Shown in pieces: positions 1 to 64,000 of a stretch of DNA of 64,000 bases. Below the pieces are notes generated by a model. It saw only the letters and a program-made list of their open reading frames with translations, was not told the DNA's origin and ran no database searches. Location of the stretch: the IMG/VR virus record IMGVR_UViG_3300044981_000338, positions 62,001 through 126,000 of that record; one strand, written 5' to 3'. Numbering within the stretch: position 1 is the first letter of the stretch; the number at the start of each line of letters is the position of its first letter. Made by a program: the position numbers and the translations under genes. The DNA comes from a virus.

Positions 1-82
1 CGTTCGCGTCCTCCGGAAGCATGACCTCTGTGGCCACCTTCTCGAAGTGGACGTCGGGCTCGAAGAACAAAGGCTGGGCCAT
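1..82 (-). CDS. Partial gene, N-terminal 27 residues only
   Basis: An open minus-strand frame starts at the ATG at 82-80 (MAQPLFFEPDVHF...) and runs off the left edge. A strong ribosome binding site (AGGAG) overlaps the TAG stop of the preceding 207-residue gene, so the two are translationally linked. The fragment is too short to assign. Its position downstream of a gpV-like baseplate gene suggests another tail or baseplate component, but that is inference from context only. Confidence 0.6.
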   Translation of the reverse strand, partial: MAQPLFFEPDVHFEKVATEVMLPEDAN

Positions 83-91
83 GAGCGTCTC

Positions 92-715
92 CTATACCGT
101 TCGGATGATACCAGCCAGGGCGACCGAGGCAGAAGGGACCTTGGTCAGCATGATGACACCGAACACCTGCTCGAAAGGCAGGATGCCACCGATACCGCCA
201 GAAACAAGAGCTGCGTACTCCGCCACCGAGCTGGCGAGAGTCGAAGGCGAAGCGTAGCCCACCGATAGAAGAACAAGAGGACCCGCCGATAGGTTGAAGC
301 CTGCAAGCAGGTTCACCAGCGGCAGCTTCACGGACAGAACCGCTTCGATGAGGAACTTGATGCCGCCTATGCGAAGAGAGATCGCACCACCGAGGGAGAA
401 GGACACACCGAGCGGAGGCAAGATGGGAAGACCGAGAGACAACGCGGCAGCGATGCTCGCCTGCACCTGCAACACCGACGCAAGAAGCGTCTTCAAGTAG
501 GCGATGGGGTCGACGATCTGCAAAGAGAATGTGACCTGCGCCGCAAGGGCAGCTTGAAGCTGTGCTTGCAAGTCCGCGATGAGAGAACCGAGCCCGAAGG
601 GACCCGTCAGCATCAGGTCGACTTGTGCCAGCAAGGGACCGATGAGCCCTACCGTTGTGCTCAGCCCGACGTTGATACCTCCAAGGGGCAGGTCGGCGAT
701 GAAGACGGTGCTCAA
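92..715 (-). CDS. Hydrophobic tail/virion-associated protein, unknown
   Basis: A 207-residue protein made almost entirely of small hydrophobic residues, Gly, Ser, Leu and Val, with very few charges. It has several stretches long enough to cross a membrane or pack as amphipathic helices (around residues 8-35, 85-105 and 130-160). It overlaps the gpV-like gene by 4 bp (ATGA), so it is translated in the same operon. I do not recognise the family. The composition would fit a virion protein that sits in the tail lumen or acts on a membrane during DNA entry, but nothing in the sequence proves it. Confidence 0.65.
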   Translation of the reverse strand: MSTVFIADLPLGGINVGLSTTVGLIGPLLAQVDLMLTGPFGLGSLIADLQAQLQAALAAQVTFSLQIVDPIAYLKTLLASVLQVQASIAAALSLGLPILPPLGVSFSLGGAISLRIGGIKFLIEAVLSVKLPLVNLLAGFNLSAGPLVLLSVGYASPSTLASSVAEYAALVSGGIGGILPFEQVFGVIMLTKVPSASVALAGIIRTV

Positions 716-1962
716 GCAAGAACCTTGTTGTTACCTGTGGCGATGGTGCCGGGTAGAGGCAACGCCGGCGGACACTGAATCGTTGCCGCACACGGGGTTC
801 CTGGTGTAGGCGGATTGGAAAACGTGAGGATGACTGGGGCTGGTACAAGTAGAGGCAAAATGACCTGGTCGCCTAGACGGGCCACGGCTGTCAGTCCCGC
901 CCCCAGACGAACGGTGTCTCCCTTGATGTGCGAGTACGCACCTCCATCGATGTCGAAGCCGCTTCCCGCCGTCATCTGCGCGTTGCCGCCGAAGTGCCCC
1001 TCGAAGTCGCCCTTCACCTTGAAGGTGAGCTTCTTGTCGACCTGGAGGAGCATGTTGCCCTCCGTGCGCATGAGCGTGTTGCCTGTGCGGTCGAACGTGA
1101 ACTTGAAGACCGAGTTGGCGATGGTGGCCTGACTCGCTGTCTCCCCGCTCTCCGCCACGAAGCCTTTGGGGCTGACGGTCACCTCAAAGATGATGGGGTT
1201 CTTGCCCTTGCCGTCATCGCCTTGACCGACCCCCGCCTCCGCCAAGTTCTGCCCCCCATCCGGTTCGGGTATGGGCGCGAAGACCTTGCCGCAAGCGAGC
1301 TTCACATCAGCAAACTGGTCGGTCGAGAAGACCCGAAAGGTCTGCATGTACTGACCGGGGATCTGTGTCTGGGAGGGTCCTTCCTGGATGCCCCACACAA
1401 CGGAGCCCGCAGAGTTGTGGTGCTCGTAGTTCTCGCTGATGTCCTCGACCAGGTTGTTGAGCGGGATGAAGATGCGCTGAGCGAGCTCGGTTGCACCGAT
1501 CTGCAGTACACCCCCTCGATGCAGGATGACGAAGTTGCCGTCACGCGTGCGCATGACGATGTCACCGGGCTTGGGCTGCAGGCGTCCGCCGGCGAAGGTG
1601 GCGTCGGTTGTGTTGGCAGGCTGCTGTGCATGTGATGTCGTACCGGCCGGCGCGTCGTCACTCGCGTCGTCGATGGTCTCGGACGCCATGAGGAACATGC
1701 TGACGTACGGCGGTGAGCTGTCCGATGGGACGGTGACCGTGCACGTCGCGCCGACTTCTGGAAAGACGTACACGCCCTCCCCGTTCGAGTGGTGCAAGTA
1801 GAGACCACCCACCTGGATGTCGAAGTACTTCTTGCGGTCGAACTGTGCGTTGACGTCGACCGTCCACTTCACGAGGTTGATGTTCGTGATCCGTCCCTGA
1901 ATTACGCGCGCTGGGTCGTGACCCTCTACGTGCGTGAAGGACGTTCTGAACTTCGAGGCCAT
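712..1962 (-). CDS. Baseplate spike/hub protein, gpV (gp5/VgrG)-like
   Basis: A 416-residue protein with the layout of phage baseplate assembly protein V and T4 gp5-type spikes. An N-terminal OB-fold-like beta region (about residues 15-105, including IQGRITNIN and GVYVFPEVGATCTVT) is followed by a middle region and then a long beta-rich C-terminal part (about 255-380) with short repeating strands such as FKFTFDRTGNTLMRTEGN and HFGGNAQMTAGSGFDIDGG, as in a trimeric beta-helix. The tail tip would use it to puncture the outer membrane. It follows the RNA polymerase gene by 3 bp and overlaps the next gene by 4 bp. Family assignment rests on architecture and context, not on a database match. No lysozyme domain is visible. 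Confidence 0.7.
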   Translation of the reverse strand: MASKFRTSFTHVEGHDPARVIQGRITNINLVKWTVDVNAQFDRKKYFDIQVGGLYLHHSNGEGVYVFPEVGATCTVTVPSDSSPPYVSMFLMASETIDDASDDAPAGTTSHAQQPANTTDATFAGGRLQPKPGDIVMRTRDGNFVILHRGGVLQIGATELAQRIFIPLNNLVEDISENYEHHNSAGSVVWGIQEGPSQTQIPGQYMQTFRVFSTDQFADVKLACGKVFAPIPEPDGGQNLAEAGVGQGDDGKGKNPIIFEVTVSPKGFVAESGETASQATIANSVFKFTFDRTGNTLMRTEGNMLLQVDKKLTFKVKGDFEGHFGGNAQMTAGSGFDIDGGAYSHIKGDTVRLGAGLTAVARLGDQVILPLLVPAPVILTFSNPPTPGTPCAATIQCPPALPLPGTIATGNNKVLA

Positions 1963-1965
1963 CGG

Positions 1966-4900
1966 CTAGTAGTGGTGGGACGGTACAGCCTTCAGGTGCT
2001 CTCGCCCAGGCACCAGAGAGTCCTTCTTCGTCAGCCCAAACTCGGCCCCAAAAGCCACGCCCGGCACAGGATGCGTTCCGTGGAGGTGCGATACGCCGGC
2101 AGTTGCTGCTGCATCCAGCAACGTCGCACGAAGCTTCTCGTGCTGCAACTTCGCCATCCAGTCTTCTTGCATCTCGAGGGGTAGGGCCGTGATGCCCTTG
2201 AGCACGGGGGTGTGTTCTATGGGAGTGAGTCCTTGCGCCGCGAGCTCCTTGTTCATCTTGTTGACCGAGGTCAAAGGACGGTACTCCCCTGGTAGAACAT
2301 CTGGGTGACCACCGGGGTCGACGACGCGGGTGAGGTTACTCATTGCCTTGACCACGGTCTCGACCGCGCGACGCTTGATGTCGGTCTCCTTGTACAACCC
2401 GTAGATCTCGTTGGACAGATGGTTCTGCACCTTCTCCATGGAACCGGTGGCCTCATAGATGCGGTGCGGGTTGGCGAACGTGCGGTTCGGGTCCGAGAGA
2501 TGATCTCCTGCTGTTACGTGCATTCCTACAGCAGGAGGCTTCCATGCCTTGTAGCCGACAAGTGCCTCGGCGTTGGGAAGATTTTTGTGCAAGGGCAGAC
2601 CACTGTCGTCCTTGCCGACGTGGTGCCGCCGATTGTTCACGAAGACGTCGACGCCCGTAGCCGTTGGCTGCACCTTGTCGATGGTCCCGGAAACCATGGC
2701 GAGCGATGCCTCGTTCGGCAGCTCGTCGTGAAGCTCCATCAGTTGCTTGAACCGAGAGAAGGAGGAAAGAAGCTTCGAGCCGTGTTGTTCGCCAACGCCC
2801 CCCATGTGGAAGCTCTTGAGCGTGAGTTGCATGGCACGTTCGCCGACCGCATGCGCTGAATGCACGCCCACGTTCGTTCCGAGGTCGTGATGCTGCCCGC
2901 CGGCACTGAGCCCCATACACTTTTGGCAGATGCCCTTCTCGCTCTCGCACTTGAGCGGTGAGCGAACAAGAAGCGTTCCGTTAGGCTTGGCGGCCTTCAC
3001 CTTACTGACGAGGTCCGGTGTCAGAAGCGTTCTGGCAGGAATGTGCAGCTTGCCGTGAGAGAAATCCTGCTGCAAGTAGCGGTCGTGTATGTCCGGCTCG
3101 TTGATATCGAGCGCGATGCCTTTGCTGGTACCGCAATCGTGCTCGTCTACGAGCATGTGCATCATGTTGTTCATGAGCCGCTTGGACATGTACCCAGGCT
3201 CGCTCACTTCCTGCACCTTCATGACCGCACCGCGCCGTGCGCCGTGCATCTGCGTCCAGTAACCGCCCAGATCCAGGCCTTCGGAGTAGCTCCTGGTGAC
3301 TGGAGTCGCGATCTCCTTGTCGTTCGAATCCTTGTAGATCATAGGAGCGATGACCATCTGCTTGTAGTTGTCCCAGCCCGGCTTCACACCCGCACGGTAC
3401 ATCGTGAAGAGGTTGGTCGGATCCTTGTCCTGCTTCTTCTCATGCAAGGCACGCATCTCCTTGTCCGCCTTCTTGTAGAGGACGAGAGCCTGCTGATCCT
3501 TCTCAGCCTGGGAGAGACGCGAGTTGTGCTCGATGACGTCGACCTGCTTCATCACCGGGGCGAGTACGTGGTCACGCACCTGAGTGTCGGGCGTGAAATC
3601 GGCCAAGGATAGCGTGTGCGCTCCCATGGGAACGAAGACCGACTTCTCCTTGATCGCCACGGGCGTCTTATCGAGCGTTTTGAAGAGGAGCTTGTGACCT
3701 GCACTCGTAGGCTGCGGTATGTCGACCACGCCAAAGGCCGCGCCGTTGCCCAGGTCCTTCAGCTTGTTGACGGCCTCCCCATACTGCGGTGCGTGCTCTT
3801 TGGCGACCTGTGTGAGTAGGGTGTCGAGACCACCTTTGTTGATGCGGTAGTCGAGGTTGTGCAACGTGTGCGTCTGCATGTCCGCGGGCAGGGCGCTCGA
3901 GAGCAGAACACGACCTGCCGTGGTCTTCTTTCCACCCAGGTGCACCACATCGTTCACGTGCAAGCTGCCGCTACGTACGGCATCGAGGATGCTGCCGGGG
4001 TGGTCGAACTTTTTTCCCGTGTCCTTGCCAACCAACGACAGCTTGTAGAGGCCGAGGGCGCTCTCGAGCGTCGGCTGGTACATGACCTTGCCGCTCGCCT
4101 CGCTGAAGAGGTTGTTCGACGGGAACATCTTGTGCGCCTCTTCGAGCGCTTCGCGCGTGATGGGCACGAAGGCACTCATCGTGTCGCCGTCGAAGTCGGC
4201 GTTGAAGCCGCCAGTCACAAGCGGGTGGATCTTGATGGCGCTGCCCTCGACTGGACGGGCCTTGAAGGCCTGCACGCTGTACTTGTGCAGGGCCGGGTCG
4301 CGCTTCAGAAGGAGAGGGCGCTTGTCCATCACCCGGTCAAGAGCACGCCAGACCTGCGGCGTCTTCTTGGCGAGAGCCGCAGGTCCCTGCATCTCGTTCT
4401 GAATGGCGCCCATCTCCTTGAGCTCGCGCACGACGAAGGGGCGGTACAGGTCCAGTGCGGCATGCCTGGGGATCCCCACTTCATCAAGTCCGAGCGCGGG
4501 CTCCGGAACGATGGTGGACCGCATCGTCAGGTCCTGACGCCGGTTGATGAGAACGTCCTGGAAGAAGCCATGCTTAGGCGAGCTCCCCGTGATCTCGTGG
4601 AGAAGCCCCTTGTGCGGAACCTCCGCATACGTGCCGAAGCCCATGATGGCCTTGACGCCATCGTAGTAGTCGCTGCGTAGATCCTTCTTGCCCTCGTCGG
4701 TGAGGTTCTTGGAGAGAACCGGGTCCTTCAGCTTGTCGTTGACCTTGGCGAAGTCCGAGTAGAGCGAGTTGATGTCGTGGAACCGTACGTTGCCATCAGG
4801 CAGCATCGAGACCGGACGCATGATGGGTGGCAGCACAGGTAGCTGGTGAAGTACGTACGCCTCGCTCGGCTTCATGCCTGTCTGGCTGAGTGCACGCAAG

Positions 4901-7900
4901 TACTTCACCTTTTTCAGGCCCTGGTCGAGCTTGGCGCCCTTGACTCCCTTGAGAGCCGCGGTCGCCTTGGGGAGCTCCTTGTTCACGTCGACGCGGCTCA
5001 GAAGAAGCTCGATGCCGGCGCCGCCAGTGACACCGGCGTCGACGCTCGTGACGTGACCGTTCGCCGTAACTCCCTTGTCTCCGTGTACGACCGCCATGAA
5101 GTCGTTCTTGGAGAGGCCCGTCAGAGCACGAATGGGCGTCTCGAAGATGGGGTTGGGCACTGGCTCGGAGAGACGAATGCGTGACCAGCGACGGCCTCCA
5201 TGGCCTCCTGTGATCCCCTCGTCGAACAAGCCACCCGGCTTGACTTTCGGGATGCCACTCTTGTCTAGCTTCGAAGAGAGGATGTCGGCGGGGTTGGGCA
5301 GCTCTTTCTTCGCCAGGTTGAGCACGTGCTCGTCTGTCATCGGCGTCAGAACGAAGTCGTTGCCCTTCTTGTCCATGTTCACACCCATGCCGCGAAGCAT
5401 GTCGGTGAACTTCTGGAAGGCGAAGGCGGGCTTCGGCGTGGGCAGAGGAGCACCTGTCTGAATGGCCGCCCAGATCTTGTCGTGGTCACTCGGCCAACGC
5501 TTGCTCGGATCAGACTGCGGATCGCGCCCCTCCGACTTGTACGTCTGCATCTCGCGGATGTTCGCCTTCGCTCCATGCGCGAGGAGCGCGTAGAGGCCGA
5601 GCGTGCCCATGGACTGGCCTCCTGTACCGGAACCACCTGTAGGCTGCAGATTCGTATCGTAGTGCTCCTGCGCTCCTCCGCGCAGGTCCATACCGCTTCG
5701 TACTGAGAGCTTCTTCTCGACCTGGTGGGCCAGCTTCAAGTGGTGCTGTGGTCCCACCATCACCTTGCCCAGACTCTGCTTGGTGGCCGGATCGAAAAGC
5801 TCCTCGGTGTCTGAGAGACCGTGCGCTTTGAGCGCGGCGCGCACCTCCGCCAAGCTGTCGACGTTCGGTGCGAAGTTGCGGACGATGTAGGGCTTATGTG
5901 TCTTCTCTGCAATCTTGCCGGCCGCCGTCTCGAGCAGCTGGCCAACGTTCATGCGCCCCGGCACGCCGCTAGGATTGAGCGCCACTTCGACGTGCTTGCC
6001 GTCCTTGGTGTGCGGCATCTCCTGGTCAGGCAGGATCATCGTGACGATGCCCTTGTTGCCGTAGCGCCCGGCCATCTTGTCGCCGACCTGCATCGGCTCG
6101 ACCGTACGTACATGCACGGACAGGCCGTCTTTGCCTTTGTGCACCCCAACGACCTCACCCTCGAAGTCGCTGTCCCAGAGAAGACTCTTGTTCGTGTGCC
6201 CTCCGCTCATGCTCTTGCGGATGGCAGCGAGGCCGGTCCTGTCTTTCAGGTTGTACGGCTTCATCGCCGCGATGAGCGGGTCGCCAGGCTTGACCTTGGT
6301 GCCCACTTTTATGACGCCATCGTCGTCGAGGCGTGCGTACTGCTCCTTGCTAAAGAGACCTGGATGCTCGAGGTGGAACTTCTTCTTGCTCAGCACCAGG
6401 TCCGAATCGAGCGGCAGCGAGTGCTTCTGCAAGTGCTCGCTCGAGAGCTTCTCGGCAGCACTCTCTGAAATGACGATGCCGTCCTCGAAGTTGTATCCCT
6501 TGAAGGGAATGTACGCGGTGCGCAAGTTGGTACCAAGCGCGAGGTCGCCGTTCTTCGAGTAGTTCGTGTCCGCGATGATCTGCCCCGCCTTCACCGAGTC
6601 TCCGGCTTTCACGAGAGTCGTCGAGTGCATGACCCCCTTCGCATCATTGAGCGGGTAGTTGTTGTAGAGCTGCACCTCGTGCTTCTGTCCGCCCTTGTCC
6701 TCGAGGATGATGGCGTCCTTCTTCACGTCGAGGACCTTGCCGTCGACAAGGGACGCATGTGACGACTGCCGCCCCATCATCCCTTCGAACGTCGGCGAAG
6801 ACTTCATCCCCGTTCCCACCTGCACGAGTGGTGCTTGCCGATGTACGAGGGAGACGGCTTGCTCCATCTGACGACTGGCCATCGAAGCCCGCCCGCCGCT
6901 CGTGTTGCCGAGGAAAGGGATGAGGTTCGACGTCGGGTTGAACAGCTGCCATGCGTGCGGCATCACGTAAGTGGCATCCTCGAACTTGCCGTCTCGGATC
7001 TCGTTTCCGGGCGTGCTCATTCGAACGGTCTTGGCGATGGGCTTCGGCTTGCCGCCCTCCCAGGTCACTTGATCAGGAAGAACAACACTCGCGTGCATAA
7101 ACTTCGTGGGCGAGACGAGCTCCGTCTCGCCTGTGCGAAGGTTGTGCAGACGAATCTTGACCTCGTGTCCCTCCTTCTTGATCCCGATGGGCATGCGCAG
7201 CGTGACGCCCGTCTTCTCCCCTTCCGGTGTATTGATGGGATCGAGGAACCCGAGATGGCTCGGGTCGACGAACTTGGCGTCGTAGGTGATGGAGCGCTCG
7301 TTCTTGATGCCGCCCGTCCCCATCACGGTCGTCTGCAGCGCCGACGAGATCATTTCGACGGGGTTGTACTGAGACGGTACGCGCGCAGAGCTGTTCTTGT
7401 GGAAGGACTCCTTGAGCGGCCGGTTGAACAAGTCGAACTTGATGACGTCTCGGATGTCCTTGGCGGTGTTGATCTTGCGCGACGTCTTCTCCTGGATGTT
7501 GCGGTTGGCGTAGCGAAGGGCGTCGTTGGCGTAGTCGCCCACCGTACGCAGATCCTTGAAGACGAGTGAGTCGCGGTCGTCCTCAGGATGTCCAGCGTGC
7601 ACCTTCAGTAACTTCTGCGTCGCGAGGCGCAGCGCTTCACCCGTCACGTTGGTGAACGGCTTGCCGACCGTGACTTCGGTCGCGTCAGGACGAAGCGTCG
7701 ACGCGGACATCCGGTCGTAGAAATGCGTCGCTGCAGTCTCTCGATCCGGAGCTGCGGTCTTCTTGGTCGTTCGGTAGAAAGAATCGAGCACGCCGGACGC
7801 ACCACGCGCGTTCTTGTTCGCCTCGAGCACTTCTTTGCCCCAGGCCTTCTCGAGGTCGTGGTCCTCCACCCCCATCGTCTTGAGCAGGTGGTAGAGCGGC

Positions 7901-8409
7901 ATGTGCGTCTTGCTCGGCTCGTACTGCATCGAGAAGACCTTGCTCGCAGGATCGAGCAAGAGGTCGAACTGGCGCACACCCTTGGCAGTCGCACTGCCGG
8001 TCACGTTGAAGTGGCTCTCGAGCTCACCGCTCGCGCGCCGGCGCGTGTAGATGCCAGGCTTGAGCTGCCACTGGTTGTCGACCTGGTACTCCTGCCCGTT
8101 GATGATGTACGAGTAGCGTCCCGTGATCTTCGGGATGTCCACGAGGCGGATGCGTCGCTGGTCGACGACCTTACCGCTGGCGTTGTCTTTGAGCGTGAGG
8201 TGCGCGTAGACGGGTACGGCCCACGTATCCCCGCTCACTTTCGCCGCGTGCTGGCTGCGGATGTCGTCAGGGTGCTTGTCGTCCTTCACCTCAATCTTGT
8301 CGAGGTGAACAGTCTGCAACTTTCCCTTGAGGGGGAACTGTCCTGAGATGCCTTCCAGGACGCGTCCTTGAAGTTGCTCGGACGCTTCCTGCAGGTCGAG
8401 GTAGGCCAT
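1966..8409 (-). CDS. Single-chain DNA-directed RNA polymerase, fused beta and beta-prime
   Basis: About 2147 residues encode both large subunits of a multisubunit RNA polymerase in one chain. The first half carries beta signatures: GYNFEDGIVISE (about residue 637), KMAGRYGNKGI (about 778) and a TGGQSMGTLGLYAL segment (about 930). The second half starts near HGGRRWSRIRLSEP (about 1068) and carries the beta-prime catalytic loop NADFDGDTM (about 1401, three Asp for Mg), a cysteine pair region CESEKGICQKC (about 1819) and the trigger loop QLTLKSFHMGG (about 1861). E. coli beta plus beta-prime total about 2750 residues, so this is a trimmed version. No alpha, omega or sigma gene is seen nearby. 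I chose ATG at 8409 because the ATG at 8487 falls inside the opposing promoter motif and adds a non-homologous 26-residue leader. It is the first gene of a minus-strand operon leading to baseplate genes. Confidence 0.95.
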   Translation of the reverse strand: MAYLDLQEASEQLQGRVLEGISGQFPLKGKLQTVHLDKIEVKDDKHPDDIRSQHAAKVSGDTWAVPVYAHLTLKDNASGKVVDQRRIRLVDIPKITGRYSYIINGQEYQVDNQWQLKPGIYTRRRASGELESHFNVTGSATAKGVRQFDLLLDPASKVFSMQYEPSKTHMPLYHLLKTMGVEDHDLEKAWGKEVLEANKNARGASGVLDSFYRTTKKTAAPDRETAATHFYDRMSASTLRPDATEVTVGKPFTNVTGEALRLATQKLLKVHAGHPEDDRDSLVFKDLRTVGDYANDALRYANRNIQEKTSRKINTAKDIRDVIKFDLFNRPLKESFHKNSSARVPSQYNPVEMISSALQTTVMGTGGIKNERSITYDAKFVDPSHLGFLDPINTPEGEKTGVTLRMPIGIKKEGHEVKIRLHNLRTGETELVSPTKFMHASVVLPDQVTWEGGKPKPIAKTVRMSTPGNEIRDGKFEDATYVMPHAWQLFNPTSNLIPFLGNTSGGRASMASRQMEQAVSLVHRQAPLVQVGTGMKSSPTFEGMMGRQSSHASLVDGKVLDVKKDAIILEDKGGQKHEVQLYNNYPLNDAKGVMHSTTLVKAGDSVKAGQIIADTNYSKNGDLALGTNLRTAYIPFKGYNFEDGIVISESAAEKLSSEHLQKHSLPLDSDLVLSKKKFHLEHPGLFSKEQYARLDDDGVIKVGTKVKPGDPLIAAMKPYNLKDRTGLAAIRKSMSGGHTNKSLLWDSDFEGEVVGVHKGKDGLSVHVRTVEPMQVGDKMAGRYGNKGIVTMILPDQEMPHTKDGKHVEVALNPSGVPGRMNVGQLLETAAGKIAEKTHKPYIVRNFAPNVDSLAEVRAALKAHGLSDTEELFDPATKQSLGKVMVGPQHHLKLAHQVEKKLSVRSGMDLRGGAQEHYDTNLQPTGGSGTGGQSMGTLGLYALLAHGAKANIREMQTYKSEGRDPQSDPSKRWPSDHDKIWAAIQTGAPLPTPKPAFAFQKFTDMLRGMGVNMDKKGNDFVLTPMTDEHVLNLAKKELPNPADILSSKLDKSGIPKVKPGGLFDEGITGGHGGRRWSRIRLSEPVPNPIFETPIRALTGLSKNDFMAVVHGDKGVTANGHVTSVDAGVTGGAGIELLLSRVDVNKELPKATAALKGVKGAKLDQGLKKVKYLRALSQTGMKPSEAYVLHQLPVLPPIMRPVSMLPDGNVRFHDINSLYSDFAKVNDKLKDPVLSKNLTDEGKKDLRSDYYDGVKAIMGFGTYAEVPHKGLLHEITGSSPKHGFFQDVLINRRQDLTMRSTIVPEPALGLDEVGIPRHAALDLYRPFVVRELKEMGAIQNEMQGPAALAKKTPQVWRALDRVMDKRPLLLKRDPALHKYSVQAFKARPVEGSAIKIHPLVTGGFNADFDGDTMSAFVPITREALEEAHKMFPSNNLFSEASGKVMYQPTLESALGLYKLSLVGKDTGKKFDHPGSILDAVRSGSLHVNDVVHLGGKKTTAGRVLLSSALPADMQTHTLHNLDYRINKGGLDTLLTQVAKEHAPQYGEAVNKLKDLGNGAAFGVVDIPQPTSAGHKLLFKTLDKTPVAIKEKSVFVPMGAHTLSLADFTPDTQVRDHVLAPVMKQVDVIEHNSRLSQAEKDQQALVLYKKADKEMRALHEKKQDKDPTNLFTMYRAGVKPGWDNYKQMVIAPMIYKDSNDKEIATPVTRSYSEGLDLGGYWTQMHGARRGAVMKVQEVSEPGYMSKRLMNNMMHMLVDEHDCGTSKGIALDINEPDIHDRYLQQDFSHGKLHIPARTLLTPDLVSKVKAAKPNGTLLVRSPLKCESEKGICQKCMGLSAGGQHHDLGTNVGVHSAHAVGERAMQLTLKSFHMGGVGEQHGSKLLSSFSRFKQLMELHDELPNEASLAMVSGTIDKVQPTATGVDVFVNNRRHHVGKDDSGLPLHKNLPNAEALVGYKAWKPPAVGMHVTAGDHLSDPNRTFANPHRIYEATGSMEKVQNHLSNEIYGLYKETDIKRRAVETVVKAMSNLTRVVDPGGHPDVLPGEYRPLTSVNKMNKELAAQGLTPIEHTPVLKGITALPLEMQEDWMAKLQHEKLRATLLDAAATAGVSHLHGTHPVPGVAFGAEFGLTKKDSLVPGREHLKAVPSHHY

Positions 8410-8482
8410 CGGGTGCGCCCTAAGGGAGGCACGTGCAGCGTACCGCGCAGGCGCAAACGCGTGCAAGGCTGTCGCGCCGAAG

Positions 8483-8491
8483 GGCATAAGA
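8483..8491 (+). promoter_or_regulatory. Putative phage promoter -10 element, GGCATAAGA
   Basis: The nonamer GGCATAAGA ends 38 bp before the ATG of the first plus-strand gene (8529). Near-identical elements sit at the same place before the other two plus-strand blocks (18469-18477 and 23445-23453). No consistent -35 box is obvious. The 119-bp divergent gap between 8409 and 8529 must also hold the promoter for the RNA polymerase operon, which I could not pinpoint. Confidence 0.5.
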
Positions 8492-8528
8492 ATTGTGAAG
8501 GTGCACGTTCACTTCTCGAGGAGAAACG

Positions 8529-8660
8529 ATGGGACCAAAGACGAACGACAACTCGGGAGCGCGCTTCGAAGAGGAGATCGACACGCTGTTTGTACCGCCA
8601 CAAGAAGAGGAAGACGAGCAAGGAGAAGACGAGCAGGGGGATAAGAAGCTCGGTGACTAA
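8529..8660 (+). CDS. Small acidic protein, 43 aa, unknown
   Basis: ATG at 8529 is preceded by GAGGAG (8517-8522). The product (MGPKTNDNSGARFEEEID...) is strongly acidic, with runs such as EEEDEQGEDEQ, and ends KKLGD. It has no recognisable domain. It is the first gene of the plus-strand block after the divergent promoter region, a common location for small early proteins that act on host factors. That role is inference only. Confidence 0.55.
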   Translation: MGPKTNDNSGARFEEEIDTLFVPPQEEEDEQGEDEQGDKKLGD

Positions 8661-8762
8661 GTGAGGAAGACGTTCTTCTGGTTTGTGGTCGCGGGCATCT
8701 TCAACGGCCTGCTCCTCTGGGCACGAGAGCACCTCAAAAAGGAGGAAGAAGGGCAGCGATGA
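8661..8762 (+). CDS. Tiny single-span membrane protein, 33 aa
   Basis: A GTG start immediately follows the preceding TAA. The predicted peptide has one hydrophobic span (TFFWFVVAGIFNGLLLW, residues 4-20) and then a charged tail (AREHLKKEEEGQR). The stop overlaps the next ATG by 4 bp (ATGA). The ribosome binding site for the GTG is weak, so the start is uncertain, but the span-plus-basic-tail pattern and tight packing support a real gene. Function unknown. Confidence 0.45.
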   Translation: MRKTFFWFVVAGIFNGLLLWAREHLKKEEEGQR

Positions 8763-9343
8763 TCATCAACGTGTTCAGGGACCGGCCCTTGGTCATCCCA
8801 GGGACGCGCCTTTGTGAAGCAACCTTCGGCATCGTCGGAGCACGCATACCCGACCCGCACAACGTGCAACGCATCTGGGAAGTGCAGAGCGTGTTCGCCC
8901 CTCTCGAAGGCAGGGCACTGAACGGAGTGAGGACGAAGCTCATCGACCAGAAGGGCTTCGTTGGCTTCTGTAACCAGCGCGACTTGGAAGTGCTGCTCGG
9001 TATGGCGCTGCCAGGAACCTACTGTCCATGGGCTGAAGAAGAGTACGTAGGTCCGGAGGACGAAGGATGGTTCGGTCTCTGCTGCGACGATGAAGACTTG
9101 CTCGACGACTTGTACGAGCGAGAGATGCTGCTCCGCGCACAGGTGCCCGGCGGCGTCATCACCACCGATTACGACATCGAACGTCGTGTGCACCTCGACA
9201 AGAACGACGACCATGAAGAACTGTTCGTTCTGCTAGGTGACTACGACATGGAGACAGGGATGTTCCCCGACCAGCGCTTCGAAACGCTCGAGCGAAGATG
9301 GATTCGCTCGGAGAGAAGAAGGGTGCGATGGAACCGAATCTAG
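8759..9343 (+). CDS. Hypothetical protein, 194 aa
   Basis: Begins MIINVFRDRPLVIPGTR, with the ribosome binding site AAGGAGG inside the preceding gene and a 4-bp ATGA overlap. The middle is rich in acidic residues (EEEYVGPEDEG, CCDDEDLLDDLYE) and the C-terminus is basic (ERRWIRSERRRVRW). I recognise no domain. It shares about 45 bp of sequence with the start of the next gene in another frame, so the two are probably translated together. Confidence 0.65.
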   Translation: MIINVFRDRPLVIPGTRLCEATFGIVGARIPDPHNVQRIWEVQSVFAPLEGRALNGVRTKLIDQKGFVGFCNQRDLEVLLGMALPGTYCPWAEEEYVGPEDEGWFGLCCDDEDLLDDLYEREMLLRAQVPGGVITTDYDIERRVHLDKNDDHEELFVLLGDYDMETGMFPDQRFETLERRWIRSERRRVRWNRI

Positions 9344-9924
9344 TGGCTGAGCTGACTATGCAGCCCTCCGGCCAGGTCTGTGCGGACTGCGGCGAAAACA
9401 TCCGCTACACAGAAGAAGCGTGGCTGGTGCAGGTCGTTCAGCTGCAGAAGGTCGGCGACCAGCTTCAGTACACGCCAGTCATCGATGAAACAGACCCAGC
9501 GCGCGACTTCCTGTTCTCACCGTACTTCTTCTGCTTCAACTGCTGGGAGAACAGCTACGAAGATCTAAAGGACGAGCTGGAAGACCAGCCGCCCAACGAA
9601 GACCCCCACAGCATCGCTGAGTGCACCTGCTGCGGTAGCAGCATTCGGGCTGGTGAGTACACAGGGCTCTTCATGGTCGGAGAGTTCCACTTGTCGCGTA
9701 GGTCGCCGAACGGCGTGTCGGGAGGGACCTTCCAACCAAACGCTGCGCCTGAGGCGCTCTGCTTCTACTGCCTCTACATCCTCAACGACAACTTCATCGA
9801 GATGTGGGACGAAGTCTCGCAATTCGGTGAGTGCGCAGACTGCATCTTCGTTCGCTGCTGGAGAGGTGCTTCCTGCTCCTGCGGCTGCCATACACCTGCA
9901 CTCGAGACCACGGAGACAACCTGA
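9298..9924 (+). CDS. Multi-cysteine zinc-ribbon protein, 208 aa
   Basis: Contains several knuckle-type cysteine pairs: CADC (about residue 28), CFNC (about 79), CTCC (about 109) and CFYC (about 154), plus a C-terminal cluster CADC...CSCGC (about 178-197). The spacing suggests at least two zinc-binding modules. Such proteins often bind nucleic acid or protein partners. The function here is not known. An alternative start is the ATG at 9328 (MEPNLVAEL), preceded by AAGGG. The stop overlaps the ATG of the AAA+ gene (TGATG), indicating coupling. Confidence 0.65.
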   Translation: MDSLGEKKGAMEPNLVAELTMQPSGQVCADCGENIRYTEEAWLVQVVQLQKVGDQLQYTPVIDETDPARDFLFSPYFFCFNCWENSYEDLKDELEDQPPNEDPHSIAECTCCGSSIRAGEYTGLFMVGEFHLSRRSPNGVSGGTFQPNAAPEALCFYCLYILNDNFIEMWDEVSQFGECADCIFVRCWRGASCSCGCHTPALETTETT

Positions 9925-11108
9925 TGGCGACCAACCCTGAGAACCTGCTGACCATTGCTTTGCTCACGCCGCAAGACGACCCGCGCGACCCTGTCTGCCG
10001 ATGGGGAGGTCCAGTCCTTCTCTGGGGGCCGCCGGGCATCGGCAAGTCAGGCATCATCGAGCAGACCGGCGAAGGCCTCGACCTGTCTGTCGAGACGCTT
10101 TACCTCTCAACCCTGCAACCGGAGGACATCTCAGGCATTCCGATGCCAGACGCTAAGTTCGGTGCGAGGCGCGTGTGCGACCTGCCGCAGATCCAAGGTC
10201 TCTACGAAGCAGGTCGAGGCATTCTCTTTCTCGACGAGCTCACTACAGCGCGTCCCGCAGTCCAGGGAGCAGGTCTCGGCATCGTCTACAACCGCAAGAT
10301 CGCCGGCAAGCACCTACCTCCTGGTGTCAGGGTCGTCGGTGCTGCCAACAAGGCCGAAGACGCCGCCGGCGGCTGGAACTTGGCTGCCCCCATGGCCAAC
10401 CGCCTGCTTCACTTCGACCTAACCGCACCGTCTCCCGAGAAGTGGGCCTCCTGGTTGCTCACAGGTCCCAACGAGATGCCCATCTCCATCACCGCAGGCG
10501 AGGAGATGGTACGAGAACAATGGGGCAGCATCTGGCCCAAGTACCAGGGTCTCGGTGCAGGCTTCGTCAAGAGCAACGGTGCCAAACTCTACGCCATGCC
10601 GGCAGCGGGTCACAAGGACCGAGGGCGTGCATGGGCGTCTCCGCGCAGCTGGGTTAGTGCACTTCGTTGCATGGCCACTGCTGAAGCGCTCGACATGAAG
10701 GAGTACGCGCTCGACATGCTCACCGGCGCAGTGGGTGACGGTCCTGGAGCGGAGTGGGCAGAGTGGGTCGCGAAAGCGAACCTGCCAGACCCGAAGGACA
10801 TCCTCGAGAACGGCTGGCACCCGGATCGATCTCGGCTCGATGTCGCGTTCGCTGCCTACTCGTCGGCCATCGGATGGGCCTTGTGCAAGGTCGACAAGGC
10901 CGAACAGGAGAAGTACGCCGTCATGGCCTGGGACCTCATCGCGATGGCCATCAAGGACCGCGTGGCCGACATCGTGCTGCCCTGCGGCGCGTCGCTGATG
11001 CGCGCCGGGTACACCACCAAGAAAGGCGGTGCCATCGCCAAGGCTGCCATGGGTCCCACAGCGCACTTTGGCGAGACGAACCTCGCCAACTACGTGAGGA
11101 AGGGATGA
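9924..11108 (+). CDS. MoxR-type AAA+ ATPase
   Basis: A 394-residue ATPase with Walker A GPPGIGKS (residues 35-42), Walker B ILFLDEL (100-106) and a sensor-1 region VRVVGAANK (135-143), where the Asn follows a beta strand as in MoxR and dynein-related AAA+ proteins. Start ATG at 9924 overlaps the previous stop. It overlaps the next gene, an HExxH/VWA protein, by 4 bp. MoxR ATPases typically work with VWA-domain partners to remodel or insert cofactors into target proteins, so the pair is likely one functional unit. Its target in phage infection is unknown. Confidence 0.88.
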   Translation: MATNPENLLTIALLTPQDDPRDPVCRWGGPVLLWGPPGIGKSGIIEQTGEGLDLSVETLYLSTLQPEDISGIPMPDAKFGARRVCDLPQIQGLYEAGRGILFLDELTTARPAVQGAGLGIVYNRKIAGKHLPPGVRVVGAANKAEDAAGGWNLAAPMANRLLHFDLTAPSPEKWASWLLTGPNEMPISITAGEEMVREQWGSIWPKYQGLGAGFVKSNGAKLYAMPAAGHKDRGRAWASPRSWVSALRCMATAEALDMKEYALDMLTGAVGDGPGAEWAEWVAKANLPDPKDILENGWHPDRSRLDVAFAAYSSAIGWALCKVDKAEQEKYAVMAWDLIAMAIKDRVADIVLPCGASLMRAGYTTKKGGAIAKAAMGPTAHFGETNLANYVRKG

Positions 11109-12496
11109 CGTCGCACGAAGAGAAGATCGAACTGGCGAGGGCGTGCGCAGTCTTCGGTGCGCCCTACTTCGCAAGCGTCATCTACGGGTTCATCTACACA
11201 CCCGTGGAAGGCGCGCGAACCATGTTCTGCACACCGAGAATGATCCTCGGCTACGACCCAGAATGGGCCATGGAGGGTACGGTTGAAGAGCTGGCCGCGG
11301 ACATCGTGCACGAAGTCCACCACTTCCGACGAGAGCACTTCGTACGCGGCGCGCTCGTAGAAGACAAGAAGCTCTTCAACCTCGCCGGCGACCTCGCCAT
11401 CAACCCGGACCTGAAAGCGGGGGGGTGGAAGCTCGCTACTACAAAACGACCCGCTGTCTTTCCGGAACACTACGGTTTGCCTCCAGGGCTGACAACCGAG
11501 CAGTACTACGAGCTGCTCTTGCAGCAGAAGCACAAGACGGGTCAGCGTCCGAAGCCGAAGAACGCGCAACCAAAGGACGGCAAAGGTCCACCGCAGCCGA
11601 ACGCGGGAGGAGGCGAGGAACAAGACGAGTCCGAAGAAGCGCAGGAGGGCATCTGTCAGGGCAGCTGCGGAGGCATTGCAGGCAACCCCAGTAGTTCTGG
11701 ACTCGAGGCGAAGCTCGATGCACAGAAGAACGTCGGCCGAAGCGAAGCCGAGATCAAGGGCATCGAAAAGAAGCTGGCGAATGACATCAAGGAGTTCGCG
11801 GCCAAGAACGGCCGCGGCTCCGTTCCCAGCTCCCTTCTCGACTGGGCCACCACCTTCGAGACGGAGTCTTACGTCCGCTGGCAAGACGAGCTTGCGCAGG
11901 TCCTTCGCGACAACACGGGGCGCATCCAGTCCGGCGGCGATGACTTCTCGCTGCAGAGGCCTGCGAAGCGGTCCATCATGCGAGGTATGCCGCGGCCAGG
12001 TCTTGTAGAACACCTGCCGGAGGTGGCCATCCTTCGCGACAGCTCCGGGTCGATGCTCTCCAAACAGCTAACGGATGCCTGCCGTGAGGCGTACTACGTC
12101 ATGGAAGCACTCGGCATCGACGAGGTCTGGTTCGCCGATGCTGACACGGCCATCTCCGTTCCTTGGAAGCGTGTAGGCGCGCAGTTCTTCAAGGAGCTGA
12201 CGGAAGTGTATGGGCGCGGCGGCACCGACTTCCGCCAACCCATAGAGAGCGCGCTCGCACTCAACCCACACCCGGACATCATCGTGTACACCACTGATGG
12301 AGATGGTTCGGTCGCGCGCATGCCGCCCCCTGACGCCGCTGTCATCTGGTGCATCGTACCAAGCCACTACAACAAGGCACCCGCACGCTGGGGCCACACA
12401 GTTATCATCAGCGACGACCCGAAGAAGAGGAACGCGCCCATCCAGTACGCCGGCGAAATAGAGGAGACAGAGGAGGACGAGGAGGATGACGACTAG
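11105..12496 (+). CDS. HExxH metallopeptidase-like plus VWA domain protein (DUF2201-like)
   Basis: A 463-residue protein with two recognisable parts. The N-terminal part has a zinc-peptidase motif HEVHH (residues 69-73) followed by further His and Arg. A charged, low-complexity linker (about 140-185, with CQGSC) follows. The C-terminal VWA domain has a complete metal-ion-dependent adhesion site: DSSGS (312-316), GGTDF (372-376) and TTDGDG (396-401). This matches the known pairing of putative metallopeptidase and VWA-like domains that co-occur with MoxR ATPases. The start ATG overlaps the ATPase stop (ATGA) and has a GGAAGG site. The tail is very acidic (EETEEDEEDDD). A protein-remodelling or protease-like role with the ATPase is inferred. 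Confidence 0.82.
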   Translation: MTSHEEKIELARACAVFGAPYFASVIYGFIYTPVEGARTMFCTPRMILGYDPEWAMEGTVEELAADIVHEVHHFRREHFVRGALVEDKKLFNLAGDLAINPDLKAGGWKLATTKRPAVFPEHYGLPPGLTTEQYYELLLQQKHKTGQRPKPKNAQPKDGKGPPQPNAGGGEEQDESEEAQEGICQGSCGGIAGNPSSSGLEAKLDAQKNVGRSEAEIKGIEKKLANDIKEFAAKNGRGSVPSSLLDWATTFETESYVRWQDELAQVLRDNTGRIQSGGDDFSLQRPAKRSIMRGMPRPGLVEHLPEVAILRDSSGSMLSKQLTDACREAYYVMEALGIDEVWFADADTAISVPWKRVGAQFFKELTEVYGRGGTDFRQPIESALALNPHPDIIVYTTDGDGSVARMPPPDAAVIWCIVPSHYNKAPARWGHTVIISDDPKKRNAPIQYAGEIEETEEDEEDDD

Positions 12497-12722
12497 CGGA
12501 GACGGCCCCGCTCAACCGAAATTCACCGAGGGTCAACTGCTCGTGGTCGGGCGACTGCTTGTAGGGGGACAGAAAGAGAAGGTACTCGAGTACCTCTACA
12601 AGCACTACGGCATCCTGATCACGTGCGAGATTCACGACAGCGCTACAATCGAGGTTCCGACGTCAGTCACGGCCACGGACGCAAGCGTCATCGTGACGGA
12701 GCTGCAGGCTCTGTTCGGATAG
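12486..12722 (+). CDS. Hypothetical protein, 78 aa
   Basis: Overlaps the VWA gene by 11 bp, with ribosome binding site GAGGAGG just before ATG 12486. The product (MTTSGDGPAQPKFTEGQ...) looks like a small alpha/beta protein with alternating hydrophobic segments (LLVVGRLLVGG, ILITCEIHDSATIEV). It is the last gene of its block, followed directly by a hairpin terminator. No family recognised. Confidence 0.6.
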   Translation: MTTSGDGPAQPKFTEGQLLVVGRLLVGGQKEKVLEYLYKHYGILITCEIHDSATIEVPTSVTATDASVIVTELQALFG

Positions 12723-12760
12723 AAAGAAGTAGCCGGCCCGAAAGGGCTGGCCTTCTTTCT
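12721..12760. terminator. Bidirectional hairpin terminator between converging genes
   Basis: GCCGGCCC (12732-12739), a GAAA loop and GGGCTGGC (12744-12751) form an 8-bp stem with one G-U pair. It is extended outside a 2-nt bulge by AGAAAGAAG (12721-12729) pairing with CTTCTTTCT (12752-12760). It lies between the plus-strand gene ending at 12722 and the minus-strand frame ending at 12773. Confidence 0.8.
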
Positions 12761-12772
12761 AGCTTCTGCTTG

Positions 12773-13036
12773 CTAAGCGACCTGCTGCTTTCGCACCTCG
12801 CCATGCGCCAGGCAGCTCGCAGCAACTGTGCGAGCGCGCGCAGCCAAAGCAGGCTCGCCACACCTGCGTGCCTGTCGCAGTTGAACAACAGCCAGGGCAC
12901 CAATAGTCGTGCGATCAGCAGCGCATACAGCAGTGGCTTCTGCGTGCTCGAGGCTGCTTATGCTCTGACGTAACACTTCTCGAAGGTTGGGCATGAAGCT
13001 GCCCAAGAGCACGAGACGTGCCCATGCAAGAATCAA
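12773..13036 (-). CDS. Probable small gene after the portal, 87 aa
   Basis: A minus-strand frame that starts with TTG overlapping the portal stop by 4 bp (TTGA) and ends just 12 bp before the bidirectional terminator. Both facts suggest a coupled last gene. The product is helical and Ala/Arg rich (for example LREVLRQSISSLEHAEATAV) with several cysteines. An internal ATG (MPNLREVL) is an alternative start. No family recognised, and it could still be a chance frame. Confidence 0.42.
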   Translation of the reverse strand: MILAWARLVLLGSFMPNLREVLRQSISSLEHAEATAVCAADRTTIGALAVVQLRQARRCGEPALAARARTVAASCLAHGEVRKQQVA

Positions 13037-15099
13037 CCACCAGCGCGGCGCGCGGGCAGCTGTTCTGGCTGAGGGCGCATATCGACGGCGTTGGCGGTGC
13101 TCTTGCCACCAGCCTGCGTTGCAGGAGCTGCGCCCATCGCGGTCAGCATCTGCTCGACGAGGTCGGCAAGGTCGGGACTCTGAAGGCGCAGGTTCTGCAG
13201 GGCGATGGTCTTCTGCTTGTCCGGCATCTGCGCAATCATGTGCGCCTGCGCCTGGGCGAACGACGGGAGGTCGACGTTCAGGCCACTCGAGGGCGTCATC
13301 TTCTGGTTGCCCTTCAGCTGACTCGCGACGTTCGACAGGAAGTCCTGCGGGCCGTTGCTGTTCGCAGGTTGCCCTGCTGGAAGTTGCGGTGCGGGCTGCG
13401 CGGTTTCTAGCTGTTGCTGCTCATCAGGTACCACACCTGCGGCTGCCATCTCACCGCCAGGTACTCCTCCGCCTGCTGCGTCGGGTCCACCGGGTTCGCC
13501 TGGCGCGTTCGGCGCACCCTGCGCTGCCATCATCGCTTCCTGGGCCTTGGCCTGGAACTTCATCATGACGAGCTGCGCTTCGCCCTGGATCTCGGCTATC
13601 GCGAGCTGCTGCTTCTTGGTCGCCTCGAGACGCGCATCGGTCTCGCGGATCATGATCTGGTTCTCCTCATCCTGCGAGAGGTCGCTATCGGCGAGGAGCG
13701 TCGTGTCCGAGACCTTGTTCGACTGGTTCAACTGGAAGAGGTAGGCCTTACGCTGCAGGTCGTCGGCCATCTTGAACGGCTTGAAGCGGATCTGCGCCTC
13801 AGGCCACCCGAGATATGCAGCCACCTGCTTCATCACGAACTTGGCCAGCGCCTTGTGTCTCAGGATGTACCCGAGGAACATGTTCTCCATCATGCGCATG
13901 GAGACGTTGGTGCCCGCGTAGCTCATGCCGCCAAGCAGAAACTCGCGTGGCACGCCCATGCCTGTCATGATCTGCTCGGACCATGCCTGAATTTCGGCCG
14001 TGAGGAGAAGCGCGCGCCCATCCCCACCAATGGTCTGGTTGCCCATCGGAAGCGGCAGAATGGGGATATAGTTGTTGTCGTAGCGCCAGCGCGCAATCTC
14101 GGCGGCGATCTGATCACGCCAGTCGACGAGGTTGATGGTCGTGTACGGATCCGAGCTCCCGCTGCCTGCCTGCGGGAAGAGCACCCGAAGGGGCACGATG
14201 TGCTCTAGCAGGATGGCCTCCTGCGCCTTCTTCATCACTTGCAGGTAGAACGTGTCCTTGAGCACTGGCAAAAGGAGCGGCGTTCCCCATCCGCGGTCCT
14301 GCGTCGCCAGCGTCGGCCGGCGCATGTGGAAGAAGTTGTCCTTCGAGAAGATGACGCCCTTCTGCTCCTGCATGGCCTGGATGAAGACCTGCGGTACGCC
14401 CTCGACCACGTCCTTGCGCCCGATGACGATGTCATTCCGTACAGTCGAGGGGATGGTGTAGAAGTACGTGTACTCTCCCGAGATGTCGTTGTACGTGATC
14501 TCGATGTCCTCCGGGTTCCACCGGATGGTTTTGATGCCGCTCGCGTTCTTGTAGTAGAAGTCCTTCGCGAGCGCGTCGCCGACGTACCGGCACTTCGGGC
14601 ACGTCATGCGGAACTGGAAGCTCGTGAAGATCCAGTTGGCTCGGATCTTCGCGGCTTCGTCGCGGAAGTCGCAGTTCTTGCAGTAGAGGTACTTCTTGAA
14701 CGGGAAGCCGAGGCTCACACACCCGTTGCCGTACGCGTGGTAGTCGAGACCGCACTCTATCTGAAACGCCCGGTAGCGAAGGTGGTCCTGGAAGTACTCC
14801 GTCCACCGTTTCTTCACCTCAGGGCTCTCGTGGTCGATGATGATGTCGGTGACGGGATACTCCGAGAGCTTGAAGACCGTCGCGTTGATGAGCGGGTTGG
14901 TGAGAAAGTAGTACCGGCACCACTTGAACAGTTGCTTGACCGTGACGGGCAGGTACGTGTGTGCAACGTCGAAGAAAGGGCTCGGGTAGTTGACCCCTTG
15001 CACCGGTGAGCCCTGAATGCGTCCTCGCGTTGCGGCGAACCGCAGACCGCTCGCCGGCCCGGTCGCAACACCCATTCCGCCGCCGCCGATGAAACTCAT
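13033..15099 (-). CDS. Portal protein with inserted zinc knuckle
   Basis: A 688-residue protein with the features of large phage portals: a conserved aromatic, mixed alpha/beta N-terminal half (YFLTNPLINATVFKLSEYP, DYHAYGNGCVSLGFPF), a MGVPREFLLGGMSYAGTN segment (about residues 390-408) typical of the portal core, and a long C-terminal helical stretch rich in Glu, Lys and Gln (about 470-530) followed by a Pro/Gly/Gln-rich tail. Unusually, the N-terminal half carries CKNC (140-143) and CPKC (167-170), a likely zinc site. The dodecameric portal is the DNA channel at the head vertex. The start overlaps the stop of the upstream gene (TGATG). Assignment is by pattern, without a search. Confidence 0.72.
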   Translation of the reverse strand: MSFIGGGGMGVATGPASGLRFAATRGRIQGSPVQGVNYPSPFFDVAHTYLPVTVKQLFKWCRYYFLTNPLINATVFKLSEYPVTDIIIDHESPEVKKRWTEYFQDHLRYRAFQIECGLDYHAYGNGCVSLGFPFKKYLYCKNCDFRDEAAKIRANWIFTSFQFRMTCPKCRYVGDALAKDFYYKNASGIKTIRWNPEDIEITYNDISGEYTYFYTIPSTVRNDIVIGRKDVVEGVPQVFIQAMQEQKGVIFSKDNFFHMRRPTLATQDRGWGTPLLLPVLKDTFYLQVMKKAQEAILLEHIVPLRVLFPQAGSGSSDPYTTINLVDWRDQIAAEIARWRYDNNYIPILPLPMGNQTIGGDGRALLLTAEIQAWSEQIMTGMGVPREFLLGGMSYAGTNVSMRMMENMFLGYILRHKALAKFVMKQVAAYLGWPEAQIRFKPFKMADDLQRKAYLFQLNQSNKVSDTTLLADSDLSQDEENQIMIRETDARLEATKKQQLAIAEIQGEAQLVMMKFQAKAQEAMMAAQGAPNAPGEPGGPDAAGGGVPGGEMAAAGVVPDEQQQLETAQPAPQLPAGQPANSNGPQDFLSNVASQLKGNQKMTPSSGLNVDLPSFAQAQAHMIAQMPDKQKTIALQNLRLQSPDLADLVEQMLTAMGAAPATQAGGKSTANAVDMRPQPEQLPARRAGG

Positions 15100-16121
15100 C
15101 AGATGCCGATCTCCGGCGCCTGGCCGGCTGCGTTCGGGCTCATGACACGCTCACTGGGCGTGTGCTGCCCTTCCGAAGGCTCGAGGGTGCGCGGTGTCAT
15201 GCCTGGCGTCGAGAGGTGCGAGCGAAGCTTGTCCACACCGCGTCCCACGAGTTTCCCTGCCTTGCCGAGTACACCACCCACAATCCCCTGACCTACTACG
15301 GGCATCGCACCACCAGCAATGCCGCCGACCGCGCGCCCCACTTCTTCCCCTACACGCTCCCCCCTCCCACGTCCCTGGGCATCGACCTCCTGAGGACCAA
15401 GAAGCGCCTTGCCTGCAGCAACCGTGGGAGCGCCGATCATCAGGGCGGAGACTGCTGCGGGTGCATTGGAGATCTGCTCTCTGGCACCTGCCGCCAACAC
15501 CTTTCCGGCGCCGTGCTCCTTCACCGACTTCACGTAGCCGGGGATGCTCGTGAGGTTCATGCCAGAACCGACGCCTGTCGCAGCTTCCGAGGCACGCAGG
15601 CCCTTCGAGGCCTTCGCCACCGCACGCTCGTTCCCACCTGCCAGCGCGCCCTGCAAGTGCTCGCGAGCATCCCACGCACCACCGCGGATACCCTCCAGCT
15701 CCTTGGGTGACAACATCCCAGTCAAGGAGTGAACCTGCCGCTGACCAAAGCGCGCACCGGCGCCGACGGGGCCCCCCATGTTCGTCAGATTCCCTGCAGC
15801 CGACGGACGAACGAAGCCGCTGGCCAGTGCGCCGGCGCCACCTCCAAGAAGCGCCCCTTTCCCCGCACCACGGAGGGCTCCTCCGAGGCCTCCAAGCACC
15901 GTGCCGCCTACATCAGCGCCCTGCTCTTTTGCTTCACGGGCACCGTGCAGAGCTCCCAGACCCGCGCCACCGAGAGCTCCAAGAGTCAACCCGGCACCCC
16001 CCAGCGCCCCGAGGCTCTTCAGGCGAGGCGCGGCCCGTTCAACGAGCGCGTCGAAGCCGGCGGCTTCCTTTCGAAGGCCTTCACGAAACGACTGGAGTAC
16101 GGGCTCGTCAATGAGAGGCAT
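15099..16121 (-). CDS. Glycine-zipper-rich virion protein, unknown
   Basis: A 340-residue protein from the ATG at 16121 (MPLIDEPVLQSFREGL). It holds repeated GxxxG/GGAG patterns (LGALGGAGLTLGALGGAGLG, about residues 35-55, and GGLGGALRGAGKGALLGGGAG, about 70-95), and more near the C-terminus (VGGIAGGAMPVVGQGIVGG). Such glycine zippers occur in phage internal or ejection proteins that insert in membranes. It sits between the portal and an unknown head gene, so a capsid-internal role is plausible but unproven. It overlaps both neighbours (14 bp upstream, 1 bp downstream). Confidence 0.6.
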   Translation of the reverse strand: MPLIDEPVLQSFREGLRKEAAGFDALVERAAPRLKSLGALGGAGLTLGALGGAGLGALHGAREAKEQGADVGGTVLGGLGGALRGAGKGALLGGGAGALASGFVRPSAAGNLTNMGGPVGAGARFGQRQVHSLTGMLSPKELEGIRGGAWDAREHLQGALAGGNERAVAKASKGLRASEAATGVGSGMNLTSIPGYVKSVKEHGAGKVLAAGAREQISNAPAAVSALMIGAPTVAAGKALLGPQEVDAQGRGRGERVGEEVGRAVGGIAGGAMPVVGQGIVGGVLGKAGKLVGRGVDKLRSHLSTPGMTPRTLEPSEGQHTPSERVMSPNAAGQAPEIGI

Positions 16122-16908
16122 GGAGCTGGAGCTGGCTGTGCAAACGCGCGCGGCTCTCCTCGAGGTACTCGGTTGCAGATAGAAGACGACGTAGCTGCTC
16201 GTCGACGGGAGTCTCCCCTGAAGGAGGTCGACCGCTCGAGCGAACGTCAGGCCACCGTAGAAGAAGGGCGGGACGGTCGATCTCCTCAGGCGTCTCGAGG
16301 GCGACGGCATCGAGGGGTGGCAGAGGCAGGAAGATGCCGTCGTGCTGGTAGACCGCCTGGAAGTAGGCCTTCATCTCGCTCGACCATTCGACATCCGAGC
16401 GAATGCGCGCCGCCACGTCGGCAGCAACCAAGCACTGCGCTACAGAAGGCACGGGCATTGTGGTGAAGTCGGGGAACTCGCCGTTGAAGGGCAGCATGCA
16501 AGCAACGAACACCTCCCAGCGCTGCCAGAACGAGTCGACCAGATGCAACGCCTTGCAGGCCTGCAGCTTAGCGATGGTGAGCTCGCTCACCGATGCCGTC
16601 CGGAAGTCGTCCGGGATGCTGAGTCGCCAAGTGTCGGCCTCCCACCCGAGCCACTCCGGCCCGTAATGGCGAAGCATCAAGAGATCGAGCACGATGGGGT
16701 GCGCGTCGGGATGGCGCCAGAGGTTCTCTGCCGTCACGTGCGACGGCGGCGTCGGTGCAGTAAGGGTGGTCTGCGGCTTGTCCTTGCTCGCGCCCTCGAC
16801 CACCTCCTGTGAGTCAGCGTCGAGCGACGGAAGAGGACGCGCGTCGGGCCTGAGGCCGACTGACTTCAGCGCCTCGAGGAACGCCTGCTCGTGGTCCGGT
16901 CCCGGCAT
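16108..16908 (-). CDS. Hypothetical head-region protein, 266 aa
   Basis: Begins MPGPDHEQAFLEALKSVGL. The centre is rich in Trp, Leu and acidic residues (LMLRHYGPEWLGWEADTWRL, about residues 77-96; SFWQRWEVFVACMLPFNGEFPDF, about 125-147). The C-terminus is Arg-rich and probably helical. No domain recognised. Position two genes upstream of the portal in the same minus-strand operon suggests a head-assembly or connector role. The stop overlaps the next gene start by 14 bp. Confidence 0.6.
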   Translation of the reverse strand: MPGPDHEQAFLEALKSVGLRPDARPLPSLDADSQEVVEGASKDKPQTTLTAPTPPSHVTAENLWRHPDAHPIVLDLLMLRHYGPEWLGWEADTWRLSIPDDFRTASVSELTIAKLQACKALHLVDSFWQRWEVFVACMLPFNGEFPDFTTMPVPSVAQCLVAADVAARIRSDVEWSSEMKAYFQAVYQHDGIFLPLPPLDAVALETPEEIDRPALLLRWPDVRSSGRPPSGETPVDEQLRRLLSATEYLEESRARLHSQLQLHASH

Positions 16909-16917
16909 GCCGGACTC

Positions 16918-18405
16918 CTAGTAGTAAGTGCGCTCGACGCCAGGCTGCGTGCTGTTGGCCATCCGCATCATCATCTTCTTCTGCGCGAGCGGCATGCTCT
17001 TGAAGACGCCGACGGGGTTGGCCAGGAACTTCTCCTGGAAGGCGAGACCGAAGGTGGTCTTGACGCTCGCGGCGCCGACCCGCGCCAGCCGGTGCAGGTC
17101 CTCTGCCGTGACCATCTCGTTGCCGACCACTTCGCTGAAGTCGGGTTCCTCGGCGACTTTCTCGAAGCCGTAGATGGAGTAGAAGGGGTCCGGGATGGTG
17201 CGGTCGTAGTGGTGGTCGAGGCCCGCGACCTTGTCGAACTCGGCGAGCAGCTCGACGACCTGGTGAGGTTCGAACGCTTGCGCCGTCTCGGCGCTCGCCT
17301 CCTTCCACATCCTAATGCGTGCCACCTTCTCGACCTCGCCAAGCAAGGCCAGAGCCTCTTCGTTACCGTCCACCTCGAGCCGGCGCGCGTCGAACGCCGC
17401 CTTGATCTCAGCTTCGGGCGCGAACGAGTCGGCGCCGTACTTGCGCGCGAGGTCACTCACCGGAACGGAGATGACCGCGGCGCGCTTGACGAGATTCGCG
17501 GCGTACTCACGACGCATCGGCGGCGCCATGTGCCTGGAGTATTCGTCAAAGTAAGAGCTTGCCGCCTTCACCTGGGCATAGTTGTCGAGCGGGTACTTCT
17601 GCTCCGCGGGCAGCGCAAAGAGGGAAGCCTTCTTCTCATGGATGACCCGAGGCGGCTCCTTGTTCGAGACGTCGACTGTCGGGTTCATGTGCTTGGCTTG
17701 CGGGTGGCTGGCAGGCTGCTCGTGGGTCGGCGGGCGCACCACATCAGGAGGCACTTCCTTATCCCCCTTCGAAGCGCCAACGAGGCGACCAATAGCCGCG
17801 GTCTTGTTCACCACAGTCTTGGACGTGGAGGGCTTGGTGATCGAGGCCGTTGACTGGTTCGGCATGAGGTCGGTGCCGCTCACCTCGGCGGATTTGCCGA
17901 GGTACTGGTTGGTCATCGACGGAGTCACGACGCCCACGCCGGCATTCGAGAGGTCTCGGTGCGCTGCGAGGTTCTCCTTGATGGCCTGGTGCGTCCCCTT
18001 GGCGATGGGGATGGCAGAGAGGGCCGTCATGGCACCCTGCATTCCGATGGCCACCTTCTCGAGAGGCTCAGGGACGACGAGGTCGTACCAGCCACAAGCC
18101 ACCTTGAGGTTCTCGGCGGTCTGCTGCTGAGCCTCGAGGGGCAACTTGTGCGCATTCTTCAGGAAGTACTGCACCGCGAGGATGGTGTTGCCTTTGTCGA
18201 CGCACGCGTACTTACGGAGCTTCTCGCCGTTGTTGACGAGCACGAGGGCGAAGTCGTCGTCAGGTAGCTTCACGCGGTCATCGGGAGAGATGGCCTGCGC
18301 GGTCTTCACCGACTCCGGAACGCCGGAGAAGTCCGGGTAGATCTCGCGAAGCACATGCCCGCCAAAGTCGTCGTAGACGTCGAGAACCAGGCCACTGGTG
18401 CGCAT
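16918..18405 (-). CDS. Virion structural protein, unknown, 495 aa
   Basis: Starts MRTSGLVLDVYDDFGGHVLRE. A GTG five codons upstream (18420) is an alternative. The N-terminal 130 residues look globular (DDDFALVLVNNGEKLRKYACVDKGNT). A Pro/Thr/Lys-rich flexible linker (about 190-260) follows, then a helical C-terminal half ending in basic helices (MPLAQKKMMMRMANS). It is the first gene of the portal operon, divergent from the plus-strand gene at 18515. It may be a scaffold, core or internal head protein. That is inference from location. Confidence 0.6.
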   Translation of the reverse strand: MRTSGLVLDVYDDFGGHVLREIYPDFSGVPESVKTAQAISPDDRVKLPDDDFALVLVNNGEKLRKYACVDKGNTILAVQYFLKNAHKLPLEAQQQTAENLKVACGWYDLVVPEPLEKVAIGMQGAMTALSAIPIAKGTHQAIKENLAAHRDLSNAGVGVVTPSMTNQYLGKSAEVSGTDLMPNQSTASITKPSTSKTVVNKTAAIGRLVGASKGDKEVPPDVVRPPTHEQPASHPQAKHMNPTVDVSNKEPPRVIHEKKASLFALPAEQKYPLDNYAQVKAASSYFDEYSRHMAPPMRREYAANLVKRAAVISVPVSDLARKYGADSFAPEAEIKAAFDARRLEVDGNEEALALLGEVEKVARIRMWKEASAETAQAFEPHQVVELLAEFDKVAGLDHHYDRTIPDPFYSIYGFEKVAEEPDFSEVVGNEMVTAEDLHRLARVGAASVKTTFGLAFQEKFLANPVGVFKSMPLAQKKMMMRMANSTQPGVERTYY

Positions 18406-18468
18406 GCCGACATAGTACACCGCTCAGCTTGCGACCCGCTACCCCAGAACAATCACAACGCGAAGGGC

Positions 18469-18477
18469 GGCATAAGG
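18469..18477 (+). promoter_or_regulatory. Putative phage promoter -10 element, GGCATAAGG
   Basis: GGCATAAGG ends 38 bp before ATG 18515, in the 109-bp divergent gap 18406-18514, which otherwise holds only the ribosome binding site GGAGG (18507-18511). It matches the elements at 8483 and 23445. The promoter for the leftward portal operon must lie in the same gap and was not identified. Confidence 0.5.
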
Positions 18478-18514
18478 ACGATGGACAGCTAGGCGACTAG
18501 CTCAGGAGGACAGC

Positions 18515-19132
18515 ATGGTCATGCCGACGAATGTCAGAAGAGAAGACCTACCCGGATGCTTCGGGAAGGACTGGGATGCCGGCGCCGCAGAGTGCGCAGG
18601 CGGTGCTGACGCCGGCTACGTTCATCCAACTACAAAACAAAACGTACGCGACAGGTGCAACTACTTCAGTTCCTGCGGCGCCCGGACACAAGCAAGCAAA
18701 CAAGCAGCAGGGAGCACGGTCATCCCACCGAGTCATCTCGTAAGGCCGCCGGTGGTCACGCCGCCGCCGGCCGAGACGTTCGCGGACTACTTGCGGAAGA
18801 GAAACTCCGAGTATGCGGAGTCGATGCGGCAAGCCGCGTTCACACAGCAACAACCGCAGCCAGGAGTCGTGCCGAGAACCGTCCCCGTCGTGGGTCAGCC
18901 ACAACCGCAACCACAGGTCGTAGTGGCGCACCACCCAGGGCAGGTCTATCACCTGAACTACACAATGCCGGGGTATCTCTCGACGCCCGAAGAGAGGTTC
19001 CCGGGAGAGAGCCTGGGAGCAGTACTGCTGCGAGAGCTCATTCGGTCGGTTCTGAAAGCAGCGGGCCACGCCATCGCACACTTCTTCGATTCCCGGAGGA
19101 TCAAGGAGAAGAATGGACCTTCTAATCCGTAA
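18515..19132 (+). CDS. Hypothetical protein with small cysteine domain and PQ-rich linker
   Basis: A 205-residue protein, first gene of its block, with a good ribosome binding site (GGAGG). The N-terminal part has four spaced cysteines (C15, C27, C48 and C54, in CFGKDW, ECAGG and CNYFSSC), which could bind a metal. A Pro/Gln-rich middle follows (QQQPQPGVVP, QPQPQPQ), then a helical C-terminus (LGAVLLRELIRSVLKAAGHAI). Function unknown. It overlaps the helicase gene by 20 bp. Confidence 0.6.
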   Translation: MVMPTNVRREDLPGCFGKDWDAGAAECAGGADAGYVHPTTKQNVRDRCNYFSSCGARTQASKQAAGSTVIPPSHLVRPPVVTPPPAETFADYLRKRNSEYAESMRQAAFTQQQPQPGVVPRTVPVVGQPQPQPQVVVAHHPGQVYHLNYTMPGYLSTPEERFPGESLGAVLLRELIRSVLKAAGHAIAHFFDSRRIKEKNGPSNP

Positions 19133-20888
19133 GCCGGACACCGGCTACCTCGACAGCATGCTCTGGGTGCCGAAGTCGGCCATCAACGTGGAAGGAACCA
19201 AGCGCGCGCTGACCTTCCAGTTCTTCGAGCAGAAGAAGATGGTAGTGCTCTGCCTCTACAAGGAGACAGGGCATCACCTTCTAGTGCCGCGGGAGTTCTG
19301 GAAGCCGAGCAACTTCCAGTTCTCGGTCATCGACTGCAGGCCGCGGCTGTACGAGAAGGTCGACATCCACAGCCGCATACAGCTCGACCACACGCTAGAA
19401 AACGGCGTGCTGGTACCTACAGGAGAGAGCGTGCAGCAGGAGGCCCTCGGGTCCCTGCTGCGCTCTCGCGGTGGCATCCTTCAACTCGCCTGCGGCAAAG
19501 GCAAGACCGTCGTCGCACTCGAGTACATCGCCCGACGTGGCGTTCCAACCATCATCATCCTGGACACAACCCAGCTGATGAAGCAGTGGAAGGAGGCCAT
19601 CGAGCAGTTCCTCGATGTGCCGGGAGGCGTAGGCCTCATCCAAGGACCCAAGAGGGACTGGAAGAAGTCCATCGTTCTGGCGACGTACCACTCACTCGCA
19701 GAGTGGGCGCCCACAATGCCCGAAGAAGTGCGCCGATGGTTCGGCGTAGCGGTGTGGGACGAAGCGCATCACGTCGCGGCTCCAAAGTTCTCACGAACCG
19801 CCGATCTTTTTTACGGTGCGCGGATAGGGCTCACCGCCACCCCCGACCGAGACGACGGCATGCACGTCGTCTACAACTTCCACCTGGGGCCCGTCTTCTA
19901 CAAGAACCTCGATCAGGACTTGAAGCCGCGCATCTACTTCGTCTGGACTGGTGTCGGCCTCAACATGGAAGATCCCCACGTGCAGCTGGCGGTCAACGAC
20001 GTAAACGGGGAGCTGCACATCGGCAAGGTGGCGAGCCACCTCGGTGCGCAGCCCTCCCGCGTCGACTTCGTTCTGGACCAGGTGCGACAGGCCATCGCCA
20101 ACGACCGCAAGGTCATTGTTCTCTCCAAGAGCGTCGACGCGCTAGTGAACATGCTGGCCGGGTGGAACAACTACTCCCACCTCATCACTGACATCCCCTT
20201 CCCAGCAGCGTCGGACGTAGGGGAGACAGTGCCTCCTATCGAGCTCTCCGACGCCCAAATCGCGAAGCTTCTACGCGAATACCACATCACCCAAGCCAAC
20301 CTGCTCAAGATGCCGTCCAACTTCCAGGCGGAGCAGGCCAAACTGGCGCTCATCCAGCAGGCGCTCGAGGGGCACCGCGTGTACAAGAAGTGCGAGTCTT
20401 TGTGGAACAAGACCCGTGCGGACTACTTGAAGGACCTCCTGGCGGTGGGAGGTACCGCAGGGCTGATGATCCACAAAGTGGACGCGGACGAGCGAACTAG
20501 GATGCTGCGCTCGTGCCAGGTCACCTTCGCCATCGCGAAGTACGGTCGAGAGGGTCTGGATGAACCCAACCTCGACACCATCATCGTCAACGAGCCGCTC
20601 TCCAGCAAAAACTCGCTGCAGCAACTTCTCGGTCGCATCCTGAGGCGAAGGCGGGGTAAGAAGGAGCCTGTCGCCGTCTTCCTCGAGGACAACATCGGGC
20701 CGTTCATTGGCATGTGCCAGAAGCTCCGGCGTCACCTGACAGAGTGGTCCCACGACGAAGGTGGACCCTTCGAGTACGAGAACATCGGGCACACAACCAT
20801 CTCACGTAGAAAGAGTCCCTCATGGAAAACCACGACGAGCAGCACGTTCACGAACAGGACGACCACGATTCGGGCACCTGGGTCCTGA
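19113..20888 (+). CDS. SF2 DNA helicase, XPB/UvsW-like
   Basis: A 591-residue superfamily 2 helicase. Motif I ACGKGKT (126-132), motif II DEAH (216-219), motif III LTATP (240-244) and motif VI QLLGRILRRRRGKK (about 504-517) are all present, so it should be active. A roughly 100-residue N-terminal domain precedes the ATPase core, as in T4 UvsW and XPB-type enzymes that remodel forks and recombination intermediates. A roughly 120-residue insertion separates motifs III-V in the second RecA domain (about 320-440). Ribosome binding site GGAG at 19104-19107. The C-terminal Thr/Ser/Arg tail overlaps the next gene by 67 bp. Confidence 0.9.
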   Translation: MDLLIRKPDTGYLDSMLWVPKSAINVEGTKRALTFQFFEQKKMVVLCLYKETGHHLLVPREFWKPSNFQFSVIDCRPRLYEKVDIHSRIQLDHTLENGVLVPTGESVQQEALGSLLRSRGGILQLACGKGKTVVALEYIARRGVPTIIILDTTQLMKQWKEAIEQFLDVPGGVGLIQGPKRDWKKSIVLATYHSLAEWAPTMPEEVRRWFGVAVWDEAHHVAAPKFSRTADLFYGARIGLTATPDRDDGMHVVYNFHLGPVFYKNLDQDLKPRIYFVWTGVGLNMEDPHVQLAVNDVNGELHIGKVASHLGAQPSRVDFVLDQVRQAIANDRKVIVLSKSVDALVNMLAGWNNYSHLITDIPFPAASDVGETVPPIELSDAQIAKLLREYHITQANLLKMPSNFQAEQAKLALIQQALEGHRVYKKCESLWNKTRADYLKDLLAVGGTAGLMIHKVDADERTRMLRSCQVTFAIAKYGREGLDEPNLDTIIVNEPLSSKNSLQQLLGRILRRRRGKKEPVAVFLEDNIGPFIGMCQKLRRHLTEWSHDEGGPFEYENIGHTTISRRKSPSWKTTTSSTFTNRTTTIRAPGS

Positions 20889-21367
20889 TTACGACGGGTC
20901 CGGGACGCGTCATCGGACTGGTGTGGGGCCTGAACATGATGCCCATCAGTGAGCTCTACGACAGCAGTAACGTCAAGGAGGTGCCCGTCGCGGACGTGGT
21001 GCGCGCGGACATCGTCACACTGATGCCGACCTATGACTTCTTCGCGCCTCTACGGCAAGTGCAAGCGCAAGGTCCCGACGGGAAACCAATGATGGGCATG
21101 ACGCGAGACCCGCTCATCACAGCGCGCGACTTCACAAGCAAGCCATACAAGACCCACATCAAGAACGGACCGGGCGTCTTGTTCGACTTCTTCAGCCAGA
21201 TGGACGCCGAGGATCGAAAGATCTACCGGGGCTTCGTTGCGCAAGCGCGTGAGCACGCGAAGGACAAGTACGATCAGATGACAAAGGCACAGAACGGTCC
21301 GCGCGTGGAACTCGCAGATGCCTCTGCTCTCTCCGCCATCGCACGTGCCCATGGACGTCGCGGTTAG
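20822..21367 (+). CDS. Hypothetical protein, 181 aa
   Basis: Starts MENHDEQHVHEQDDHDSG, a His/Asp-rich N-terminus, and continues with a beta-rich stretch (TWVLITTGPGRVIGLVWG) resembling small barrel proteins, then a helical C-terminal half with charged residues. It lies between a helicase and uracil-DNA glycosylase and overlaps both, so it is probably part of the DNA-processing operon. No family recognised. The ribosome binding site for ATG 20822 is weak, so the start is uncertain. Confidence 0.58.
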   Translation: MENHDEQHVHEQDDHDSGTWVLITTGPGRVIGLVWGLNMMPISELYDSSNVKEVPVADVVRADIVTLMPTYDFFAPLRQVQAQGPDGKPMMGMTRDPLITARDFTSKPYKTHIKNGPGVLFDFFSQMDAEDRKIYRGFVAQAREHAKDKYDQMTKAQNGPRVELADASALSAIARAHGRRG

Positions 21368-22238
21368 ACCTGACGCACGAAAGACACTTCCGGAGCTGCG
21401 TGAGGAATGGCGCAGCTGCGTGAAGTGCACGCTGGGGGAACGCCGACTCAATGTCGGGGGGCAGTTTGTCTTCGGCCAGGGCGTGACCAACAGCATCATG
21501 CTCATCGGAGAAGGTCCGGGAGTAGAAGAAGAACAGGAAGGCACGCCGTTCGTCGGAAAGAGTGGCACGCTGCTGCGTCGCATCCTCGAACGTATCGGGA
21601 TGGATGAGGTCTACATCACCAACCTCGTGGCGTGCCGCTCGTGCGTCCCGCAGGTAGACGGCTCAGGGCAGCCCGTCTTCCGAAAGAATTACCAGACCAA
21701 GCAGATGGAGCCGGCGTACAAAGACGAGCCTCCTACACCGCCGGAGTACCTCGCTTGTGCACCTCGTCTCTACGAGGAGATTTATCTCGTCGACCCCATC
21801 GTTATCGTCGGGCTCGGCGGCAAAGCCTGCGAGGCGCTGCTCGGCAAACCTATCACCATCACAAGGGATCGCGGCGACACGCACCAGATCTCCATTCCCG
21901 GGGCGAGCTTCACACCCAACCTGACCGATAAGAAGCAGGAGTGGGCCCGCAAGACCAAGCAGGGACTGGTAACGCCGACGAACCAGAACCTCGTCAGGTA
22001 CCACTTCATACCGACATTGCACCCGGCCTACGTCATCCGCAAACTGGAAGACCAATCGCCCGACAGTCCGTTCCGACAGCTCGTCAGTGACCTGCGAAAA
22101 GCACTGAAGACCTACGAGACGTACCGCGAGCTGGTCTACGGCATCGTGCCGACCCAGCGCGCGGACGATGGAAGCGATAGCGCCGACCAGGCGCTACACA
22201 GCCAGCTTCGAAGCGAAGACGAAGGACAACAGGAGTAG
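21351..22238 (+). CDS. Iron-sulphur uracil-DNA glycosylase, family 4/5 type
   Basis: About 295 residues from MDVAVRPDARKTLPEL. The first cysteine pair CVKC (23-26) and later cysteines CRSC (95-98) and C136 supply ligands for a 4Fe-4S cluster as in family 4/5 enzymes. GEGPGVEEEQEGTPFVGKSG (53-72) matches the uracil-binding loop and HPAYVIR near the C-terminus matches the HPS-type catalytic loop. The enzyme would remove uracil from DNA. In a phage it may clean replication DNA or interact with host repair. The middle carries an insertion (about 100-130) not typical of bacterial enzymes. No clear ribosome binding site. Translation probably couples to the overlapping upstream gene. Confidence 0.85.
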   Translation: MDVAVRPDARKTLPELREEWRSCVKCTLGERRLNVGGQFVFGQGVTNSIMLIGEGPGVEEEQEGTPFVGKSGTLLRRILERIGMDEVYITNLVACRSCVPQVDGSGQPVFRKNYQTKQMEPAYKDEPPTPPEYLACAPRLYEEIYLVDPIVIVGLGGKACEALLGKPITITRDRGDTHQISIPGASFTPNLTDKKQEWARKTKQGLVTPTNQNLVRYHFIPTLHPAYVIRKLEDQSPDSPFRQLVSDLRKALKTYETYRELVYGIVPTQRADDGSDSADQALHSQLRSEDEGQQE

Positions 22239-22240
22239 CC

Positions 22241-22678
22241 ATGCAGAAAAAGACAGCGCCGCGCAGAGAGCCGGTGGAAGTACCCGAAGTCGTCGAGTTC
22301 CTCGACGCGCAGGACGCTATCCAGGCCTTCAAAACCGAACACGCAGAAGTGTTCGACCAACTGGCGCAGCTCGTCGAACGCTACAACACCGCGCTCGAAC
22401 AGGCAGACAAGGCCTGTCGCTCTAAGGAGGTCAGCTGCGGACCGTTCGATCTCTACCAGTTCACGACCAAGTACAACGCCGAGGCGCTCTTCAACGCCGT
22501 CGGCCGGGACAACTTCCTGACAATGGGAGGGAAGATGGAGACCATCACGCAGTTCTCCGTCGACCGAGGTCGCCTCGAAGCCTGCATCGCGCAAGGCAAG
22601 CTCCCCAACGACGTCGTCGAGCACGTGCGCAAGGAGACCCCGAACTTCCACAAGCCCGATCCGCTGGTGGTGCCGTGA
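22241..22678 (+). CDS. Hypothetical helical protein, 145 aa
   Basis: Starts 2 bp after the uracil-DNA glycosylase stop with an upstream AGGAG. Largely helical: VVEFLDAQDAIQAFKTEHAEVFDQLAQLVERYNTALEQADKAC (residues 17-59) has a heptad-like pattern consistent with a short coiled coil. The rest is mixed and acidic. The stop overlaps the next gene by 4 bp (GTGA). No domain recognised. Its place in the DNA-processing operon is the only functional hint. Confidence 0.6.
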   Translation: MQKKTAPRREPVEVPEVVEFLDAQDAIQAFKTEHAEVFDQLAQLVERYNTALEQADKACRSKEVSCGPFDLYQFTTKYNAEALFNAVGRDNFLTMGGKMETITQFSVDRGRLEACIAQGKLPNDVVEHVRKETPNFHKPDPLVVP

Positions 22679-22962
22679 GCTCTGCGCGCGTAGAAGCGGA
22701 AGACGCCAACGGTGACAAGCGCGTGCTCAAGAAAGAGACGAGCCCTCCCATGGACTTCTGGAATCCCGGTCCGCACCCACACGCCCGTGTCGGTATGCAG
22801 GTCGGCACGCAACAGAACTTTGGCGAGGTCAAGATCACGGCCTACGTCGAGATGGAGTGCAACCAGGACGCCAAGTCCATCGACGAAGCAGGTCTGGCCG
22901 CATTCACCAAGGCCGTCGAGTTCATGAACGACGGCCTATCGCTGCTCGCAGCAGGAAAGTAG
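22675..22962 (+). CDS. Hypothetical protein, 95 aa
   Basis: GTG start overlapping the previous stop (GTGA). Contains an aromatic/proline segment MDFWNPGPHPHARVGMQVG (residues 26-44) followed by a beta strand region VKITAYVEMEC and a C-terminal helix (FTKAVEFMNDGLSLLA). This looks like a compact alpha/beta domain, perhaps an oligomer-forming small phage protein. No family recognised. Confidence 0.58.
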   Translation: MSSARVEAEDANGDKRVLKKETSPPMDFWNPGPHPHARVGMQVGTQQNFGEVKITAYVEMECNQDAKSIDEAGLAAFTKAVEFMNDGLSLLAAGK

Positions 22963-22969
22963 AAGTCAC

Positions 22970-23302
22970 ATGATTCGAGGCAACGCGCGGTTCGACGGTG
23001 TGGCTGTGCTCGAGGGAAGCTTCAGCTTCCTCGGAGCAAGCAACGGTCTCGAAGGAAAGGCCGCCTTCGTGAACTCAAAGACCGGAGACACGCACGGCTG
23101 GACCACGAACAAACAGTGGTCGCCTCAAGTGCTTGAAAAGCTGAAGGAGCTTCGGGCGCTGATGGAGGTTGACCTAGGTCAGCTCCACCTCGAAGGAGGC
23201 GGGGAGGTGCTCGTAGCCCCCACGGGAGCGGGCACCGTGCTCTCTGAAAGCAGGGGTACGGGGGGTCTAGGGGAGCACTTGGAACGCGTGCCCTCGGTCT
23301 GA
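22970..23302 (+). CDS. Hypothetical protein, 110 aa
   Basis: Starts MIRGNARFDGVAVLEG, 8 bp after the preceding gene, without an obvious strong ribosome binding site. The N-terminal half looks like a small beta sheet (FSFLGASNGLEGKAAFVN), followed by a helix (WSPQVLEKLKELRALM) and a Gly-rich tail. It is the last gene of this block and is followed by a hairpin and a long non-coding gap. No family recognised. Confidence 0.55.
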   Translation: MIRGNARFDGVAVLEGSFSFLGASNGLEGKAAFVNSKTGDTHGWTTNKQWSPQVLEKLKELRALMEVDLGQLHLEGGGEVLVAPTGAGTVLSESRGTGGLGEHLERVPSV

Positions 23303-23315
23303 CCCACCACAACAT

Positions 23316-23345
23316 CTTGGGGGCTTTTTTCCTCCTACCCCCAAG
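23316..23345 (+). terminator. Hairpin with internal T-run, possible terminator
   Basis: CTTGGGGG (23316-23323) and CCCCCAAG (23338-23345) are perfect 8-bp inverted arms. The T6 run (23325-23330) lies in the loop rather than after the stem, so this is not a textbook terminator. Its position right after the last gene of the block (ends 23302) supports a termination role. Confidence 0.4.
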
Positions 23346-23353
23346 CCATAGTT

Positions 23354-23415
23354 GCGCACGATGGACGTGTTGACGCTCTCCACCGAGGAGGGCATGTTGA
23401 CCGTCCGTCGTGCGC
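23354..23415. repeat. Long near-perfect inverted repeat in the gap before the replication genes
   Basis: GCGCACGATGGACG (23354-23367) and CGTCCGTCGTGCGC (23402-23415) pair at 13 of 14 positions. The 34-nt loop contains direct copies of TGTTGAC at its two ends and a small inner hairpin (CTCC...GGAG). The 185-bp gap 23303-23487 contains this, the hairpin before it, a promoter-like element and a ribosome binding site, but no gene. It could be an origin, an operator or a structured RNA. Confidence 0.55.
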
Positions 23416-23444
23416 GGCGAAGAGCAAACTTTTAGCCTCTCGTT

Positions 23445-23453
23445 GGCATAAGG
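23445..23453 (+). promoter_or_regulatory. Putative phage promoter -10 element, GGCATAAGG
   Basis: GGCATAAGG ends 35 bp before ATG 23488 of the helicase gene, which has the ribosome binding site GGGAGGAA. It is identical to the element at 18469 and differs by one base from that at 8483. It would drive the replication operon 23488-35116. Confidence 0.5.
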
Positions 23454-23487
23454 CAGTTGCTCTACCCGTACGTCCCAGGGAGGAAGA

Positions 23488-24933
23488 ATGTCCTGCCAAT
23501 TGGCCATCTGCGCACGCGTCGTAAAGACGGGCAACATCGCCCCCGTCCTCAACTACGGCCTGACACTCGACGACTTCACGCAAACCGAGGCCAAGAACTT
23601 CTGGAACTTGATCCTCACGTACTTCTTGCAGCAGGAGACGGCTGGCGCCGTCCTCGACAAGAACGTCTTGCAAGCCTGGCTTCCAACACTCGTCGTCTCC
23701 GACGACTACCCGGGCATGAGCCTCGAGGCGCTCTGCTACGAGGTGCGCCGCCAACGCATCGTCACCATGGCCAACGAAGCCGCCGTGAAGTGCGCTGAGC
23801 TAATCATGGTGCCGACGCAGAACCCGACGGTGCCACTCGCCATCCTGCACAAGAACATCTCGGACCTCATCGCGCTCGGTACAGCTGCCAACACCGACGT
23901 CACCTTGAAGCAGGGCATCACAGGCATCATGCGCAAGATCGAGCTTGCGCGCCGCGGTGAGAACTTCGCCGTTGCCAACTGGCCCTGGGCTGTCTTGAAC
24001 AACGTCACCTTCGGCCTGCAGCCTGACGACTACGTCATCTTCTATGGCAGACCCAAGTCGATGAAAAGCTGGGTGCTCGCCTACTTGCTCTCCTGGTTCT
24101 TCAACGAGAACAAGAAAGTGCTGGTCTACACGAAGGAGATGACGCCCGACAACGTGTACATGCGCGCCATCGCCTGCATCTGCAAGCTGGCCTACAGCAA
24201 TCTGCGCGAAGCCACCTCGCCCATCGGCAAGCAGCTGACTCCAGAAGAAGAGTTCCGGCTCATCGAGCTTGAGGACAACATCGGCAGCGACCCGTACTAC
24301 TCGGACCGGCTCACGGTACTGAGCGGTCGCGACGTCCCCGCCGGCGGGGACAACGTGGCCTGGTTGAACAGCAAGATCGACCAATACAAGCCCGAGCTCC
24401 TGGTTGTCGACGGCCTCTACCTCTTGAAGGACCAGAACAAGGCACAGAGCGACCACGTACGCGTAATGAACATCTCCCGTGACCTTCGGCAGATGAACCT
24501 GCACACCGGGGTGCCCATCATCGCCACGATGCAGGCCAACCGAAAAGCAGCAGGTCACAACGACGCAAACCTGGACGAGATTGCGTACTCCGACGCGCTC
24601 GCGCAAGACGCCACCATCGCCGCACGCGTCATCAACGACAAAGTCTCGCCGACCATCAGCATCGTCATCGGCGGCAGCCGGGAGTTCAAGCTGCACGGCT
24701 TTCGCATCAACGCTGTGCCCGCCGTGGACTTCTCTTACCACTCGACGCTGACCGAGAAGGACATCGAGAAGGCCAAAGAAGGCGACGTCAGCGAAGTCGA
24801 GGAGAAGAACGGCAAGGCTAAGAGCAAAGACAAGGAGACAGTACGAGCTCCAAACCGAACACCCAAAACCAACACGGACAACCACGTCAACGTCGATAGC
24901 CAGATAAACACTGCGCTCAAGAACCTCGCTTAG
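23488..24933 (+). CDS. Replicative DNA helicase, DnaB-like
   Basis: A 481-residue RecA-fold helicase. The N-terminal helical region (1-150) resembles DnaB N-domains. The core has Walker A GRPKSMKS (187-194, a GxPxxxKS variant), a KEMTPDNVYMR segment (215-225) equivalent to the DnaB SLEM motif, Walker B LLVVDG (303-308) and a later Gln-containing segment IIATMQANRKAAG matching motif H4. It should form a hexamer that unwinds the fork. The C-terminal 65 residues are charged and low complexity (EKKNGKAKSKDKE), perhaps for partner binding. The primase gene follows by 8 bp, the usual functional pairing. Confidence 0.9.
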   Translation: MSCQLAICARVVKTGNIAPVLNYGLTLDDFTQTEAKNFWNLILTYFLQQETAGAVLDKNVLQAWLPTLVVSDDYPGMSLEALCYEVRRQRIVTMANEAAVKCAELIMVPTQNPTVPLAILHKNISDLIALGTAANTDVTLKQGITGIMRKIELARRGENFAVANWPWAVLNNVTFGLQPDDYVIFYGRPKSMKSWVLAYLLSWFFNENKKVLVYTKEMTPDNVYMRAIACICKLAYSNLREATSPIGKQLTPEEEFRLIELEDNIGSDPYYSDRLTVLSGRDVPAGGDNVAWLNSKIDQYKPELLVVDGLYLLKDQNKAQSDHVRVMNISRDLRQMNLHTGVPIIATMQANRKAAGHNDANLDEIAYSDALAQDATIAARVINDKVSPTISIVIGGSREFKLHGFRINAVPAVDFSYHSTLTEKDIEKAKEGDVSEVEEKNGKAKSKDKETVRAPNRTPKTNTDNHVNVDSQINTALKNLA

Positions 24934-24941
24934 GAAAGAAG

Positions 24942-25940
24942 ATGAGCGACGACATCCTGCAGATCGCCCACCAGCACCTGCGCAAGGTGAAGAAGTCGGG
25001 CAACGAAGACATCATGGCCGTCTGTCCGTTTCACCGGAAGATGGACGGCACCGAAGAGAAGAACCCATCCTTCTCCATGAACGTGTTCAGCGGGTTGTGG
25101 TACTGCCACTCGTGCCACGCGCGAGGGAACCTGTACTCGTTTCTTCGAGACGTGGGCCTGCCTCGCGGCGAGATCGAGATGCTCTACAAGGGCATCATCG
25201 AAGAGGCTGAGAAGTACGCACCGAAGAAGTACGACCCCCTCAACGTCACCGAACCCACGACCGACGTACTCCCAGAGAGCTTCCTCGGACTGTTCGATCA
25301 GTGCCCTGTGCAGCTACTTGAAGAAGGCTACCCCGAAGACCTTCTGCGCAAGTTCGACGTCGGCTACGACGCTGTACACAACCGCATCACCTTTCCCCTG
25401 CGGGACTGGCGTGGGCGGCTGATAGGCATCAGTGGACGGGCCACGCGAGAAGGTCAGAACCCGCGCTACAAGGTCTACGACTGGGAGTACAAAGACTACG
25501 GGATGCCAGAGAGAGCTACCCAGAAGCGGGCCCTTCTCTGGAACGCGCACAAAGTCCTGCCGCAACTTCTCTTCACCACTAGCCTGGCCGACCGGTACGT
25601 CGTCCTCTCCGAGGGCTTCAAGGCCGTCATGCGAATCACCCAAGCCGGTATAAGCAATGTGGTCGGCCTACTCGGCTCCTACATGTCCAAGGAGCAGCAG
25701 CAGCTCATCGAGAACATGGGCTGCACCGTCATCCTCATGCTCGACAACAACGACGCCGGTCAGCGCGGACAACTTGATGCTGGCCTTCGTCTCGTGAAAA
25801 CAGTAGAACGTCTGTACGTCGCCACGTATGACGGCAGCCAGCCAAGCGAGTTACAACTTCCAGCCATCACCGATTCTCTCCTCGGAGCGCAGTCCTTTCA
25901 GCGTTGGTTCGTACAGCAATCCACCCTACAGCCATCCTAA
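24942..25940 (+). CDS. DNA primase, DnaG type (CHC2 zinc finger plus TOPRIM)
   Basis: A 332-residue primase. The CHC2 zinc finger is complete (C28, H31, C55, C58: CPFH...CHSC). A helical primase-core region follows (FDVGYDAVHNRITFPLRDWRGRLIGISGRA, about 139-168). The TOPRIM domain has VLSEGFKAV (about 222-230, catalytic Glu) and LMLDNNDAG (about 263-271, acidic metal ligands). It is much shorter than E. coli DnaG (581 residues) and lacks the C-terminal helicase-binding domain, as in many phage primases. It would make RNA primers on the lagging strand together with the helicase encoded just upstream. Confidence 0.9.
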   Translation: MSDDILQIAHQHLRKVKKSGNEDIMAVCPFHRKMDGTEEKNPSFSMNVFSGLWYCHSCHARGNLYSFLRDVGLPRGEIEMLYKGIIEEAEKYAPKKYDPLNVTEPTTDVLPESFLGLFDQCPVQLLEEGYPEDLLRKFDVGYDAVHNRITFPLRDWRGRLIGISGRATREGQNPRYKVYDWEYKDYGMPERATQKRALLWNAHKVLPQLLFTTSLADRYVVLSEGFKAVMRITQAGISNVVGLLGSYMSKEQQQLIENMGCTVILMLDNNDAGQRGQLDAGLRLVKTVERLYVATYDGSQPSELQLPAITDSLLGAQSFQRWFVQQSTLQPS

Positions 25941-25953
25941 GTAAGAGGTTCCC

Positions 25954-27264
25954 ATGGCCTTCGGCAAAGACGCACGCACACTGAACGCAGTCAGTGCGTT
26001 CGGTTCTCTTCGGCAGCAAACCGCAGCAGCCACCAAGCAAGCCGGCAAACGAGCAAGTAGGGGCGGTCCGCCTTACTTCGTCGACATGTATCAGCCCAGC
26101 ATGATGGACATCGACACGATCCGTCTCGTACCTGGCGAGTACCTGCAGGACTACATTGAGGGAGAAGGGGACAACGCCCAGCTCGTGCAGAAGCTCGCGA
26201 CCTTCGTCAAATTCGTCGACCATTTCGACGGACACATGCAGCGCGGCGCCATCTGCAGCGCAGGAGCCTGGGCCAACGACAGAAACAAGCGCTCCCCCTG
26301 TTACGGATGCGACATCTACTGGGAGACGGCGGCGCGCAACACCGAAGGTCGTTTCACCTCGACGCGCATCAGCAGGCAAAACAAGTACGCGTTCTGCGTC
26401 TTCGACTACGCCCGCTACCACAAGATGGAGCAGATCGACCGGTCGAACGGCCAGGTGCGAAGAGACAACAAGGGCCAACCCTTCTACAACTGGGTCAAGT
26501 GCCAAGGCCAAGGCTGCGACGCGTGCCGCGCACCCAACATCGAGACCAAGCAGGGCAACATGAGCCACTGGCCCATGAATTACACCCAGCTGCAGGTTCT
26601 GCGCGCTGCCGAAACGAACATCGGCAAGTCCTGCACGACGTGCGGGTCGGTCAACAGCATCAACAGCATGGCCTGGCTCTGCTCGAATTGTAAGGAGTGC
26701 GCCATCGACATGGCGACGACGCACCTGAAGAAGGACGAGCTCCTGCAGATCACCGACAACCTCTGCCAGTGCGCCTCGTGTGGGCAGCAGGTTCTTCTGA
26801 CTGAGGTCTACGAGTGCAGCGTCTGCGCCCAACGCGGGCAGCAGGGAGTGCGCGCCACGCTCTTCGACGTCGACTTGCAGGTGCAGCTCATTCCGATGCC
26901 CAACGACCAGAAGAACCTGCAGATCTCAGGCTGGTCGCAACCATACCCGATCCCGGCGCAGTTCGCCGAAGCGGCCAAGCCCCTCGACCTCGTGGCGAAG
27001 TACAAGCCGGACTCGCTCGAGTACCAGGCTTCTCGTTTCGGCATCAAGGTCAATGCGCCTGCCCCCGGTGCCACCGCTCCACAGCGGCAGCCGCAGACAG
27101 GCCCACAGCAGGGGTACCAGCAACCTCCGATGCAACAAGCCCCTCAGGGCTATGCGCCGCAGCCACAGCAAGGCTACACCCCGCCGCAGTACCAGCCTCC
27201 GATGCAGCAAGCTCCCGCACGCCCCTACCAGGTTCCGTACGGGAACAAGCCTGCCGGGCAGTAG
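25954..27264 (+). CDS. Probable single-stranded DNA-binding protein with zinc knuckles
   Basis: A 436-residue protein located between primase and DNA polymerase, where phages usually place their ssDNA-binding protein. The N-terminus is basic and flexible. The core has many cysteines in CxxC pairs (CYGC, CDAC, CTTC, CSNC, CASC, CSVC between about residues 110 and 290), suggesting several zinc sites. The last 75 residues are Pro/Gln/Tyr/Gly-rich repeats (QQGYQQPPMQQAP), a flexible tail as on ssDNA-binding proteins, although not acidic. Ribosome binding site AAGAGG. The function is inferred from context and composition. Confidence 0.62.
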   Translation: MAFGKDARTLNAVSAFGSLRQQTAAATKQAGKRASRGGPPYFVDMYQPSMMDIDTIRLVPGEYLQDYIEGEGDNAQLVQKLATFVKFVDHFDGHMQRGAICSAGAWANDRNKRSPCYGCDIYWETAARNTEGRFTSTRISRQNKYAFCVFDYARYHKMEQIDRSNGQVRRDNKGQPFYNWVKCQGQGCDACRAPNIETKQGNMSHWPMNYTQLQVLRAAETNIGKSCTTCGSVNSINSMAWLCSNCKECAIDMATTHLKKDELLQITDNLCQCASCGQQVLLTEVYECSVCAQRGQQGVRATLFDVDLQVQLIPMPNDQKNLQISGWSQPYPIPAQFAEAAKPLDLVAKYKPDSLEYQASRFGIKVNAPAPGATAPQRQPQTGPQQGYQQPPMQQAPQGYAPQPQQGYTPPQYQPPMQQAPARPYQVPYGNKPAGQ

Positions 27265-27273
27265 CCCGTCTCT

Positions 27274-27311
27274 AGCCCCCCACCCGTGTGGTGGGGGGCT
27301 TCTTGTTTTCT
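27274..27311 (+). terminator. Rho-independent terminator
   Basis: AGCCCCCCAC (27274-27283) and GTGGGGGGCT (27291-27300) form a perfect 10-bp stem with a 7-nt loop, followed by TTCTTGTTTTC. It sits inside the replication operon, between the probable ssDNA-binding protein and the DNA polymerase, so it probably sets a lower level of downstream expression through partial readthrough. It lies outside the polymerase gene once the ATG at 27328 is used. Confidence 0.85.
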
Positions 27312-27327
27312 TACGGAGGTCACGCCT

Positions 27328-29379
27328 ATGGGATGGAACATCAACCTCCCCGATGCGGGGTGGTACGACCGCGGTACGTACGGCCTTGAGGGCCTCGTCC
27401 GCGAAGTGCTCGATCAAGACGTCGTCGCCATCGACACAGAGACGACGGGGCTGAAAGTCTGGAAGGACACGCCGCTCTTCTGGTCTCTCGCCTGGGGAGA
27501 GCACCGTCGGGTGTGCATGCCCATCACAACGCTCGACTGCTTCAAGCAGTCCTTCGGCGACGAGAGCAAGCGATGGATCTTCGCCAACGCGAAGTTCGAC
27601 ATGCACATGCTGGGAAACGTCGGCATCGAATTCGCCGGCGACTGCATCGACACCCAAGTCATGCACGGGCTTCTGCACGAAGAAGAGAGCCACTCGCTCA
27701 AGGACATGGCCAAGAGTGTCCTTGGATGGCGGTGGACGGACTTCTTCGACACGTTCAACCCGCTCAACGTGCCCGACCCAACCAAGCAACCGAAGAAGCT
27801 GAGAAGCGGGCTGATGTCGCAGCCCACGCGGCGAGAGACCATCCAAGAGATGCTCATGCGCTGCTACCGCGACGACCTGCCCAAGCTCGTCGATTACGCC
27901 TCCAACGACGCGTACGGCACACTGCGCCTCTACGAGAAGCTGAAGGAAGAACTCGAGAGGACGGGCATCTATTCGCTCTACCCCGCGCAGCTGCCAACGA
28001 TGGCACACATCTTCTTTCTGACCGAGGTGCCGTTCACCAAGGTCCTCTACACCTGCGAGCGCAACGGCGTGTATGTCGACAGGCCGTACTTGCAGAACCT
28101 GCGAGGTCCCATGTGGGACGAGCACGAGCAGCTACTGCGTGAGATGGTGCAGCTCTCGGGAGACCCCAACTTCAACCCGAACTCGGTCGAACAGAAGCGC
28201 GACTACTTCATCAACCACGAGGGGCTGAAGCCGCTCATGCTGACCAAGGGGGGAAAGAGCGGCATCAAGCAACCCTCCATCGACAAGGGGTTCCTTGAGC
28301 ACTACGAGCACGAGAGCCGCATGGCCGCGCTGGTCCTGCGCGACTCCAAGCTCACGAAACTCATCGGCACGTACATCGACGGCGCCGACGAGCACTTCGA
28401 CCCCCACAGCCGCATCCACACACGGTTCAACCAGGACGTCGCGCGCACGGGGCGACTCTCCTCGAGCGACCCGAACCTGCAGAACATCCCTACCCCAGAG
28501 AAGGACAAGTTCCAGCTGCGCGGGGCTTTCCAGGCGCAGCCCGGCGCAGGCACGGACCTCATCGTCGGCGACTACGCGCAGCTCGAGATGCGCCTTCTCG
28601 CCTGCGCCACGGTGACAGACAAGAACCCCGAGGGCGCCCGGGAGATGATCCAGATCTTCCTCGACGGCAAGGACATCCACATGGGCAACGCCGCCATGGT
28701 GTACGGGCCCATCTACGAGAAGCAGCACGGGTGGAAGCTCACCTACGACTTCCTCAAGGAGGCGAAGAAGATCGACGGCAAGGTGAAGAGCGGAGAACTT
28801 CCCGCCACCGCACGTACCCACCAGGTCGAGTTGGCCCTCTTCGCCAGAAATGCCATAAAATCCGTTGGCTTTGGACTCAATTATGGAATGAAAGAGAACA
28901 AGCTTGCCAGGCAACTAGGCATAACCAAAGAGGAAGCGAAAGCCATCATCGACGCGTACCTAGGCACCTACCCCGCCGTCCAGGGCTTCTACGACGCCGC
29001 CATCGAGGAGACGCGCGCGACGGGCTTCTCCTTCACGCTCCTCGGCCGCCGCCGCTACCACCCCTCCATCAACAGCCCGAACGCGGGGGACCGGTGGAGC
29101 GAGGAGCGCAAGGCGGTGAACATGCAGATCCAGGGGACGGCCGCGGATGCGGTGCGGCTCTCGATGATCCGCATCTGGCGGGCGGGGCTCGACAAGAAGT
29201 ACGGGTGCCGGATGCTTCTTCAGATCCACGACGAGCTCATGTTCGAGTGCCCCAAGGAGACGGTGGCCGAGGCGAGAGCCGAGATCACCGCCATCATGGA
29301 GCACCCGTTCCCCAACGACCTCGCGGTACCCCTCGAGGTCTCTATCGGCTCATGGCCGAGCTGGAACAAGGCGAAGTGA
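27328..29379 (+). CDS. polA: Family A DNA polymerase with 3'-5' exonuclease
   Basis: A 683-residue enzyme from ATG 27328 (ribosome binding site ACGGAGGT). The proofreading exonuclease is complete: Exo I DTETTGL (36-42), Exo II around NAKFD (87-91) and Exo III YASNDAYGT (189-197). The polymerase core has motif A GDYAQLEMR (about 414-422), motif B RNAIKSVGFGLNYG (507-520) and motif C QIHDELMFE (632-640). No 5'-3' exonuclease domain is present, as in T7-type enzymes. Codon usage changes sharply over motif B: bases about 28845-28945 use AGA, ATA, AAA, AAT and CTA, while flanking codons almost always end in G or C. This hints at recent recombination or a healed insertion. It is the main replicase of the phage. 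Confidence 0.95.
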   Translation: MGWNINLPDAGWYDRGTYGLEGLVREVLDQDVVAIDTETTGLKVWKDTPLFWSLAWGEHRRVCMPITTLDCFKQSFGDESKRWIFANAKFDMHMLGNVGIEFAGDCIDTQVMHGLLHEEESHSLKDMAKSVLGWRWTDFFDTFNPLNVPDPTKQPKKLRSGLMSQPTRRETIQEMLMRCYRDDLPKLVDYASNDAYGTLRLYEKLKEELERTGIYSLYPAQLPTMAHIFFLTEVPFTKVLYTCERNGVYVDRPYLQNLRGPMWDEHEQLLREMVQLSGDPNFNPNSVEQKRDYFINHEGLKPLMLTKGGKSGIKQPSIDKGFLEHYEHESRMAALVLRDSKLTKLIGTYIDGADEHFDPHSRIHTRFNQDVARTGRLSSSDPNLQNIPTPEKDKFQLRGAFQAQPGAGTDLIVGDYAQLEMRLLACATVTDKNPEGAREMIQIFLDGKDIHMGNAAMVYGPIYEKQHGWKLTYDFLKEAKKIDGKVKSGELPATARTHQVELALFARNAIKSVGFGLNYGMKENKLARQLGITKEEAKAIIDAYLGTYPAVQGFYDAAIEETRATGFSFTLLGRRRYHPSINSPNAGDRWSEERKAVNMQIQGTAADAVRLSMIRIWRAGLDKKYGCRMLLQIHDELMFECPKETVAEARAEITAIMEHPFPNDLAVPLEVSIGSWPSWNKAK

Positions 29380-29381
29380 CC

Positions 29382-29726
29382 ATGGAGAGAGTGAAGAAGA
29401 GTCAGATCGACGCGCAAGTCGCTGTACTGCTCGGGAAGAAGAGGAGCGAGGTCTCCGGCATCACCGCCACGTTCTTGCGGGAGGTGGTCCGGGGACTCTC
29501 AGAGAAGGGGGAGGTCAACATGGATGGGCTGGGGAGGCTGAAGGTGATCTGCCGCCGCGGTACCCGTCAGACGACCTACACCCGCATCGGCCACAAGAAG
29601 TCGAAGCCTGCTCGTGTACACGTCCCCGAGAAGTACTATGTGTCCTTCAAGAAGGCGGAACCACTTACGGTCGCCATCAAGGAAGCAAGAACCGGAGGTC
29701 ACCATGGACAAGTTCGGAGTGGATGA
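29382..29726 (+). CDS. HU/IHF-like DNA-bending protein
   Basis: A 114-residue protein starting MERVKKSQIDAQVAVLLGKK, 2 bp after the polymerase stop. The N-terminal helices and the segment GEVNMDGLGRLKVICRRGTRQ (about 43-63) match the HU family core (valine/glycine-rich turn, then the arm strands with basic residues). The arm and tail are Lys/Arg/His rich. HU proteins bend and compact DNA. Phage versions help replication-origin opening or recombination. The C-terminus extends about 20 residues beyond a normal HU (90 residues). It overlaps the next small gene. Confidence 0.8.
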   Translation: MERVKKSQIDAQVAVLLGKKRSEVSGITATFLREVVRGLSEKGEVNMDGLGRLKVICRRGTRQTTYTRIGHKKSKPARVHVPEKYYVSFKKAEPLTVAIKEARTGGHHGQVRSG

Positions 29727-29868
29727 AGGCGTGAACCAGGAAGAACTGGAGAAGGCAGCTACAGATGGCTGCCCCGTATGCGGCAAGAAGCCCACGAGGC
29801 ACGGCAACGTTCTGCTGTGCCCCGTGCACGGCTCGGAGCCCTTCGAGCAGAACAAGAAGAAGACCTAG
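29704..29868 (+). CDS. Small zinc-ribbon protein, 54 aa
   Basis: ATG 29704 has a strong ribosome binding site GGAGG inside the HU gene. The product has CPVC (residues 23-26) and a second CPVH (39-42), giving a C2-CH type zinc knuckle, with acidic N-terminal and lysine-rich C-terminal ends. It overlaps HU by 23 bp and ends 8 bp before the recombinase gene. Function unknown. A DNA- or protein-binding accessory is plausible. Confidence 0.6.
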   Translation: MDKFGVDEGVNQEELEKAATDGCPVCGKKPTRHGNVLLCPVHGSEPFEQNKKKT

Positions 29869-29876
29869 GAGAGACC

Positions 29877-31166
29877 ATGCCGCGAATGCCCGTCACAGAT
29901 CTGAACAAGGGAATCGCGCAGCTCGAAGCTGCGCTCAACAAGAAGCCGGCTGTGAAGGGCGCCCAGGTGATGACGGACATCGATCTGGCGCCCAACACCT
30001 ACTTCCTCCGGCGACCGTCAGGCATCATGTCACTCGACATCCACACAGGCGGGGGGCTCCCGGCGGGCGGGCTCACCTACCTGAGTGGTCCGGACGGCGC
30101 AGGGAAGACGTTCCTTCTCTACAAGTACCTCGCAATGAACCAGAGGCTCTACGGCCTCCGCTCAAGCCTCGCTATCGGCGTGAGCGAAGCAGCGCCGGAC
30201 CACTTCTTCATGAGGAAGTGCGGCGTGCAGATCTGCATCCCGGAGCAGATGATCGCCGAGCGCGTCGCCGAACGAAAGGACCGCGGAATGCCTTCCTTCA
30301 CCAAGGATCAACTGAAGGAGTTTAGGACACCAACCGTCGGTCAGCTGAAGATCCTGCGTGGCGCGAATGGTGAGGAGCTCCTCATGGCCATCTTGGCCTG
30401 CTTCGAGTCGGGTCTCTTCGACATCGTAGGCCTGGACTCTGTCTCTGCAGTACTTCCTGAAGCCGACGCCGGCAAGGACCTCGACGAGGCAGCCAAGCGC
30501 GCCGCGGCGGCGAGTATGCTCACGAGGTTCTTCCAGCACTACCTCAACGGCACAACCGGCTACTACGGCCAGAACCCGACCACGGTCATCTTCACCTCCC
30601 AGGTGCGCTCGAACTCGAAGAAAGCCGAGGCGCCGGCGAACATCGCCAAGTACTTGCCGGACTACGCTCCCCAAGGCGCGTGGGCGGCCAAGCACGGCAA
30701 GCTCATCGACATCCTTGTGAAGGGTGGTGCCAAGGACAAGGAAGAAGTCGAGACCAACTCACAGCCTTCTTCCCTCGGCCAGGCCGTGGCGCAGAAAAAG
30801 AAGCGTGTGCAGGTCGGCAAGGTCATCAACTACGAGGTGCTCAAAGGCAAGGCTGGCGTGCACGAGGGCATCACCGGGGAGTTCGACTTCCACTTCCCCG
30901 GCAACGCTGCCGAGATGTACGACCCAACCAAGCTGCTCACCGAGGACCAGCGCATGCTTGTCATTGCTGCCATCCAAAGTGGGCTAGCAGAAGAGAAGAA
31001 CGGGTTCGTGACCTTCTACGACATGATGGGTGCTCCTAGACCCGGACTTACGAAGGTCGCTGGTATCGAACGCGTCGTCGACATCATGAAGCAGAACTTC
31101 GACGTCGAGCTGACAGTACGCCGTGACCTACTCTCCGATGCAGGCATCGAATGCGCGTATCGCTGA
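29877..31166 (+). CDS. RecA/UvsX-type strand-exchange recombinase
   Basis: A 429-residue RecA-fold ATPase. Walker A GPDGAGKT (71-78), Walker B region FDIVGLDSVSA (about 180-190) and a C-terminal-to-core strand VIFTSQVR (about 236-243) with a Gln like the ATP-sensing residue of RecA. A helical segment LDEAAKRAAAASMLTRFFQHYLNG follows the L1 region, as in phage UvsX proteins. It would coat ssDNA and drive homologous pairing for recombination-dependent replication. Ribosome binding site GGAGAG. Its 3' end overlaps the nuclease gene by 16 bp. Confidence 0.88.
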   Translation: MPRMPVTDLNKGIAQLEAALNKKPAVKGAQVMTDIDLAPNTYFLRRPSGIMSLDIHTGGGLPAGGLTYLSGPDGAGKTFLLYKYLAMNQRLYGLRSSLAIGVSEAAPDHFFMRKCGVQICIPEQMIAERVAERKDRGMPSFTKDQLKEFRTPTVGQLKILRGANGEELLMAILACFESGLFDIVGLDSVSAVLPEADAGKDLDEAAKRAAAASMLTRFFQHYLNGTTGYYGQNPTTVIFTSQVRSNSKKAEAPANIAKYLPDYAPQGAWAAKHGKLIDILVKGGAKDKEEVETNSQPSSLGQAVAQKKKRVQVGKVINYEVLKGKAGVHEGITGEFDFHFPGNAAEMYDPTKLLTEDQRMLVIAAIQSGLAEEKNGFVTFYDMMGAPRPGLTKVAGIERVVDIMKQNFDVELTVRRDLLSDAGIECAYR

Positions 31167-31735
31167 GCGCCGAAGCACGCAACGGCATTTGCTCCAAGTG
31201 CGCCGCGGGTAGTCACGGCATCCCCATCCTCGTCATCCCTTTCATGCTCACTGTCGAAGGGCACGCCGGCGAAGCAGGGGCTCTCTGCCAGGGTTGTCTC
31301 TTCGAACCTGGGGGTCTGTCCGTTCAAGTACCCATGGAGAACTTGGCGCCCGGTCCAGCGCCTCGCAGGAAGTCGCTGAAGAAGGCAAAGAAGGCTTCCC
31401 AGCGCCTCGAACTTGACGTGGCTATCGAGCTGAGCGAGGTCTACGGCGAGGGCTCTGTCCGCACCCAGCCAGGCTCCGGCAACCAGAGGGGAGCCAAGGG
31501 CGACTTGCGCATGAAGGGTGGCCTGCGCGTGGAAGAGAAACACACGCAGGCCGAATCGTTCTCCCTCAAGCTCGACGAGCTCTACAAGATCGCCGGCGAG
31601 GCAGGAGCAGGAGAGATGCCTCTCTTCGTCATTGACTTCGTCGAACAAGGAACAAGGAAGCTGAAAGACCGCTTCGCCGTCTTGCACTTCCACGACCTGA
31701 AGGGACTCCTGCATGTCGCTCGCGAGCATCGCTGA
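31151..31735 (+). CDS. PD-(D/E)xK nuclease, probable Holliday-junction resolvase
   Basis: A 194-residue protein. The N-terminal part has two cysteine pairs (C14/C17 and C46/C49), a likely zinc ribbon. The C-terminal part has a nuclease core: GSGNQRGAKGDLR (108-120, Asp118) followed by LRVEEKHT (125-132, Glu129 and Lys130), the D...ExK pattern of archaeal-type and phage resolvases. Its place directly after UvsX and before a RecB-like nuclease supports a role in resolving recombination intermediates. A second, RusA-like resolvase is encoded 1.5 kb downstream. The fold is inferred from the motif. Confidence 0.72.
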   Translation: MRVSLSAEARNGICSKCAAGSHGIPILVIPFMLTVEGHAGEAGALCQGCLFEPGGLSVQVPMENLAPGPAPRRKSLKKAKKASQRLELDVAIELSEVYGEGSVRTQPGSGNQRGAKGDLRMKGGLRVEEKHTQAESFSLKLDELYKIAGEAGAGEMPLFVIDFVEQGTRKLKDRFAVLHFHDLKGLLHVAREHR

Positions 31736-32585
31736 CCTGAACAAGCCCATCGAGGTCCTCACCCCCTACATCGAGATGGCGAAGAAGCTCTCCGCCGTCT
31801 ACGACGACTTCGTCCTGCTCGAGCAGGATGGCCACGACCGCGAGCCCGGCATCCACGCCTCCGAGCTCTATCCGTGCCTGCGAAAGCCCGTCTACTCGCT
31901 GATGGGCGTACCGCGAAAACCGATGGTGTCGAAGTTCTGGAAGCAGCGCTTCAAAATCGGCAAGGCCACACACAAGATGCTGCAGGATGACTTCCACGCC
32001 ATCGCAACGCGCTCCCAGAAGGGACACGCCATGCGCGTGGCGGCGTCGATGGCCCAGGAGATGGACTGCACTGTCGAGTTCGAGGACGAGGTGCCAGTCA
32101 ACCCCAAGCACCAGCCGCTCGCCGCGCACTACCAGATCTTCTCCTCAGCGGACGGCGTCTTCGTCTTTCGCAGCAAGGCCACCAGCGAGGTCGTTTTGCG
32201 CGTGGGACTCGAGATCAAGACCGAGTCACCGGACGAGTACGCAAAGCTCAAGGAGCCGAAGAAGGAGCACGTTCGCCAGGCCCACCTGTACATGGCGAAC
32301 CTAGACCTGCCCTTGATGTGGTTCTTCTACATCAACAAAGGCAACCAGAACAACACGCCGTCGACCTCCCCGTGGCTCATCACATGGCAGCCGCAAGTCT
32401 GGGAAGAGATCGAAGCGCGCATCCAGACCGTGCACGCCTTCGCCGCTCGCGGTGAGCAACCTGAACGAAATGAGGGCATCTACTGCGAGTTCTGCCCGTG
32501 GAAGTACACATGCCAGCCGTCGAACATGACGCAGTCTCAGCGACCCCCCAGCCGAAAAGAAGACGTCCGCAGACCAGGAGCCTGA
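31713..32585 (+). CDS. RecB/Cas4-like exonuclease with Fe-S cluster
   Basis: A 290-residue PD-(D/E)xK nuclease. It begins with a conserved GIHASELYPCLRK segment (47-58, Cys55), then SADGVF (145-150, Asp147), GLEIKTES (165-172, Glu167 and Lys169), and the QxxxY motif QAHLY (189-193). It ends with CEFCPWKYTC (258-267, Cys258, 261, 267). The four cysteines match the 4Fe-4S cluster of Cas4 and AddB-type nucleases. It likely processes DNA ends for recombination or degrades host DNA. It is unlinked to any CRISPR system here. It overlaps the upstream resolvase gene by 23 bp. Confidence 0.85.
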   Translation: MSLASIADLNKPIEVLTPYIEMAKKLSAVYDDFVLLEQDGHDREPGIHASELYPCLRKPVYSLMGVPRKPMVSKFWKQRFKIGKATHKMLQDDFHAIATRSQKGHAMRVAASMAQEMDCTVEFEDEVPVNPKHQPLAAHYQIFSSADGVFVFRSKATSEVVLRVGLEIKTESPDEYAKLKEPKKEHVRQAHLYMANLDLPLMWFFYINKGNQNNTPSTSPWLITWQPQVWEEIEARIQTVHAFAARGEQPERNEGIYCEFCPWKYTCQPSNMTQSQRPPSRKEDVRRPGA

Positions 32586-32586
32586 C

Positions 32587-33219
32587 ATGAGAGAGCCCCA
32601 GACTGGCGGCCTCCAGCTACCGAAGGACATCGGCATCTCGGACACCGAAGTCCAAGTCATCGCCGGCCGATGGAACACCGTCGGCGACGTCGACGCCCGA
32701 CTCAAAAGGTTCGGCATCCACGAAAACCAGGAGCCCGACGTCGTCTGTCCCATTGTTACCGCGGAGGAGCTCGTCAACCCAGATCTCCAGCGGTACACCA
32801 TCGTCTACGCAGCGCAGCTGCGCTGGTACAACTACGCCGTCCGTCTGCACGCGGACATCAAGGCCGCCCTCCTGGGCGTGCAAAACGAGATGTCCGACAT
32901 CGAGTCCGCCAAGCGCATCCACTTCCGGCAGCGCGACGAGGGCAAGAAGGACAAGGACAAGATGTCGGCGACCGAGATGAAGGACCTCATCAACATGGAC
33001 CCGGTCTACCGCGAGCTGCGTGTACAGGAGCAGCACTTCTCGCAGCAGAACCTCAAGATGAGCGCCTGGGTCGAGTCGCTCGACCGAAACCTCAAGGTCG
33101 TCTCGAGGCAGATCGAGAACCGCAAGGCGGAAGCCGCCGGCGGCATGCGTGAAGGCAACATGCCTGGCGCCACCATCGGCACTTGGGAGCAGCGGCAGGC
33201 AGCTCGTGGCGTTAGATGA
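32587..33219 (+). CDS. Hypothetical helical protein, 210 aa
   Basis: Starts one base after the RecB-like stop. After a short N-terminal domain (residues 1-65) the rest is predominantly helical and strongly charged (QNEMSDIESAKRIHFRQRDEGKKDKDKM, then ELRVQEQHFSQQNLKMSAWVESLDRNLKVVSRQIENRKAEAAGG), consistent with a coiled coil. Position between two nucleases suggests a recombination accessory or a loader. No domain recognised. The stop overlaps the RusA-like gene by 4 bp (ATGA). Confidence 0.62.
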   Translation: MREPQTGGLQLPKDIGISDTEVQVIAGRWNTVGDVDARLKRFGIHENQEPDVVCPIVTAEELVNPDLQRYTIVYAAQLRWYNYAVRLHADIKAALLGVQNEMSDIESAKRIHFRQRDEGKKDKDKMSATEMKDLINMDPVYRELRVQEQHFSQQNLKMSAWVESLDRNLKVVSRQIENRKAEAAGGMREGNMPGATIGTWEQRQAARGVR

Positions 33220-33662
33220 TCCGCCTTGAGCTGCCCTGGGTCCCGCCCACCTCGAACCTGGCCTACTTCAATCTCCCAAGAGGAGGTAGGGCGCTCACAA
33301 AGAAGGGTCGAGCCTTCCTCACGGAGACCAAGGCGCACATCGCTCAGCACTACCCGACCGCTCTACGCTTCTTTCGCCCGAACAAACCCTACGCGATGCT
33401 CCTACGCTTCTTCTTCAAGGACATCGAGAACAAGGGCTACGCGAAAGGAAAGGCCGATGCGAGGTATAAGGTCTTCGACGGCGGCAACCGCACCAAGCTC
33501 CTCGAGGACGCTCTCAAGGACGCAGGAGGCATCGACGACTCGCAGACCATGATCTCCATGTGGCAGAAAGTCTACGGGACACCCGAACGAACCGTCGTCT
33601 TCGCATGGAGCATGGAAGAAGAAAGCACCCCATTCGATGAACTCCTACGACAGCTCACCTGA
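33216..33662 (+). CDS. rusA: RusA-like Holliday-junction resolvase
   Basis: A 148-residue protein with the RusA family layout: an N-terminal PPTSNLAYFNL stretch (10-20), GGRALTKKGRAF (23-34) and the active-site region FDGGNRTKLLEDALKDAGGIDDSQ (87-110). RusA uses Asp pairs in a DxDN...D...DD pattern. Here the first is Asp88 and the later ones are Asp98, Asp107 and Asp108, but the second Asp of DxDN is Gly90. Other ligands (Asn91, Lys94) are kept. The enzyme may therefore be weakened or use another residue. The start is coupled to the upstream gene. Confidence 0.8.
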   Translation: MIRLELPWVPPTSNLAYFNLPRGGRALTKKGRAFLTETKAHIAQHYPTALRFFRPNKPYAMLLRFFFKDIENKGYAKGKADARYKVFDGGNRTKLLEDALKDAGGIDDSQTMISMWQKVYGTPERTVVFAWSMEEESTPFDELLRQLT

Positions 33663-34014
33663 CGAGTTCTACGAGCTCTTCAACCGCTGCAATCACAGTG
33701 AGCTCTATCAGATTGCGCGGCGCAACGGGCATGTAGTATTCCCCAACGCCTCGCGCGAGACACTCATCCGACTCATCATCGGCCAAGAGATCTCTACAGC
33801 CATCGACCATGACATCGACGAGTGGCGCCTCGCCATCATGCGGTTTCTCATCGACCACCGGCGGATGCTCGAGACCCAGATCACCTGCCCCGCCAAGTCC
33901 TTCGACCCGCATGCCTGCTTCGGGTGCGTAGACGTCCAAGTCATCAGCTGCATCACCAGCAACGGCCACGAAAACCAACGACTCATCCAGCTTCGCAAGA
34001 AGAAGACCTTGTAA
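33637..34014 (+). CDS. Hypothetical protein with SAP-like segment, 125 aa
   Basis: Overlaps the RusA-like gene by 26 bp. The segment FYELFNRCNHSELYQIARRNGHVVFPNASRETLIRLIIGQE (11-51) has a helix-loop-helix spacing reminiscent of SAP-type DNA-binding motifs often found in small phage proteins. The second half has cysteines C84, C94, C97 and C105, perhaps a metal site. Function unknown. DNA binding is plausible from the motif and context. Confidence 0.6.
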   Translation: MNSYDSSPDEFYELFNRCNHSELYQIARRNGHVVFPNASRETLIRLIIGQEISTAIDHDIDEWRLAIMRFLIDHRRMLETQITCPAKSFDPHACFGCVDVQVISCITSNGHENQRLIQLRKKKTL

Positions 34015-34023
34015 GGAGAGACC

Positions 34024-34917
34024 ATGTCCGAATCGACGATGACCCCGCAGACCGCTCCCCGCGACCGCAACCGCCTCTTGACGGAGTCGCCCTTCCAGCT
34101 GCGCATCCTCGTCCAGAAACTCGGCGGTCTGTCGACCGACGAGCAGAAGATGAGCTGGCACGACATGAAGTCGAAGGAAGCGCAGATCGACTACGTGCTG
34201 AAGCTGCTGCTGCAGTGGGACCAAGCCAATCCCGGCGCCGCGCAAGCGCCCCCTCCTGCCGGTCCGGTTCCCACCTCGAACGGAGCGATGCCTTACCAGC
34301 CGCCTCCCATGATGCAGGCACCTCCGCAGCAGATGGTGCCACAACAGCCGCAGCAATCGATGCAGCCCGCACCACACTACGCTCCCCCTGGCGTGATGCC
34401 GCACGCTCCCATCCCTGGAGCGATGATGCAGGCACCTCCGCAAGTTCCGCAGGTCAACCCCGCCGCCGCGCAGCAGGTCCAGCAGGCCACAACCGAGACG
34501 ACCAAAGCGCGCCGACAGCCGAGGACGCCCTCTGACGCACAGGCACCGCAACCCACCGCAGACATCGGCGTCGAGATCGTCGGACTGCTAACCACGCTCA
34601 AGGCCAGCGCCGATGCACAGGTCGCTCGCTACGATCAGTTCCAATCGTACCTCACCTCGTTGCTGCAAGAAGCGTCCGACTCCAAGAACAGTCGCGTCAC
34701 CGCCCTCGAAGCCAAGTACGCCGATGTCCATGCGACGCTGCAGCAGACCAACCAGTACCTGCAGTCCATCTCGCAGGTGCAGACCTGGACGCTCCTGGCT
34801 TTCCTCACCTTCATGCAGGAGAACATGGGCGCGTCGATGACTGACCTCCTCGGAGCTGCCATCAGTGACAGCGCCACCTTCCAGCAGCTGGTGAACAAGG
34901 CCACGGGAAAAGTCTAG
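34024..34917 (+). CDS. Proline/glutamine-rich protein with a likely -1 frameshift extension
   Basis: A 297-residue protein with a good ribosome binding site (GGAGAG). A short N-terminal helical domain (LTESPFQLRILVQKLGGLSTDEQ, 19-41) is followed by a Pro/Met/Gln-rich linker (about 72-155) and a helical C-terminal domain (QVARYDQFQSYLTSLLQEASDSK onward, about 200-290). It closes the replication operon. The last codons before the stop read G GGA AAA GTC TAG: the heptamer GGGAAAA (34905-34911) is a classic -1 slippery site, and the -1 frame stays open for 68 more codons up to the terminator. Function unknown. Confidence 0.7.
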   Translation: MSESTMTPQTAPRDRNRLLTESPFQLRILVQKLGGLSTDEQKMSWHDMKSKEAQIDYVLKLLLQWDQANPGAAQAPPPAGPVPTSNGAMPYQPPPMMQAPPQQMVPQQPQQSMQPAPHYAPPGVMPHAPIPGAMMQAPPQVPQVNPAAAQQVQQATTETTKARRQPRTPSDAQAPQPTADIGVEIVGLLTTLKASADAQVARYDQFQSYLTSLLQEASDSKNSRVTALEAKYADVHATLQQTNQYLQSISQVQTWTLLAFLTFMQENMGASMTDLLGAAISDSATFQQLVNKATGKV

Positions 34918-35116
34918 TCGCCGTACTCGAAGACACGTGGCCTGGGTGCGTACGCCCCTCGACCGTAGACATTCTGCGCTACGACGAGGCTGCCATCGAT
35001 GCTCTGAGCGACGCGTCGGTCCTACTACTCGCCCGCCAGGTCGGGGTTCTGGTTGATGAAGAGATCCAGTTCCCTGCCCTGGTGCGAGTGCGGCTAAAGC
35101 GCAACACTTACCAATA
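34905..35116 (+). CDS. C-terminal extension made by putative -1 programmed frameshift
   Basis: Slipping back one base at GGGAAAA gives ...GGG AAA AGT CTA GTC and a 68-residue tail (SLVAVLEDTWPGCVRPSTVD... ending VRVRLKRNTYQ) that stops at TAG 35114-35116, 1 bp before the terminator stem begins. This frame has no ATG, GTG or TTG before its last few codons and is closed by a TGA at about 34865 upstream, so it cannot be an ordinary separate gene. Its composition (acidic, Leu/Val/Asp-rich, few Arg until the end) resembles real proteins of the window, unlike the other two frames. The fusion would be about 363 residues. A small hairpin (GGGTG...CGCCC, 34943-34956) lies 31 bp downstream, farther than usual for a stimulator. 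Confidence 0.6.
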
Positions 35117-35117
35117 G

Positions 35118-35153
35118 AAAGGGTCGCTCTCCTTCGGGAGGGCGGCCTTTTTT
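35118..35153. terminator. Strong bidirectional terminator with TTCG tetraloop
   Basis: A 15-bp stem (35118-35132 with 35137-35151, three G-U pairs) closed by TTCG. A-run on the left and T-run on the right let it work in both directions. It separates the plus-strand replication operon from the converging minus-strand repeat-protein gene, whose stop is at 35159-35161. Confidence 0.9.
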
Positions 35154-35158
35154 CTTAG

Positions 35159-38100
35159 CTATTCGTCGCTAGGCTTGCCTCGACGGATGTAGATGGGTGC
35201 GTTGTCGCTGCTGTCCGACGAGGGCTGCGGGGCTACTTGGAGTGCTGGTGTAGTCGTTATTGGGGCGGGCTTGCCAACGACGCGCGCCGAGACAGGCAAC
35301 GTACTCGGAACGGCCGGAAGTACCAGAGGCCCAAGCTGTCCTGGAAGGAGTATGACAGGCGGTGGTGGTGGCGGCCCTGGGGGCGCCGGCGTGATCACGA
35401 GGAAGTAACTACCTACCCCCCAATCGTCGAAGATGCCCGCACCGAGCTCATAGTGCGGCGCCACAAAGGGCTGCGTACTGCCTTCGCCTGAAGCTACACC
35501 CGCAGGCGTCAAAAGCAGGGAGAGAGAAGATGTCGGCAGCGCTTCACCAGAGGAAACTCCCGCAGGCGTCAAGCTCAATGTGAGAACCGGGCGCGTCTGA
35601 CCTTCTGCTCCTTCAATGCCTGCAACGAAGAACACGTGTGAGACTTCAGCAGGAGACAACACCTCCGCACTCGAGAGACCTGTGAGCGTAAAGGTGCTGC
35701 TCAACGTCTCGGCTCCGACGGCGCCTTCTCCTGTACCTGCAGGAGTAAGAACAAGGGCCACATCGCCAGCACCCACGTGTTCCTCCGACGCAACGCCGGG
35801 CAGCGTCGTAGTGAGCGTAGAAGTCTCGGGGGATAGGACTTCACCTGAAACAACACCGGTCAGCTTCCCTGTGGACGATGCAGTCGTACTTCCCACATCT
35901 CCACCGACGACTCCTGCAGCCGAAACAACAGGGCCGACCACAGGCCTGCCGACAGCTTCACCTGATGCAAGTCCTGGCAAGGTCGTCGTCTGTGTAGAAG
36001 TTGTGGGAGAAGTAGCCTCCGACGATTCAATGCCAGCCGGCGTTGCTGCAAACGAGATACGAGGAGAACCCAGGGCCTCGCTCGAGGCAACGCCTGACAT
36101 TGTCACGATGATGCCAGTCTCCATGGCACCCTTGCCCACCTGCTCGTCGGACGGGACACCGGGAACGGTCGCAGTGAAGGAACTCGTTGGGGGAGACACG
36201 GCTTCGTCGCTCACGATGCCAGCAAGCTGAGAGACAACTGCGTGGACGACCCCGTGTCCCACCTGGTCGTCGCCGAGCGCACCCGGAGCCGTCGCGCCGA
36301 GGGTCGTCGAGGCGGGGCCCTCCTGCTCGTCGCTGGCGGCCCCCGAGAGGGTCCACGAGAGGTTCGTCGTCTCCCTCCCGAGCGCCTCGCCGGAGGCCAC
36401 TCCGGAGGGGGCCAGGACCGCCGTAGCGGTCTCGGTGCCGACCGACCCCCCGTCGATGCCCGCCGCCGTCGTCCCGGACGTCGTGGAGGCCCCCGGGAGC
36501 CCCTCCGCACCCTCCACGCCGGTCAGGGTCGAGGTGGCGCTCATCGTCTCGGGCGATAGCGTCTCGCCGCTCGGAACGCCGGCGGGGCCCACGGTGGGGC
36601 CGACCGCCGCGTGGCCCGCCTGCTCGTCGGAGGGCAGTCCCGCCAGGGTGCTCGTCTGCGAAGACGTCTCGGGCCCCACGTCGCCGCCGTCGATCCCGGA
36701 TCCCGACAGGACCGCCGCCGTAGTCTCCGCACCCACACCCTCGCCCGACGGGACGCCCGCGATCGAGAGGTCCATCATCGTCGACGCCGGAGGAGACGCC
36801 TCGCCGCTGTCGACCCCCGCGAGGGTGGACGTGGTCGAGGACGTCTCGCTCCCGACACCGTCGTCGTAGACCCCGACCATGGTCCCCGCGACGACCTCGA
36901 TGACCTCGGATCCGAGCGCCTCGCCGGAGCCGATGCCTGGGACCGCTAGCGTCGAGGTGATCGTCTCCTCGCCGACCACTTCTTCAGGTGGGACTCCCGC
37001 CGGCGCGACCACCGAGCTCACGTTCGGAGGACTCATCACCTCATCCGAGGCAGCACCTGGTTGCGAGAGGTCTAGGATGACGAGCGCACCCGCCGCCTGT
37101 CCTTCCTCTCCCTGAACGCCCGCGAGAGTGCTCGCGATAGAGAGAGTCTCCGGACTCAGCGCCTCCGCAGACGTGGCTCCGGCAGCAGATACGCTCGGAC
37201 CAACCGAGGCCGGCGGCAGAGCCTCGCCGCTCGTCAGACCCGGAACGGTGAAGGTCGACGTCTCGGTGACGGACCCCGCCTGCTCCGCCGAAGGCACTCC
37301 CGCGGGGGACGGAGACGGACCCACGTTCTCCGCGCCGACCGACTCGGCCGAGTGGACCCCAGAGACAGAGATGCTCGGTCCGACGTTTCCAGGTCCCACT
37401 TCCCCACCCGCGACCCCGGCAGGTCCGAGGCCCATCGTCGTCGACGCGGGTCCCAGAACCTCCGCGGGGTCAACCCCCGACGGAGACATCGCGGGACCGA
37501 CGTTCGCCGCACCGACGGCCTCCGCCGAGGGCACGCCCACCACGGAGACGTTCGGCCCGACGTTGCACGAACCGTCCCCCTCGCCGCTCGCGACACCCGA
37601 GGGACCAAGTCCGAGCGTCGTCGAGGCAGGTCCGAGAACCTCCGCCGAGTCGATGCCCGTCAGGATGTTCGCCGCCGCCGCGGCCGTCACCGTGGGCTGC
37701 GTCGACCCTTCCTGGCTGTGGATACCAGCGCTCGTCGTCGCGACGGTCGTCGTGGGCGCGCCGACGGTCTCGGCGCTGTGCACCCCGGAAGGCGCCAGCC
37801 CCAGCGTGATCAGCGGGACCACGTCCGGCGTCGCAGACAGGACGCCCATGATCACCTGGATCCAGGTGGCTGATGCACCGATCGGGGTCGTCGCCGTCGC
37901 GGACGTCCCCGTCGCCGCCGCCGTCTTCGACTCCAGCACCGACCCGTACCCGGTCACGCTGTTCGAATCGATCGACCACCCCGTCCCGGGACCCGTCGCG
38001 GCGTCGTAGTTGAAGTTGTAGCCGAGCAGCAGCTCTCGGTCGGACCCGGTGGTGACGGGCCCCGACGAGCCGAGGTTGCTCGTTCCCGAAGAGAAGAGCA

Positions 38101-38896
38101 GCGTCGCCGCATCGATCAGCGACGACGCGTTCTGCCCCGCGAGCTCGACGATGTAGACCTCGGGGAAGGCCGGCGTTGCGTGCCAGTTGACCGTCACCGT
38201 GTTCGCACCCGCGGCGGCGGCCCGGATCGAGGCGCACTTGTAGACGTAGACCGAGATGTTATCGGAGCCGGGCGAGTAGAGCAGGGACCCGACGAGGGTG
38301 TACGTGTTGCCGGAGTTGTCCGTCGGGACGCCGTTGAGCGTGTTCGTCGTGTCGCCCCACGCGATGAAGATCAGGTTGGCGTTTCCAGCGGTCTGGGCCT
38401 TCGCGTACGTCACGAGGCCCGTGCTCGAGCTGAAGTCGTTGACCGCCGTCTGCACGATGGAGGGAACCACGGCCGGCACGGGGGCGGTGCCCCCCTCGTA
38501 GGAGTGCAGACCCGCAGGCGACGGTGCCGGGCCCACGTTCGACGGCCCCACCTGCTCGCTCGAGTGGAGACCGGGCAGCGTCGTCGTGAGTGTGGAGGTG
38601 ACGGGGCTCTCGGCCCCGCCCGAAGTGAGTCCGGGGAGCGTGCCGATGTGGTCCGCAATCGTGTCCGCTCCGACCTGCTCGGCAGAGGGGACGCCGGGGA
38701 CCGAGAGGGCGACCGTCGTCGTCTGCGCCCCAAGGACCTCGTCCGAGGCGCTCCCCGGTATGGTCGCGTTCCCGACGGCCATCACGGTCGGCTCGGTCGC
38801 TCCCTCGGCCGACGGGATTCCCGCCGGGGCTACGAAGACGGTCGGACCGATCTCCGCGACCGAGAAGCTCGCGATGGAGTTGTCCGCGATGGGCAC
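35159..38896 (-). CDS. Giant tandem-repeat virion protein (about 46 repeats) with beta-sandwich insert
   Basis: A 1245-residue protein from GTG 38896 (MPIADNSIASFSVAEIG). Almost the whole chain is built of about 46 degenerate 19-21-residue repeats with the core AGVPSxExxGxxT (for example SGVHSAETVG, AGVPSAEQAG, PGLASGEAVG). One non-repeat domain (about residues 146-356), beta-rich with aromatic and Gly/Ser/Thr residues (GNTYTLVGSLLYSPGSDNISVYVYKCA), interrupts the array. The C-terminus is Pro-rich, then ends YIRRGKPSDE. Repeats of this kind are known in phage and bacterial surface proteins. Here it probably forms a long tail-fibre or whisker shaft. It follows the polyglycine adhesin gene. GC content is clearly higher over about 36.2-38.9 kb than over 35.2-36.2 kb. 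Confidence 0.75.
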   Translation of the reverse strand: MPIADNSIASFSVAEIGPTVFVAPAGIPSAEGATEPTVMAVGNATIPGSASDEVLGAQTTTVALSVPGVPSAEQVGADTIADHIGTLPGLTSGGAESPVTSTLTTTLPGLHSSEQVGPSNVGPAPSPAGLHSYEGGTAPVPAVVPSIVQTAVNDFSSSTGLVTYAKAQTAGNANLIFIAWGDTTNTLNGVPTDNSGNTYTLVGSLLYSPGSDNISVYVYKCASIRAAAAGANTVTVNWHATPAFPEVYIVELAGQNASSLIDAATLLFSSGTSNLGSSGPVTTGSDRELLLGYNFNYDAATGPGTGWSIDSNSVTGYGSVLESKTAAATGTSATATTPIGASATWIQVIMGVLSATPDVVPLITLGLAPSGVHSAETVGAPTTTVATTSAGIHSQEGSTQPTVTAAAAANILTGIDSAEVLGPASTTLGLGPSGVASGEGDGSCNVGPNVSVVGVPSAEAVGAANVGPAMSPSGVDPAEVLGPASTTMGLGPAGVAGGEVGPGNVGPSISVSGVHSAESVGAENVGPSPSPAGVPSAEQAGSVTETSTFTVPGLTSGEALPPASVGPSVSAAGATSAEALSPETLSIASTLAGVQGEEGQAAGALVILDLSQPGAASDEVMSPPNVSSVVAPAGVPPEEVVGEETITSTLAVPGIGSGEALGSEVIEVVAGTMVGVYDDGVGSETSSTTSTLAGVDSGEASPPASTMMDLSIAGVPSGEGVGAETTAAVLSGSGIDGGDVGPETSSQTSTLAGLPSDEQAGHAAVGPTVGPAGVPSGETLSPETMSATSTLTGVEGAEGLPGASTTSGTTAAGIDGGSVGTETATAVLAPSGVASGEALGRETTNLSWTLSGAASDEQEGPASTTLGATAPGALGDDQVGHGVVHAVVSQLAGIVSDEAVSPPTSSFTATVPGVPSDEQVGKGAMETGIIVTMSGVASSEALGSPRISFAATPAGIESSEATSPTTSTQTTTLPGLASGEAVGRPVVGPVVSAAGVVGGDVGSTTASSTGKLTGVVSGEVLSPETSTLTTTLPGVASEEHVGAGDVALVLTPAGTGEGAVGAETLSSTFTLTGLSSAEVLSPAEVSHVFFVAGIEGAEGQTRPVLTLSLTPAGVSSGEALPTSSLSLLLTPAGVASGEGSTQPFVAPHYELGAGIFDDWGVGSYFLVITPAPPGPPPPPPVILLPGQLGPLVLPAVPSTLPVSARVVGKPAPITTTPALQVAPQPSSDSSDNAPIYIRRGKPSDE
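35400..38830 (-). repeat. Array of about 46 degenerate 57-63 bp coding repeats
   Basis: Each unit encodes a Gly, hydrophobic, x, Ser/Gly, x, Glu/Asp core followed by two or three beta-type hydrophobic residues. By eye I counted six units before the interrupting domain and about forty after it. Units keep the protein pattern but diverge in DNA, so this is an old array rather than a recent slippage product. Confidence 0.7.
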
Positions 38897-38900
38897 GCGG

Positions 38901-40046
38901 TCACCACCACGCGATGTAGAGGAACCCGTTCCCTCCGGCGCCACCGGGACCGAACGTCACTCCCGCACCACCACCACCACCGCCGCAACCCCAACCGCCC
39001 ATTCCTCCCGTGCCACCCGTACCCGCCGACGCGCATGCGCCACCGCCCGTGCCTCCCCAGACGAAGAACGGATGCGCTCGATCCCCGTAGAGGTAGCCAC
39101 CGTTTCGGCCCGCCCCACCAGGTCCACCCGCCACCGCCGTACCTCCCGGTACCGTCGCCGGATAGTTGCTCCCCACGCCCGTCAGCGCACCGCCAGCACT
39201 CACGCTGTTGCCTGACGATGCGGCGCCGCCACCCGTACCCGCGTTGGTGAAAACACCCGAGGCACCCAGAGTGAGTCCGCCGCCCGCGGTTGGCGTACCC
39301 GGGTTTCCGCCGCTTGATCCCTGCACACCCGCGGACCCAGACCAGACTCCGCGAGGTGAGAAGCTAGCCGCTGTAGCGACTGTTCCTCCGCCACCTCCCG
39401 AAGCCGCTCCAGAAGCGCCACCACCAGTACCACCCGAGGCATTGCTGTTGGCACTGATCAGAAGGAGGCCGCCCACCGACTGCGCCGGAGAGTCTGCCAC
39501 GTACGTCGTCGCGGGCGACGATCCGGTGGCGCCGCTCGTTGAGCCGCCCGCGCCACCCAAACCGATCGAATAGCAAAGAACCGACGGCAACAGCGTCGCC
39601 ATGAAGGTGATCGAGGTGACGCCGCTCGATCCTCCTCCACCACCACCACCCTTGGCCGTGAGCGTCGCCGCCGTCAGACCAGCGCCTCCGCCTCCGCCTC
39701 CCCCGCACGCGACCATGTAGACGCTGGATGCCGACTTCGGCTTGACCCACGAGTTGTACCAGTTGCTCCCGTTCGGGACCCAGCCCGGGATGAGGACCTC
39801 GCGCGCCTTCGGGTTCGGCTTGCCGTCGCCGAGCGCCGCCATGATGAACGGCATGAGGATCGGCGCCTGGCCGATCTCGGGGTCCATCGGCGGCATTTCG
39901 CCGCGCCCCCAGTGCCACCAGAACTCCTCGTGCTGCCGCGGGATGGGGGCTCGCGCCAGCGCGACGAGCCGGTCGCGATCCGGCGTCCACAGGCGTCCTC
40001 CACCATCGTAGCGGTACGCCCTCGCCAGGCTCTCGCGGAGGCGCAT
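38901..40046 (-). CDS. Polyglycine-domain tail-fibre tip adhesin
   Basis: A 381-residue protein. The first about 105 residues are a structured attachment domain (WWHWGRGEMPPMDPEIGQ, VLIPGWVPNGSNWYNSWV). From about 112 on it is extremely rich in Gly with short motifs such as GGGGGGGAG, GGTGGGASG and GGTGGMGGWGCGGGGG, ending in FLYIAWW. Glycine-rich blocks of this kind build the polyglycine sandwich that forms the receptor-binding tip of some T4-like phages (gp38-type adhesins). A similar role in host recognition is inferred. It lies 4 bp upstream of the giant repeat protein. Confidence 0.7.
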   Translation of the reverse strand: MRLRESLARAYRYDGGGRLWTPDRDRLVALARAPIPRQHEEFWWHWGRGEMPPMDPEIGQAPILMPFIMAALGDGKPNPKAREVLIPGWVPNGSNWYNSWVKPKSASSVYMVACGGGGGGGAGLTAATLTAKGGGGGGGSSGVTSITFMATLLPSVLCYSIGLGGAGGSTSGATGSSPATTYVADSPAQSVGGLLLISANSNASGGTGGGASGAASGGGGGTVATAASFSPRGVWSGSAGVQGSSGGNPGTPTAGGGLTLGASGVFTNAGTGGGAASSGNSVSAGGALTGVGSNYPATVPGGTAVAGGPGGAGRNGGYLYGDRAHPFFVWGGTGGGACASAGTGGTGGMGGWGCGGGGGGAGVTFGPGGAGGNGFLYIAWW

Positions 40047-40049
40047 CGG

Positions 40050-40502
40050 TCAGTAGTCCCTCGCGAAGGCCGTCGCGTCCCACTGCGTGCTCGCGGCCGG
40101 CGACGCGCTCTGCTGCACGAGGAGAAACGTTCCGGTCGGGAGTCGCGAGAACGGAGGGATCCAGACGACGGGCGTCGTCTGGTTGGTCGCGTGGTCAGCC
40201 GCCTGCGACGCGCACGACTGCTCGCCGATGAGCTTCGTGTTGCTGCTCGTCGTCGACCCGCTCGAGACCGTGGAGAGGTAGAAGCGCGCGACGCAGGCCT
40301 GCGTGCTCGTGGCTGCCGCCGTCGACGTCGGCATCAGTATGACGCCGTCGAGCTCCGAGTCGTTCGCTCCCGCCGAGGTCAGGAGGAACGTGTCGGTGCC
40401 GATGGTGCCGCCGCCCTCGGACGAGTTGTTGCCCGTGGTGATGATGGCGGAGACGACGTTCGCCTTCGCCGCCCACTGCGGCTGCGTGTTGGCGGTGGTC
40501 AT
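40050..40502 (-). CDS. Small tail-fibre/virion-surface protein, 150 aa
   Basis: Rich in Ser, Thr, Ala and short beta strands (NVVSAIITTGNNSSEGGG, TFLLTSAGANDSELDGV) with a compact jelly-roll look. Similar small proteins commonly occur among phage tail-fibre genes. It lies between the adhesin and another unknown gene and overlaps the latter by 4 bp. The exact role (fibre, decoration or chaperone) is not known. Confidence 0.6.
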   Translation of the reverse strand: MTTANTQPQWAAKANVVSAIITTGNNSSEGGGTIGTDTFLLTSAGANDSELDGVILMPTSTAAATSTQACVARFYLSTVSSGSTTSSNTKLIGEQSCASQAADHATNQTTPVVWIPPFSRLPTGTFLLVQQSASPAASTQWDATAFARDY

Positions 40503-40936
40503 TGGTCAGCCTTCGGCGCAGCCGCCTCTTCTGCAGCCATCTTGTCCGCCTCCTCCTTCTCCCTGGCGTAGCGAGCCCTCTCGGACGCGTTCCAAGCGAG
40601 CGACGCCTCGTAGCGCCCACGGATCGCCCCGACGTCGGGCACGCGCTGGAAGGGGTCGCGCGTCGGACCCATCGACCAGTGGAACCGCCCGACGAGCGGC
40701 TCGAGGAAGCTGATCGACAGCGGGTCGGCGAGGCAGTCCATGAAGACGCCCGACGGGTGGTGTGGTCCAAGCACGAGCCCCAGACTCTCGAGCTCGGCGC
40801 GGTCCGACTCCTCCCCGCTCACCCAGCCGTAGAGGTTGCCCATCATGGGCCGGTTGGCCTCTAGCTTCGTGCGCTCAGCAGCCCAGGCCCGCATCTCCTG
40901 CTGCCACTTCTGAACCGCCTCGGTGTTCTCTGCCAC
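40499..40936 (-). CDS. Hypothetical tail-fibre-region protein, 145 aa
   Basis: GTG start at 40936 with a strong ribosome binding site (AGGAGG). Begins MAENTEAVQKWQQEMRAWAAERTKLEANR, a charged helix, then a central globular region with Trp, Pro and Leu (NLYGWVSGEESD, FLEPLVGRFHWSMGP), and ends in another charged helix (RARYAREKEEADKMAAEEAAAPKADQ). The helix-globule-helix layout would suit a fibre-assembly chaperone or connector, but no family was recognised. Confidence 0.6.
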   Translation of the reverse strand: MAENTEAVQKWQQEMRAWAAERTKLEANRPMMGNLYGWVSGEESDRAELESLGLVLGPHHPSGVFMDCLADPLSISFLEPLVGRFHWSMGPTRDPFQRVPDVGAIRGRYEASLAWNASERARYAREKEEADKMAAEEAAAPKADQ

Positions 40937-40946
40937 GTCCTGCCTC

Positions 40947-41309
40947 CTAGTTGCTCGGGTACTGGTGCGAGGCAAAGGCCGCCGCGTACGAGTTGTCCCA
41001 CTCCGTCTCAGCAAGCTTCGCACAGGCGACCGTCGTCGTGGGCCCAGGGAAGTTCACGAGGGCGCCCGAGTTGCTCGACGAGGTCACGAGCAGACGCTGG
41101 AGCGTCGTCCCGCTCAGCGTGTAGAGGCCGATGCCCGTCTCCCAGTTGGTCCCGTCGGAGGCCGAGTAGGCGACGACCGACGTCGTGTTCGGGAACGCCG
41201 TCGAGAACGGGATCCAGGGTCCGGGAGTGACGGCGCCCGCCAGGGTCCACGTGCCCGTGCCCGTGGTGGCCGTCGTCTCCTTGACCCAGTCTGCGTAGCG
41301 GCCGGGCAC
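40947..41309 (-). CDS. Tail-fibre-associated beta protein, 120 aa
   Basis: A small protein with the pattern NWETGIGLYTLSGTTLQRLLVTSSSNSGALVNFPGPTTTV (about 54-93), a sequence style common in phage tail-fibre and virion-surface beta domains. Begins MPGRYADWVKETTATTGTGTWTLAG. It lies between a long structural protein (41322-42464) and the 145-residue unknown and is clearly part of the fibre module. Function inferred. Confidence 0.62.
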   Translation of the reverse strand: MPGRYADWVKETTATTGTGTWTLAGAVTPGPWIPFSTAFPNTTSVVAYSASDGTNWETGIGLYTLSGTTLQRLLVTSSSNSGALVNFPGPTTTVACAKLAETEWDNSYAAAFASHQYPSN

Positions 41310-41321
41310 CGCGGCCTCCTC

Positions 41322-42464
41322 CTACAGCTTGTAGATGCCGGTCGGCGTCGTCGGGGCGTAGATCGAGCCGACATTGAAACTGATATTTCCGCCGGACGGA
41401 GTCACGGGCAGACCGCCACCGAAGTCGCTCATGTCGGCCGTCGACCCGACGGCGACGCCGCCCGCGGCCTGCGAGGTGATGGTGATCGAGCGGTCACCCT
41501 GGTTCGCCGCCGCGTTGAGCGTGCTCGCGTGACCGTCGCTCCAGTGGAACACAGGGGCGCCGCCCGTCGATCCGTCCCAGAGCTGGGCCTTGAGCGGCTC
41601 GACGTAGATGACGGTGTCGGTCGCGACGACCGCCTTGTCGACGACGACGCGCACCTTGCCGTCCTGGAACGCGATGAGCTTGTTCGTCGAGTCCGAGCCG
41701 CCCGCCGCGTCGTAGAAGCAGATGAACTGCCCAGGGTTACCCGCAGGCACCGTCGTCCAGGTCACGGGGCTCGTCGCGTTCGCAACGCCGCGGCTCGAGG
41801 TCGTTCCGGACACGGTCGGGTCGGTCCCGATGCGCGTGCCGAGGATGTCGACGACGAACTGCGCGAGCGTCAGGTCTACCGCGTAGCCTCCGCTCGCGTA
41901 CGCGCCGGAGGTCTGGACCGCGAGACCCTCGAGTGTGTTGAGGTCGAAGGTGTTCGTGGCGACCGATGCGGCGAGGCCCGTCTGGTTCGCGGACTGGATA
42001 CCAGCCGACGAGGTGATGCCGCCGCACACAAGCACATCGTTGTTCGAGAAGCCGTGGGTCGCCGACGTGTACACAGCCGGGTTCGCGTTCGTGACGTTCG
42101 TAATGAGCTTGAGCGAGTTTCCGGTGCTCGCAGTCGCGTCGATCAGGATCGCCTTCTGCGTGTCGCCGGTCCACGACAGGGCCTTCGTGTTGAAGCCGTC
42201 GCGTCCCTTGTCGAAGAGGTACGCGGCCCCAACGGCCCCGAGCGGCAGGTGGTGCCCGAACTCGACGTGGCGCATGCGCGCGCTTCGCAGGATGCGGTCG
42301 CGCGTCGTGCTGCTCTTGCGCTTCGCCTCGTGGTGCCGCCGCGCAACGCCCTCGTTGATGTGCCCGCGCATCAGGGCGTCGATCTCGACGCCGATGAGGC
42401 TCACGTCGGCGCGAGCGACGTAGGGACGCCCAACCCTGCGAATCCCGAACGGCAGTGCACTCAT
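41322..42464 (-). CDS. Virion structural (tail-fibre base) protein, 380 aa
   Basis: Begins with a roughly 65-residue basic region (MSALPFGIRRVGRPYVARADVS... EAKRKSSTTRDRILRSARMRHVEFGHH), then a long beta-rich region of Thr, Ser, Gly and Val with aspartates (LKLITNVTNANPAVYTSATHGFSNNDVLVCGG and similar). The pattern is that of a fibre or shaft protein with an attachment N-terminus. It overlaps the next upstream gene by 4 bp and belongs to the GC-rich fibre module. No specific family was identified. Confidence 0.62.
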   Translation of the reverse strand: MSALPFGIRRVGRPYVARADVSLIGVEIDALMRGHINEGVARRHHEAKRKSSTTRDRILRSARMRHVEFGHHLPLGAVGAAYLFDKGRDGFNTKALSWTGDTQKAILIDATASTGNSLKLITNVTNANPAVYTSATHGFSNNDVLVCGGITSSAGIQSANQTGLAASVATNTFDLNTLEGLAVQTSGAYASGGYAVDLTLAQFVVDILGTRIGTDPTVSGTTSSRGVANATSPVTWTTVPAGNPGQFICFYDAAGGSDSTNKLIAFQDGKVRVVVDKAVVATDTVIYVEPLKAQLWDGSTGGAPVFHWSDGHASTLNAAANQGDRSITITSQAAGGVAVGSTADMSDFGGGLPVTPSGGNISFNVGSIYAPTTPTGIYKL

Positions 42465-42796
42465 CGCGTCATGCTCCCAGTGAAGGTCCGACCCTTGAGC
42501 GCCTCGAGCTCGTCGAGCCGCTTCTTCTCCTGCTCGGCTTTCTCCTCGTCCGTCGCGCCCTCCCCAGAAGACTCGCCCAGCGTCGCGAGGTCGCGCGCGT
42601 GGTAGGACTTGGCAGCCTGGCTCACGGCCGCCTGCGCCATCTCGCAGACCTCCGCCGCCGTCCGCCTCGGGCCGGTCGTGAACGGGTACGCGTGAACGTT
42701 CTTCCCGTCCGCATCCTCGATCACCATGTCGACGTGGATGCCATCCGCGTCATGTACGACCGACCTTACGGTGCCTTGGAATGGCAGCTTGTACAT
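42461..42796 (-). CDS. Hypothetical protein, 111 aa
   Basis: Begins MYKLPFQGTVRSVVHDADGIHVDMVIEDADGKNVHAYPF, a small beta domain, then a helical C-terminal half with Ala and charged residues (EKAEQEKKRLDELEALKGRTF). It is the first gene of the fibre module, after a short non-coding gap with a terminator from the upstream unit. It overlaps the next gene by 4 bp. The function is unknown. Confidence 0.58.
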   Translation of the reverse strand: MYKLPFQGTVRSVVHDADGIHVDMVIEDADGKNVHAYPFTTGPRRTAAEVCEMAQAAVSQAAKSYHARDLATLGESSGEGATDEEKAEQEKKRLDELEALKGRTFTGSMTR

Positions 42797-42849
42797 GCGA
42801 AAAGGCTACCAGCTCCACAGGTGAATTGGCAACGCAGTCACTGGAGGCT

Positions 42850-42872
42850 AAAAAGAGGGCCCGCAGGCCCTC
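42850..42872 (-). terminator. Rho-independent terminator of the ThyX unit
   Basis: Reading the minus strand, GAGGGCC, a 4-nt loop and GGCCCTC (42866-42872 with 42855-42861) form a perfect 7-bp stem, followed by five T residues (A-run at 42850-42854). It lies 3 bp after the stop of the 93-residue gene. Confidence 0.88.
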
Positions 42873-42875
42873 CCC

Positions 42876-43157
42876 TCACTGGGCCACTACTTCTGCCTGG
42901 TGAAGTTCTTCTTCTAGTAAGTCCAGAGCCTTGGAGAGCTTGCCCTTGGACTCACCGTCAAGCTGGCCCACAGCGCGGGCAACGATGGTTGCAGCCCTGC
43001 GGAAGCCTTCTGCGTAGCGCTTGTCGCCCATCTTCTTGATGAGCGTTCTGACCTGGTCGAACGGGTCGGGCTCCGACGTCTTGGTAGGCGGCGGCTGCAG
43101 AGCGCTTGCTGCAGGAAGAGCGTGCCCGACTTGCCCATTCGACTTGGTCTTGTCCAT
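42876..43157 (-). CDS. Hypothetical protein, 93 aa
   Basis: Starts 3 bp after the ThyX stop, with ribosome binding site AAGGAG. Contains a Pro-rich N-terminus and a mostly helical remainder (DQVRTLIKKMGDKRYAEGFRRAATIVARAVGQL, then LSKALDLLEEELHQAEVVAQ). It is the last gene of the ThyX unit, followed by a terminator. No domain recognised. Confidence 0.6.
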   Translation of the reverse strand: MDKTKSNGQVGHALPAASALQPPPTKTSEPDPFDQVRTLIKKMGDKRYAEGFRRAATIVARAVGQLDGESKGKLSKALDLLEEELHQAEVVAQ

Positions 43158-43160
43158 GTT

Positions 43161-44045
43161 CTACTCCTTGTTCGCCCAGCCTGCGGGAAAGAGGTTCGCC
43201 CAACGCTCCCCACAGATGCGCCGCCACTTGCGGGCGAAACGCTGGATCTCGAGGTCGGCGTGGATATTGTCCCGCTCCTTGACGAACTTCATGATGGCCG
43301 CGGGATTTGTTGTCCAGATGAATGACGTCTCCGCCTGGTGCGGCAAGAAGCTCGAGGCGGCCTCGTAGATGCGCTTCTTGTCGAGGCTCGTCGGCGGCCT
43401 GCCGTAGTGCTGATGAAACGCTTCGCACTCCACCTGCACAGCGTCGAGGTAGTGCTCATAGGCCGACTGCATTGCTCGACGGAAGATGTCCTGCATCAAG
43501 CCGCGATGGTGGTCGGTGGCGTATTCGAACGCGGTCGACGTGTATTTTGGTGGCTCGATGAAGTAGCCGTAGTGGTGGGTGAAGCGGGTCGACTCCTGGC
43601 TCGGGTTGCCTTCTTCACTCCGGTCCGCACCGACGTAGTTGCGGATGATCTCGTGGCTAACCCGGCGACTGATGCCCGCGAAGAAGAAGCTCATCTTCGC
43701 GTGGTAGAGAATGCTGGCATGCGGGATGTCGCCTTGCTGCGTATTGGCGATGTACTCGGCGTTGCTCTTCCGCCCTGCCTTGTCCCCGAAGGAGTCGTAA
43801 CACTTTCGTCCCGCGAGCTCGACGAGCAGCTCGTTAGCGGTGAGCTCTCGGCCTGTCGCCTCATCGATGCCGCCGTGCGGGAAGAGCACCATGCCATCCT
43901 CGGCACCTTCCGGAATGCACTCTGGACGGTGCTCACGGACCCACTCCAGCATGCCCTCGACGCCCATCATCGACAGGCTCATTTCCGCGATGGGAATGAT
44001 GGTCGGGGCATCGGTGCCCCTCAAAATCGTAACTTTGTTTGCCAT
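43161..44045 (-). CDS. thyX: Flavin-dependent thymidylate synthase (ThyX)
   Basis: About 294 residues from ATG 44045 (ribosome binding site GGAGG). Regions typical of ThyX are present: an N-terminal strand, CYDSFG, the helix HAKMSFFFAGISRRVSHEIIR (115-135) and the signature tail SQESTRF (149-155), then C-terminal helices including EAASSFLPHQAETSFIWTTN. ThyX makes dTMP from dUMP with FAD and folate and would supply thymidine for DNA synthesis. The usual RHR triplet before the SxxSxR part is replaced by RNY plus an insertion (VGADRSEEGN), an unusual change in the FAD/dUMP loop. Confidence 0.88.
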   Translation of the reverse strand: MANKVTILRGTDAPTIIPIAEMSLSMMGVEGMLEWVREHRPECIPEGAEDGMVLFPHGGIDEATGRELTANELLVELAGRKCYDSFGDKAGRKSNAEYIANTQQGDIPHASILYHAKMSFFFAGISRRVSHEIIRNYVGADRSEEGNPSQESTRFTHHYGYFIEPPKYTSTAFEYATDHHRGLMQDIFRRAMQSAYEHYLDAVQVECEAFHQHYGRPPTSLDKKRIYEAASSFLPHQAETSFIWTTNPAAIMKFVKERDNIHADLEIQRFARKWRRICGERWANLFPAGWANKE

Positions 44046-44080
44046 GCTGACCTCCACGTGCGCGTGTCTGCGCCGTGGCG

Positions 44081-44089
44081 CTTATACCC
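44081..44089 (-). promoter_or_regulatory. Promoter-like element GGGTATAAG before thyX
   Basis: On the minus strand GGGTATAAG ends 36 bp before the ThyX ATG at 44045 and resembles the plus-strand GGCATAAG elements. An upstream TTGTGA could serve as a -35 box at a 19-bp spacing. The 100-bp gap 44046-44145 holds nothing else I can name besides the ribosome binding site GGAGG. Confidence 0.38.
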
Positions 44090-44145
44090 TGCGCACATAG
44101 GAACTTCACAACCTACCGCTGGCTCATCGGAAAGAGAAGCCAGTA

Positions 44146-44529
44146 CTACTCGAGGTCGAGTGGAGGTACATCCACGTTCCACTTCTTCTTCACGACGAAG
44201 GCGACGCTCGAGTAGGTCGACGATGCGAACCAGCCAGTGACCACGCCGAAGATGATGCGCGCGCCGGGTGTACTCGTGGCCACCTGAGGCAGCGGGTAGA
44301 AGACCATGATGCGCGCGAGGAGCGCACCTAGGAGGCACGGCAAGAAGGGAAGAACAAACTCTTCCCACACGCGCTCCTCCACCGTCAATGGCGTCGACTT
44401 CGAGAGAGAAGGCCAGATGGCCTCCACAAGACGGCGCACACCAAAAGAGACGATGACTAGAAAGAGGCTGAACAACCCGACTGCGGGTGTCAGTATGTTG
44501 GTCAGGTCGGCCAAGAGAGCAGCCTCCAC
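44146..44529 (-). CDS. Small membrane protein, holin-like
   Basis: A 127-residue protein with three hydrophobic spans (about 12-34, 59-77 and 90-112: PAVGLFSLFLVIVSFGV, FVLPFLPCLLGALLARIMVFY, IIFGVVTGWFASSTYSSVAFVV) and a short charged C-terminus (KKKWNVDVPPLDLE). Size and topology match class I holins, which form lethal membrane lesions at lysis. No endolysin gene is adjacent, so the role remains inference. It follows the tail spike gene by 12 bp. Confidence 0.55.
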   Translation of the reverse strand: MEAALLADLTNILTPAVGLFSLFLVIVSFGVRRLVEAIWPSLSKSTPLTVEERVWEEFVLPFLPCLLGALLARIMVFYPLPQVATSTPGARIIFGVVTGWFASSTYSSVAFVVKKKWNVDVPPLDLE

Positions 44530-44541
44530 ACAACCAGTATA

Positions 44542-47500
44542 CTACGGGCTCAGCAGGACGGCCTGGTTGAACATCATGTTCTGCCCACTGACGAGGTCCG
44601 TGCTGGCTGCATTTCCGAAGGCGGCGATGCCCGTCTCGACTCCCAGCAAGGGGTAGTCGCCCGGAGTACCGAGACCCGTAGGTGTGGTCGCGAGGTTGGC
44701 TGTGACCTGGATGTGCGCAAGAGATCCGTCCGCTGCCTTGAAGCACTTGTTGCCGAAGATCTCGAACCGAGGAACCTGCCCCTCAGCCCCGATGGCGATC
44801 TGCGCTCCATCCGAGAAGTTGCCCAGGCAGTAATTGTCTCGGATGGAGATCATCTGGTCCAGAACGGTGCTGTAGATTCCTGTGGTCTGGAAGATGCCGA
44901 TGATGCCCACGCCGCCGTTGTTGACGCAGCGGGTGCCGATGACTTGCACGTCCCCCATGTTCCAACCACCAAGCAGGATGCCTGCCCCTGCGTTGTTGGA
45001 GTATTCGCCGCCAAGGATCCTCAAGTTGTCCAGCGTCGCGCTGCTGCTCGAGCCGGTCGGAACAACGAGGCCGACGCCGGTGCTCAGAGCCTTGCAGTTG
45101 CGCAGCACGATCCCGTAGGACGCACTCACGGCGCCGTAGTTGATGTAGTAGCCCGTCTCAAGGTTCGAACCAGAGCCTGGACGGAAGTACGACGAATAAC
45201 AATGCACCAGCTCAACGCCGGACATGGGCTGGATGCCGAAGACGCCGTTGGTTGCCCACCGCGTTGTCCCAGACCCTGCAATGCCCTGGATGACCACGTT
45301 CTCGAGGGTGGCGTTGACCTCTCCTGAAATGCCGAACGTACTGTCGATGTTGAGTCGATAGTTCGGCGCAGCACCGCTGCCCGTGGTCACGTAGTTGCTG
45401 AACCTGACGTTCTTGATCTTCGTCGACGTGGACCGGCTAAGCGTGGTCGGTGTAGGAGGCAGCTCGAAGCGCACGTCGCACGCACTCGACTGCTGGTTGA
45501 ACGCAGAGAACGAGACGTTGTCCATCTCGAAGCCGAGGTCTCCTGGAATGAAGAAGCCGGAGAACCCGATCGAGAAGGTGAACTGACCCCAGTCCGCTGC
45601 GGAGAAGGTGTTGCCTACGGCCAGCCCTGCAGAGACGGTCTGCGCATTGCCTCCATGCTGGGTGCCCGTGAAGTTGGTGTTTCGGATCCGGATGACCTGC
45701 GCACAGATGAATCCCGGCGAGAAGGCACTGGCGGCCAGCGGCGACAACCAGTTGCAGTTGTCCATCGTGACCGTGCCGATGTTGGTCAGGTGCGCGAGGT
45801 TCGTGTTCCCCGGCGCCACGGGGCTGATGTAAAACAAGATGGAGTTGGCGAGCGACGTCACTACGGTCGCGTTGCACTTCTCCCAGGTGACGTCGGTAAC
45901 CGTGAAGACGCTCGCCGGTTCCGCTGCCCCCGTGATGGCAATGAGCCCCGTGTTGTACTGGAGGTCGCTGGTGAGCGTCGCCGTACCACCAAGGATGTAC
46001 GCGCAGTCCCGGAAGCGAACGTTGCTTACCGTACCGCCTGAAGCACCGTTCGGACCCATGACCACTGGGGCTGTTCCATCCGAGCACCAGAAGAAGCACT
46101 CGTCGAAGAAGAACCCGCTGTGGACCAGGCCATCACCAAGCTCGACGAAGACACCTGCATTGGCCGCCGTGAGCACACGGAACGTGCAGCGCTGCGCATG
46201 GAAGCTGATGCCTCCAGGCAGAAGACCTGGGTTGGCGACCAAGATAGCGAGGTCCACAAGGACCATATCGGTGAGCCGAACGCCGCCCAGCAAGCACTCG
46301 ACCGCAACGCCTCCTGAAGCCGTGCTGGTCATCGTCATGCTGCGCAAGTCGATGACGCCCGCAGTGCCCATGACCAGAAGGTCGCCGACCCCTACGTTCA
46401 AGAAGGTCGTGTACGCGTGGTGCCCTTCGATGACGAGGTTGCCCGTCACCGTGTAGGTGTTGTTCATCGTGTACGTGCCAGACTTGACGGAAATGTGCCC
46501 AGAAGCGGCACCCGAGGCGACGTAGAAGGCGATGGCGTGATCCAGCCCGAGCGCTCCGTTGAAGTCCCCGAAGGTGTTCACTCCATCGCCGACCGTGCAG
46601 CTCCAGCGTGCATTCAGCTTCTTCAGAAGGGAATCGGGAGACGTCAGCGAACCCGCCGTCGGAAGCTGCTCGAGAGTCCGTACCCACTGGTCCCCTTCGG
46701 ACGCCGTGGCCGACGTCAGAGGAATGGCGGCAACGAAGTGCGTCGGGGGTGTGAGATTGCCGTCCTCGAGAAACAGCGTCCCGTTCGGCACGCCGAAAGC
46801 GCCGCCGCCCGTAGGCTGGAGGTAGCTGCCGGAGATGATGCCGGGGTGGACGGTGCCCGTGGGGTCATCGAGCAGCTGGTGAAGAATGAGCGCGTGGATC
46901 GTGTTGTCACGCGTGAGCGTCAGAACGGACCGAGTCGGCGAGCCCGAGTCGTTGGGGTCGACCGAGAAGGTCATGAGGGGGCTCTGCGCGAGCCTCGTAC
47001 CGTCCGGCGTGGTGAAGATGCTGGCCGAGAGTGATGTGACGGTCGCGCCCACTACACCTGGCGTCGAGACCTGCTTGACGAAGTCCTCGAAGTCCGCCGT
47101 ATCTCCGCGGCCAAGTCGGTCAGCAAAGAAGGCGTCCGCCGGCAGCGTGGCGAGGTTGGTTCGACTCCCGTAGTAGACGCGGTACGTCGCACCTGTCGGG
47201 ATGGAGAGGTTGAGCGTGAGCGTCACGTTGCCTGCGGAGAAGCCACCGCCCACAGAGCCACCCGAGATACTCGCAACGACGATCTTCGCACCCCCGACCT
47301 GGATGTCGTTGTCGTTCGCGTCGGTGATCTGAAAGAGTTCGGTCAGCGGTGTGAAAGCCGAGATGCCGAGGAAGATGCCGGGGCCGACAAGCGTGACGCT
47401 CGGGGTGGGGCTACCGGTAGGACCGACATTCGCTGTTACCGTGACTTCTGCGAGGTCCCGATGCAGCAAGTCGTCGATGAAGTCCGTGTTCGTCGCCAGC

Positions 47501-47691
47501 GCCTGGCTGGCGCGGTTTGCATCTGCGCTCGTCGCGTCCTCTCCGAAGGCCACGAAGTAGGTGCCGGCGTTCGGTCCACCCGACTTCTGCCCATCAGCAA
47601 ACGCCGGCGTGCCGGAGACGGCATTGTTGATGTAGTCGTACCCGGCAGGCAGTCCGCCGAAATAGGAAGGAGTCGTCAGTCGATGGAACAT
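44542..47691 (-). CDS. Tail spike with right-handed beta-helix domain
   Basis: A 1049-residue protein. The N-terminal about 380 residues look like an attachment region with Ser/Thr/Gly-rich beta strands. From about 385 on, the repeating pattern of short strands, Asn and Gly turns (for example SGHISVKSGTYTMNNTYTVTGNLVIEGHHAYTTF, GVIDLRSMTMTSTASGG, SNVRFRDCAYILGG) is typical of right-handed parallel beta-helices used by phage tail spikes to bind or cut surface polysaccharide. The C-terminal part (about 860-1049) ends with the helix again and a short cap. Trimer formation and enzymatic activity are inferred; no catalytic triad was identified. Confidence 0.72.
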   Translation of the reverse strand: MFHRLTTPSYFGGLPAGYDYINNAVSGTPAFADGQKSGGPNAGTYFVAFGEDATSADANRASQALATNTDFIDDLLHRDLAEVTVTANVGPTGSPTPSVTLVGPGIFLGISAFTPLTELFQITDANDNDIQVGGAKIVVASISGGSVGGGFSAGNVTLTLNLSIPTGATYRVYYGSRTNLATLPADAFFADRLGRGDTADFEDFVKQVSTPGVVGATVTSLSASIFTTPDGTRLAQSPLMTFSVDPNDSGSPTRSVLTLTRDNTIHALILHQLLDDPTGTVHPGIISGSYLQPTGGGAFGVPNGTLFLEDGNLTPPTHFVAAIPLTSATASEGDQWVRTLEQLPTAGSLTSPDSLLKKLNARWSCTVGDGVNTFGDFNGALGLDHAIAFYVASGAASGHISVKSGTYTMNNTYTVTGNLVIEGHHAYTTFLNVGVGDLLVMGTAGVIDLRSMTMTSTASGGVAVECLLGGVRLTDMVLVDLAILVANPGLLPGGISFHAQRCTFRVLTAANAGVFVELGDGLVHSGFFFDECFFWCSDGTAPVVMGPNGASGGTVSNVRFRDCAYILGGTATLTSDLQYNTGLIAITGAAEPASVFTVTDVTWEKCNATVVTSLANSILFYISPVAPGNTNLAHLTNIGTVTMDNCNWLSPLAASAFSPGFICAQVIRIRNTNFTGTQHGGNAQTVSAGLAVGNTFSAADWGQFTFSIGFSGFFIPGDLGFEMDNVSFSAFNQQSSACDVRFELPPTPTTLSRSTSTKIKNVRFSNYVTTGSGAAPNYRLNIDSTFGISGEVNATLENVVIQGIAGSGTTRWATNGVFGIQPMSGVELVHCYSSYFRPGSGSNLETGYYINYGAVSASYGIVLRNCKALSTGVGLVVPTGSSSSATLDNLRILGGEYSNNAGAGILLGGWNMGDVQVIGTRCVNNGGVGIIGIFQTTGIYSTVLDQMISIRDNYCLGNFSDGAQIAIGAEGQVPRFEIFGNKCFKAADGSLAHIQVTANLATTPTGLGTPGDYPLLGVETGIAAFGNAASTDLVSGQNMMFNQAVLLSP

Positions 47692-47693
47692 GG

Positions 47694-48341
47694 TTAGAAC
47701 CTCACCGTCCAGGCGACCTCGAAGTCGAAGGCGTTGGTCTTGGAGATAGTATCGAACGTGTCAAACGCGACACCTGTGTTGTTGAACACGTTGGGGTTCG
47801 CTGCAGAAGTGAAGAGCATGACTTCGGAGAGAGGCACCGTCAGAAAGGGCGAGTAGCTGACGTCGGTCTGCCCGAAGAGGATGCTGAAGGTCACCTCCGT
47901 GGCCGTGGCGTGCGTAGCTGGTGCCTGCACCTGGCCCAGCCAGACATCTCCACCAAGACCTGGGTAGGGGTTCGAGGAGCCGCTGATGCGCACGGGGCGC
48001 TCGAGTACCGTAACCGTGGGGTCGGTGTCGGTCTGCAGGTTCGAGCCGGGGTACGCCGTACTGAGGGGAGGGGAGTTGGCCGTCGTCAGAGCCAGCTGCC
48101 GCGTACCGCCGATGCCGAGACCCATATACTTGATGCGGTCGTTTCGCTCGGGTGTGTCCGGACCGAACGACACGTAAGCGATGAGGCTCGCCAAATACTC
48201 CCGCCCGAGGTTCAGCCAGATGTTGTGGCCCGCGCGTCGAGCGACAATCTTGCCGCGTTCTCGGGCGATCAGAACGAGGTTGTTTCGAACCTCGACGGTC
48301 GCTCCTCGCCGCACCCCCAGCCGCATCCTCTGTTTCCTCAT
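47694..48341 (-). CDS. Virion structural protein, 215 aa
   Basis: Starts MRKQRMRLGVRRGATVEVRNNLVLIARERGK, a basic N-terminus followed by a beta-rich body (IKYMGLGIGGTRQLAL, VTVLERPVRISGS, VTFSILFGQTDVSYSPFLTVPL) typical of baseplate or fibre-attachment proteins. It lies between the tail spike and the pyrophosphatase-like gene, overlapping the latter by 4 bp. A role linking spike to baseplate is plausible. Confidence 0.6.
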   Translation of the reverse strand: MRKQRMRLGVRRGATVEVRNNLVLIARERGKIVARRAGHNIWLNLGREYLASLIAYVSFGPDTPERNDRIKYMGLGIGGTRQLALTTANSPPLSTAYPGSNLQTDTDPTVTVLERPVRISGSSNPYPGLGGDVWLGQVQAPATHATATEVTFSILFGQTDVSYSPFLTVPLSEVMLFTSAANPNVFNNTGVAFDTFDTISKTNAFDFEVAWTVRF

Positions 48342-48823
48342 GAAGCGCTCCCGACTATGTTACCGAGTTCCTCGAAGAAGGACGACTGCATCACCGACGA
48401 AATCTTGGTGAGCTTCTTCTTCGACGCAATGAGCTCCTTCAGGCGCTCGATGGTGACCTTCGAGATGGGACCGAGGAACTTCGGGTCGTTGTAGTGCTTC
48501 AAGTAGCCCTTGCGGGCATGGGCTTCGTCTTTGAAACCCAGCATGACCTTGTCCTCGTCGAAACCAGTACCGTCGCTCTTGTGCTGGTGCACCACGTACG
48601 CGTGAGGCGCGTCCTTGTGAGGACCCACATAGGCGTCGACTTCCTCGCCGTCGGCGCCTCGCGTGCCCCGTATGTAACCGTAGGGGTGCTTCATCACAGT
48701 GCGCCAAGGCTTGCCGTCCTTGTCCACGCCCGAACGCATCGAGCCCTTGCGGTTCTCAATCGCAATGGGAATGCCTTGGTGCTCGGTGTGCCCTTGGAGC
48801 TTGTGTTCTTCTTGTGCAGGCAT
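48338..48823 (-). CDS. Inorganic pyrophosphatase-like (InPase) domain protein
   Basis: A 161-residue protein from ATG 48823 (MPAQEEHKLQGHTEHQG). It shows the pattern IAIENRKGSMRSG, WRTVMKHPYGYIRGTRGADGEEVDAYVGP, AYVVHQHK and FDEDKVMLGFKDEAHARKGYLKHY, which matches the pyrophosphatase-like domain found in large phage polyvalent proteins. In that family the domain is thought to act on nucleotides or phosphate groups during infection. Here it stands alone between virion genes, which is unusual. Start follows the upstream TAG by 2 bp. Confidence 0.72.
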   Translation of the reverse strand: MPAQEEHKLQGHTEHQGIPIAIENRKGSMRSGVDKDGKPWRTVMKHPYGYIRGTRGADGEEVDAYVGPHKDAPHAYVVHQHKSDGTGFDEDKVMLGFKDEAHARKGYLKHYNDPKFLGPISKVTIERLKELIASKKKLTKISSVMQSSFFEELGNIVGSAS

Positions 48824-48825
48824 GG

Positions 48826-51800
48826 CTACATCACCCGGAACGAGCAGTATGTGCCTGCTGCCAGCGTGTCGTCGAACGTCCACGGCACCGAGATCCCGGT
48901 TTCCACCAGGACACTATCCCATGCGACGGCAACGTCACTCAAGCCAGTGGGAACGATGAAGGCCGTGAGCACATCTCCCGGCACGACGACGATGCTGACC
49001 GGAACTGTCAAAGCCACACTGCTCGACGCAGTAAAAGCCTGGGTCTCGACAGTCGTACCGTTCTTTTTGATGACGAGGTCGTAAGTGTTCGGCGTCGTCG
49101 GGTGCGGGATGACAACTTGCAATGTGAGCGAGTTGATGGTGCCGCCGGGAGAGGGGACCGTCACGGGCCCTTCTACCTGTAGCCCGGCACCAGGGATGAG
49201 CACCTGCGCGCCAGCGCTGAAGTAGATCATGTCGGCCGTGTACACCGGCACGTCGAACTGGAAGAGCGAGTCGTACGTCACAACCGTCGGACTCGCAAAC
49301 GTCGTGCAGATGGTGCCGATGATGAAGTCTTCCGGGCACAGGTAGTTCTTGTCGAAGCCCCAGACGATGGGGTAGTTAGGCGTCGGGTACGTCGGAGGCG
49401 ACAGCGGGTCTGCGTTGTGGTCGTACTGGCTGCGCCAGCCACCACCTGCAGGCCGCGGCTGGTCGAACATCGTGGCAACGCCCTTGGTGCCGTCGAAGCA
49501 CGCGCCATCGAAGATGAGCAGCGTGCCCGACAAGTCGACCTCGTCCGAGACGCTGATGTCCGTGTCACTGATGGACAGAAGAACGACGAAGACCGGGTAC
49601 GTGTACGTTGGCTTGATGCGCAGGACAAAGCTTCGCGCAAAGAGCAACGCCTGAAGGTCGAACGCCGCGCTATCGACCCTCATCAAGAACTTGAAGTACT
49701 TCTCGACCTCGAAGAAGACTCCCTGCTCGAGGTAGCCGTGGAACCAGGTCGGGTTGTTCACCCAGTCCGAGATCTCCACACCGGTGACAAGGGGAGCGAA
49801 CTGCTGCACTGTGTCGCCGATGGCGTAAGGCGCACCCGTTGCCGGATTGGTCTCGAGAGCCAGGACCTTCGGGTAGGTGTACGCACGAACGATGGTCGTG
49901 TCGGCTAGATCCTGGACGAGGATCTGTCCCGTCGTCACCGTGAAGTCGTTCCGTATGCCGACGATGGTTCCTGCTTCTTCTGCGAAAGGCAGCCCAAGCA
50001 GGATCTGCGAGCCGGCGCGCAGGTTGAAGACCGTGGGTCCGTTGAAGTAGGCGTACCAGAGACCACGCACCGCCGAGAGGTAGTCGACGTTCGACGGCAG
50101 CTGTGAGAGCTGGTCGAGCGTGAAGTCCGCAGGGATGCCGAAGTTGTTCTGGATGCGCGTGCTGTTATCGAGGTAGCTCGTCTCCGCCCACAGCTGCGCC
50201 GGCGGAAGCTGCGCCTGCCAGACATCGGGCCCACCTGCGCCAGTAGGCACGGGCGTGACGAAACGCAGGCAAGACTGACCACGGAAGGAGTCGAAGAAGA
50301 AGTCGACGTTACGGCGCAAGACCTGCGTGTCGTCCGTGCTGACGATGGTCTGCTGCAAGAGGGGCACGTCAACGATGAGGGGGTCGAGCGGCATGTACTT
50401 GCGCCGCAGAATGCTCTTCAGAAAGACCGCGTAGGTCCCTGGCGTAGCCAAGTAGAAGCCCACGTTCGTTGCATCGACCGGCAAACTTTGTGTCAGTACG
50501 GAAGAAGAACCCAACGCGGGGCCCGTCACTTCCAACAGCGTGTTGGACGCAATGTTCAGGACCTCGTAGGTAACGATGTCACCCTGCTCACAGAGGCCGT
50601 TCCAGAAGTCCAGGTCAGGAGACGTAACCGTTCCCGATATGCTCCAGGCCACATCGACTGGCACAGGCAGTGGGTCTCGAAGAGTCACACGCTGGAAGGG
50701 CCACGTGTCAGACGGGCCGTCGACCACGCTCGCGATGCGATAGGCCACACCGTCAATGCACAAGAAGTCGTTCAGCTCGATGTCGAGGAACTGGAGGCTT
50801 TTCTCGGTACGGTAGGTGCTTACCGTGGCAACGCCAGCGCCTCCCGTACCTTGCGGAGGCGCATTCACTGAACCAGGTACAAAAAGCGGGCAGGATGACG
50901 TTGAGAGGATCGTGAACGGGAAGGGGGCGTCGATGCGCAAGTGCGTGACCGTACCAGCGCGGTTGAGGATCGAGCGCACCGCAATCCGCGTGTCGATCTG
51001 CGCGAAGATGGACTGCAGCGTCGCGAGAAGCTGCGCCGCTGTGTAAGGGTCCTGCGCCACGAACGAGATGACGGTCGGTGCCCCAAGTACAGCAAGCTGG
51101 ATGTCGAGGTGCGTGCTGGCAATGCCGCTGATGCCTCCTGGCGTGGGAATGTCGACCGATTCCACACCGCCGAAGACGGCGCGCACCGTCGACTGCTCGA
51201 GCAGGAGGGGCGACTCCTGCATCAAGAGGTCGTAGTGCAACCACTTCCTCTGGAACGTGCGCTGGATGTCGCGCAGGCTCTTCGAGTAGTCGACCTGCCA
51301 GAGGTTGAGCAGCTCGGCCGCCGCAACCTGGGCCATCCCCTGCCAGAAGGTGGTGATGCGCTCCTTGCCCTCTACGAGGTTCCAGAAGTTCGAGAGGTAG
51401 TTCCAGACGAACGTGAGGTCGGGGGTGCATCCGCGCGCGACGGAGGACTCGACGACGTTGACGAGCGTAGTTTCTGGGAGAGAGTGAAGAACGCCGTCGA
51501 AGACGACCAAGTCGAAGAGGTAGATGCCCGGCACGTCCGGGTAGAACGTGGGTTTCGGACTCGTCGGCGTGTTGAGGCCGTTCTGTGGGAGGTACTTGAA
51601 CGGCGTGTTCGTCGAGAGGCTGTCAGGAAGCAGGAACTCGGTGATCTGGACGTAGAACCCGTGGCCGTCGGTGCCCGTACCGGAGATGTCGTAAGGGTTG
51701 CCGCCCACAACGATGACATCGTTCGCCAGGATGGGGTGTGTACTGTTCAGCGTCTCCAGCGAGGCGGAGTAGAGGCGGTCGGTGAACCCCGTCGGCACCA

Positions 51801-52767
51801 TTAGTGGGTAAGTCAGCCCATCGGCCTCGTCGTAGATGTACTGGCTGCCGAGAGGTGCGTTGATGAGGCGCCACTTGTACGTGAGCGGAGCGTTCTGCGG
51901 GTCGGAGCTCTTTGTGCCATCGAGCTGCAGGATGGAGCAGAACTGGATGGCCTGGTCGAGCCCGGGGTCGGCGATGGGCTGCAGTGAAGGCAGGATGACG
52001 CCCGTACCGAGGCAGATGGCATCGAGCAGAACAACCGTCGGCTCAGTCAGCGAACCTCGCACGCTGACCACCGACTGGCTGGGCGGTACAATCGTGGCGC
52101 TCGAGGACGGGATGGCCGGCATCACGTAGCGCAGCTGGTGGCCTGTGATGGGAACTTGGCTGGTCTCGGTGATGTAGATGTAGACAGCTCCCGTAAGGAA
52201 GCTCATCGCAATGAGGTAGGTCCAGTACGTGTCCTCGCTAACAAAGGACTGGCTACCTGGCAGAGCTTGTACCGGCGTCTCGAGCACGAGGTTGTTCGAA
52301 CCATCGAACGAGACCGAGCCTGTGTAGAGGATGCCAATCTTGGAGATGAAGAGACCGACGCACCCACCCGACGGAGAAAAGGTGCCGAAGTACGAGTGCC
52401 GATTGGTCAGGTCGAGGAAGTCCTGCGGCAGGTCCTGCCACTTCGCCGTGAACGTGAATGTGAAGACTTCCGGAACGGAGACGTCGAAAAAGATGGCGGC
52501 GTCGGTCGTCGGGTAGAGCGGACCACCAGAAGCCAAGACCTGGTCCATCGTGAGGAAGTCGATGGGGAACTGCCCACCACTTCCGATGGTCGATACGTTG
52601 CTATACGTGAGCGTGAGCGCGATTTCCTGGCACGTGCCCAGGCAGAAGACGTCGTAGGGAGGGCAGTTTGGTAGAGGTCCTCCTCCGCCGGAAAGCGTAA
52701 GGGACGCCCACGGCGCCATCCCCCAGGGGGCGACGCCCCATCCAGTTGAGTGGGGGGAGGGCGGCAC
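48826..52767 (-). CDS. Large tail/baseplate structural protein, 1313 aa
   Basis: Begins GTG 52767 (MPPSPHSTGWGVAPWG). Several beta-sandwich regions can be seen: a lectin-like stretch (about 70-215, with FTFTFTAKWQDLPQDF and TYWTYLIAMSF), an Ig/PKD-like stretch (about 270-440, with ADPGLDQAIQF and GTKSSDPQNAPLTYKWRL) and a C-terminal sandwich (about 1160-1313). The central third has helical segments and long loops (LSNFWNLVEGKERITTFWQGMAQVAAAELLNLWQVDYSKSLRD). This multi-domain layout is typical of peripheral baseplate or tail-fibre network proteins. It follows the SCP2 gene in the minus-strand order. Function inferred from context. Confidence 0.66.
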   Translation of the reverse strand: MPPSPHSTGWGVAPWGMAPWASLTLSGGGGPLPNCPPYDVFCLGTCQEIALTLTYSNVSTIGSGGQFPIDFLTMDQVLASGGPLYPTTDAAIFFDVSVPEVFTFTFTAKWQDLPQDFLDLTNRHSYFGTFSPSGGCVGLFISKIGILYTGSVSFDGSNNLVLETPVQALPGSQSFVSEDTYWTYLIAMSFLTGAVYIYITETSQVPITGHQLRYVMPAIPSSSATIVPPSQSVVSVRGSLTEPTVVLLDAICLGTGVILPSLQPIADPGLDQAIQFCSILQLDGTKSSDPQNAPLTYKWRLINAPLGSQYIYDEADGLTYPLMVPTGFTDRLYSASLETLNSTHPILANDVIVVGGNPYDISGTGTDGHGFYVQITEFLLPDSLSTNTPFKYLPQNGLNTPTSPKPTFYPDVPGIYLFDLVVFDGVLHSLPETTLVNVVESSVARGCTPDLTFVWNYLSNFWNLVEGKERITTFWQGMAQVAAAELLNLWQVDYSKSLRDIQRTFQRKWLHYDLLMQESPLLLEQSTVRAVFGGVESVDIPTPGGISGIASTHLDIQLAVLGAPTVISFVAQDPYTAAQLLATLQSIFAQIDTRIAVRSILNRAGTVTHLRIDAPFPFTILSTSSCPLFVPGSVNAPPQGTGGAGVATVSTYRTEKSLQFLDIELNDFLCIDGVAYRIASVVDGPSDTWPFQRVTLRDPLPVPVDVAWSISGTVTSPDLDFWNGLCEQGDIVTYEVLNIASNTLLEVTGPALGSSSVLTQSLPVDATNVGFYLATPGTYAVFLKSILRRKYMPLDPLIVDVPLLQQTIVSTDDTQVLRRNVDFFFDSFRGQSCLRFVTPVPTGAGGPDVWQAQLPPAQLWAETSYLDNSTRIQNNFGIPADFTLDQLSQLPSNVDYLSAVRGLWYAYFNGPTVFNLRAGSQILLGLPFAEEAGTIVGIRNDFTVTTGQILVQDLADTTIVRAYTYPKVLALETNPATGAPYAIGDTVQQFAPLVTGVEISDWVNNPTWFHGYLEQGVFFEVEKYFKFLMRVDSAAFDLQALLFARSFVLRIKPTYTYPVFVVLLSISDTDISVSDEVDLSGTLLIFDGACFDGTKGVATMFDQPRPAGGGWRSQYDHNADPLSPPTYPTPNYPIVWGFDKNYLCPEDFIIGTICTTFASPTVVTYDSLFQFDVPVYTADMIYFSAGAQVLIPGAGLQVEGPVTVPSPGGTINSLTLQVVIPHPTTPNTYDLVIKKNGTTVETQAFTASSSVALTVPVSIVVVPGDVLTAFIVPTGLSDVAVAWDSVLVETGISVPWTFDDTLAAGTYCSFRVM

Positions 52768-52773
52768 GTGTAG

Positions 52774-53121
52774 CTACTTCAGGAGGAACAGGAGGCCGAA
52801 CTGCAGGACTTTGTTCTGGTCCCCTTCCGCCTTCACCTTGCCTCGGAAGTACGCCTGGCAGAAGGAGGCGACGATGTTGGGTGAGGAGAAGACAGCCTTC
52901 AAGTCGTCCTCCGACACCGTCATCTTCACCTTGGCGTCGTCCGCCGTCCCTGCGGTCACCGTCGGCTCCTCGAGGGTCGTGTCGACTACCCAGCTACCAC
53001 CAGAAGGACCGGGGATGGTCAGCTGGTACTTGGTCTTGGACCGAGAAGCCGGGGACGCATTGTTTTTGAGCGCCGCGGCAAGGGTGACGTTGAAGTACTT
53101 CTGCAAGTTGAGATCCGCCAT
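52774..53121 (-). CDS. SCP2 (sterol carrier protein 2)-like domain protein
   Basis: A 115-residue protein from ATG 53121 with ribosome binding site AAAGGA. It has the SCP2 fold pattern: SKTKYQLTIPGPSGGSWVVD, TAGTADDAKVKMTVSEDDLKAVF and AYFRGKVKAEGDQNKVLQFGLLFL. SCP2 domains bind lipids or other hydrophobic ligands. Finding one between two virion structural genes is odd. It could be a tail-borne lipid-interacting piece or a structural reuse of the fold. Confidence 0.75.
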   Translation of the reverse strand: MADLNLQKYFNVTLAAALKNNASPASRSKTKYQLTIPGPSGGSWVVDTTLEEPTVTAGTADDAKVKMTVSEDDLKAVFSSPNIVASFCQAYFRGKVKAEGDQNKVLQFGLLFLLK

Positions 53122-53135
53122 CGAACTGTCCTTTC

Positions 53136-53912
53136 CTACCTGATCTTCCAGTGGACCCCGGTGTCCATCCAATCCACGGATATGCTGTTGGTGCGGAGCG
53201 TCGCCGTGGGGTTGTAAGAACCAGGGGTGTACGGGTCTTCAATGAGCTTGCCGTTGCCATGCACCGTGATGTTGTTGGTGAAGCAATCGTCGCCGTCGTC
53301 GATGACACTTGCCTCGATTCCCGCCGATGAGGGGTTGGGCATCGCGATGTCACAAGTGCCTGTCGTCGAATCGCAGAGCCCAATGAGAAGCTCAGTGGGA
53401 GGGCCCAGCGTGAGCGTACCGGGCGTCGCGTGGTTGACGTGCAGGAGGCCCTGCTGACGCTCCCCGATCTGCTGGAGCAAGTCGAAGTAGATGGTCTGGA
53501 ACGCCTCGTCCCACCCACGGGTCTGCCCCATGAAGTTCTGTTCGCCGATTACCTCTCCGAGGCCTGGCAGGCGCCAGCCACGGTTCACCATGTTGCCGTT
53601 GGTGTCGAAGCGGACTACGGCAACCAGTACCTGCACGTTGCCTGGCCCGCCGCCATTGGTGATGAGCTGCACGCGGTAGGTGCCTGGAAGGTCAGGGTTC
53701 CACGTTGTGTTGATCAGATTCGTGCTGCTCAGCACCGCGGCGCTGCCGGGCGGGATGTCGAGAAACTGCCAGGCGAAGGAGATGTTGCCCCCCGTCGTAC
53801 AGCGCGCTGTGATGATCCGACTTTGCCACAAGTCGTTGCGCGCAACGCCAGGAGAGCCGAACGAGGGGGTAGACGGTTGGGGTTGGTCGAAGGCGATTAT
53901 TGCGCCGGGCAT
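53136..53912 (-). CDS. Virion structural protein with Ig-like N-terminus, 258 aa
   Basis: Starts MPGAIIAFDQPQPSTPSFGSPG. The first half is a beta sandwich (WQFLDIPPGSAAVLSSTNL, WNPDLPGTYRVQLITNGG) in the style of Ig or PKD domains on phage surfaces. The second half has a helical region (WDEAFQTIYFDLLQQIGERQQ) and another beta region with cysteines (CDSTTGTCDI, DDCFTNNITVHGNG). It lies just upstream of the SCP2 gene in the tail cluster. Role not defined. Confidence 0.6.
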   Translation of the reverse strand: MPGAIIAFDQPQPSTPSFGSPGVARNDLWQSRIITARCTTGGNISFAWQFLDIPPGSAAVLSSTNLINTTWNPDLPGTYRVQLITNGGGPGNVQVLVAVVRFDTNGNMVNRGWRLPGLGEVIGEQNFMGQTRGWDEAFQTIYFDLLQQIGERQQGLLHVNHATPGTLTLGPPTELLIGLCDSTTGTCDIAMPNPSSAGIEASVIDDGDDCFTNNITVHGNGKLIEDPYTPGSYNPTATLRTNSISVDWMDTGVHWKIR

Positions 53913-53935
53913 AGTCTTCTCCTACGTTCTACCTC

Positions 53936-54220
53936 GTGCACTTCAAGCCTCTCAACCCTGAAGTAGCGGCGAAACTGGTGGAAGGGTACACCAATGAGCT
54001 CGCGCCACAGGCCAAAGCGCTCGACGCCTTCTACCGGCAGTTTCGCTGCCCTCGATGCAAGGGACCATGCCAGAGAGAACACGTCGAGGGGCACATCTTC
54101 AATGACCCCGACACGCTCGTTCCGCGCTCTTGTCTGCGCTGTACGACGCCGGGGTGTGGCTGCCTCTTCGATCCGCATTCGGGGCTCCTTGTTTCCGGCC
54201 CTAAGCAATCCGCCGGGTAA
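53936..54220 (+). CDS. Small zinc-binding protein on the opposite strand
   Basis: GTG start at 53936, 94 residues. Contains FRCPRCKGPC (36-45) and CLRCTTPGCGCLFDPHSGL (66-84), giving two cysteine groups for a zinc ribbon, a pattern I have seen in small phage proteins ending in CLFDPHTGL-like sequence. It is the only plus-strand gene in the 35-64 kb block, and its end overlaps the end of the converging baseplate J gene by 20 bp. Its expression likely uses a local promoter. Function unknown. Confidence 0.65.
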   Translation: MHFKPLNPEVAAKLVEGYTNELAPQAKALDAFYRQFRCPRCKGPCQREHVEGHIFNDPDTLVPRSCLRCTTPGCGCLFDPHSGLLVSGPKQSAG

Positions 54221-57200
54221 CAAGCAGAACATCCGGGATGAAAGCAGCCAGTCGGCCTGTGTTGAGGGCGTTCTGGCTTCTCTCGACCGTGACCGTGCGG
54301 TCGACGTTGTGGATGACGGCGATGAGGCTGATGGGGTGGTCGACCGACCGCGCACCGCGCACGCTGGCCAAGTGATCGAGGTCGCTCACCTCGAACGAGT
54401 CGGTGGGGAAGAGCCCCGTGATGAACGTCTGGATGTCGGGGATGAGCACGTCCTCTTTCGACCCGCCCGTGTACGTCATCGAGAAGCGTACGAAGTAAGG
54501 CGTCAGGTGGCGTGCGAGCGTGCTCTCGTTGATGACTCTCTCAGTGTCACTTCGCGCGAAGTTGTCGACATCGTTTGTGAGCCCGCTGCGCTCGTAGTTG
54601 ATCTGTAGGTTCTGTCCTGAGAGCTGCGTGGCATTGGCCGGGTCGTCGGTCACGCCCACCTCTAGGATGGACCGCGAGATGTGCATCTTCGGCTTCTCGA
54701 CCGGTGAGAAGGACAGGTCTGGGTCGTCGGTCGTCAGGAAGTAACCATCCGAGCGGTAACCAGTCACTGTCATCTGCAAGTTCGCCGAGATGTTGTACTG
54801 GTCTCCCGTACCCTCCGAAACGAGCTGCACGTCGAAGAAGTAGAGGTTCGCGCTGCTTGCATCGACATTGACGGCCATCGACGTCGAGACGATGCGCTGC
54901 AGCCCTGCGCGGAAGACCTTGAACTGCTGACTGGATGTGGCCGTCGCGTCCGTCGGGAAGGGCGGCGTGACCTGCAGCTGGTTCGGATTGCCTCCGGGGC
55001 CCACGACCTGGATGGTGTAGTTGCCCTTGTCCGGCGAGTCGTTGTTCTGGTCGACGCCATCGACAACAGAGAAGCCAAGCAGGCCGTTGGCACTCGAGGG
55101 AGAGCTAGAGCCTCGAATGATGACCGAGGCATCAGGATTGAACTGCAGCTGGTTGGTTCCTGTGAGGCTGCAGATGACCTGCCCCACGATGGCGTTGATC
55201 TGGGCAGGTACGCCGGCACGGGTCACATCGGTCGAAGGTATAGAGCCTGCGTCGTGGATGAAGATTATGTTTTTGTCGACCCCACCGTTGATGCTCACAA
55301 CGAGCGTCTTGGTGTTGAGGTTGGCCACAGGGTCGGCCAGTACAACGGTCCCCGTCAGGGGCACGAAGTCGATGGAGAGCTGATCTCCAGGCTGGATGCT
55401 CTTGGCGATGAAGTCGGTCGAGAGCGACTGGAACGTCGCCGGCGACGTCGGAAGCGCACCACCTGTCGTACCATCCAGCGGCTTCACCCCATTCGGCAGT
55501 GGGGGGATGGCTTGGTAGCTGTTGGTCGGGTCTGGGAAGAAGTTGAGCTCCGAGCCGTCTGAGTTCGTGAGCGTGAAGACGGTGTTCGGGTCCACCTCGA
55601 AGCTCGTGGGATCGAGGAAGTAGACGCGCGCCGTGCCAAGAGAACGGGAGCCGACCTGGATGTGGCGGCCCACCTCAGGGTTGAAGTCGTGTCGCGTGCG
55701 CAGCGGGTCGTTCTGCAACGAAGAGAACGGTGTGTTGGGAACGGGCTCGGAGGAGTCGCCAGAGAACGCAGGTCCAATCAAGGCGAGAGAGTAGAAACCG
55801 ATCTGCAGACCGTCGACCACCTGAGCCACGTCGAAGTTCGAGTCGAGTGCGGGTCGAAGAGCAGCCCAACCTCCGAGACCGCGCACCTCGAGGGAGGTCA
55901 CGTCCCTGGAAGTGACGACGGGTGTCATAGCCCCGTAGAGAAGGGCCATGGCCGTCCCGCCGGTCACGCGCACATTCGGGCCGACAGGCAGAAGTCCTAC
56001 GCGGTGCCCGTTGTCGAGAACAACAGCGAGAAGGTCGACCGCTCCTGCCGTAGTAGTGAGAACCGCCGCGTTGATCTGCGCGACCATGGTCGCCGGCGAG
56101 ATGGGGTTCGGGCCTGAGAACGTCACCGTGAAAGGCGACTGCCCATCCCACCGGATGTTGATGCTGCGCGTATTCACCGCCAGCCCCACAAGAGGCATGG
56201 AGAGTGTCACCAGGCCCAGCACACCGTCGGTCAGGTCGAACTTGATGCCGCGGGCCGCATTCGCAAAGCCCTGGGACTCGACATCGATGGGGTTGGCGTA
56301 CGGAATGATGGTTCCCACCGGCTGGCTCGACGTGTCGAGCAGGTCGATGCTGTCGATACGCACGAAGGGTGGAAGAAGCCCTCCATCAGCGTTCGCACGG
56401 AAGATGGAGTACTGGGCTCCGTTGACCGTGGCCGGCAGGTTCCGGTCGACCTGCACATGCGTGAAGAGCGGCGAGAGGACCTGCTGCACAACGTAGTCGC
56501 CGACGATGAGGCCACCCGTTGTGATGCGCAGGATGTCGTTGGGGCCCACACCGTACGTATCAAAGTCGACACCGCTTATGGTGCTGACGATGTCGAGACC
56601 CTGCACCGTCGTCAGGTCCGGACCCTTGACCTTCGTTTCTTTCGGCTCGATGAGGTCGATGAAGAGGCTCGAGCTGATGCGCCAGCGAGAAGTACCCACC
56701 ACGACGGCGATGGGCTGGTCCACGGTCAGAACCGGAGAGGACAGCGGCGTTTGAACCACCGCCAGGATTCGGTAGTTGCCCGCGTTGGGAGGGTCGAGGA
56801 TCTGCAGCGAGAGGTTCTCGCTCGATGCCTGCTGCAGCGCCGTATACGTCGAGTCTCCGACCGAGTAGTCCACACCCAGAACAAGGTCGCCGAGCGTGAC
56901 CGTCGACGTCGTGGTGTACGTGAGGTCGATGCCGCTGAGCAGAGGGTCGTCGTCGACGATGTCGTTCAGGACGAGCGTGGCAGGATCGAAGGACTGTCCC
57001 CGGATATAGATGTCGGTGGCCCCGCCGATATGCACCTGGTTGGGTGGCACTTCGATGGTGCCCGCCGGCGTGTCGGGAAAGAGAATGCCGCCGGGGATGT
57101 TCGAGAGCGTGAGGGTCATCTTACGCAGCGTCCAGACGATGCTCGTGGCCGACTGCAGAAGGACCTGGTCCTCGAGGTCGAGCGTCTGGGTGTCGACGAC

Positions 57201-58271
57201 TGTCAGAACGTCAATGTCGCGAACAAGCGGCAGCGAGCCTGCTTGAAAGGCATCGGCCACAGTGAGCGTGAAGCCCTCTCCAGAAGACTGCGTGGGTCCG
57301 ATAAGGGCCGTGAAGTCGACTCCGAGCTCGGTCGTCTTGATGCGGCGCGTGAAGACCGCGTTCTGCCCGTCAGGCTCGGCAAACATCGCGACACCAGAGG
57401 CGAGGATGGGACCGAGTCCTCCTCCAGTCAGTACGTCACGGTGCATCTCCGGGTCGTTGAAGCCGATGGGCTGGATGCGCGTCACTTCGGAGAACGCCGC
57501 TGTCAGCTGCGCCACGATGCCGCGCTGTGTGACAAGCGACCGCTCAGTGAGCTCCTGGTCCAGCCGGTCGACGAAGTCGACGGCGCTCTCGTCCGGAGTG
57601 CCTGTCCGGAAGCGCAGCTTGTTGGTGATGCGCTGTGCGGCACCCAGATTGGCGATGGTTACGACCTGGTCAGGGCCGATGTTGTACTGGTCTCCCGCTG
57701 CCTCGGCGATGGTGTTGATGTCGAAGAAGTACAGCGTGCCTTCGAGATTCAGCTGCATCTCGTCGACGCGGATGCTTTGAATCTCGGTTGGGAAGTAGTG
57801 CAGGCCTTGTTTGTCGGTGATGAAGTTCGAGGGAGTGACAGAGGCGTTCTGCGGCTGCGCGAAATAGATGCGCACGACGCCCGTCGACTTGTTGCCTGCG
57901 TTGCGCGCAGAGAAGAGGTTCGCTCCGAGAGCCTCTGCCTCGTCGGTCGTCAGGGTTGTCGGGTCGGCGAAAGACTGCGCGCCCGCCACGCGCGAGATCT
58001 CGCGCACGATGGGGTTCCACAGAACAACGGCGGCCTTGATGAGCAAGTCGGTGATCGCGTCGCCTTCTTTGGTCGGCATGTCCGGAAACTGCTGGTTGAG
58101 CAGCGTCTGGATGAAGAGGCCGATGTCGACGGTGAAAGGATCGGTGCCGAGACGGCGCAGAATCGGCTGGATGACCTGAACGTCGTAAGGGGAACCTGGG
58201 GTCAGGTCGAGCGTGTTGTCGACCTGCTGCAACCGCTGGACGATGAACGCTTGGAGGTCGGCTACGCTCAT
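54201..58271 (-). CDS. Baseplate J-like (wedge) protein, enlarged
   Basis: A 1356-residue protein. The N-terminal part matches the baseplate J / Mu gp47 style: a helical start, then ADLLIKAAVVLWNPIVREISRVAGAQSF, DEAEALGANLFSARNAGNKSTGVVRIYFAQPQ, and FRTGTPDESAVDFVDRLDQELTERSLVTQRGI (about 220-250), which is the conserved region of that family. The remainder consists of many repeating beta domains (for example VQVDRNLPATVNGAQYSIFR) and a C-terminal piece similar to the N-terminal layout. It is about three times longer than P2 gpJ, so it likely builds a large baseplate plate. Confidence 0.78.
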   Translation of the reverse strand: MSVADLQAFIVQRLQQVDNTLDLTPGSPYDVQVIQPILRRLGTDPFTVDIGLFIQTLLNQQFPDMPTKEGDAITDLLIKAAVVLWNPIVREISRVAGAQSFADPTTLTTDEAEALGANLFSARNAGNKSTGVVRIYFAQPQNASVTPSNFITDKQGLHYFPTEIQSIRVDEMQLNLEGTLYFFDINTIAEAAGDQYNIGPDQVVTIANLGAAQRITNKLRFRTGTPDESAVDFVDRLDQELTERSLVTQRGIVAQLTAAFSEVTRIQPIGFNDPEMHRDVLTGGGLGPILASGVAMFAEPDGQNAVFTRRIKTTELGVDFTALIGPTQSSGEGFTLTVADAFQAGSLPLVRDIDVLTVVDTQTLDLEDQVLLQSATSIVWTLRKMTLTLSNIPGGILFPDTPAGTIEVPPNQVHIGGATDIYIRGQSFDPATLVLNDIVDDDPLLSGIDLTYTTTSTVTLGDLVLGVDYSVGDSTYTALQQASSENLSLQILDPPNAGNYRILAVVQTPLSSPVLTVDQPIAVVVGTSRWRISSSLFIDLIEPKETKVKGPDLTTVQGLDIVSTISGVDFDTYGVGPNDILRITTGGLIVGDYVVQQVLSPLFTHVQVDRNLPATVNGAQYSIFRANADGGLLPPFVRIDSIDLLDTSSQPVGTIIPYANPIDVESQGFANAARGIKFDLTDGVLGLVTLSMPLVGLAVNTRSINIRWDGQSPFTVTFSGPNPISPATMVAQINAAVLTTTAGAVDLLAVVLDNGHRVGLLPVGPNVRVTGGTAMALLYGAMTPVVTSRDVTSLEVRGLGGWAALRPALDSNFDVAQVVDGLQIGFYSLALIGPAFSGDSSEPVPNTPFSSLQNDPLRTRHDFNPEVGRHIQVGSRSLGTARVYFLDPTSFEVDPNTVFTLTNSDGSELNFFPDPTNSYQAIPPLPNGVKPLDGTTGGALPTSPATFQSLSTDFIAKSIQPGDQLSIDFVPLTGTVVLADPVANLNTKTLVVSINGGVDKNIIFIHDAGSIPSTDVTRAGVPAQINAIVGQVICSLTGTNQLQFNPDASVIIRGSSSPSSANGLLGFSVVDGVDQNNDSPDKGNYTIQVVGPGGNPNQLQVTPPFPTDATATSSQQFKVFRAGLQRIVSTSMAVNVDASSANLYFFDVQLVSEGTGDQYNISANLQMTVTGYRSDGYFLTTDDPDLSFSPVEKPKMHISRSILEVGVTDDPANATQLSGQNLQINYERSGLTNDVDNFARSDTERVINESTLARHLTPYFVRFSMTYTGGSKEDVLIPDIQTFITGLFPTDSFEVSDLDHLASVRGARSVDHPISLIAVIHNVDRTVTVERSQNALNTGRLAAFIPDVLLVTRRIA

Positions 58272-58273
58272 TT

Positions 58274-58930
58274 TCAGACCATAATGTTGGCCGTTGCACT
58301 ACGGCCAGCCTGGGACGTGAGGGTGACGCCCACGATGAGCGCGGACTCGGCGACGTTGTAGTCGGCGTTGGACACTACAGCGGAGAGCAGGCGCTCGTCA
58401 CGGGGGATGGTGGGGTCGCGTGCCTGGATGGACATGATCTGCCGTTGGGTCGTCGAGACGGCGATGATCATGTCACCGACGATGAGTCCTCCCTGGTCCT
58501 CGCCGAAAGTCTGACCGACGTCCTTCAGGGCGTTGCCGCCCACGCGCGGAGCGAAGATGTCCTTTCCTGGCGTGGTGAGAAGAAGCTTCAAGAAGACCTG
58601 TACAAGCCGCAGGATGCCCGAGACTTTGCTCGGCGTCGGGCCGACCTGGAACTTGATGAGCGACTTGGGTCCGATGGTGAGGTCTCGGGAAGTGACCGCC
58701 ACCGACGACAGCGCGGTGATCGAGAGCCCCAGCGGCACCTGCGCGAGGAGCCGCGTCTTGGAGAGCACCACGACCTGTGGCGCCACCAAGCCGTTGACGG
58801 TGACCTGGTCAACTGTCCGAAAGTCTTGGCCAATGACGTCGAGCGTCGCCGGCGAGGCCCCCGGCACCACGCGCACGCTATTCAGCTGGATGGCCGTCTG
58901 AGGAAAAACCACCTGGAAGTCGACGGACAA
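58274..58930 (-). CDS. Baseplate protein with IPT-like N-terminus, 218 aa
   Basis: TTG start at 58930 with a good ribosome binding site (GGAGG). The first about 95 residues look like an IPT/Ig-type sandwich (LDVIGQDFRTVDQVTVNGLVAPQVVVLSKTRLLAQVP). The second part (APRVGGNALKDVGQTFGEDQGG, then DERLLSAVVSNADYNVAESALIVGVTLTSQAG) resembles gp25-like or W-type baseplate components, where a short helical N-part and two or three strands are typical. It lies directly upstream of the J-like protein in the same operon (3-bp gap), as expected for a W-J gene pair. Confidence 0.62.
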   Translation of the reverse strand: MSVDFQVVFPQTAIQLNSVRVVPGASPATLDVIGQDFRTVDQVTVNGLVAPQVVVLSKTRLLAQVPLGLSITALSSVAVTSRDLTIGPKSLIKFQVGPTPSKVSGILRLVQVFLKLLLTTPGKDIFAPRVGGNALKDVGQTFGEDQGGLIVGDMIIAVSTTQRQIMSIQARDPTIPRDERLLSAVVSNADYNVAESALIVGVTLTSQAGRSATANIMV

Positions 58931-58978
58931 GAAGGGCCTCCGCTCGGTGGACCCTACGACCGTACCAGACGGAAGGCT

Positions 58979-59011
58979 AAAAAAGCAGGGGGTATGGCTG
59001 CAACCCCCTGC
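58979..59011 (-). terminator. Rho-independent terminator after the 219-residue gene
   Basis: On the minus strand, GCAGGGGGT (59011-59003) and ACCCCCTGC (58993-58985) form a perfect 9-bp stem with a 9-nt loop, followed by a T-run (A-run at 58979-58984). It ends transcription from the 59-64 kb block before the baseplate operon, whose promoter must lie in 58931-58978. Confidence 0.88.
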
Positions 59012-59014
59012 CTT

Positions 59015-59674
59015 TTACTGCGCGGTCATCGACGCGTTCTCTTTGCGCAGCAGAATGGCCCTCGCGTAGTCGGACTGCCACCCCACGAGCGCTTGCTCCT
59101 TGACCCACACGTTGAGGTAGGCCTGCAGGCGGCCACGCGCGTCCTCATGGATGTCCTCGTCGGCACCCTCGTACATCTCCTGGTTCTCGAGCTCGCGTTC
59201 GAGGATGGACTCAGCGTCCAGCTTGAACTCGTGCGGCTTGCATGCCCAGACGTACTCCGGTACCTCGAGCCCCTCGGTCTCGCAGTAGTCGAGGATCTCG
59301 TCGACGCCACTGAAGTAGCCGTCGCCCAGACCGCCCTCATGACCCTCCCAGTAGACTGGGGCGTCGGTATAGTCCTCGAGGGAGAGCTTCTCAGCCTTGA
59401 TGAATCGGGCCTGTTCCTTCTCCTGCTCCATGCGGGTGATACACGCATGGCAGCGCAGCATGTAGTGCTTGTCGATAGGGTTGCCGCAGACGCACGTCTT
59501 CACGCAGTGCATCGAGGCTTCCAGCCGACGGCGCGCCATTTCATCCTCCCCGTCGTTCTTTCGGAGGATGAACAGCGTGCCGCACTTGGGGCAGGCGAAA
59601 GCGACTGGACGATCTTCTCGGCCCCTGACGATGATGTCGAGGGCCTCACTCATCAAGGTGATGGACTGGGTCAT
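59015..59674 (-). CDS. Zinc-ribbon protein, 219 aa
   Basis: Begins MTQSITLMSEALDIIVRGRED. Two cysteine pairs come early: CPKC (about residue 28-31) and, later, CVCG and CHAC (about 61-79), suggesting zinc binding. The C-terminal half is helical and acidic (ESILERELENQEMYEGADEDIHEDARGRLQAYLNVWV). Neighbours include RNase HII and other small zinc proteins. No defined family. Confidence 0.6.
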   Translation of the reverse strand: MTQSITLMSEALDIIVRGREDRPVAFACPKCGTLFILRKNDGEDEMARRRLEASMHCVKTCVCGNPIDKHYMLRCHACITRMEQEKEQARFIKAEKLSLEDYTDAPVYWEGHEGGLGDGYFSGVDEILDYCETEGLEVPEYVWACKPHEFKLDAESILERELENQEMYEGADEDIHEDARGRLQAYLNVWVKEQALVGWQSDYARAILLRKENASMTAQ

Positions 59675-60096
59675 GGAGTTCCTGTTGTACCAACCACAAC
59701 CTTCGGTGAGAAGTGGCCCGTGACCTTGAAGTAGAGGTTGCTCTCTTCACGCGTGCAAGTGAACGTGCAGGGGATACCCGTAGGCGCCTGACCGTGGCAC
59801 TCGTACTGAAAGCCCTCGCCGGGGAGGTCGGACGACCCGAAGTAATGCGACCCGCAGCGAGGGCAAGTGAACTGCGTGCCCTCGATCATGTCCGGAGCCA
59901 TCTTTCTCTCGGTCAGCTCGACGACGCTGGTCGGCGCGATCTGGATGACCCGCTCGTGCATCTCGAAGCCTGGCACGTCGAGTTCGACTTCGAAGACCTT
60001 CGCCCCTTCTTTCAGTGGGTAGCTCTCCGGGTAGTGGTGACAGATGTACGGCCGGTCGGCTCCCGGCTCGAGGATCAAGTAGAGCTGGACGTGCAT
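59671..60096 (-). CDS. Hypothetical protein with C-terminal zinc knuckle, 141 aa
   Basis: ATG 60096 has ribosome binding site GGAG (MHVQLYLILEPGADRPYICHHY). The C-terminal part has CPRCGSHYF and, after a gap, CHGQ and CTFTC, giving a likely zinc site. The N-terminal part is beta-like with an amphipathic rhythm (VFEVELDVPGFEMHERVIQIAPTSVVEL). It overlaps the 3' end of the RNase HII gene by 22 bp and the next gene start by 4 bp. Function unknown. Confidence 0.6.
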   Translation of the reverse strand: MHVQLYLILEPGADRPYICHHYPESYPLKEGAKVFEVELDVPGFEMHERVIQIAPTSVVELTERKMAPDMIEGTQFTCPRCGSHYFGSSDLPGEGFQYECHGQAPTGIPCTFTCTREESNLYFKVTGHFSPKVVVGTTGTP

Positions 60097-60671
60097 GCCT
60101 TCTCCAAGAACTTTCTGATGGGTTCGTAGCTCCGACGGTGTAGAGGCGTCACGCCGTACTTCTCCAGTCCCTTGCGGTGAGCTTCGGTGCCGTACCCAAC
60201 GTTCGTTGCCCACGCGTAGTGAGGGAACTGCTCGTGGTACTGGCGCATCACGAAGTCGCGGTTGACCTTGGCGACAACACTGGCTGCGCTGACTGGGGCG
60301 AAGATGCTGTCCGCCTTCGGCACGCACCTCGTTCGGTCAGGCAGACCAGGTGGTCTTAGCACGCCATCGATGATGACGTGAGCATCCGGGTAGACCTTGA
60401 GCATGTCGAGCACGGCGGCTGCGTGCGCCTCAAGAAGTGCCTTGTGCACGCCAACCTCGTCGATGTACCCGCTCTCGACAAGCTTGATGGCCATCGGCAA
60501 GTGCTGCAAGTGCTGCCCGTAGAGCATCACGCGTGTTGTAGGATCGAGCTTCTTGGAATCGTCGAGACCACTAGGTCGATTCCACGTGGTGGGCACCGCC
60601 ACGGCGCACACGAAGAGTGGTCCTGCCCACGCGCCGTAACCAACTTCGTCGGACCCGATGATGTACTCCAA
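60075..60671 (-). CDS. rnhB: Ribonuclease HII
   Basis: About 198 residues. The catalytic core is visible: IIGSDEVGYGAWAGPLFV (4-21, with Asp8 and Glu9), DDSKKLD (about 39-45), VIIDGV (about 90-95, Asp) and a SAASVVAKVNRDFVM stretch with the late active-site Asp. RNase HII cuts RNA in RNA-DNA hybrids and single ribonucleotides in DNA, so it can remove primers after replication. I chose TTG at 60671 because it follows a GGAGGAG ribosome binding site at the right distance and gives the family's usual N-terminus. The longer frame to 60833 adds an unrelated leader. Confidence 0.9.
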   Translation of the reverse strand: MEYIIGSDEVGYGAWAGPLFVCAVAVPTTWNRPSGLDDSKKLDPTTRVMLYGQHLQHLPMAIKLVESGYIDEVGVHKALLEAHAAAVLDMLKVYPDAHVIIDGVLRPPGLPDRTRCVPKADSIFAPVSAASVVAKVNRDFVMRQYHEQFPHYAWATNVGYGTEAHRKGLEKYGVTPLHRRSYEPIRKFLEKACTSSST

Positions 60672-60696
60672 AGCTCCTCCATTGCGCGCACACGAT

Positions 60697-60924
60697 TCAC
60701 GCGGTTGCTGAATACACCGGGTCGCCAATGACCACGGTCTCGGTGAACCGCTCCACGCATGCGCGGGCATCGTGTGTGGCCTTCGCCACGTGGCGCGCAC
60801 CATCCTCCGTGTCCCATGCGGACCCGTTCTCACGTCCCTCTACCCAGTGCGCCGGAGCCCCCACGAGGTACTCCCTCTTCGCACCAACTAGCCGCGTCAC
60901 GCGGTATCTCGTCACCTCGCTCAT
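60697..60924 (-). CDS. Hypothetical protein, 75 aa
   Basis: From ATG 60924 with ribosome binding site AAAGGAG. The product (MSEVTRYRVTRLVGAKREY...) is a small alpha/beta protein with His and acidic residues (DGARHVAKATHDARACVERF). Its leader carries the repeated AAGATTCACGAA element seen upstream of another small gene in this region. No domain recognised. Confidence 0.58.
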   Translation of the reverse strand: MSEVTRYRVTRLVGAKREYLVGAPAHWVEGRENGSAWDTEDGARHVAKATHDARACVERFTETVVIGDPVYSATA

Positions 60925-60936
60925 CGTCCGCTCCTT

Positions 60937-60962
60937 TCGTGAATCTTCGCGCGCAACGCGCG
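60937..60962 (-). repeat. Repeated 5' leader element AAGATTCACGAA, copy 1
   Basis: On the minus strand the sequence GCGCGCGAAGATTCACGAA precedes the ribosome binding site of the 75-residue gene. A second copy (GCGCGCAAAGATTCACGAA) precedes the 119-residue gene at 61358-61378, and the start GTGCGCGCGAAG recurs at 61685-61695 before the 97-residue gene. This shared leader suggests a promoter or regulatory element for each small gene. No function was confirmed. Confidence 0.5.
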
Positions 60963-60977
60963 TACTGGGTTCGTCCT

Positions 60978-61337
60978 TCACGTGGCAACCGCGTAGTAGC
61001 TCGCACCTTGGCCCATGATTTTCTGCCGTCGCTCGATCTCGTCGAAGATGCGCCGTGCGGCCCTGTTGACCGGCGTCAGCTCGCGGTGCCCGAAGCATGG
61101 GCCGTTGTCGACGTCTCCACCGGGCTTCCACGCGGCGAAGACAATGGTGCAGTTCAGGCAGCACGCCTTGGCGTTGTACACGTACGCGCCTAGGTGGCCG
61201 GAGTAGTCGAGCCCACTGCAATCGGGGTCCACCCACGTCACCTTGAACACTGCGCCGTGCGGGCACCACGGCAACCTGCTCACGACGTGAACGGCGATTC
61301 CGGCCAACATGGCGGCGAGGAAGTTCCTTCGGTTCAT
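60978..61337 (-). CDS. Exported or membrane-anchored protein with twin-arginine-like signal, 119 aa
   Basis: Starts MNRRNFLAAMLAGIAVHVV, a twin-arginine motif (RRNFL) before a hydrophobic span (about 6-20), as in Tat signal peptides. The mature part has cysteines C25, C40, C59, C60, C63 and C81, many His and Trp, and a C-terminal helix (RAARRIFDEIERRQKIMGQGA). The pattern suggests export of a folded, perhaps metal- or disulphide-containing protein. Function unknown. Confidence 0.58.
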   Translation of the reverse strand: MNRRNFLAAMLAGIAVHVVSRLPWCPHGAVFKVTWVDPDCSGLDYSGHLGAYVYNAKACCLNCTIVFAAWKPGGDVDNGPCFGHRELTPVNRAARRIFDEIERRQKIMGQGASYYAVAT

Positions 61338-61382
61338 CTCAGTCCCTTTCGATCGGTTCGTGAATCTTTGCGCGCACGCGGG

Positions 61383-61676
61383 TCACGTAGTTTGCACCGA
61401 CCGCGACGCACGCTCGCGCAGCAGTGCCTCCAGTTGCCTCTTGCATACGAAGTGTCGGTGGTCGGTGCCGCCGCTGTCACGTCGGTGAGGCTTGTCGGCC
61501 CATTCGCGCAAGTGCGACTCATGCTCTTCGTCGGAGCACGCCTTGACCAACGTGCAGTCGGCTACCCTGGCGACCCCTTCCGGCCAACCGGACCACGCGA
61601 GGTCGGGTCCGTCCACGTATGCCACTACCCAGGTCTCCCCGGTCGGTCCGTGCTTCACATGGTCTCCGGTTCGCAT
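61383..61676 (-). CDS. Hypothetical protein, 97 aa
   Basis: From ATG 61676 with a strong ribosome binding site (GGAGGAG). Begins MRTGDHVKHGPTGETWVVAYVDGPDLAWSGWPEG, a beta-type small domain similar to short KOW-like or SH3-like folds, then a charged helical C-terminus (KACSDEEHESHLREWADKPHRRD). A small zinc or nucleotide role cannot be excluded. Unknown. Confidence 0.58.
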   Translation of the reverse strand: MRTGDHVKHGPTGETWVVAYVDGPDLAWSGWPEGVARVADCTLVKACSDEEHESHLREWADKPHRRDSGGTDHRHFVCKRQLEALLRERASRSVQTT

Positions 61677-61705
61677 CGTCTTCTCCTCCTTCGCGCGCAC
61701 GGGGT

Positions 61706-61990
61706 TTAGTTTGGCACTCGAACGTATTTCGCGCAGACGGACCCGCAGTCGTTCTCCGGATGCGGTCCGCCGTCACTCCAACGGATGACGTCTGGGGGAG
61801 TCTGCACGTAGCGAAAGCGGTGCTTGATGCCGCAGTCGTCGCACATGAAAAGCGGCTCGCCACACGTCACGCACGATGGCCTTGACGGTTTGCGTCGCGT
61901 CCGCCTGCCGATGCTCAAGCCGAGCAGCGCACCAAGCACGAACCCGAGCAAGACGATTGCTCGCGGAATCAGAATGAGATCGAAAGTCAT
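61706..61990 (-). CDS. Small membrane protein with zinc knuckle, 94 aa
   Basis: ATG 61990 with GGAG ribosome binding site. The N-terminus is a single hydrophobic span (FDLILIPRAIVLLGFVLGALLGLSIG, residues 3-28) followed by a basic stretch (RRTRRKPSRP) and then a cysteine domain CVTCGEPLFMCDDCG with a further His. A later CGSVC lies near the C-terminus. This looks like a membrane-anchored zinc ribbon. Function unknown. Confidence 0.6.
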   Translation of the reverse strand: MTFDLILIPRAIVLLGFVLGALLGLSIGRRTRRKPSRPSCVTCGEPLFMCDDCGIKHRFRYVQTPPDVIRWSDGGPHPENDCGSVCAKYVRVPN

Positions 61991-62018
61991 GGCCACTCCG
62001 GTGACGCGCGCAGATGGT

Positions 62019-62168
62019 CTAGCGCGCCATTCGTTGTTTCTTCGTGGCCGCCCTGCGTAGCTTTCGATTGGGTACGGCTCCGTTCACACCGTTTCCTGTG
62101 CGCACCGCGAAATTGTTCAGCCACCACTCACGCTCGAGCTTAGACAGCGGCTGTGACCAGGTGCGCAT
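62019..62168 (-). CDS. Small basic protein, 49 aa
   Basis: ATG 62168, ribosome binding site GAGG 8 bp upstream. The product starts MRTWSQPLSKLEREWWLNNF and ends in a strongly basic cluster (PNRKLRRAATKKQRMAR). It could bind nucleic acid. The longer frame to 62285 has a different start with no clear ribosome binding site, so I prefer the short version. Low certainty. Confidence 0.48.
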   Translation of the reverse strand: MRTWSQPLSKLEREWWLNNFAVRTGNGVNGAVPNRKLRRAATKKQRMAR

Positions 62169-62178
62169 GTAACAAACC

Positions 62179-62439
62179 TCAGCGCACCGCGGCACGATTG
62201 ACGGCGTAAAGTAGCTCGTCGATGCCACGAGACGGGGCGTAGGGCAACGAGACAGCGAAGAAAGATCGTCTGTCGGCAGCAACACATTCTGTTAGCCGCT
62301 CGAGCGCCTCGAGGTAGTCCTTCTGAACAATCACACCCAGACAACGAGAAGGGCCGGTGATCTCGACCGTCTCTATCTTGATCTTCTCGAGCTCGGCGAT
62401 GATCTCGTCGCGTGTTGCATCAGGCTGGAGTGTTGACAT
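62179..62439 (-). CDS. Hypothetical protein, 86 aa
   Basis: Starts MSTLQPDATRDEIIAELEKIKIETVEITG, a charged helix followed by a beta/alpha region (SRCLGVIVQKDYLEALERLTECVAADRRS). ATG 62439 lies inside the end of the preceding gene, a 20-bp overlap. A TTG at 62463 is an alternative start. No domain recognised. Confidence 0.55.
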   Translation of the reverse strand: MSTLQPDATRDEIIAELEKIKIETVEITGPSRCLGVIVQKDYLEALERLTECVAADRRSFFAVSLPYAPSRGIDELLYAVNRAAVR

Positions 62440-62737
62440 CTCGGTTCGGATCCTGGTCAGCAAAAGACTCCGGTGGCAGTGCTTTGATCTGCGCTACGGC
62501 CTGGGTCAGGTTTGTGAGGATGTTCTGAACGCGGTGCAACTCGTTCGGCCGCGTCTGTGTGTCGGTCCCCGAGATGCGCTGAATCTGCTGGTCGGCGAGG
62601 TCCTCGAAGGTGAGGGCGCTGAACGACTGTACGGCCTTGTTGCCGTTGACGGCCGCGTAGGCATCGTTCAGCGCCGTGCGCAGCGTGAGGTTCTGCGACT
62701 GCAGCTGCGGGTCATCCTGACTGTTTCCGTTGGCCAT
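62420..62737 (-). CDS. Hypothetical helical protein, 105 aa
   Basis: Begins MANGNSQDDPQLQSQNLTLRTALNDAYAAVNGNKAVQSFSALTFEDLADQQIQRISG, mostly helical and polar with low hydrophobicity, and continues with another helix (LHRVQNILTNLTQAVAQIKALPPESFAD). Possibly a coiled-coil or oligomerising protein. It starts 3 bp after the upstream gene ends. Unknown. Confidence 0.57.
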   Translation of the reverse strand: MANGNSQDDPQLQSQNLTLRTALNDAYAAVNGNKAVQSFSALTFEDLADQQIQRISGTDTQTRPNELHRVQNILTNLTQAVAQIKALPPESFADQDPNRDVNTPA

Positions 62738-62740
62738 GGC

Positions 62741-63289
62741 TCACCCCAGAGGCTTGTCTTCGTCGTGCAGGTCTTCGGAGAAGGCCTTGAGCAACGTGGA
62801 GAACATCGGCAGCTCGAACTTAGTCATTGCCACGGTCACGATGCTGACCGGGCAGACCGGTGCGACGCCCTGAACCATCGGCGCGTCCATGTGCACCTTC
62901 ACTGCACGCAGCGCTTCTACGAGGGAAGGGAACGACTTCTGTTTGGTCTTGCCATCCTCGATGAAGTGGTAGAGGACTTCTTCTGTCGTCGTACCTGTAG
63001 GACGCGCAGGCGACTGAACGATACGACGGCGTTCGTGTGGAGGAGGCTGCGTCTGGTTCTTCTGGAAGAAGCCGTCGGTCATCTCGACCTTCTGCCCCGT
63101 AATGATGACCGAAGAGCCGCGCATGACCTGGTTGATGATGTTGAAGCCGCCATCGGTCAGCTCCTGCAGAGAAGACTCGAGCGACTTGGCGAACTGGAGC
63201 GGGTCATCCCCCGTTACTGCCACCGTCTTCCACACGGCCTTCGGCTGAGGCGGTTGTATTTTCGACATCCTGGACCTGCTGCTGCTCAT
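62741..63289 (-). CDS. Hypothetical protein, 182 aa
   Basis: The start is uncertain: ATG 63289 (MSSSRSRMSKIQ) or ATG 63268 (MSKIQPPQPK). The core has beta/alpha alternation (FNIINQVMRGSSVIITGQKVEMTDGFF) and a second block (TEEVLYHFIEDGKTKQKSFPSLVEALRAVKVHM), then a further one with VSIVTVAMTKFELPM. No domain recognised. It overlaps the 122-residue upstream gene by 86 bp, which is large but not unprecedented here. Confidence 0.55.
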   Translation of the reverse strand: MSSSRSRMSKIQPPQPKAVWKTVAVTGDDPLQFAKSLESSLQELTDGGFNIINQVMRGSSVIITGQKVEMTDGFFQKNQTQPPPHERRRIVQSPARPTGTTTEEVLYHFIEDGKTKQKSFPSLVEALRAVKVHMDAPMVQGVAPVCPVSIVTVAMTKFELPMFSTLLKAFSEDLHDEDKPLG

Positions 63290-63572
63290 TGTACCTGCGT
63301 TCGCACGGGTCGTCCTCCAGCTGCTTCTTCAGAGGGTCGTCGATGATGACTTGTATCGGCTGCGATGGTGAGAGGTATTCGTAGGGCACCTTCAACACGC
63401 CGGCCATCTGGTGCACGAACCTGTCGAGGTCTTCTTTCAAGAACGCCCGTGGTGCAGTCATCCACTGCTCGGTCTCGGCGATGAGCCGCTGCTTGGCCCT
63501 CCGAGCCCTCTCCTCCCGACTCACCGGCAGGTTCGCCAGCTTGCGTAGGAGACGGCGCTTACGGTTCGACAT
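63204..63572 (-). CDS. Hypothetical basic protein, 122 aa
   Basis: Begins MSNRKRRLLRKLANLPVSREERARRAKQRLIAETEQWM, strongly basic and helical, then a mixed segment (VPYEYLSPSQPIQVIIDDPLKKQLEDD) and an acidic, disordered end. The basic N-terminus could bind nucleic acid. It overlaps the next gene by 86 bp and the partial upstream gene by 14 bp. No family recognised. Confidence 0.52.
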   Translation of the reverse strand: MSNRKRRLLRKLANLPVSREERARRAKQRLIAETEQWMTAPRAFLKEDLDRFVHQMAGVLKVPYEYLSPSQPIQVIIDDPLKKQLEDDPCERRYNEQQQVQDVENTTASAEGRVEDGGSNGG

Positions 63573-63999
63573 CTTCTTTCAACCACTGCGCAATGTCGTT
63601 CCATACCTGCTCTGACATAGTCGTGCGTGACTTGGGATGGGGAAAGACGTCACCATTCCTGTTCGGCGGTGGTGCCGTCATCTTGCGCTCGGTGTCCTCG
63701 ATCAGGTGCTGCAGGTCTTCTTCTGGTGTGGTGGGGCGCGGTCTAGGAAGAAGCTTCCCATGCTCGGCGATGATGGTGCCTTTGCCGAGGGGCTTGCCGA
63801 GGAGCGTCTTCAGGAAGTCCGTCTCAAGTTCGTGAGGCATCATCGCGTTCTGCTCGGACAGGCTGGGTTCGCGGTGCACTTCGAAAGCTAGTTGAAAGCC
63901 AGGGTCCGGGCCCTCGTAGTGCGTAGGCCCGGTGTTGAGGATGAGTTCTTCTGCCTTGTCACAGTTGTACTGCCTTTCGGCCTCCTCGATGGTGATGCT
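63559..63999 (-). CDS. Partial gene, C-terminal 146 residues
   Basis: The frame is open up to the right edge with no start codon needed inside the window (a GTG at 63879 and ATGs at 63844-63841 exist but are internal to an open frame). The readable part contains YNCDKAEELILNTGPTHYEGPDPGFQLAFEVHREP, then LETDFLKTLLGKPLGKGTIIAEHGKLL, and ends SEQVWNDIAQWLKEDVEP. Family unknown. The gene starts beyond the window. Confidence 0.6.
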   Translation of the reverse strand, partial: SITIEEAERQYNCDKAEELILNTGPTHYEGPDPGFQLAFEVHREPSLSEQNAMMPHELETDFLKTLLGKPLGKGTIIAEHGKLLPRPRPTTPEEDLQHLIEDTERKMTAPPPNRNGDVFPHPKSRTTMSEQVWNDIAQWLKEDVEP

Positions 64000-64000
64000 G

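Follow-up and report, generated by a model that had tools for sequence, protein, structure and literature searches.

A minus-strand reading frame in a 64,000-nucleotide stretch of viral DNA (the window; positions 62,001 to 126,000 of IMG/VR record IMGVR_UViG_3300044981_000338) raises the question of whether a phage encodes a whole bacterial-type RNA polymerase (RNAP) in one polypeptide, and how such an enzyme would be used. Single-chain RNAPs known from phages differ greatly from the bacterial enzyme and are not known to use sigma, and the bacterial-like phage RNAPs described to date are built from several pieces each. The family studied here aligns residue by residue with bacterial RNAP, yet it is one chain for which alpha was not found.

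Architecture of the one-chain polymerase

As described in an earlier note made from the sequence, the frame from 8409 to 1966 runs for 2147 codons with zero stops, and the four beta and beta-prime motifs quoted there are all present in the order given. A hidden stop or sequencing error between the two halves, a concern raised at the time, is ruled out, as is an assembly artefact, by an identical single-ORF layout common to 127 related loci. Alignment with relatives places the start at residue 1 (MAYLDL); an in-frame ATG lies upstream at 8487, and in relative L002 (71% identity) the open frame starts one codon ahead of the MAYLDL position.

Pfam domains occur along the chain in the order Rpb2_3 (residues 346–404, 9.6e-07), Rpb2_6 (569–905, 2.6e-59), Rpb1_1 (1157–1229, scoring under the family cut-off), Rpb1_2 (1358–1428, 2.3e-25) and Rpb1_5 (1711–2035, 1.3e-17). 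The family HMM is colinear with Salmonella RpoB (54–228, 421–932 and 1050–1338) and, after these segments, with RpoC (141–973 and 1191–1347), a residue-level match that bears out the proposal that one chain holds the beta core as well as the beta-prime core; the junction shows no visible linker in this alignment. Structures were predicted for the halves, since the whole chain is too long to fold. The AlphaFold2 model of residues 1–1100 (pLDDT 80) resembles bacterial beta (TM 0.72), the beta-prime half folded alone gave a weak model, and for either half the 50 top-ranking fold matches all come from cellular multisubunit RNAPs. The enzyme had been called compact, which is accurate in part: it lacks SI3, the first zinc finger of beta-prime and some of the beta lobe, and apart from those losses the chain is a full bacterial-type core.

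Conservation was counted over 41 aligned family members (Table 1), and every active-site residue is kept in 41/41. The three metal-binding Asp residues, which the earlier note feared might be missing from a true alignment, are present in every member, and the equivalents of R780, Q929 and H936 (bridge helix/trigger loop) are likewise kept in 41/41. The clamp helices, on which sigma region 2 usually docks, would offer the same dock in the phage enzyme.

Table 1. Coordinates of the polymerase gene, its functional elements and neighbouring genes in the window.
Feature	Position	Strand	Remarks
Single-chain RNA polymerase gene	1966..8409	-	2147 aa; beta-prime half follows beta half
Beta half, residues 1-1013	5371..8409	-	alignment and model
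Beta active-site lysines K778, K786 (E. coli K1065, K1073), motif GDKMAGRYGNKG	6052..6078	-	41/41
Beta-prime half, residues 1014-2147	1969..5370	-	alignment
Clamp helices, residues ~1212-1258	4636..4776	-	aligned with RpoC ~264-309
Catalytic NADFDGD, residues 1403-1409	4183..4203	-	D1405, D1407, D1409 in 41/41
Bridge helix, residues ~1714-1748	3166..3270	-	aligned with RpoC ~769-803
Second zinc site, cysteines 1759, 1821, 1828, 1831	2917..3135	-	39-41/41
Trigger loop, residues ~1858-1872	2794..2838	-	Q1861 and H1868 in 41/41
Baseplate-like protein	712..1962	-	3 bases after RNAP gene
Next cluster gene	92..715	-	syntenic in 20 loci
Portal protein homologue	13033..15099	-	~4.5 kb upstream of RNAP gene

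The gene had been placed at the head of a tail-gene operon, and it does directly precede a baseplate-like gene (PHROG baseplate assembly match, 1.8e-04; weak match to gp238 of Salmonella phage Arash, E 4e-04; syntenic in 35 loci), ~6 kb before terminase and inside a conserved portal-baseplate-terminase cluster. The portal homologue shares 31% identity with Arash portal gp204 (E 7e-87) and is syntenic in 32 loci, and the capsid protein of the window's phage is phrog_2522.

Spread of the fusion and relation to known polymerases

A database search for similar fusions, which the earlier note had suggested, recovered the 127 loci from IMG/VR (101 distinct sequences), each with beta and beta-prime in one ORF; judged from these sequences, the fusion is a trait of the lineage. 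In the beta-prime tree the fused phage RNAPs form one clade separate from cellular RNAPs, and in both trees fused phage and fused bacterial sequences fall into distinct groups, with none of the sampled bacterial rpoBC sequences branching within the phage clade. The trees thus rule out a recent host origin of the fused gene. Bacterial genome contigs scanned with the window protein gave no match. With the profile, fused sequences did turn up in a small number of MAG contigs (L203, L204, L205 and possibly L254), too weak a basis for naming a host.

Several cultured phages are close to this lineage. Salmonella phage Arash and Vibrio phages D69, D148 and D181 carry a homologous RNAP inside the fused clade and share homologous sigma, portal, terminase and capsid proteins with the window's family. 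Unlike the unbroken chain in the window, their RNAP is split once within beta-prime (the Arash RNAP, in two pieces, is ~33% identical), and it is annotated as "beta" or hypothetical, its joint nature unremarked. The Arash "beta" annotation can now be corrected: the protein combines beta with the initial portion of beta-prime. Cobetia phage Carin-5 and Yersinia phage GN1 also encode a homologous phage RNAP, but as separate beta and beta-prime genes, which in Carin-5 adjoin an annotated sigma gene; phages of this type have a gp23-type capsid, and the trees do not place them within the fused group.

Beta and beta-prime are also joined in one chain in Helicobacter and Wolbachia, and bacterial rpoB-rpoC fusions are host enzymes that keep alpha and omega. 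Such fusions, reported in Wolinella and Adlerbacteria as well (PMC11515920), resemble the phage RNAP in being one chain, yet form a separate tree group. The phiKZ/AR9-type jumbo phages likewise have two-barrel RNAPs akin to those of cells, and package one of these enzymes; theirs have the opposite architecture, being made of four or five polypeptides at the least, and are not reported to have a sigma factor (PMC7598289, PMC7824862).

The mReC RNAP clade (Weinheimer and Aylward 2020, PMC7481178) shares many traits with the fused family: it is likewise phage-encoded, drawn from IMG/VR, matched by beta and beta-prime profiles, endowed with NADxDGD, set apart from cells and flanked by virion genes. 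For the window's RNAP, which has the NADxDGD motif, the matches to beta and beta-prime were judged with Pfam and the family HMM. The two groups are probably the same or overlapping clades, and the 2020 study probably already included one-chain RNAPs, treated there as mReC subunits beta and beta-prime. In the sections of that paper available to us, the mReC RNAP is given as beta and beta-prime subunits, fusion is noted for crAssphage only, and one-chain architecture, sigma and packaging are not reported; in PMC10159854 one viral RNAP gene, said to code for "beta and beta prime", was placed at the mReC base with no remark on it. One difference is the mReC capsid marker PF07068, which is present in 4/4 split-RNAP phages and lacking in G000 and in every other searched genome with a fused RNAP. 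Terminase PF03237 is unmatched in G000, which carries PF05876, and gives a weak or moderate match in 5/21 family genomes. The concern that the fusion might already be well described is right for the phage RNAP clade, which is known, and not for the fusion itself: the literature searched yielded no description of a bacterial-type phage beta-beta-prime fusion.

Sigma, alpha and particle proteins

The earlier note saw neither alpha nor sigma nearby. For alpha this holds across the family, with PF01193 over the cut-off in 0/32 genomes and detected in 13/14 control genomes. For sigma it does not: a conserved, divergent sigma-70-type factor is encoded in 26/32 genomes. This count uses the A2 sigma profile, with weak PF04545 matches in two genomes (G001 and G013) set aside. 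Searches of the window's contig with PF04542 and PF04545 gave no sigma match because the position of the gene, seen in relatives only, falls in the ~14 kb that are missing between the two ends of the contig. No phage promoter motif emerged from 7-mers in 65 intergenic gaps, which gave purine-rich motifs only, like ribosome-binding sites or coding bias.

The suggestion that the enzyme is packaged in the virion finds support in published proteomics of Arash particles, in which both RNAP pieces (Gp206 and Gp216) and Gp10, the Arash member of this sigma family, were detected and RNAP was the top protein by spectra. Dividing the published counts by length gives 2.3, 2.0 and 2.0 spectra per residue for Gp206, Gp216 and Gp10, respectively; a second Arash sigma, Gp196, is absent from the list. 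Since RNAP and sigma both occur in purified particles of this one cultured relative, the phage may bring its transcription machine into the host ready for use.

Proposed mode of action and competing explanations

We consider it reasonably probable that the window encodes a bacterial-type RNAP made as a single chain, which depends on sigma, works without alpha and is probably packaged together with its sigma. Beta and beta-prime, placed end to end, would form a complete bacterial-type two-barrel core, and covalent joining of the large subunits would make the alpha dimer unnecessary for assembly. The phage sigma-70-type factor would find promoters, presumably docking on the clamp helices and flap that the chain has kept. 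Core and sigma would probably be packed in the virion, as seen in particles of Arash only, and delivered with the DNA, so that phage transcription could begin without host RNAP; independence from the host enzyme is plausible. If packaged, RNAP and sigma would amount to an injected holoenzyme. The broader statement, that a widespread lineage packs and injects this two-protein machine of alpha-free core and own sigma for promoter-specific starts without host RNAP, we regard as evenly balanced.

The most serious competitor, which we consider rather unlikely, is a non-virion enzyme: core and sigma would be synthesized in the infected cell to transcribe middle and late genes, the early ones would be left to host RNAP, and the particle signal would be due to carry-over of an abundant protein. 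The Arash authors themselves name carry-over as a possibility for their list of 116 proteins, which includes many metabolic enzymes; the window's gene sits among structural, hence probably late, genes; and P23-45 and phiKZ-type phages possess non-virion RNAPs. Against this stand the rank of RNAP as the most counted Arash particle protein, its per-residue signal close to that of sigma with the other sigma unlisted, and the single match to the RNAP in the window's contig. Far less probable is a polyprotein from which a phage protease would release beta and beta-prime as separate chains. Large phages commonly carry head proteases, and Arash and D69 work with two chains, though their split lies within beta-prime, away from its border with beta; the junction, however, has no visible linker, and Arash Gp206, which joins beta to the N-terminal part of beta-prime, is one gene with 100% peptide coverage in particles, although peptides cannot exclude cutting.

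Two further explanations are barely credible. An enzyme of the crAss/YonO/QDE-1 type would have a similar chain length (2180 aa for the phi14:2 RNAP), the same barrel order and a virion location, and phi14:2 gp66, YonO and P23-45 gp64 and gp96 (PMC10770324) too have two barrels per chain, some being packaged. The family profile nevertheless has no sequence match to the phi14:2 RNAP or P23-45 gp64, which rules out membership of the crAss/P23-45 type, and scores 526 bits with RpoC and 383 with RpoB; the cellular fold matches of both halves argue the same way. As for an assembly artefact or a recently captured host rpoBC gene, fused bacterial rpoB-rpoC genes do occur (e.g., L234), but the shared ORF layout and the separation of phage and bacterial fusions in both trees speak against either.

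The sigma-dependent single chain that we favor would be a simple system for asking what alpha, omega and the missing domains do, and whether a covalent core can work with sigma at all. The positions equivalent to E. coli D516, H526 and S531 are replaced across the family in the alignment, and for this reason the phage enzyme is predicted to be resistant to rifampicin.

Anatomy of the one-chain RNA polymerase

The window, drawn from a 170,766-base IMG/VR phage contig, carries the beta and beta-prime cores of an RNA polymerase (RNAP) in a single stop-free frame, as the earlier note had proposed (Table). Five Pfam RNAP domains follow in the order Rpb2_3, Rpb2_6, Rpb1_1, Rpb1_2, Rpb1_5, four of them above their cut-offs and Rpb1_1 below. 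Because 127 of the loci gathered, representing 101 distinct sequences, have this same single ORF and most others are truncated by contig ends, the fusion is not a sequencing error. Three further frames are broken solely by in-frame TGA codons; TGA recoding is possible in these phages, the L183 case being less clear.

A family profile built from 41 members matched Salmonella RpoB 54-1338 followed by RpoC 141-1347 in collinear order, the beta C-terminus passing directly into the beta-prime N-terminus with no linker visible in this alignment. Equivalents of E. coli beta R678, E813, D814, K1065, K1073 and R1106 and of beta-prime R425, D460, D462, D464, R780, Q929 and H936 are identical in all 41, including the metal-binding aspartates (D460, D462, D464) that the earlier note had singled out for checking. 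Between 39 and 41 of the 41 retain the second zinc site of beta-prime, and none has its first zinc finger; also absent are the SI3 insertion and a section of the beta lobe, around RpoB 229-420. At the rifampicin-contact positions D516, H526 and S531 the whole family has other residues, and we infer that the phage enzyme is rifampicin-resistant. AlphaFold2 modeled residues 1-1100 with a pLDDT of 80 (TM 0.72 to bacterial beta); modeled by itself, the segment 960-2147 came out less well (pTM 0.39), its top Foldseek matches being bacterial beta-prime. One chain holds the full active site and core architecture, and the window protein is very probably a catalytically competent RNAP.

Likely inteins occur in the RNAPs of L024, L034-L037, L047, L049-L051, L054 and L066, at three conserved motifs (after INTPEG, ~395; after GDKM, ~779; at NADFDGD, ~1409), with LAGLIDADG domains above cut-off in two of three tested and Intein_splicing weakly in one. 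Longer RNAP ORFs are also found in L127, L134, L146, L159, L171, L177, L190 and L192. The window's gene is intein-free.

Features and their locations (L, RNAP loci gathered here; G013, a close relative of the window's phage)
Feature	Location	Description
One-chain RNAP gene	window 8409..1966, minus	2147 residues
Baseplate-like gene	begins 3 bases past RNAP gene	
Terminase	about 6 kb downstream of RNAP gene	
Portal homologue	upstream of RNAP gene	
MoxR-like AAA ATPase and overlapping 580-aa ORF	window 9831-12496, plus	ATPase PHROG 9e-47
Sigma gene, G013	17.5-18.3 kb	
Arash gp206	L069:11953-16530	beta + N-terminal part of beta-prime; remainder a separate gene
Vibrio D69 homologue	L070:11953-16536	as gp206
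Arash gp217 helicase gene	L283:7262-8680	adjoins beta-prime-C gene
Carin-5 (Cobetia), GN1 (Yersinia)		RNAP bacterial-type, outside fused clade; beta, beta-prime separate genes
RHph_TM3_3_6 (Rhizobium), 1.031.O (Vibrio)		RNAP bacterial-type, outside fused clade; beta-prime gene alone examined
Caldisericota MAG rpoB-rpoC fusion	L234:2594-10399	one 2602-aa ORF
TGA-broken RNAP frames	L162:4965-11270	one TGA; terminal stop TAA
	L183:5106-11084	four TGA; next stop TGA
	L191:5283-11189	two TGA; terminal stop TAA

Relationship to other polymerases

A beta-prime tree with 56 rows places the 34 fused phage sequences together (SH-aLRT 98) and 18 bacterial sequences in a second group (99), with phages Carin-5, GN1, RHph_TM3_3_6 and 1.031.O outside both; the beta tree recovers the same three groups, the fused one less well supported (67). 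In Salmonella phage Arash and Vibrio phage D69 the chain is cut once inside beta-prime, past the catalytic barrel. Both nest among the fused sequences, and in the tree as drawn the one-piece L196/L197 have a deeper position, so this fission looks secondary, a reading that hinges on the root. Existing annotations label gp206 and its D69 homologue as beta subunit or hypothetical protein. The bacterial Caldisericota fusion groups with cellular RNAPs. The family profile detected neither the RNAP of crAss-type phage phi14:2 nor P23-45 gp64.

The clade was probably already sampled in 2020 as mReC (Weinheimer and Aylward 2020, PMC7481178); that paper treats beta and beta-prime as subunits, mentioning fusion for crAssphage only. 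The fused family agrees with mReC in its RNAP features, but none of the fused-RNAP genomes searched has the mReC capsid marker PF07068 (gp23-type), which is matched in all four comparison phages outside the fused clade. Because the fused-RNAP phages have a capsid of another kind and mostly GpA-type terminases, the comparison suggests that bacterial-type RNAPs occur in two separate phage lineages. Nowhere in the literature searched did we find a bacterial-type one-chain phage RNAP described, nor its sigma or its packaging.

Search for alpha and sigma

A search of 32 genomes turned up no alpha homologue (13 of 14 control genomes were positive). With the standard models for sigma-70 regions 2 and 4, clear factors appeared in some relatives only; these pointed to a divergent factor, with Sigma70_r3 and r4 above cut-off in one seed, and a two-sequence profile then matched homologues in 26 of the 32 genomes. 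The earlier note, which saw no sigma nearby, is not supported on this point. In G013 the genes as far as 12.7 kb correspond to the right end of the window's contig and those from 27.0 kb to its left end, so the sigma gene is missing because its place falls in the gap; from this, the full genome probably measures near 185 kb and is circular or circularly permuted. The phage sigma is co-conserved with the one-chain RNAP, and the two probably work together.

The genomes G008, G016, G017, G020, G026, Arash and D69 encode another sigma whose region 2 is canonical, either in addition to the divergent one or in its place, so some phages may use two.

Possible packaging in the virion

The order portal, RNAP, baseplate-like gene, terminase is conserved in more than 30 loci. 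Published mass spectrometry of particles of Arash, whose homologous RNAP is in two pieces, detected both pieces and a sigma: Gp206 has the highest protein count, with 128 unique peptides, 3516 spectra and 100% coverage, and Gp216 (40 and 1210) is also present, as is Gp10 (24 and 467), a member of our divergent sigma family; the second sigma, Gp196, is unnamed in that paper, whose authors detected 116 proteins and warn of possible carry-over of abundant enzymes (PMC10585845). Spectra per length, calculated here, are 2.3, 2.0 and 2.0, against 1.5 for portal and 4.3 for capsid. We consider it reasonably likely that the RNAP is packaged and used early. Covalent fusion would substitute for alpha-driven assembly, the sigma would dock on the clamp helices and flap, and the injected pair would initiate transcription.

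Arash particles also give a strong signal for the gp217 helicase (38 peptides, 1148 spectra), a possible partner in transcription, and the part of G013 that the window's contig lacks contains a weak homologue (E 1e-04). The MoxR-like ATPase and its 580-aa neighbor, in which a VWA-like DSSGS motif was spotted by eye, are divergent from the RNAP gene, the second gene being syntenic in 20 loci.

Follow-up and report, generated by a model that had tools for sequence, protein, structure and literature searches.

A probable programmed −1 frameshift site in the last gene of a phage replication and recombination operon

The last gene of a phage replication and recombination operon very probably carries a programmed −1 ribosomal frameshift site, judging from its sequence and those of its relatives. 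In the window (the whole 64,000-nt stretch of viral DNA analysed), a gene of 297 residues, here called the carrier gene, has a candidate slippery heptamer close to its stop codon, and the −1 frame at this point is open for 68 codons (the extension). The features are as follows, with coordinates in the window.

27286..33662, + strand: PolA, a small HU-like ORF, a UvsX-like protein, a Holliday junction resolvase, a Cas4-like nuclease, a UvsY-like protein and RusA (PHROGs/Pfam matches and synteny).
33637..34014, + strand: g125, 125 residues with a conserved Cys motif, adjoining the frameshift gene in all relatives.
34024..34917, + strand: the carrier gene in the 0 frame, 297 residues (open reading frame; 11 homologues aligned; AlphaFold2 model).
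34905..34911, + strand: the candidate slippery heptamer G_GGA_AAA in X_XXY_YYZ phase (read directly; all 12 distinct phages have GGGAAA in this phase).
34915..34917, + strand: the 0-frame TAG stop (TAG or TAA zero or one sense codon past the heptamer in 12 of 12 phages).
34911..35117, + strand: the −1 frame extension, 68 codons and a stop (homologue conservation; dN well below dS).
35116..35153, + strand: a terminator-like hairpin with a U-tract (RNA fold −27.2 kcal/mol, z −5.2).

The 3′ end of the carrier gene reads ..GCC ACG GGA AAA GTC TAG, with one sense codon (GTC) between GGGAAAA and the stop, and the short form ends in ..ATGKV*. Direct reading agrees with the first-pass annotation, which had placed the heptamer in the correct phase near the stop of this gene. 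The 68 sense codons of the −1 frame occupy 34911-35114 and are followed by a TAG stop at 35115-35117; after Gly-Lys, the opening residues of the extension are SLVAVLEDTWPGC. The usable part of this frame had been described as lacking ATG, GTG and TTG, and the earliest of these is indeed a GTG at 35082; ATT (34971) and CTG (34974) lie at least 20 codons into the extension. The frame had also been said to end at a terminator stem. A strong hairpin followed by U residues does start within the stop codon of the extension, from 35116, and the extension is therefore probably within the operon's transcript. This hairpin is placed past the end of the extension and not past the 0-frame stop, which supports frameshifting; a simple terminator scan of the window did not list it.

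Taken by itself, the window could show a heptamer and an open −1 frame by chance: GGGAAAA has two occurrences where 3.7 are expected, and 37% of starts at random positions and frames in the window are open for at least 70 codons. The significance of the site comes from its conservation in 11 further distinct phages and not from the statistics of one genome. With the codon usage of the operon as background, p is about 0.008 per independent lineage for a G followed by GGA AAA.

The relatives were found using the UvsX-like neighbour as a query (eight records), an alignment of the UvsX-like proteins (three more) and g125 (one more). Records L006 and L010 are 99.99% identical and were counted as one phage, giving 12 distinct phages with the window included; all members known so far are IMG/VR records of uncultured phages. 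The 297-residue protein or its DNA as a direct query gave no matches in viral contigs or cultured phages, and scans with slip-site DNA patterns (one general and one for clade B) returned the known members and no additional phage. Two scans of genome contigs for members came back empty and thus yielded neither a host nor a prophage. The UvsX tree has two deep clades on long, fully supported branches, and the slip site is present in both.

GGGAAA is found in the same phase in all 12 phages, as GGGAAAA in nine and GGGAAAC in three. The codon preceding GGA varies (ACG, GCG, GGG, CCG, GAG, CAG or AAG), but its last base is always G and supplies the G that the heptamer needs in every phage. One of the GGGAAAA phages, L035, is the sister of the three GGGAAAC phages in clade B; the change at the seventh base thus altered the 0-frame residue (Lys/Asn), while the −1 frame still reads GGG AAA. 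The 0-frame stop is one sense codon past the heptamer in ten phages and immediate in the other two (L008 and L035), and the extension sits in the −1 frame in every one of the 12. All 12 phages use TAG or TAA for this stop and none uses TGA, while the other operon genes stop with TGA in 61 of 93 cases; the preference is possibly linked with release factor choice and frameshift efficiency.

The same comparisons bear on whether the window simply contains an artefact, either an error made in sequencing or assembly or a gene in decay, with one base lost from a formerly fused ORF. The window record is a metagenome assembly, in which a single indel is possible in principle. The frame relation, the heptamer and the nearby stop, however, are common to 12 distinct phages represented by different records, and the extensions are intact and under purifying selection. 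Because the same frame relation is found in separately assembled phages, a sequencing error is excluded, and we give error or decay practically no chance. Both sequence-based findings that could have undone the earlier reading, namely a one-base error or a heptamer or −1 frame that is not conserved in relatives, are thereby contradicted, and a programmed −1 frameshift is the reading that the heptamer, the nearby stop and the conserved frame jointly favour. It is backed nearly as firmly as sequence comparison allows.

The extension has 29–66% identity to ten aligned homologues and was also found in L035 (E = 2.7e-23). It is more conserved than the protein that carries it: in the seven closer relatives, identity to the window is 40–66% for the extension against 30–49% for the carrier. 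Most nucleotide changes in the extension are third-position changes of −1-frame codons, and pairwise dN values of 0.07–0.41 compare with dS values of 0.23–2.0, a pattern of purifying selection. Alignment scores for the −1 frame beat those for both other frames in all eight pairs tested. The extension is encoded once per genome, at this site, in the 13 records, the exception being one marginal partial match (E = 0.008).

It is also possible to read the extension as a separate small gene, whose translation would begin, through coupling or re-initiation, at a non-standard codon close to the stop of the 0 frame. An upstream stop lying just inside the downstream frame is common for coupled genes, and ATA occurs early in the −1 frame of L004 and L008. 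The conserved residues of the extension, however, begin at the heptamer itself (Gly1 and Lys2, then Val7, Trp12 and Pro13). In the window and the seven closer relatives, Val7, Trp12 and Pro13 lie ahead of any ATG, GTG, TTG or CTG in the −1 frame, so that none of these codons precedes the conserved V..(D/E)..WP block. Coupling also leaves the in-phase invariance of GGGAAA unexplained, and we regard it as very unlikely. Slippage of the polymerase on the A run, which would yield mRNAs one base short or two bases longer, could give the same kind of fusion protein as ribosomal frameshifting. Productive polymerase slippage is usually seen on long A or T runs, longer than four A, and the run here is limited to four A, and to three in the GGGAAAC members. 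Tandem tRNA slippage predicts that GGG ahead of the A residues is conserved, whereas polymerase slippage does not, which makes the transcriptional route extremely improbable in our view and again points to −1 ribosomal frameshifting.

A stimulatory element is absent from some accepted cases of −1 frameshifting. Among the relatives, RNA folding and an alignment fold, both for structures free of pseudoknots, gave no conserved RNA structure downstream of the site: the alignment fold has four pairs and no covariation, one relative alone folds clearly better than its shuffles (z −2.5) and for the window the fold is poorer than average (z +1.4). Shine–Dalgarno-like sequences are found upstream of the site in some members only. 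The conserved signal therefore consists of the heptamer and the nearby stop. In a survey in Escherichia coli, G_GGA_AAG belongs to the group of heptamers that shift most readily, 39 of 64 heptamers give a measurable shift in the absence of stimulators, and the values for G_GGA_AAA and G_GGA_AAC are given in a figure (PMC4066793). The g-t gene of a haloarchaeal virus is listed with G_GGA_AAC as its shift site (PMC5009743).

The model of the extension is a small helical fold with helices at residues 36–46 and 57–68; residues 31–70 are its best part, with pLDDT block means of 78–91. On this predicted helical part, the earlier description of an extra C-terminal domain is reasonable. Searches of Pfam, PHROGs and libraries of solved folds gave no convincing match for the extension. 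A SAP- or Rho_N-like DNA-binding motif suggested itself by eye; PF02037 and PF07498 gave no match at the extension in any of 12 records, hmmscan of the extension found neither SAP nor Rho_N, and Foldseek and VIA-align found no helix-extended turn-helix match for the model. Profile comparison of the extension with g125 gave a probability of 10.6%.

AlphaFold2 predicts the carrier to have a helical N-terminal domain (about residues 15–68, confidently predicted), a disordered linker rich in Pro, Gln and Ala (about residues 70–180) and long C-terminal helices (residues 181–294, at lower confidence). The part coding for the linker contains an exact 20-base direct repeat, ATGATGCAGGCACCTCCGCA, at 34309-34328 and 34423-34442. 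In L009 (12166-13278) and L011 (12160-13326) the Pro/Gln-rich linker is greatly expanded and the C-terminal helices are largely replaced; both retain the slip site and the extension despite the altered C-terminus of the carrier. The carrier gene had been said to have no recognised family, which remains the case: Pfam, PHROGs and solved folds yielded nothing convincing, and in the libraries searched here no solved or profile family backs a proposed function for the carrier or the extension.

The position assigned to the gene by the first-pass annotation, at the end of the replication operon, is correct. It is the last gene of a + strand helicase–primase–PolA–UvsX–UvsY–RusA operon, in which PHROGs and Pfam matches identify helicases, a primase, PolA, a UvsX-like recombinase, resolvases, a Cas4-like nuclease and a UvsY-like protein; the relatives share these neighbours, and in 12 of 12 phages the carrier gene lies directly 3′ of g125 in the same place in the operon. 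The label HU for the small ORF is a reading of its sequence and not a profile match. The UvsX-like ORF (29778-31166) is probably overlong, being called from the first possible start, with homology from near 29874 (MPRMPV..). The g125 protein, which matches no family, has a conserved CPA(K/R)..CFxCxDxQVxxC motif and an N-terminus that looks SAP-like by eye; its sole sequence match in the PDB is the SIZ1 entry 2rnn (E = 0.74). Convergent with the operon, on the minus strand, is a 1261-residue ORF (window 35159-38944) with many degenerate AGVxSxExxGxxxVGP repeats.

This setting bears on whether the carrier could be a tail assembly chaperone of the lambda G/GT type, in which case a genuine frameshift would serve tail assembly. 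The heptamer class is best known from such genes, which likewise give a short form and a −1 extended form, and tail-like genes lie on the minus strand beyond the terminator, including a match resembling a major tail protein (41325-42464). The carrier gene, however, is on the + strand, closes the helicase/primase/PolA/UvsX/UvsY/RusA operon, keeps its neighbours in every relative and is not located between major tail and tape measure genes. Neither the carrier nor the extension matches a tail chaperone PHROG or Pfam family. A separate tail chaperone was looked for in the 64,000-nt window and was not located. We consider a role in tail assembly highly unlikely.

The arrangement resembles several known systems. 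The major capsid gene of T7 and T3 (gene 10, giving 10A and 10B) has a −1 frameshift near its end. There too a C-terminal piece is added to part of a multimeric protein, although gene 10 is a structural capsid gene with another slip sequence, and no relation between its proteins and the carrier was detected. The likeness to gpG/gpGT of lambda lies in the shared N-terminal part, the C-terminal extension in the −1 frame and its conservation across diverged phages; the carrier differs in belonging to a replication/recombination operon, in profiles that show no tail chaperone relation and in having an extension that is a single 68-residue piece. The −1 sites of tail chaperones include G_GGA_AAG in lambda and related phages and G_GGA_AAC in HCTV-1 (PMC5009743). 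In a variant of bacterial dnaX, frameshifting yields tau, and the stop codon of gamma comes immediately after the site (PMC5009743). The carrier shares with dnaX gamma/tau a replication-linked gene, a 0-frame stop right after the slip site and a longer form with a C-terminal part, but it has no detected DnaX homology, its site is GGGAAAN and not A_AAA_AAG, and there is no conserved hairpin.

In the mechanism that we propose, ribosomes would meet G_GGA_AAA near the stop codon of the 297-residue gene and, in some passages, two tRNAs would re-pair one base back on GGG AAA. The 0-frame stop would then be bypassed and 68 further codons translated, giving a fusion of roughly 364 residues, with a junction reading ..KATGKSLVAVLEDTWPG, beside the short form of 297 residues. 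Both the slippage itself and the production of the two forms are inferred from the conserved sequence. The carrier might then multimerize through its C-terminal helices, with a minority of subunits bearing the extra small helical domain as an adaptor, and the extension might tether the complex to a partner, DNA or protein, within the replication/recombination machinery of the phage. Such an arrangement would follow the logic of gpG/gpGT in lambda tails or of dnaX gamma/tau. That a minority of extended subunits tethers a carrier multimer to such a partner is a speculative suggestion, made by analogy, which we consider rather doubtful. A little less tentatively, the carrier may be an undescribed phage replication or recombination factor made in two forms, the ratio of short to extended subunits being fixed in one oligomer.

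The mechanism is already known; the gene family and its setting are apparently undescribed in the libraries and literature searched. Among tailed phages, well-characterized programmed frameshifts are known mainly from tail and capsid genes. For annotation, a simple rule follows: GGGAAAA or GGGAAAC, then zero or one codon, then TAG or TAA. Gene callers would truncate the frameshift gene here and lose its most conserved part. An invariant site in two deep clades, within a replication operon, points to an unrecognized two-form protein of that machinery. If this is true, frameshifting would determine the stoichiometry of a complex in phage replication, in the way known from tails and from the bacterial clamp loader.
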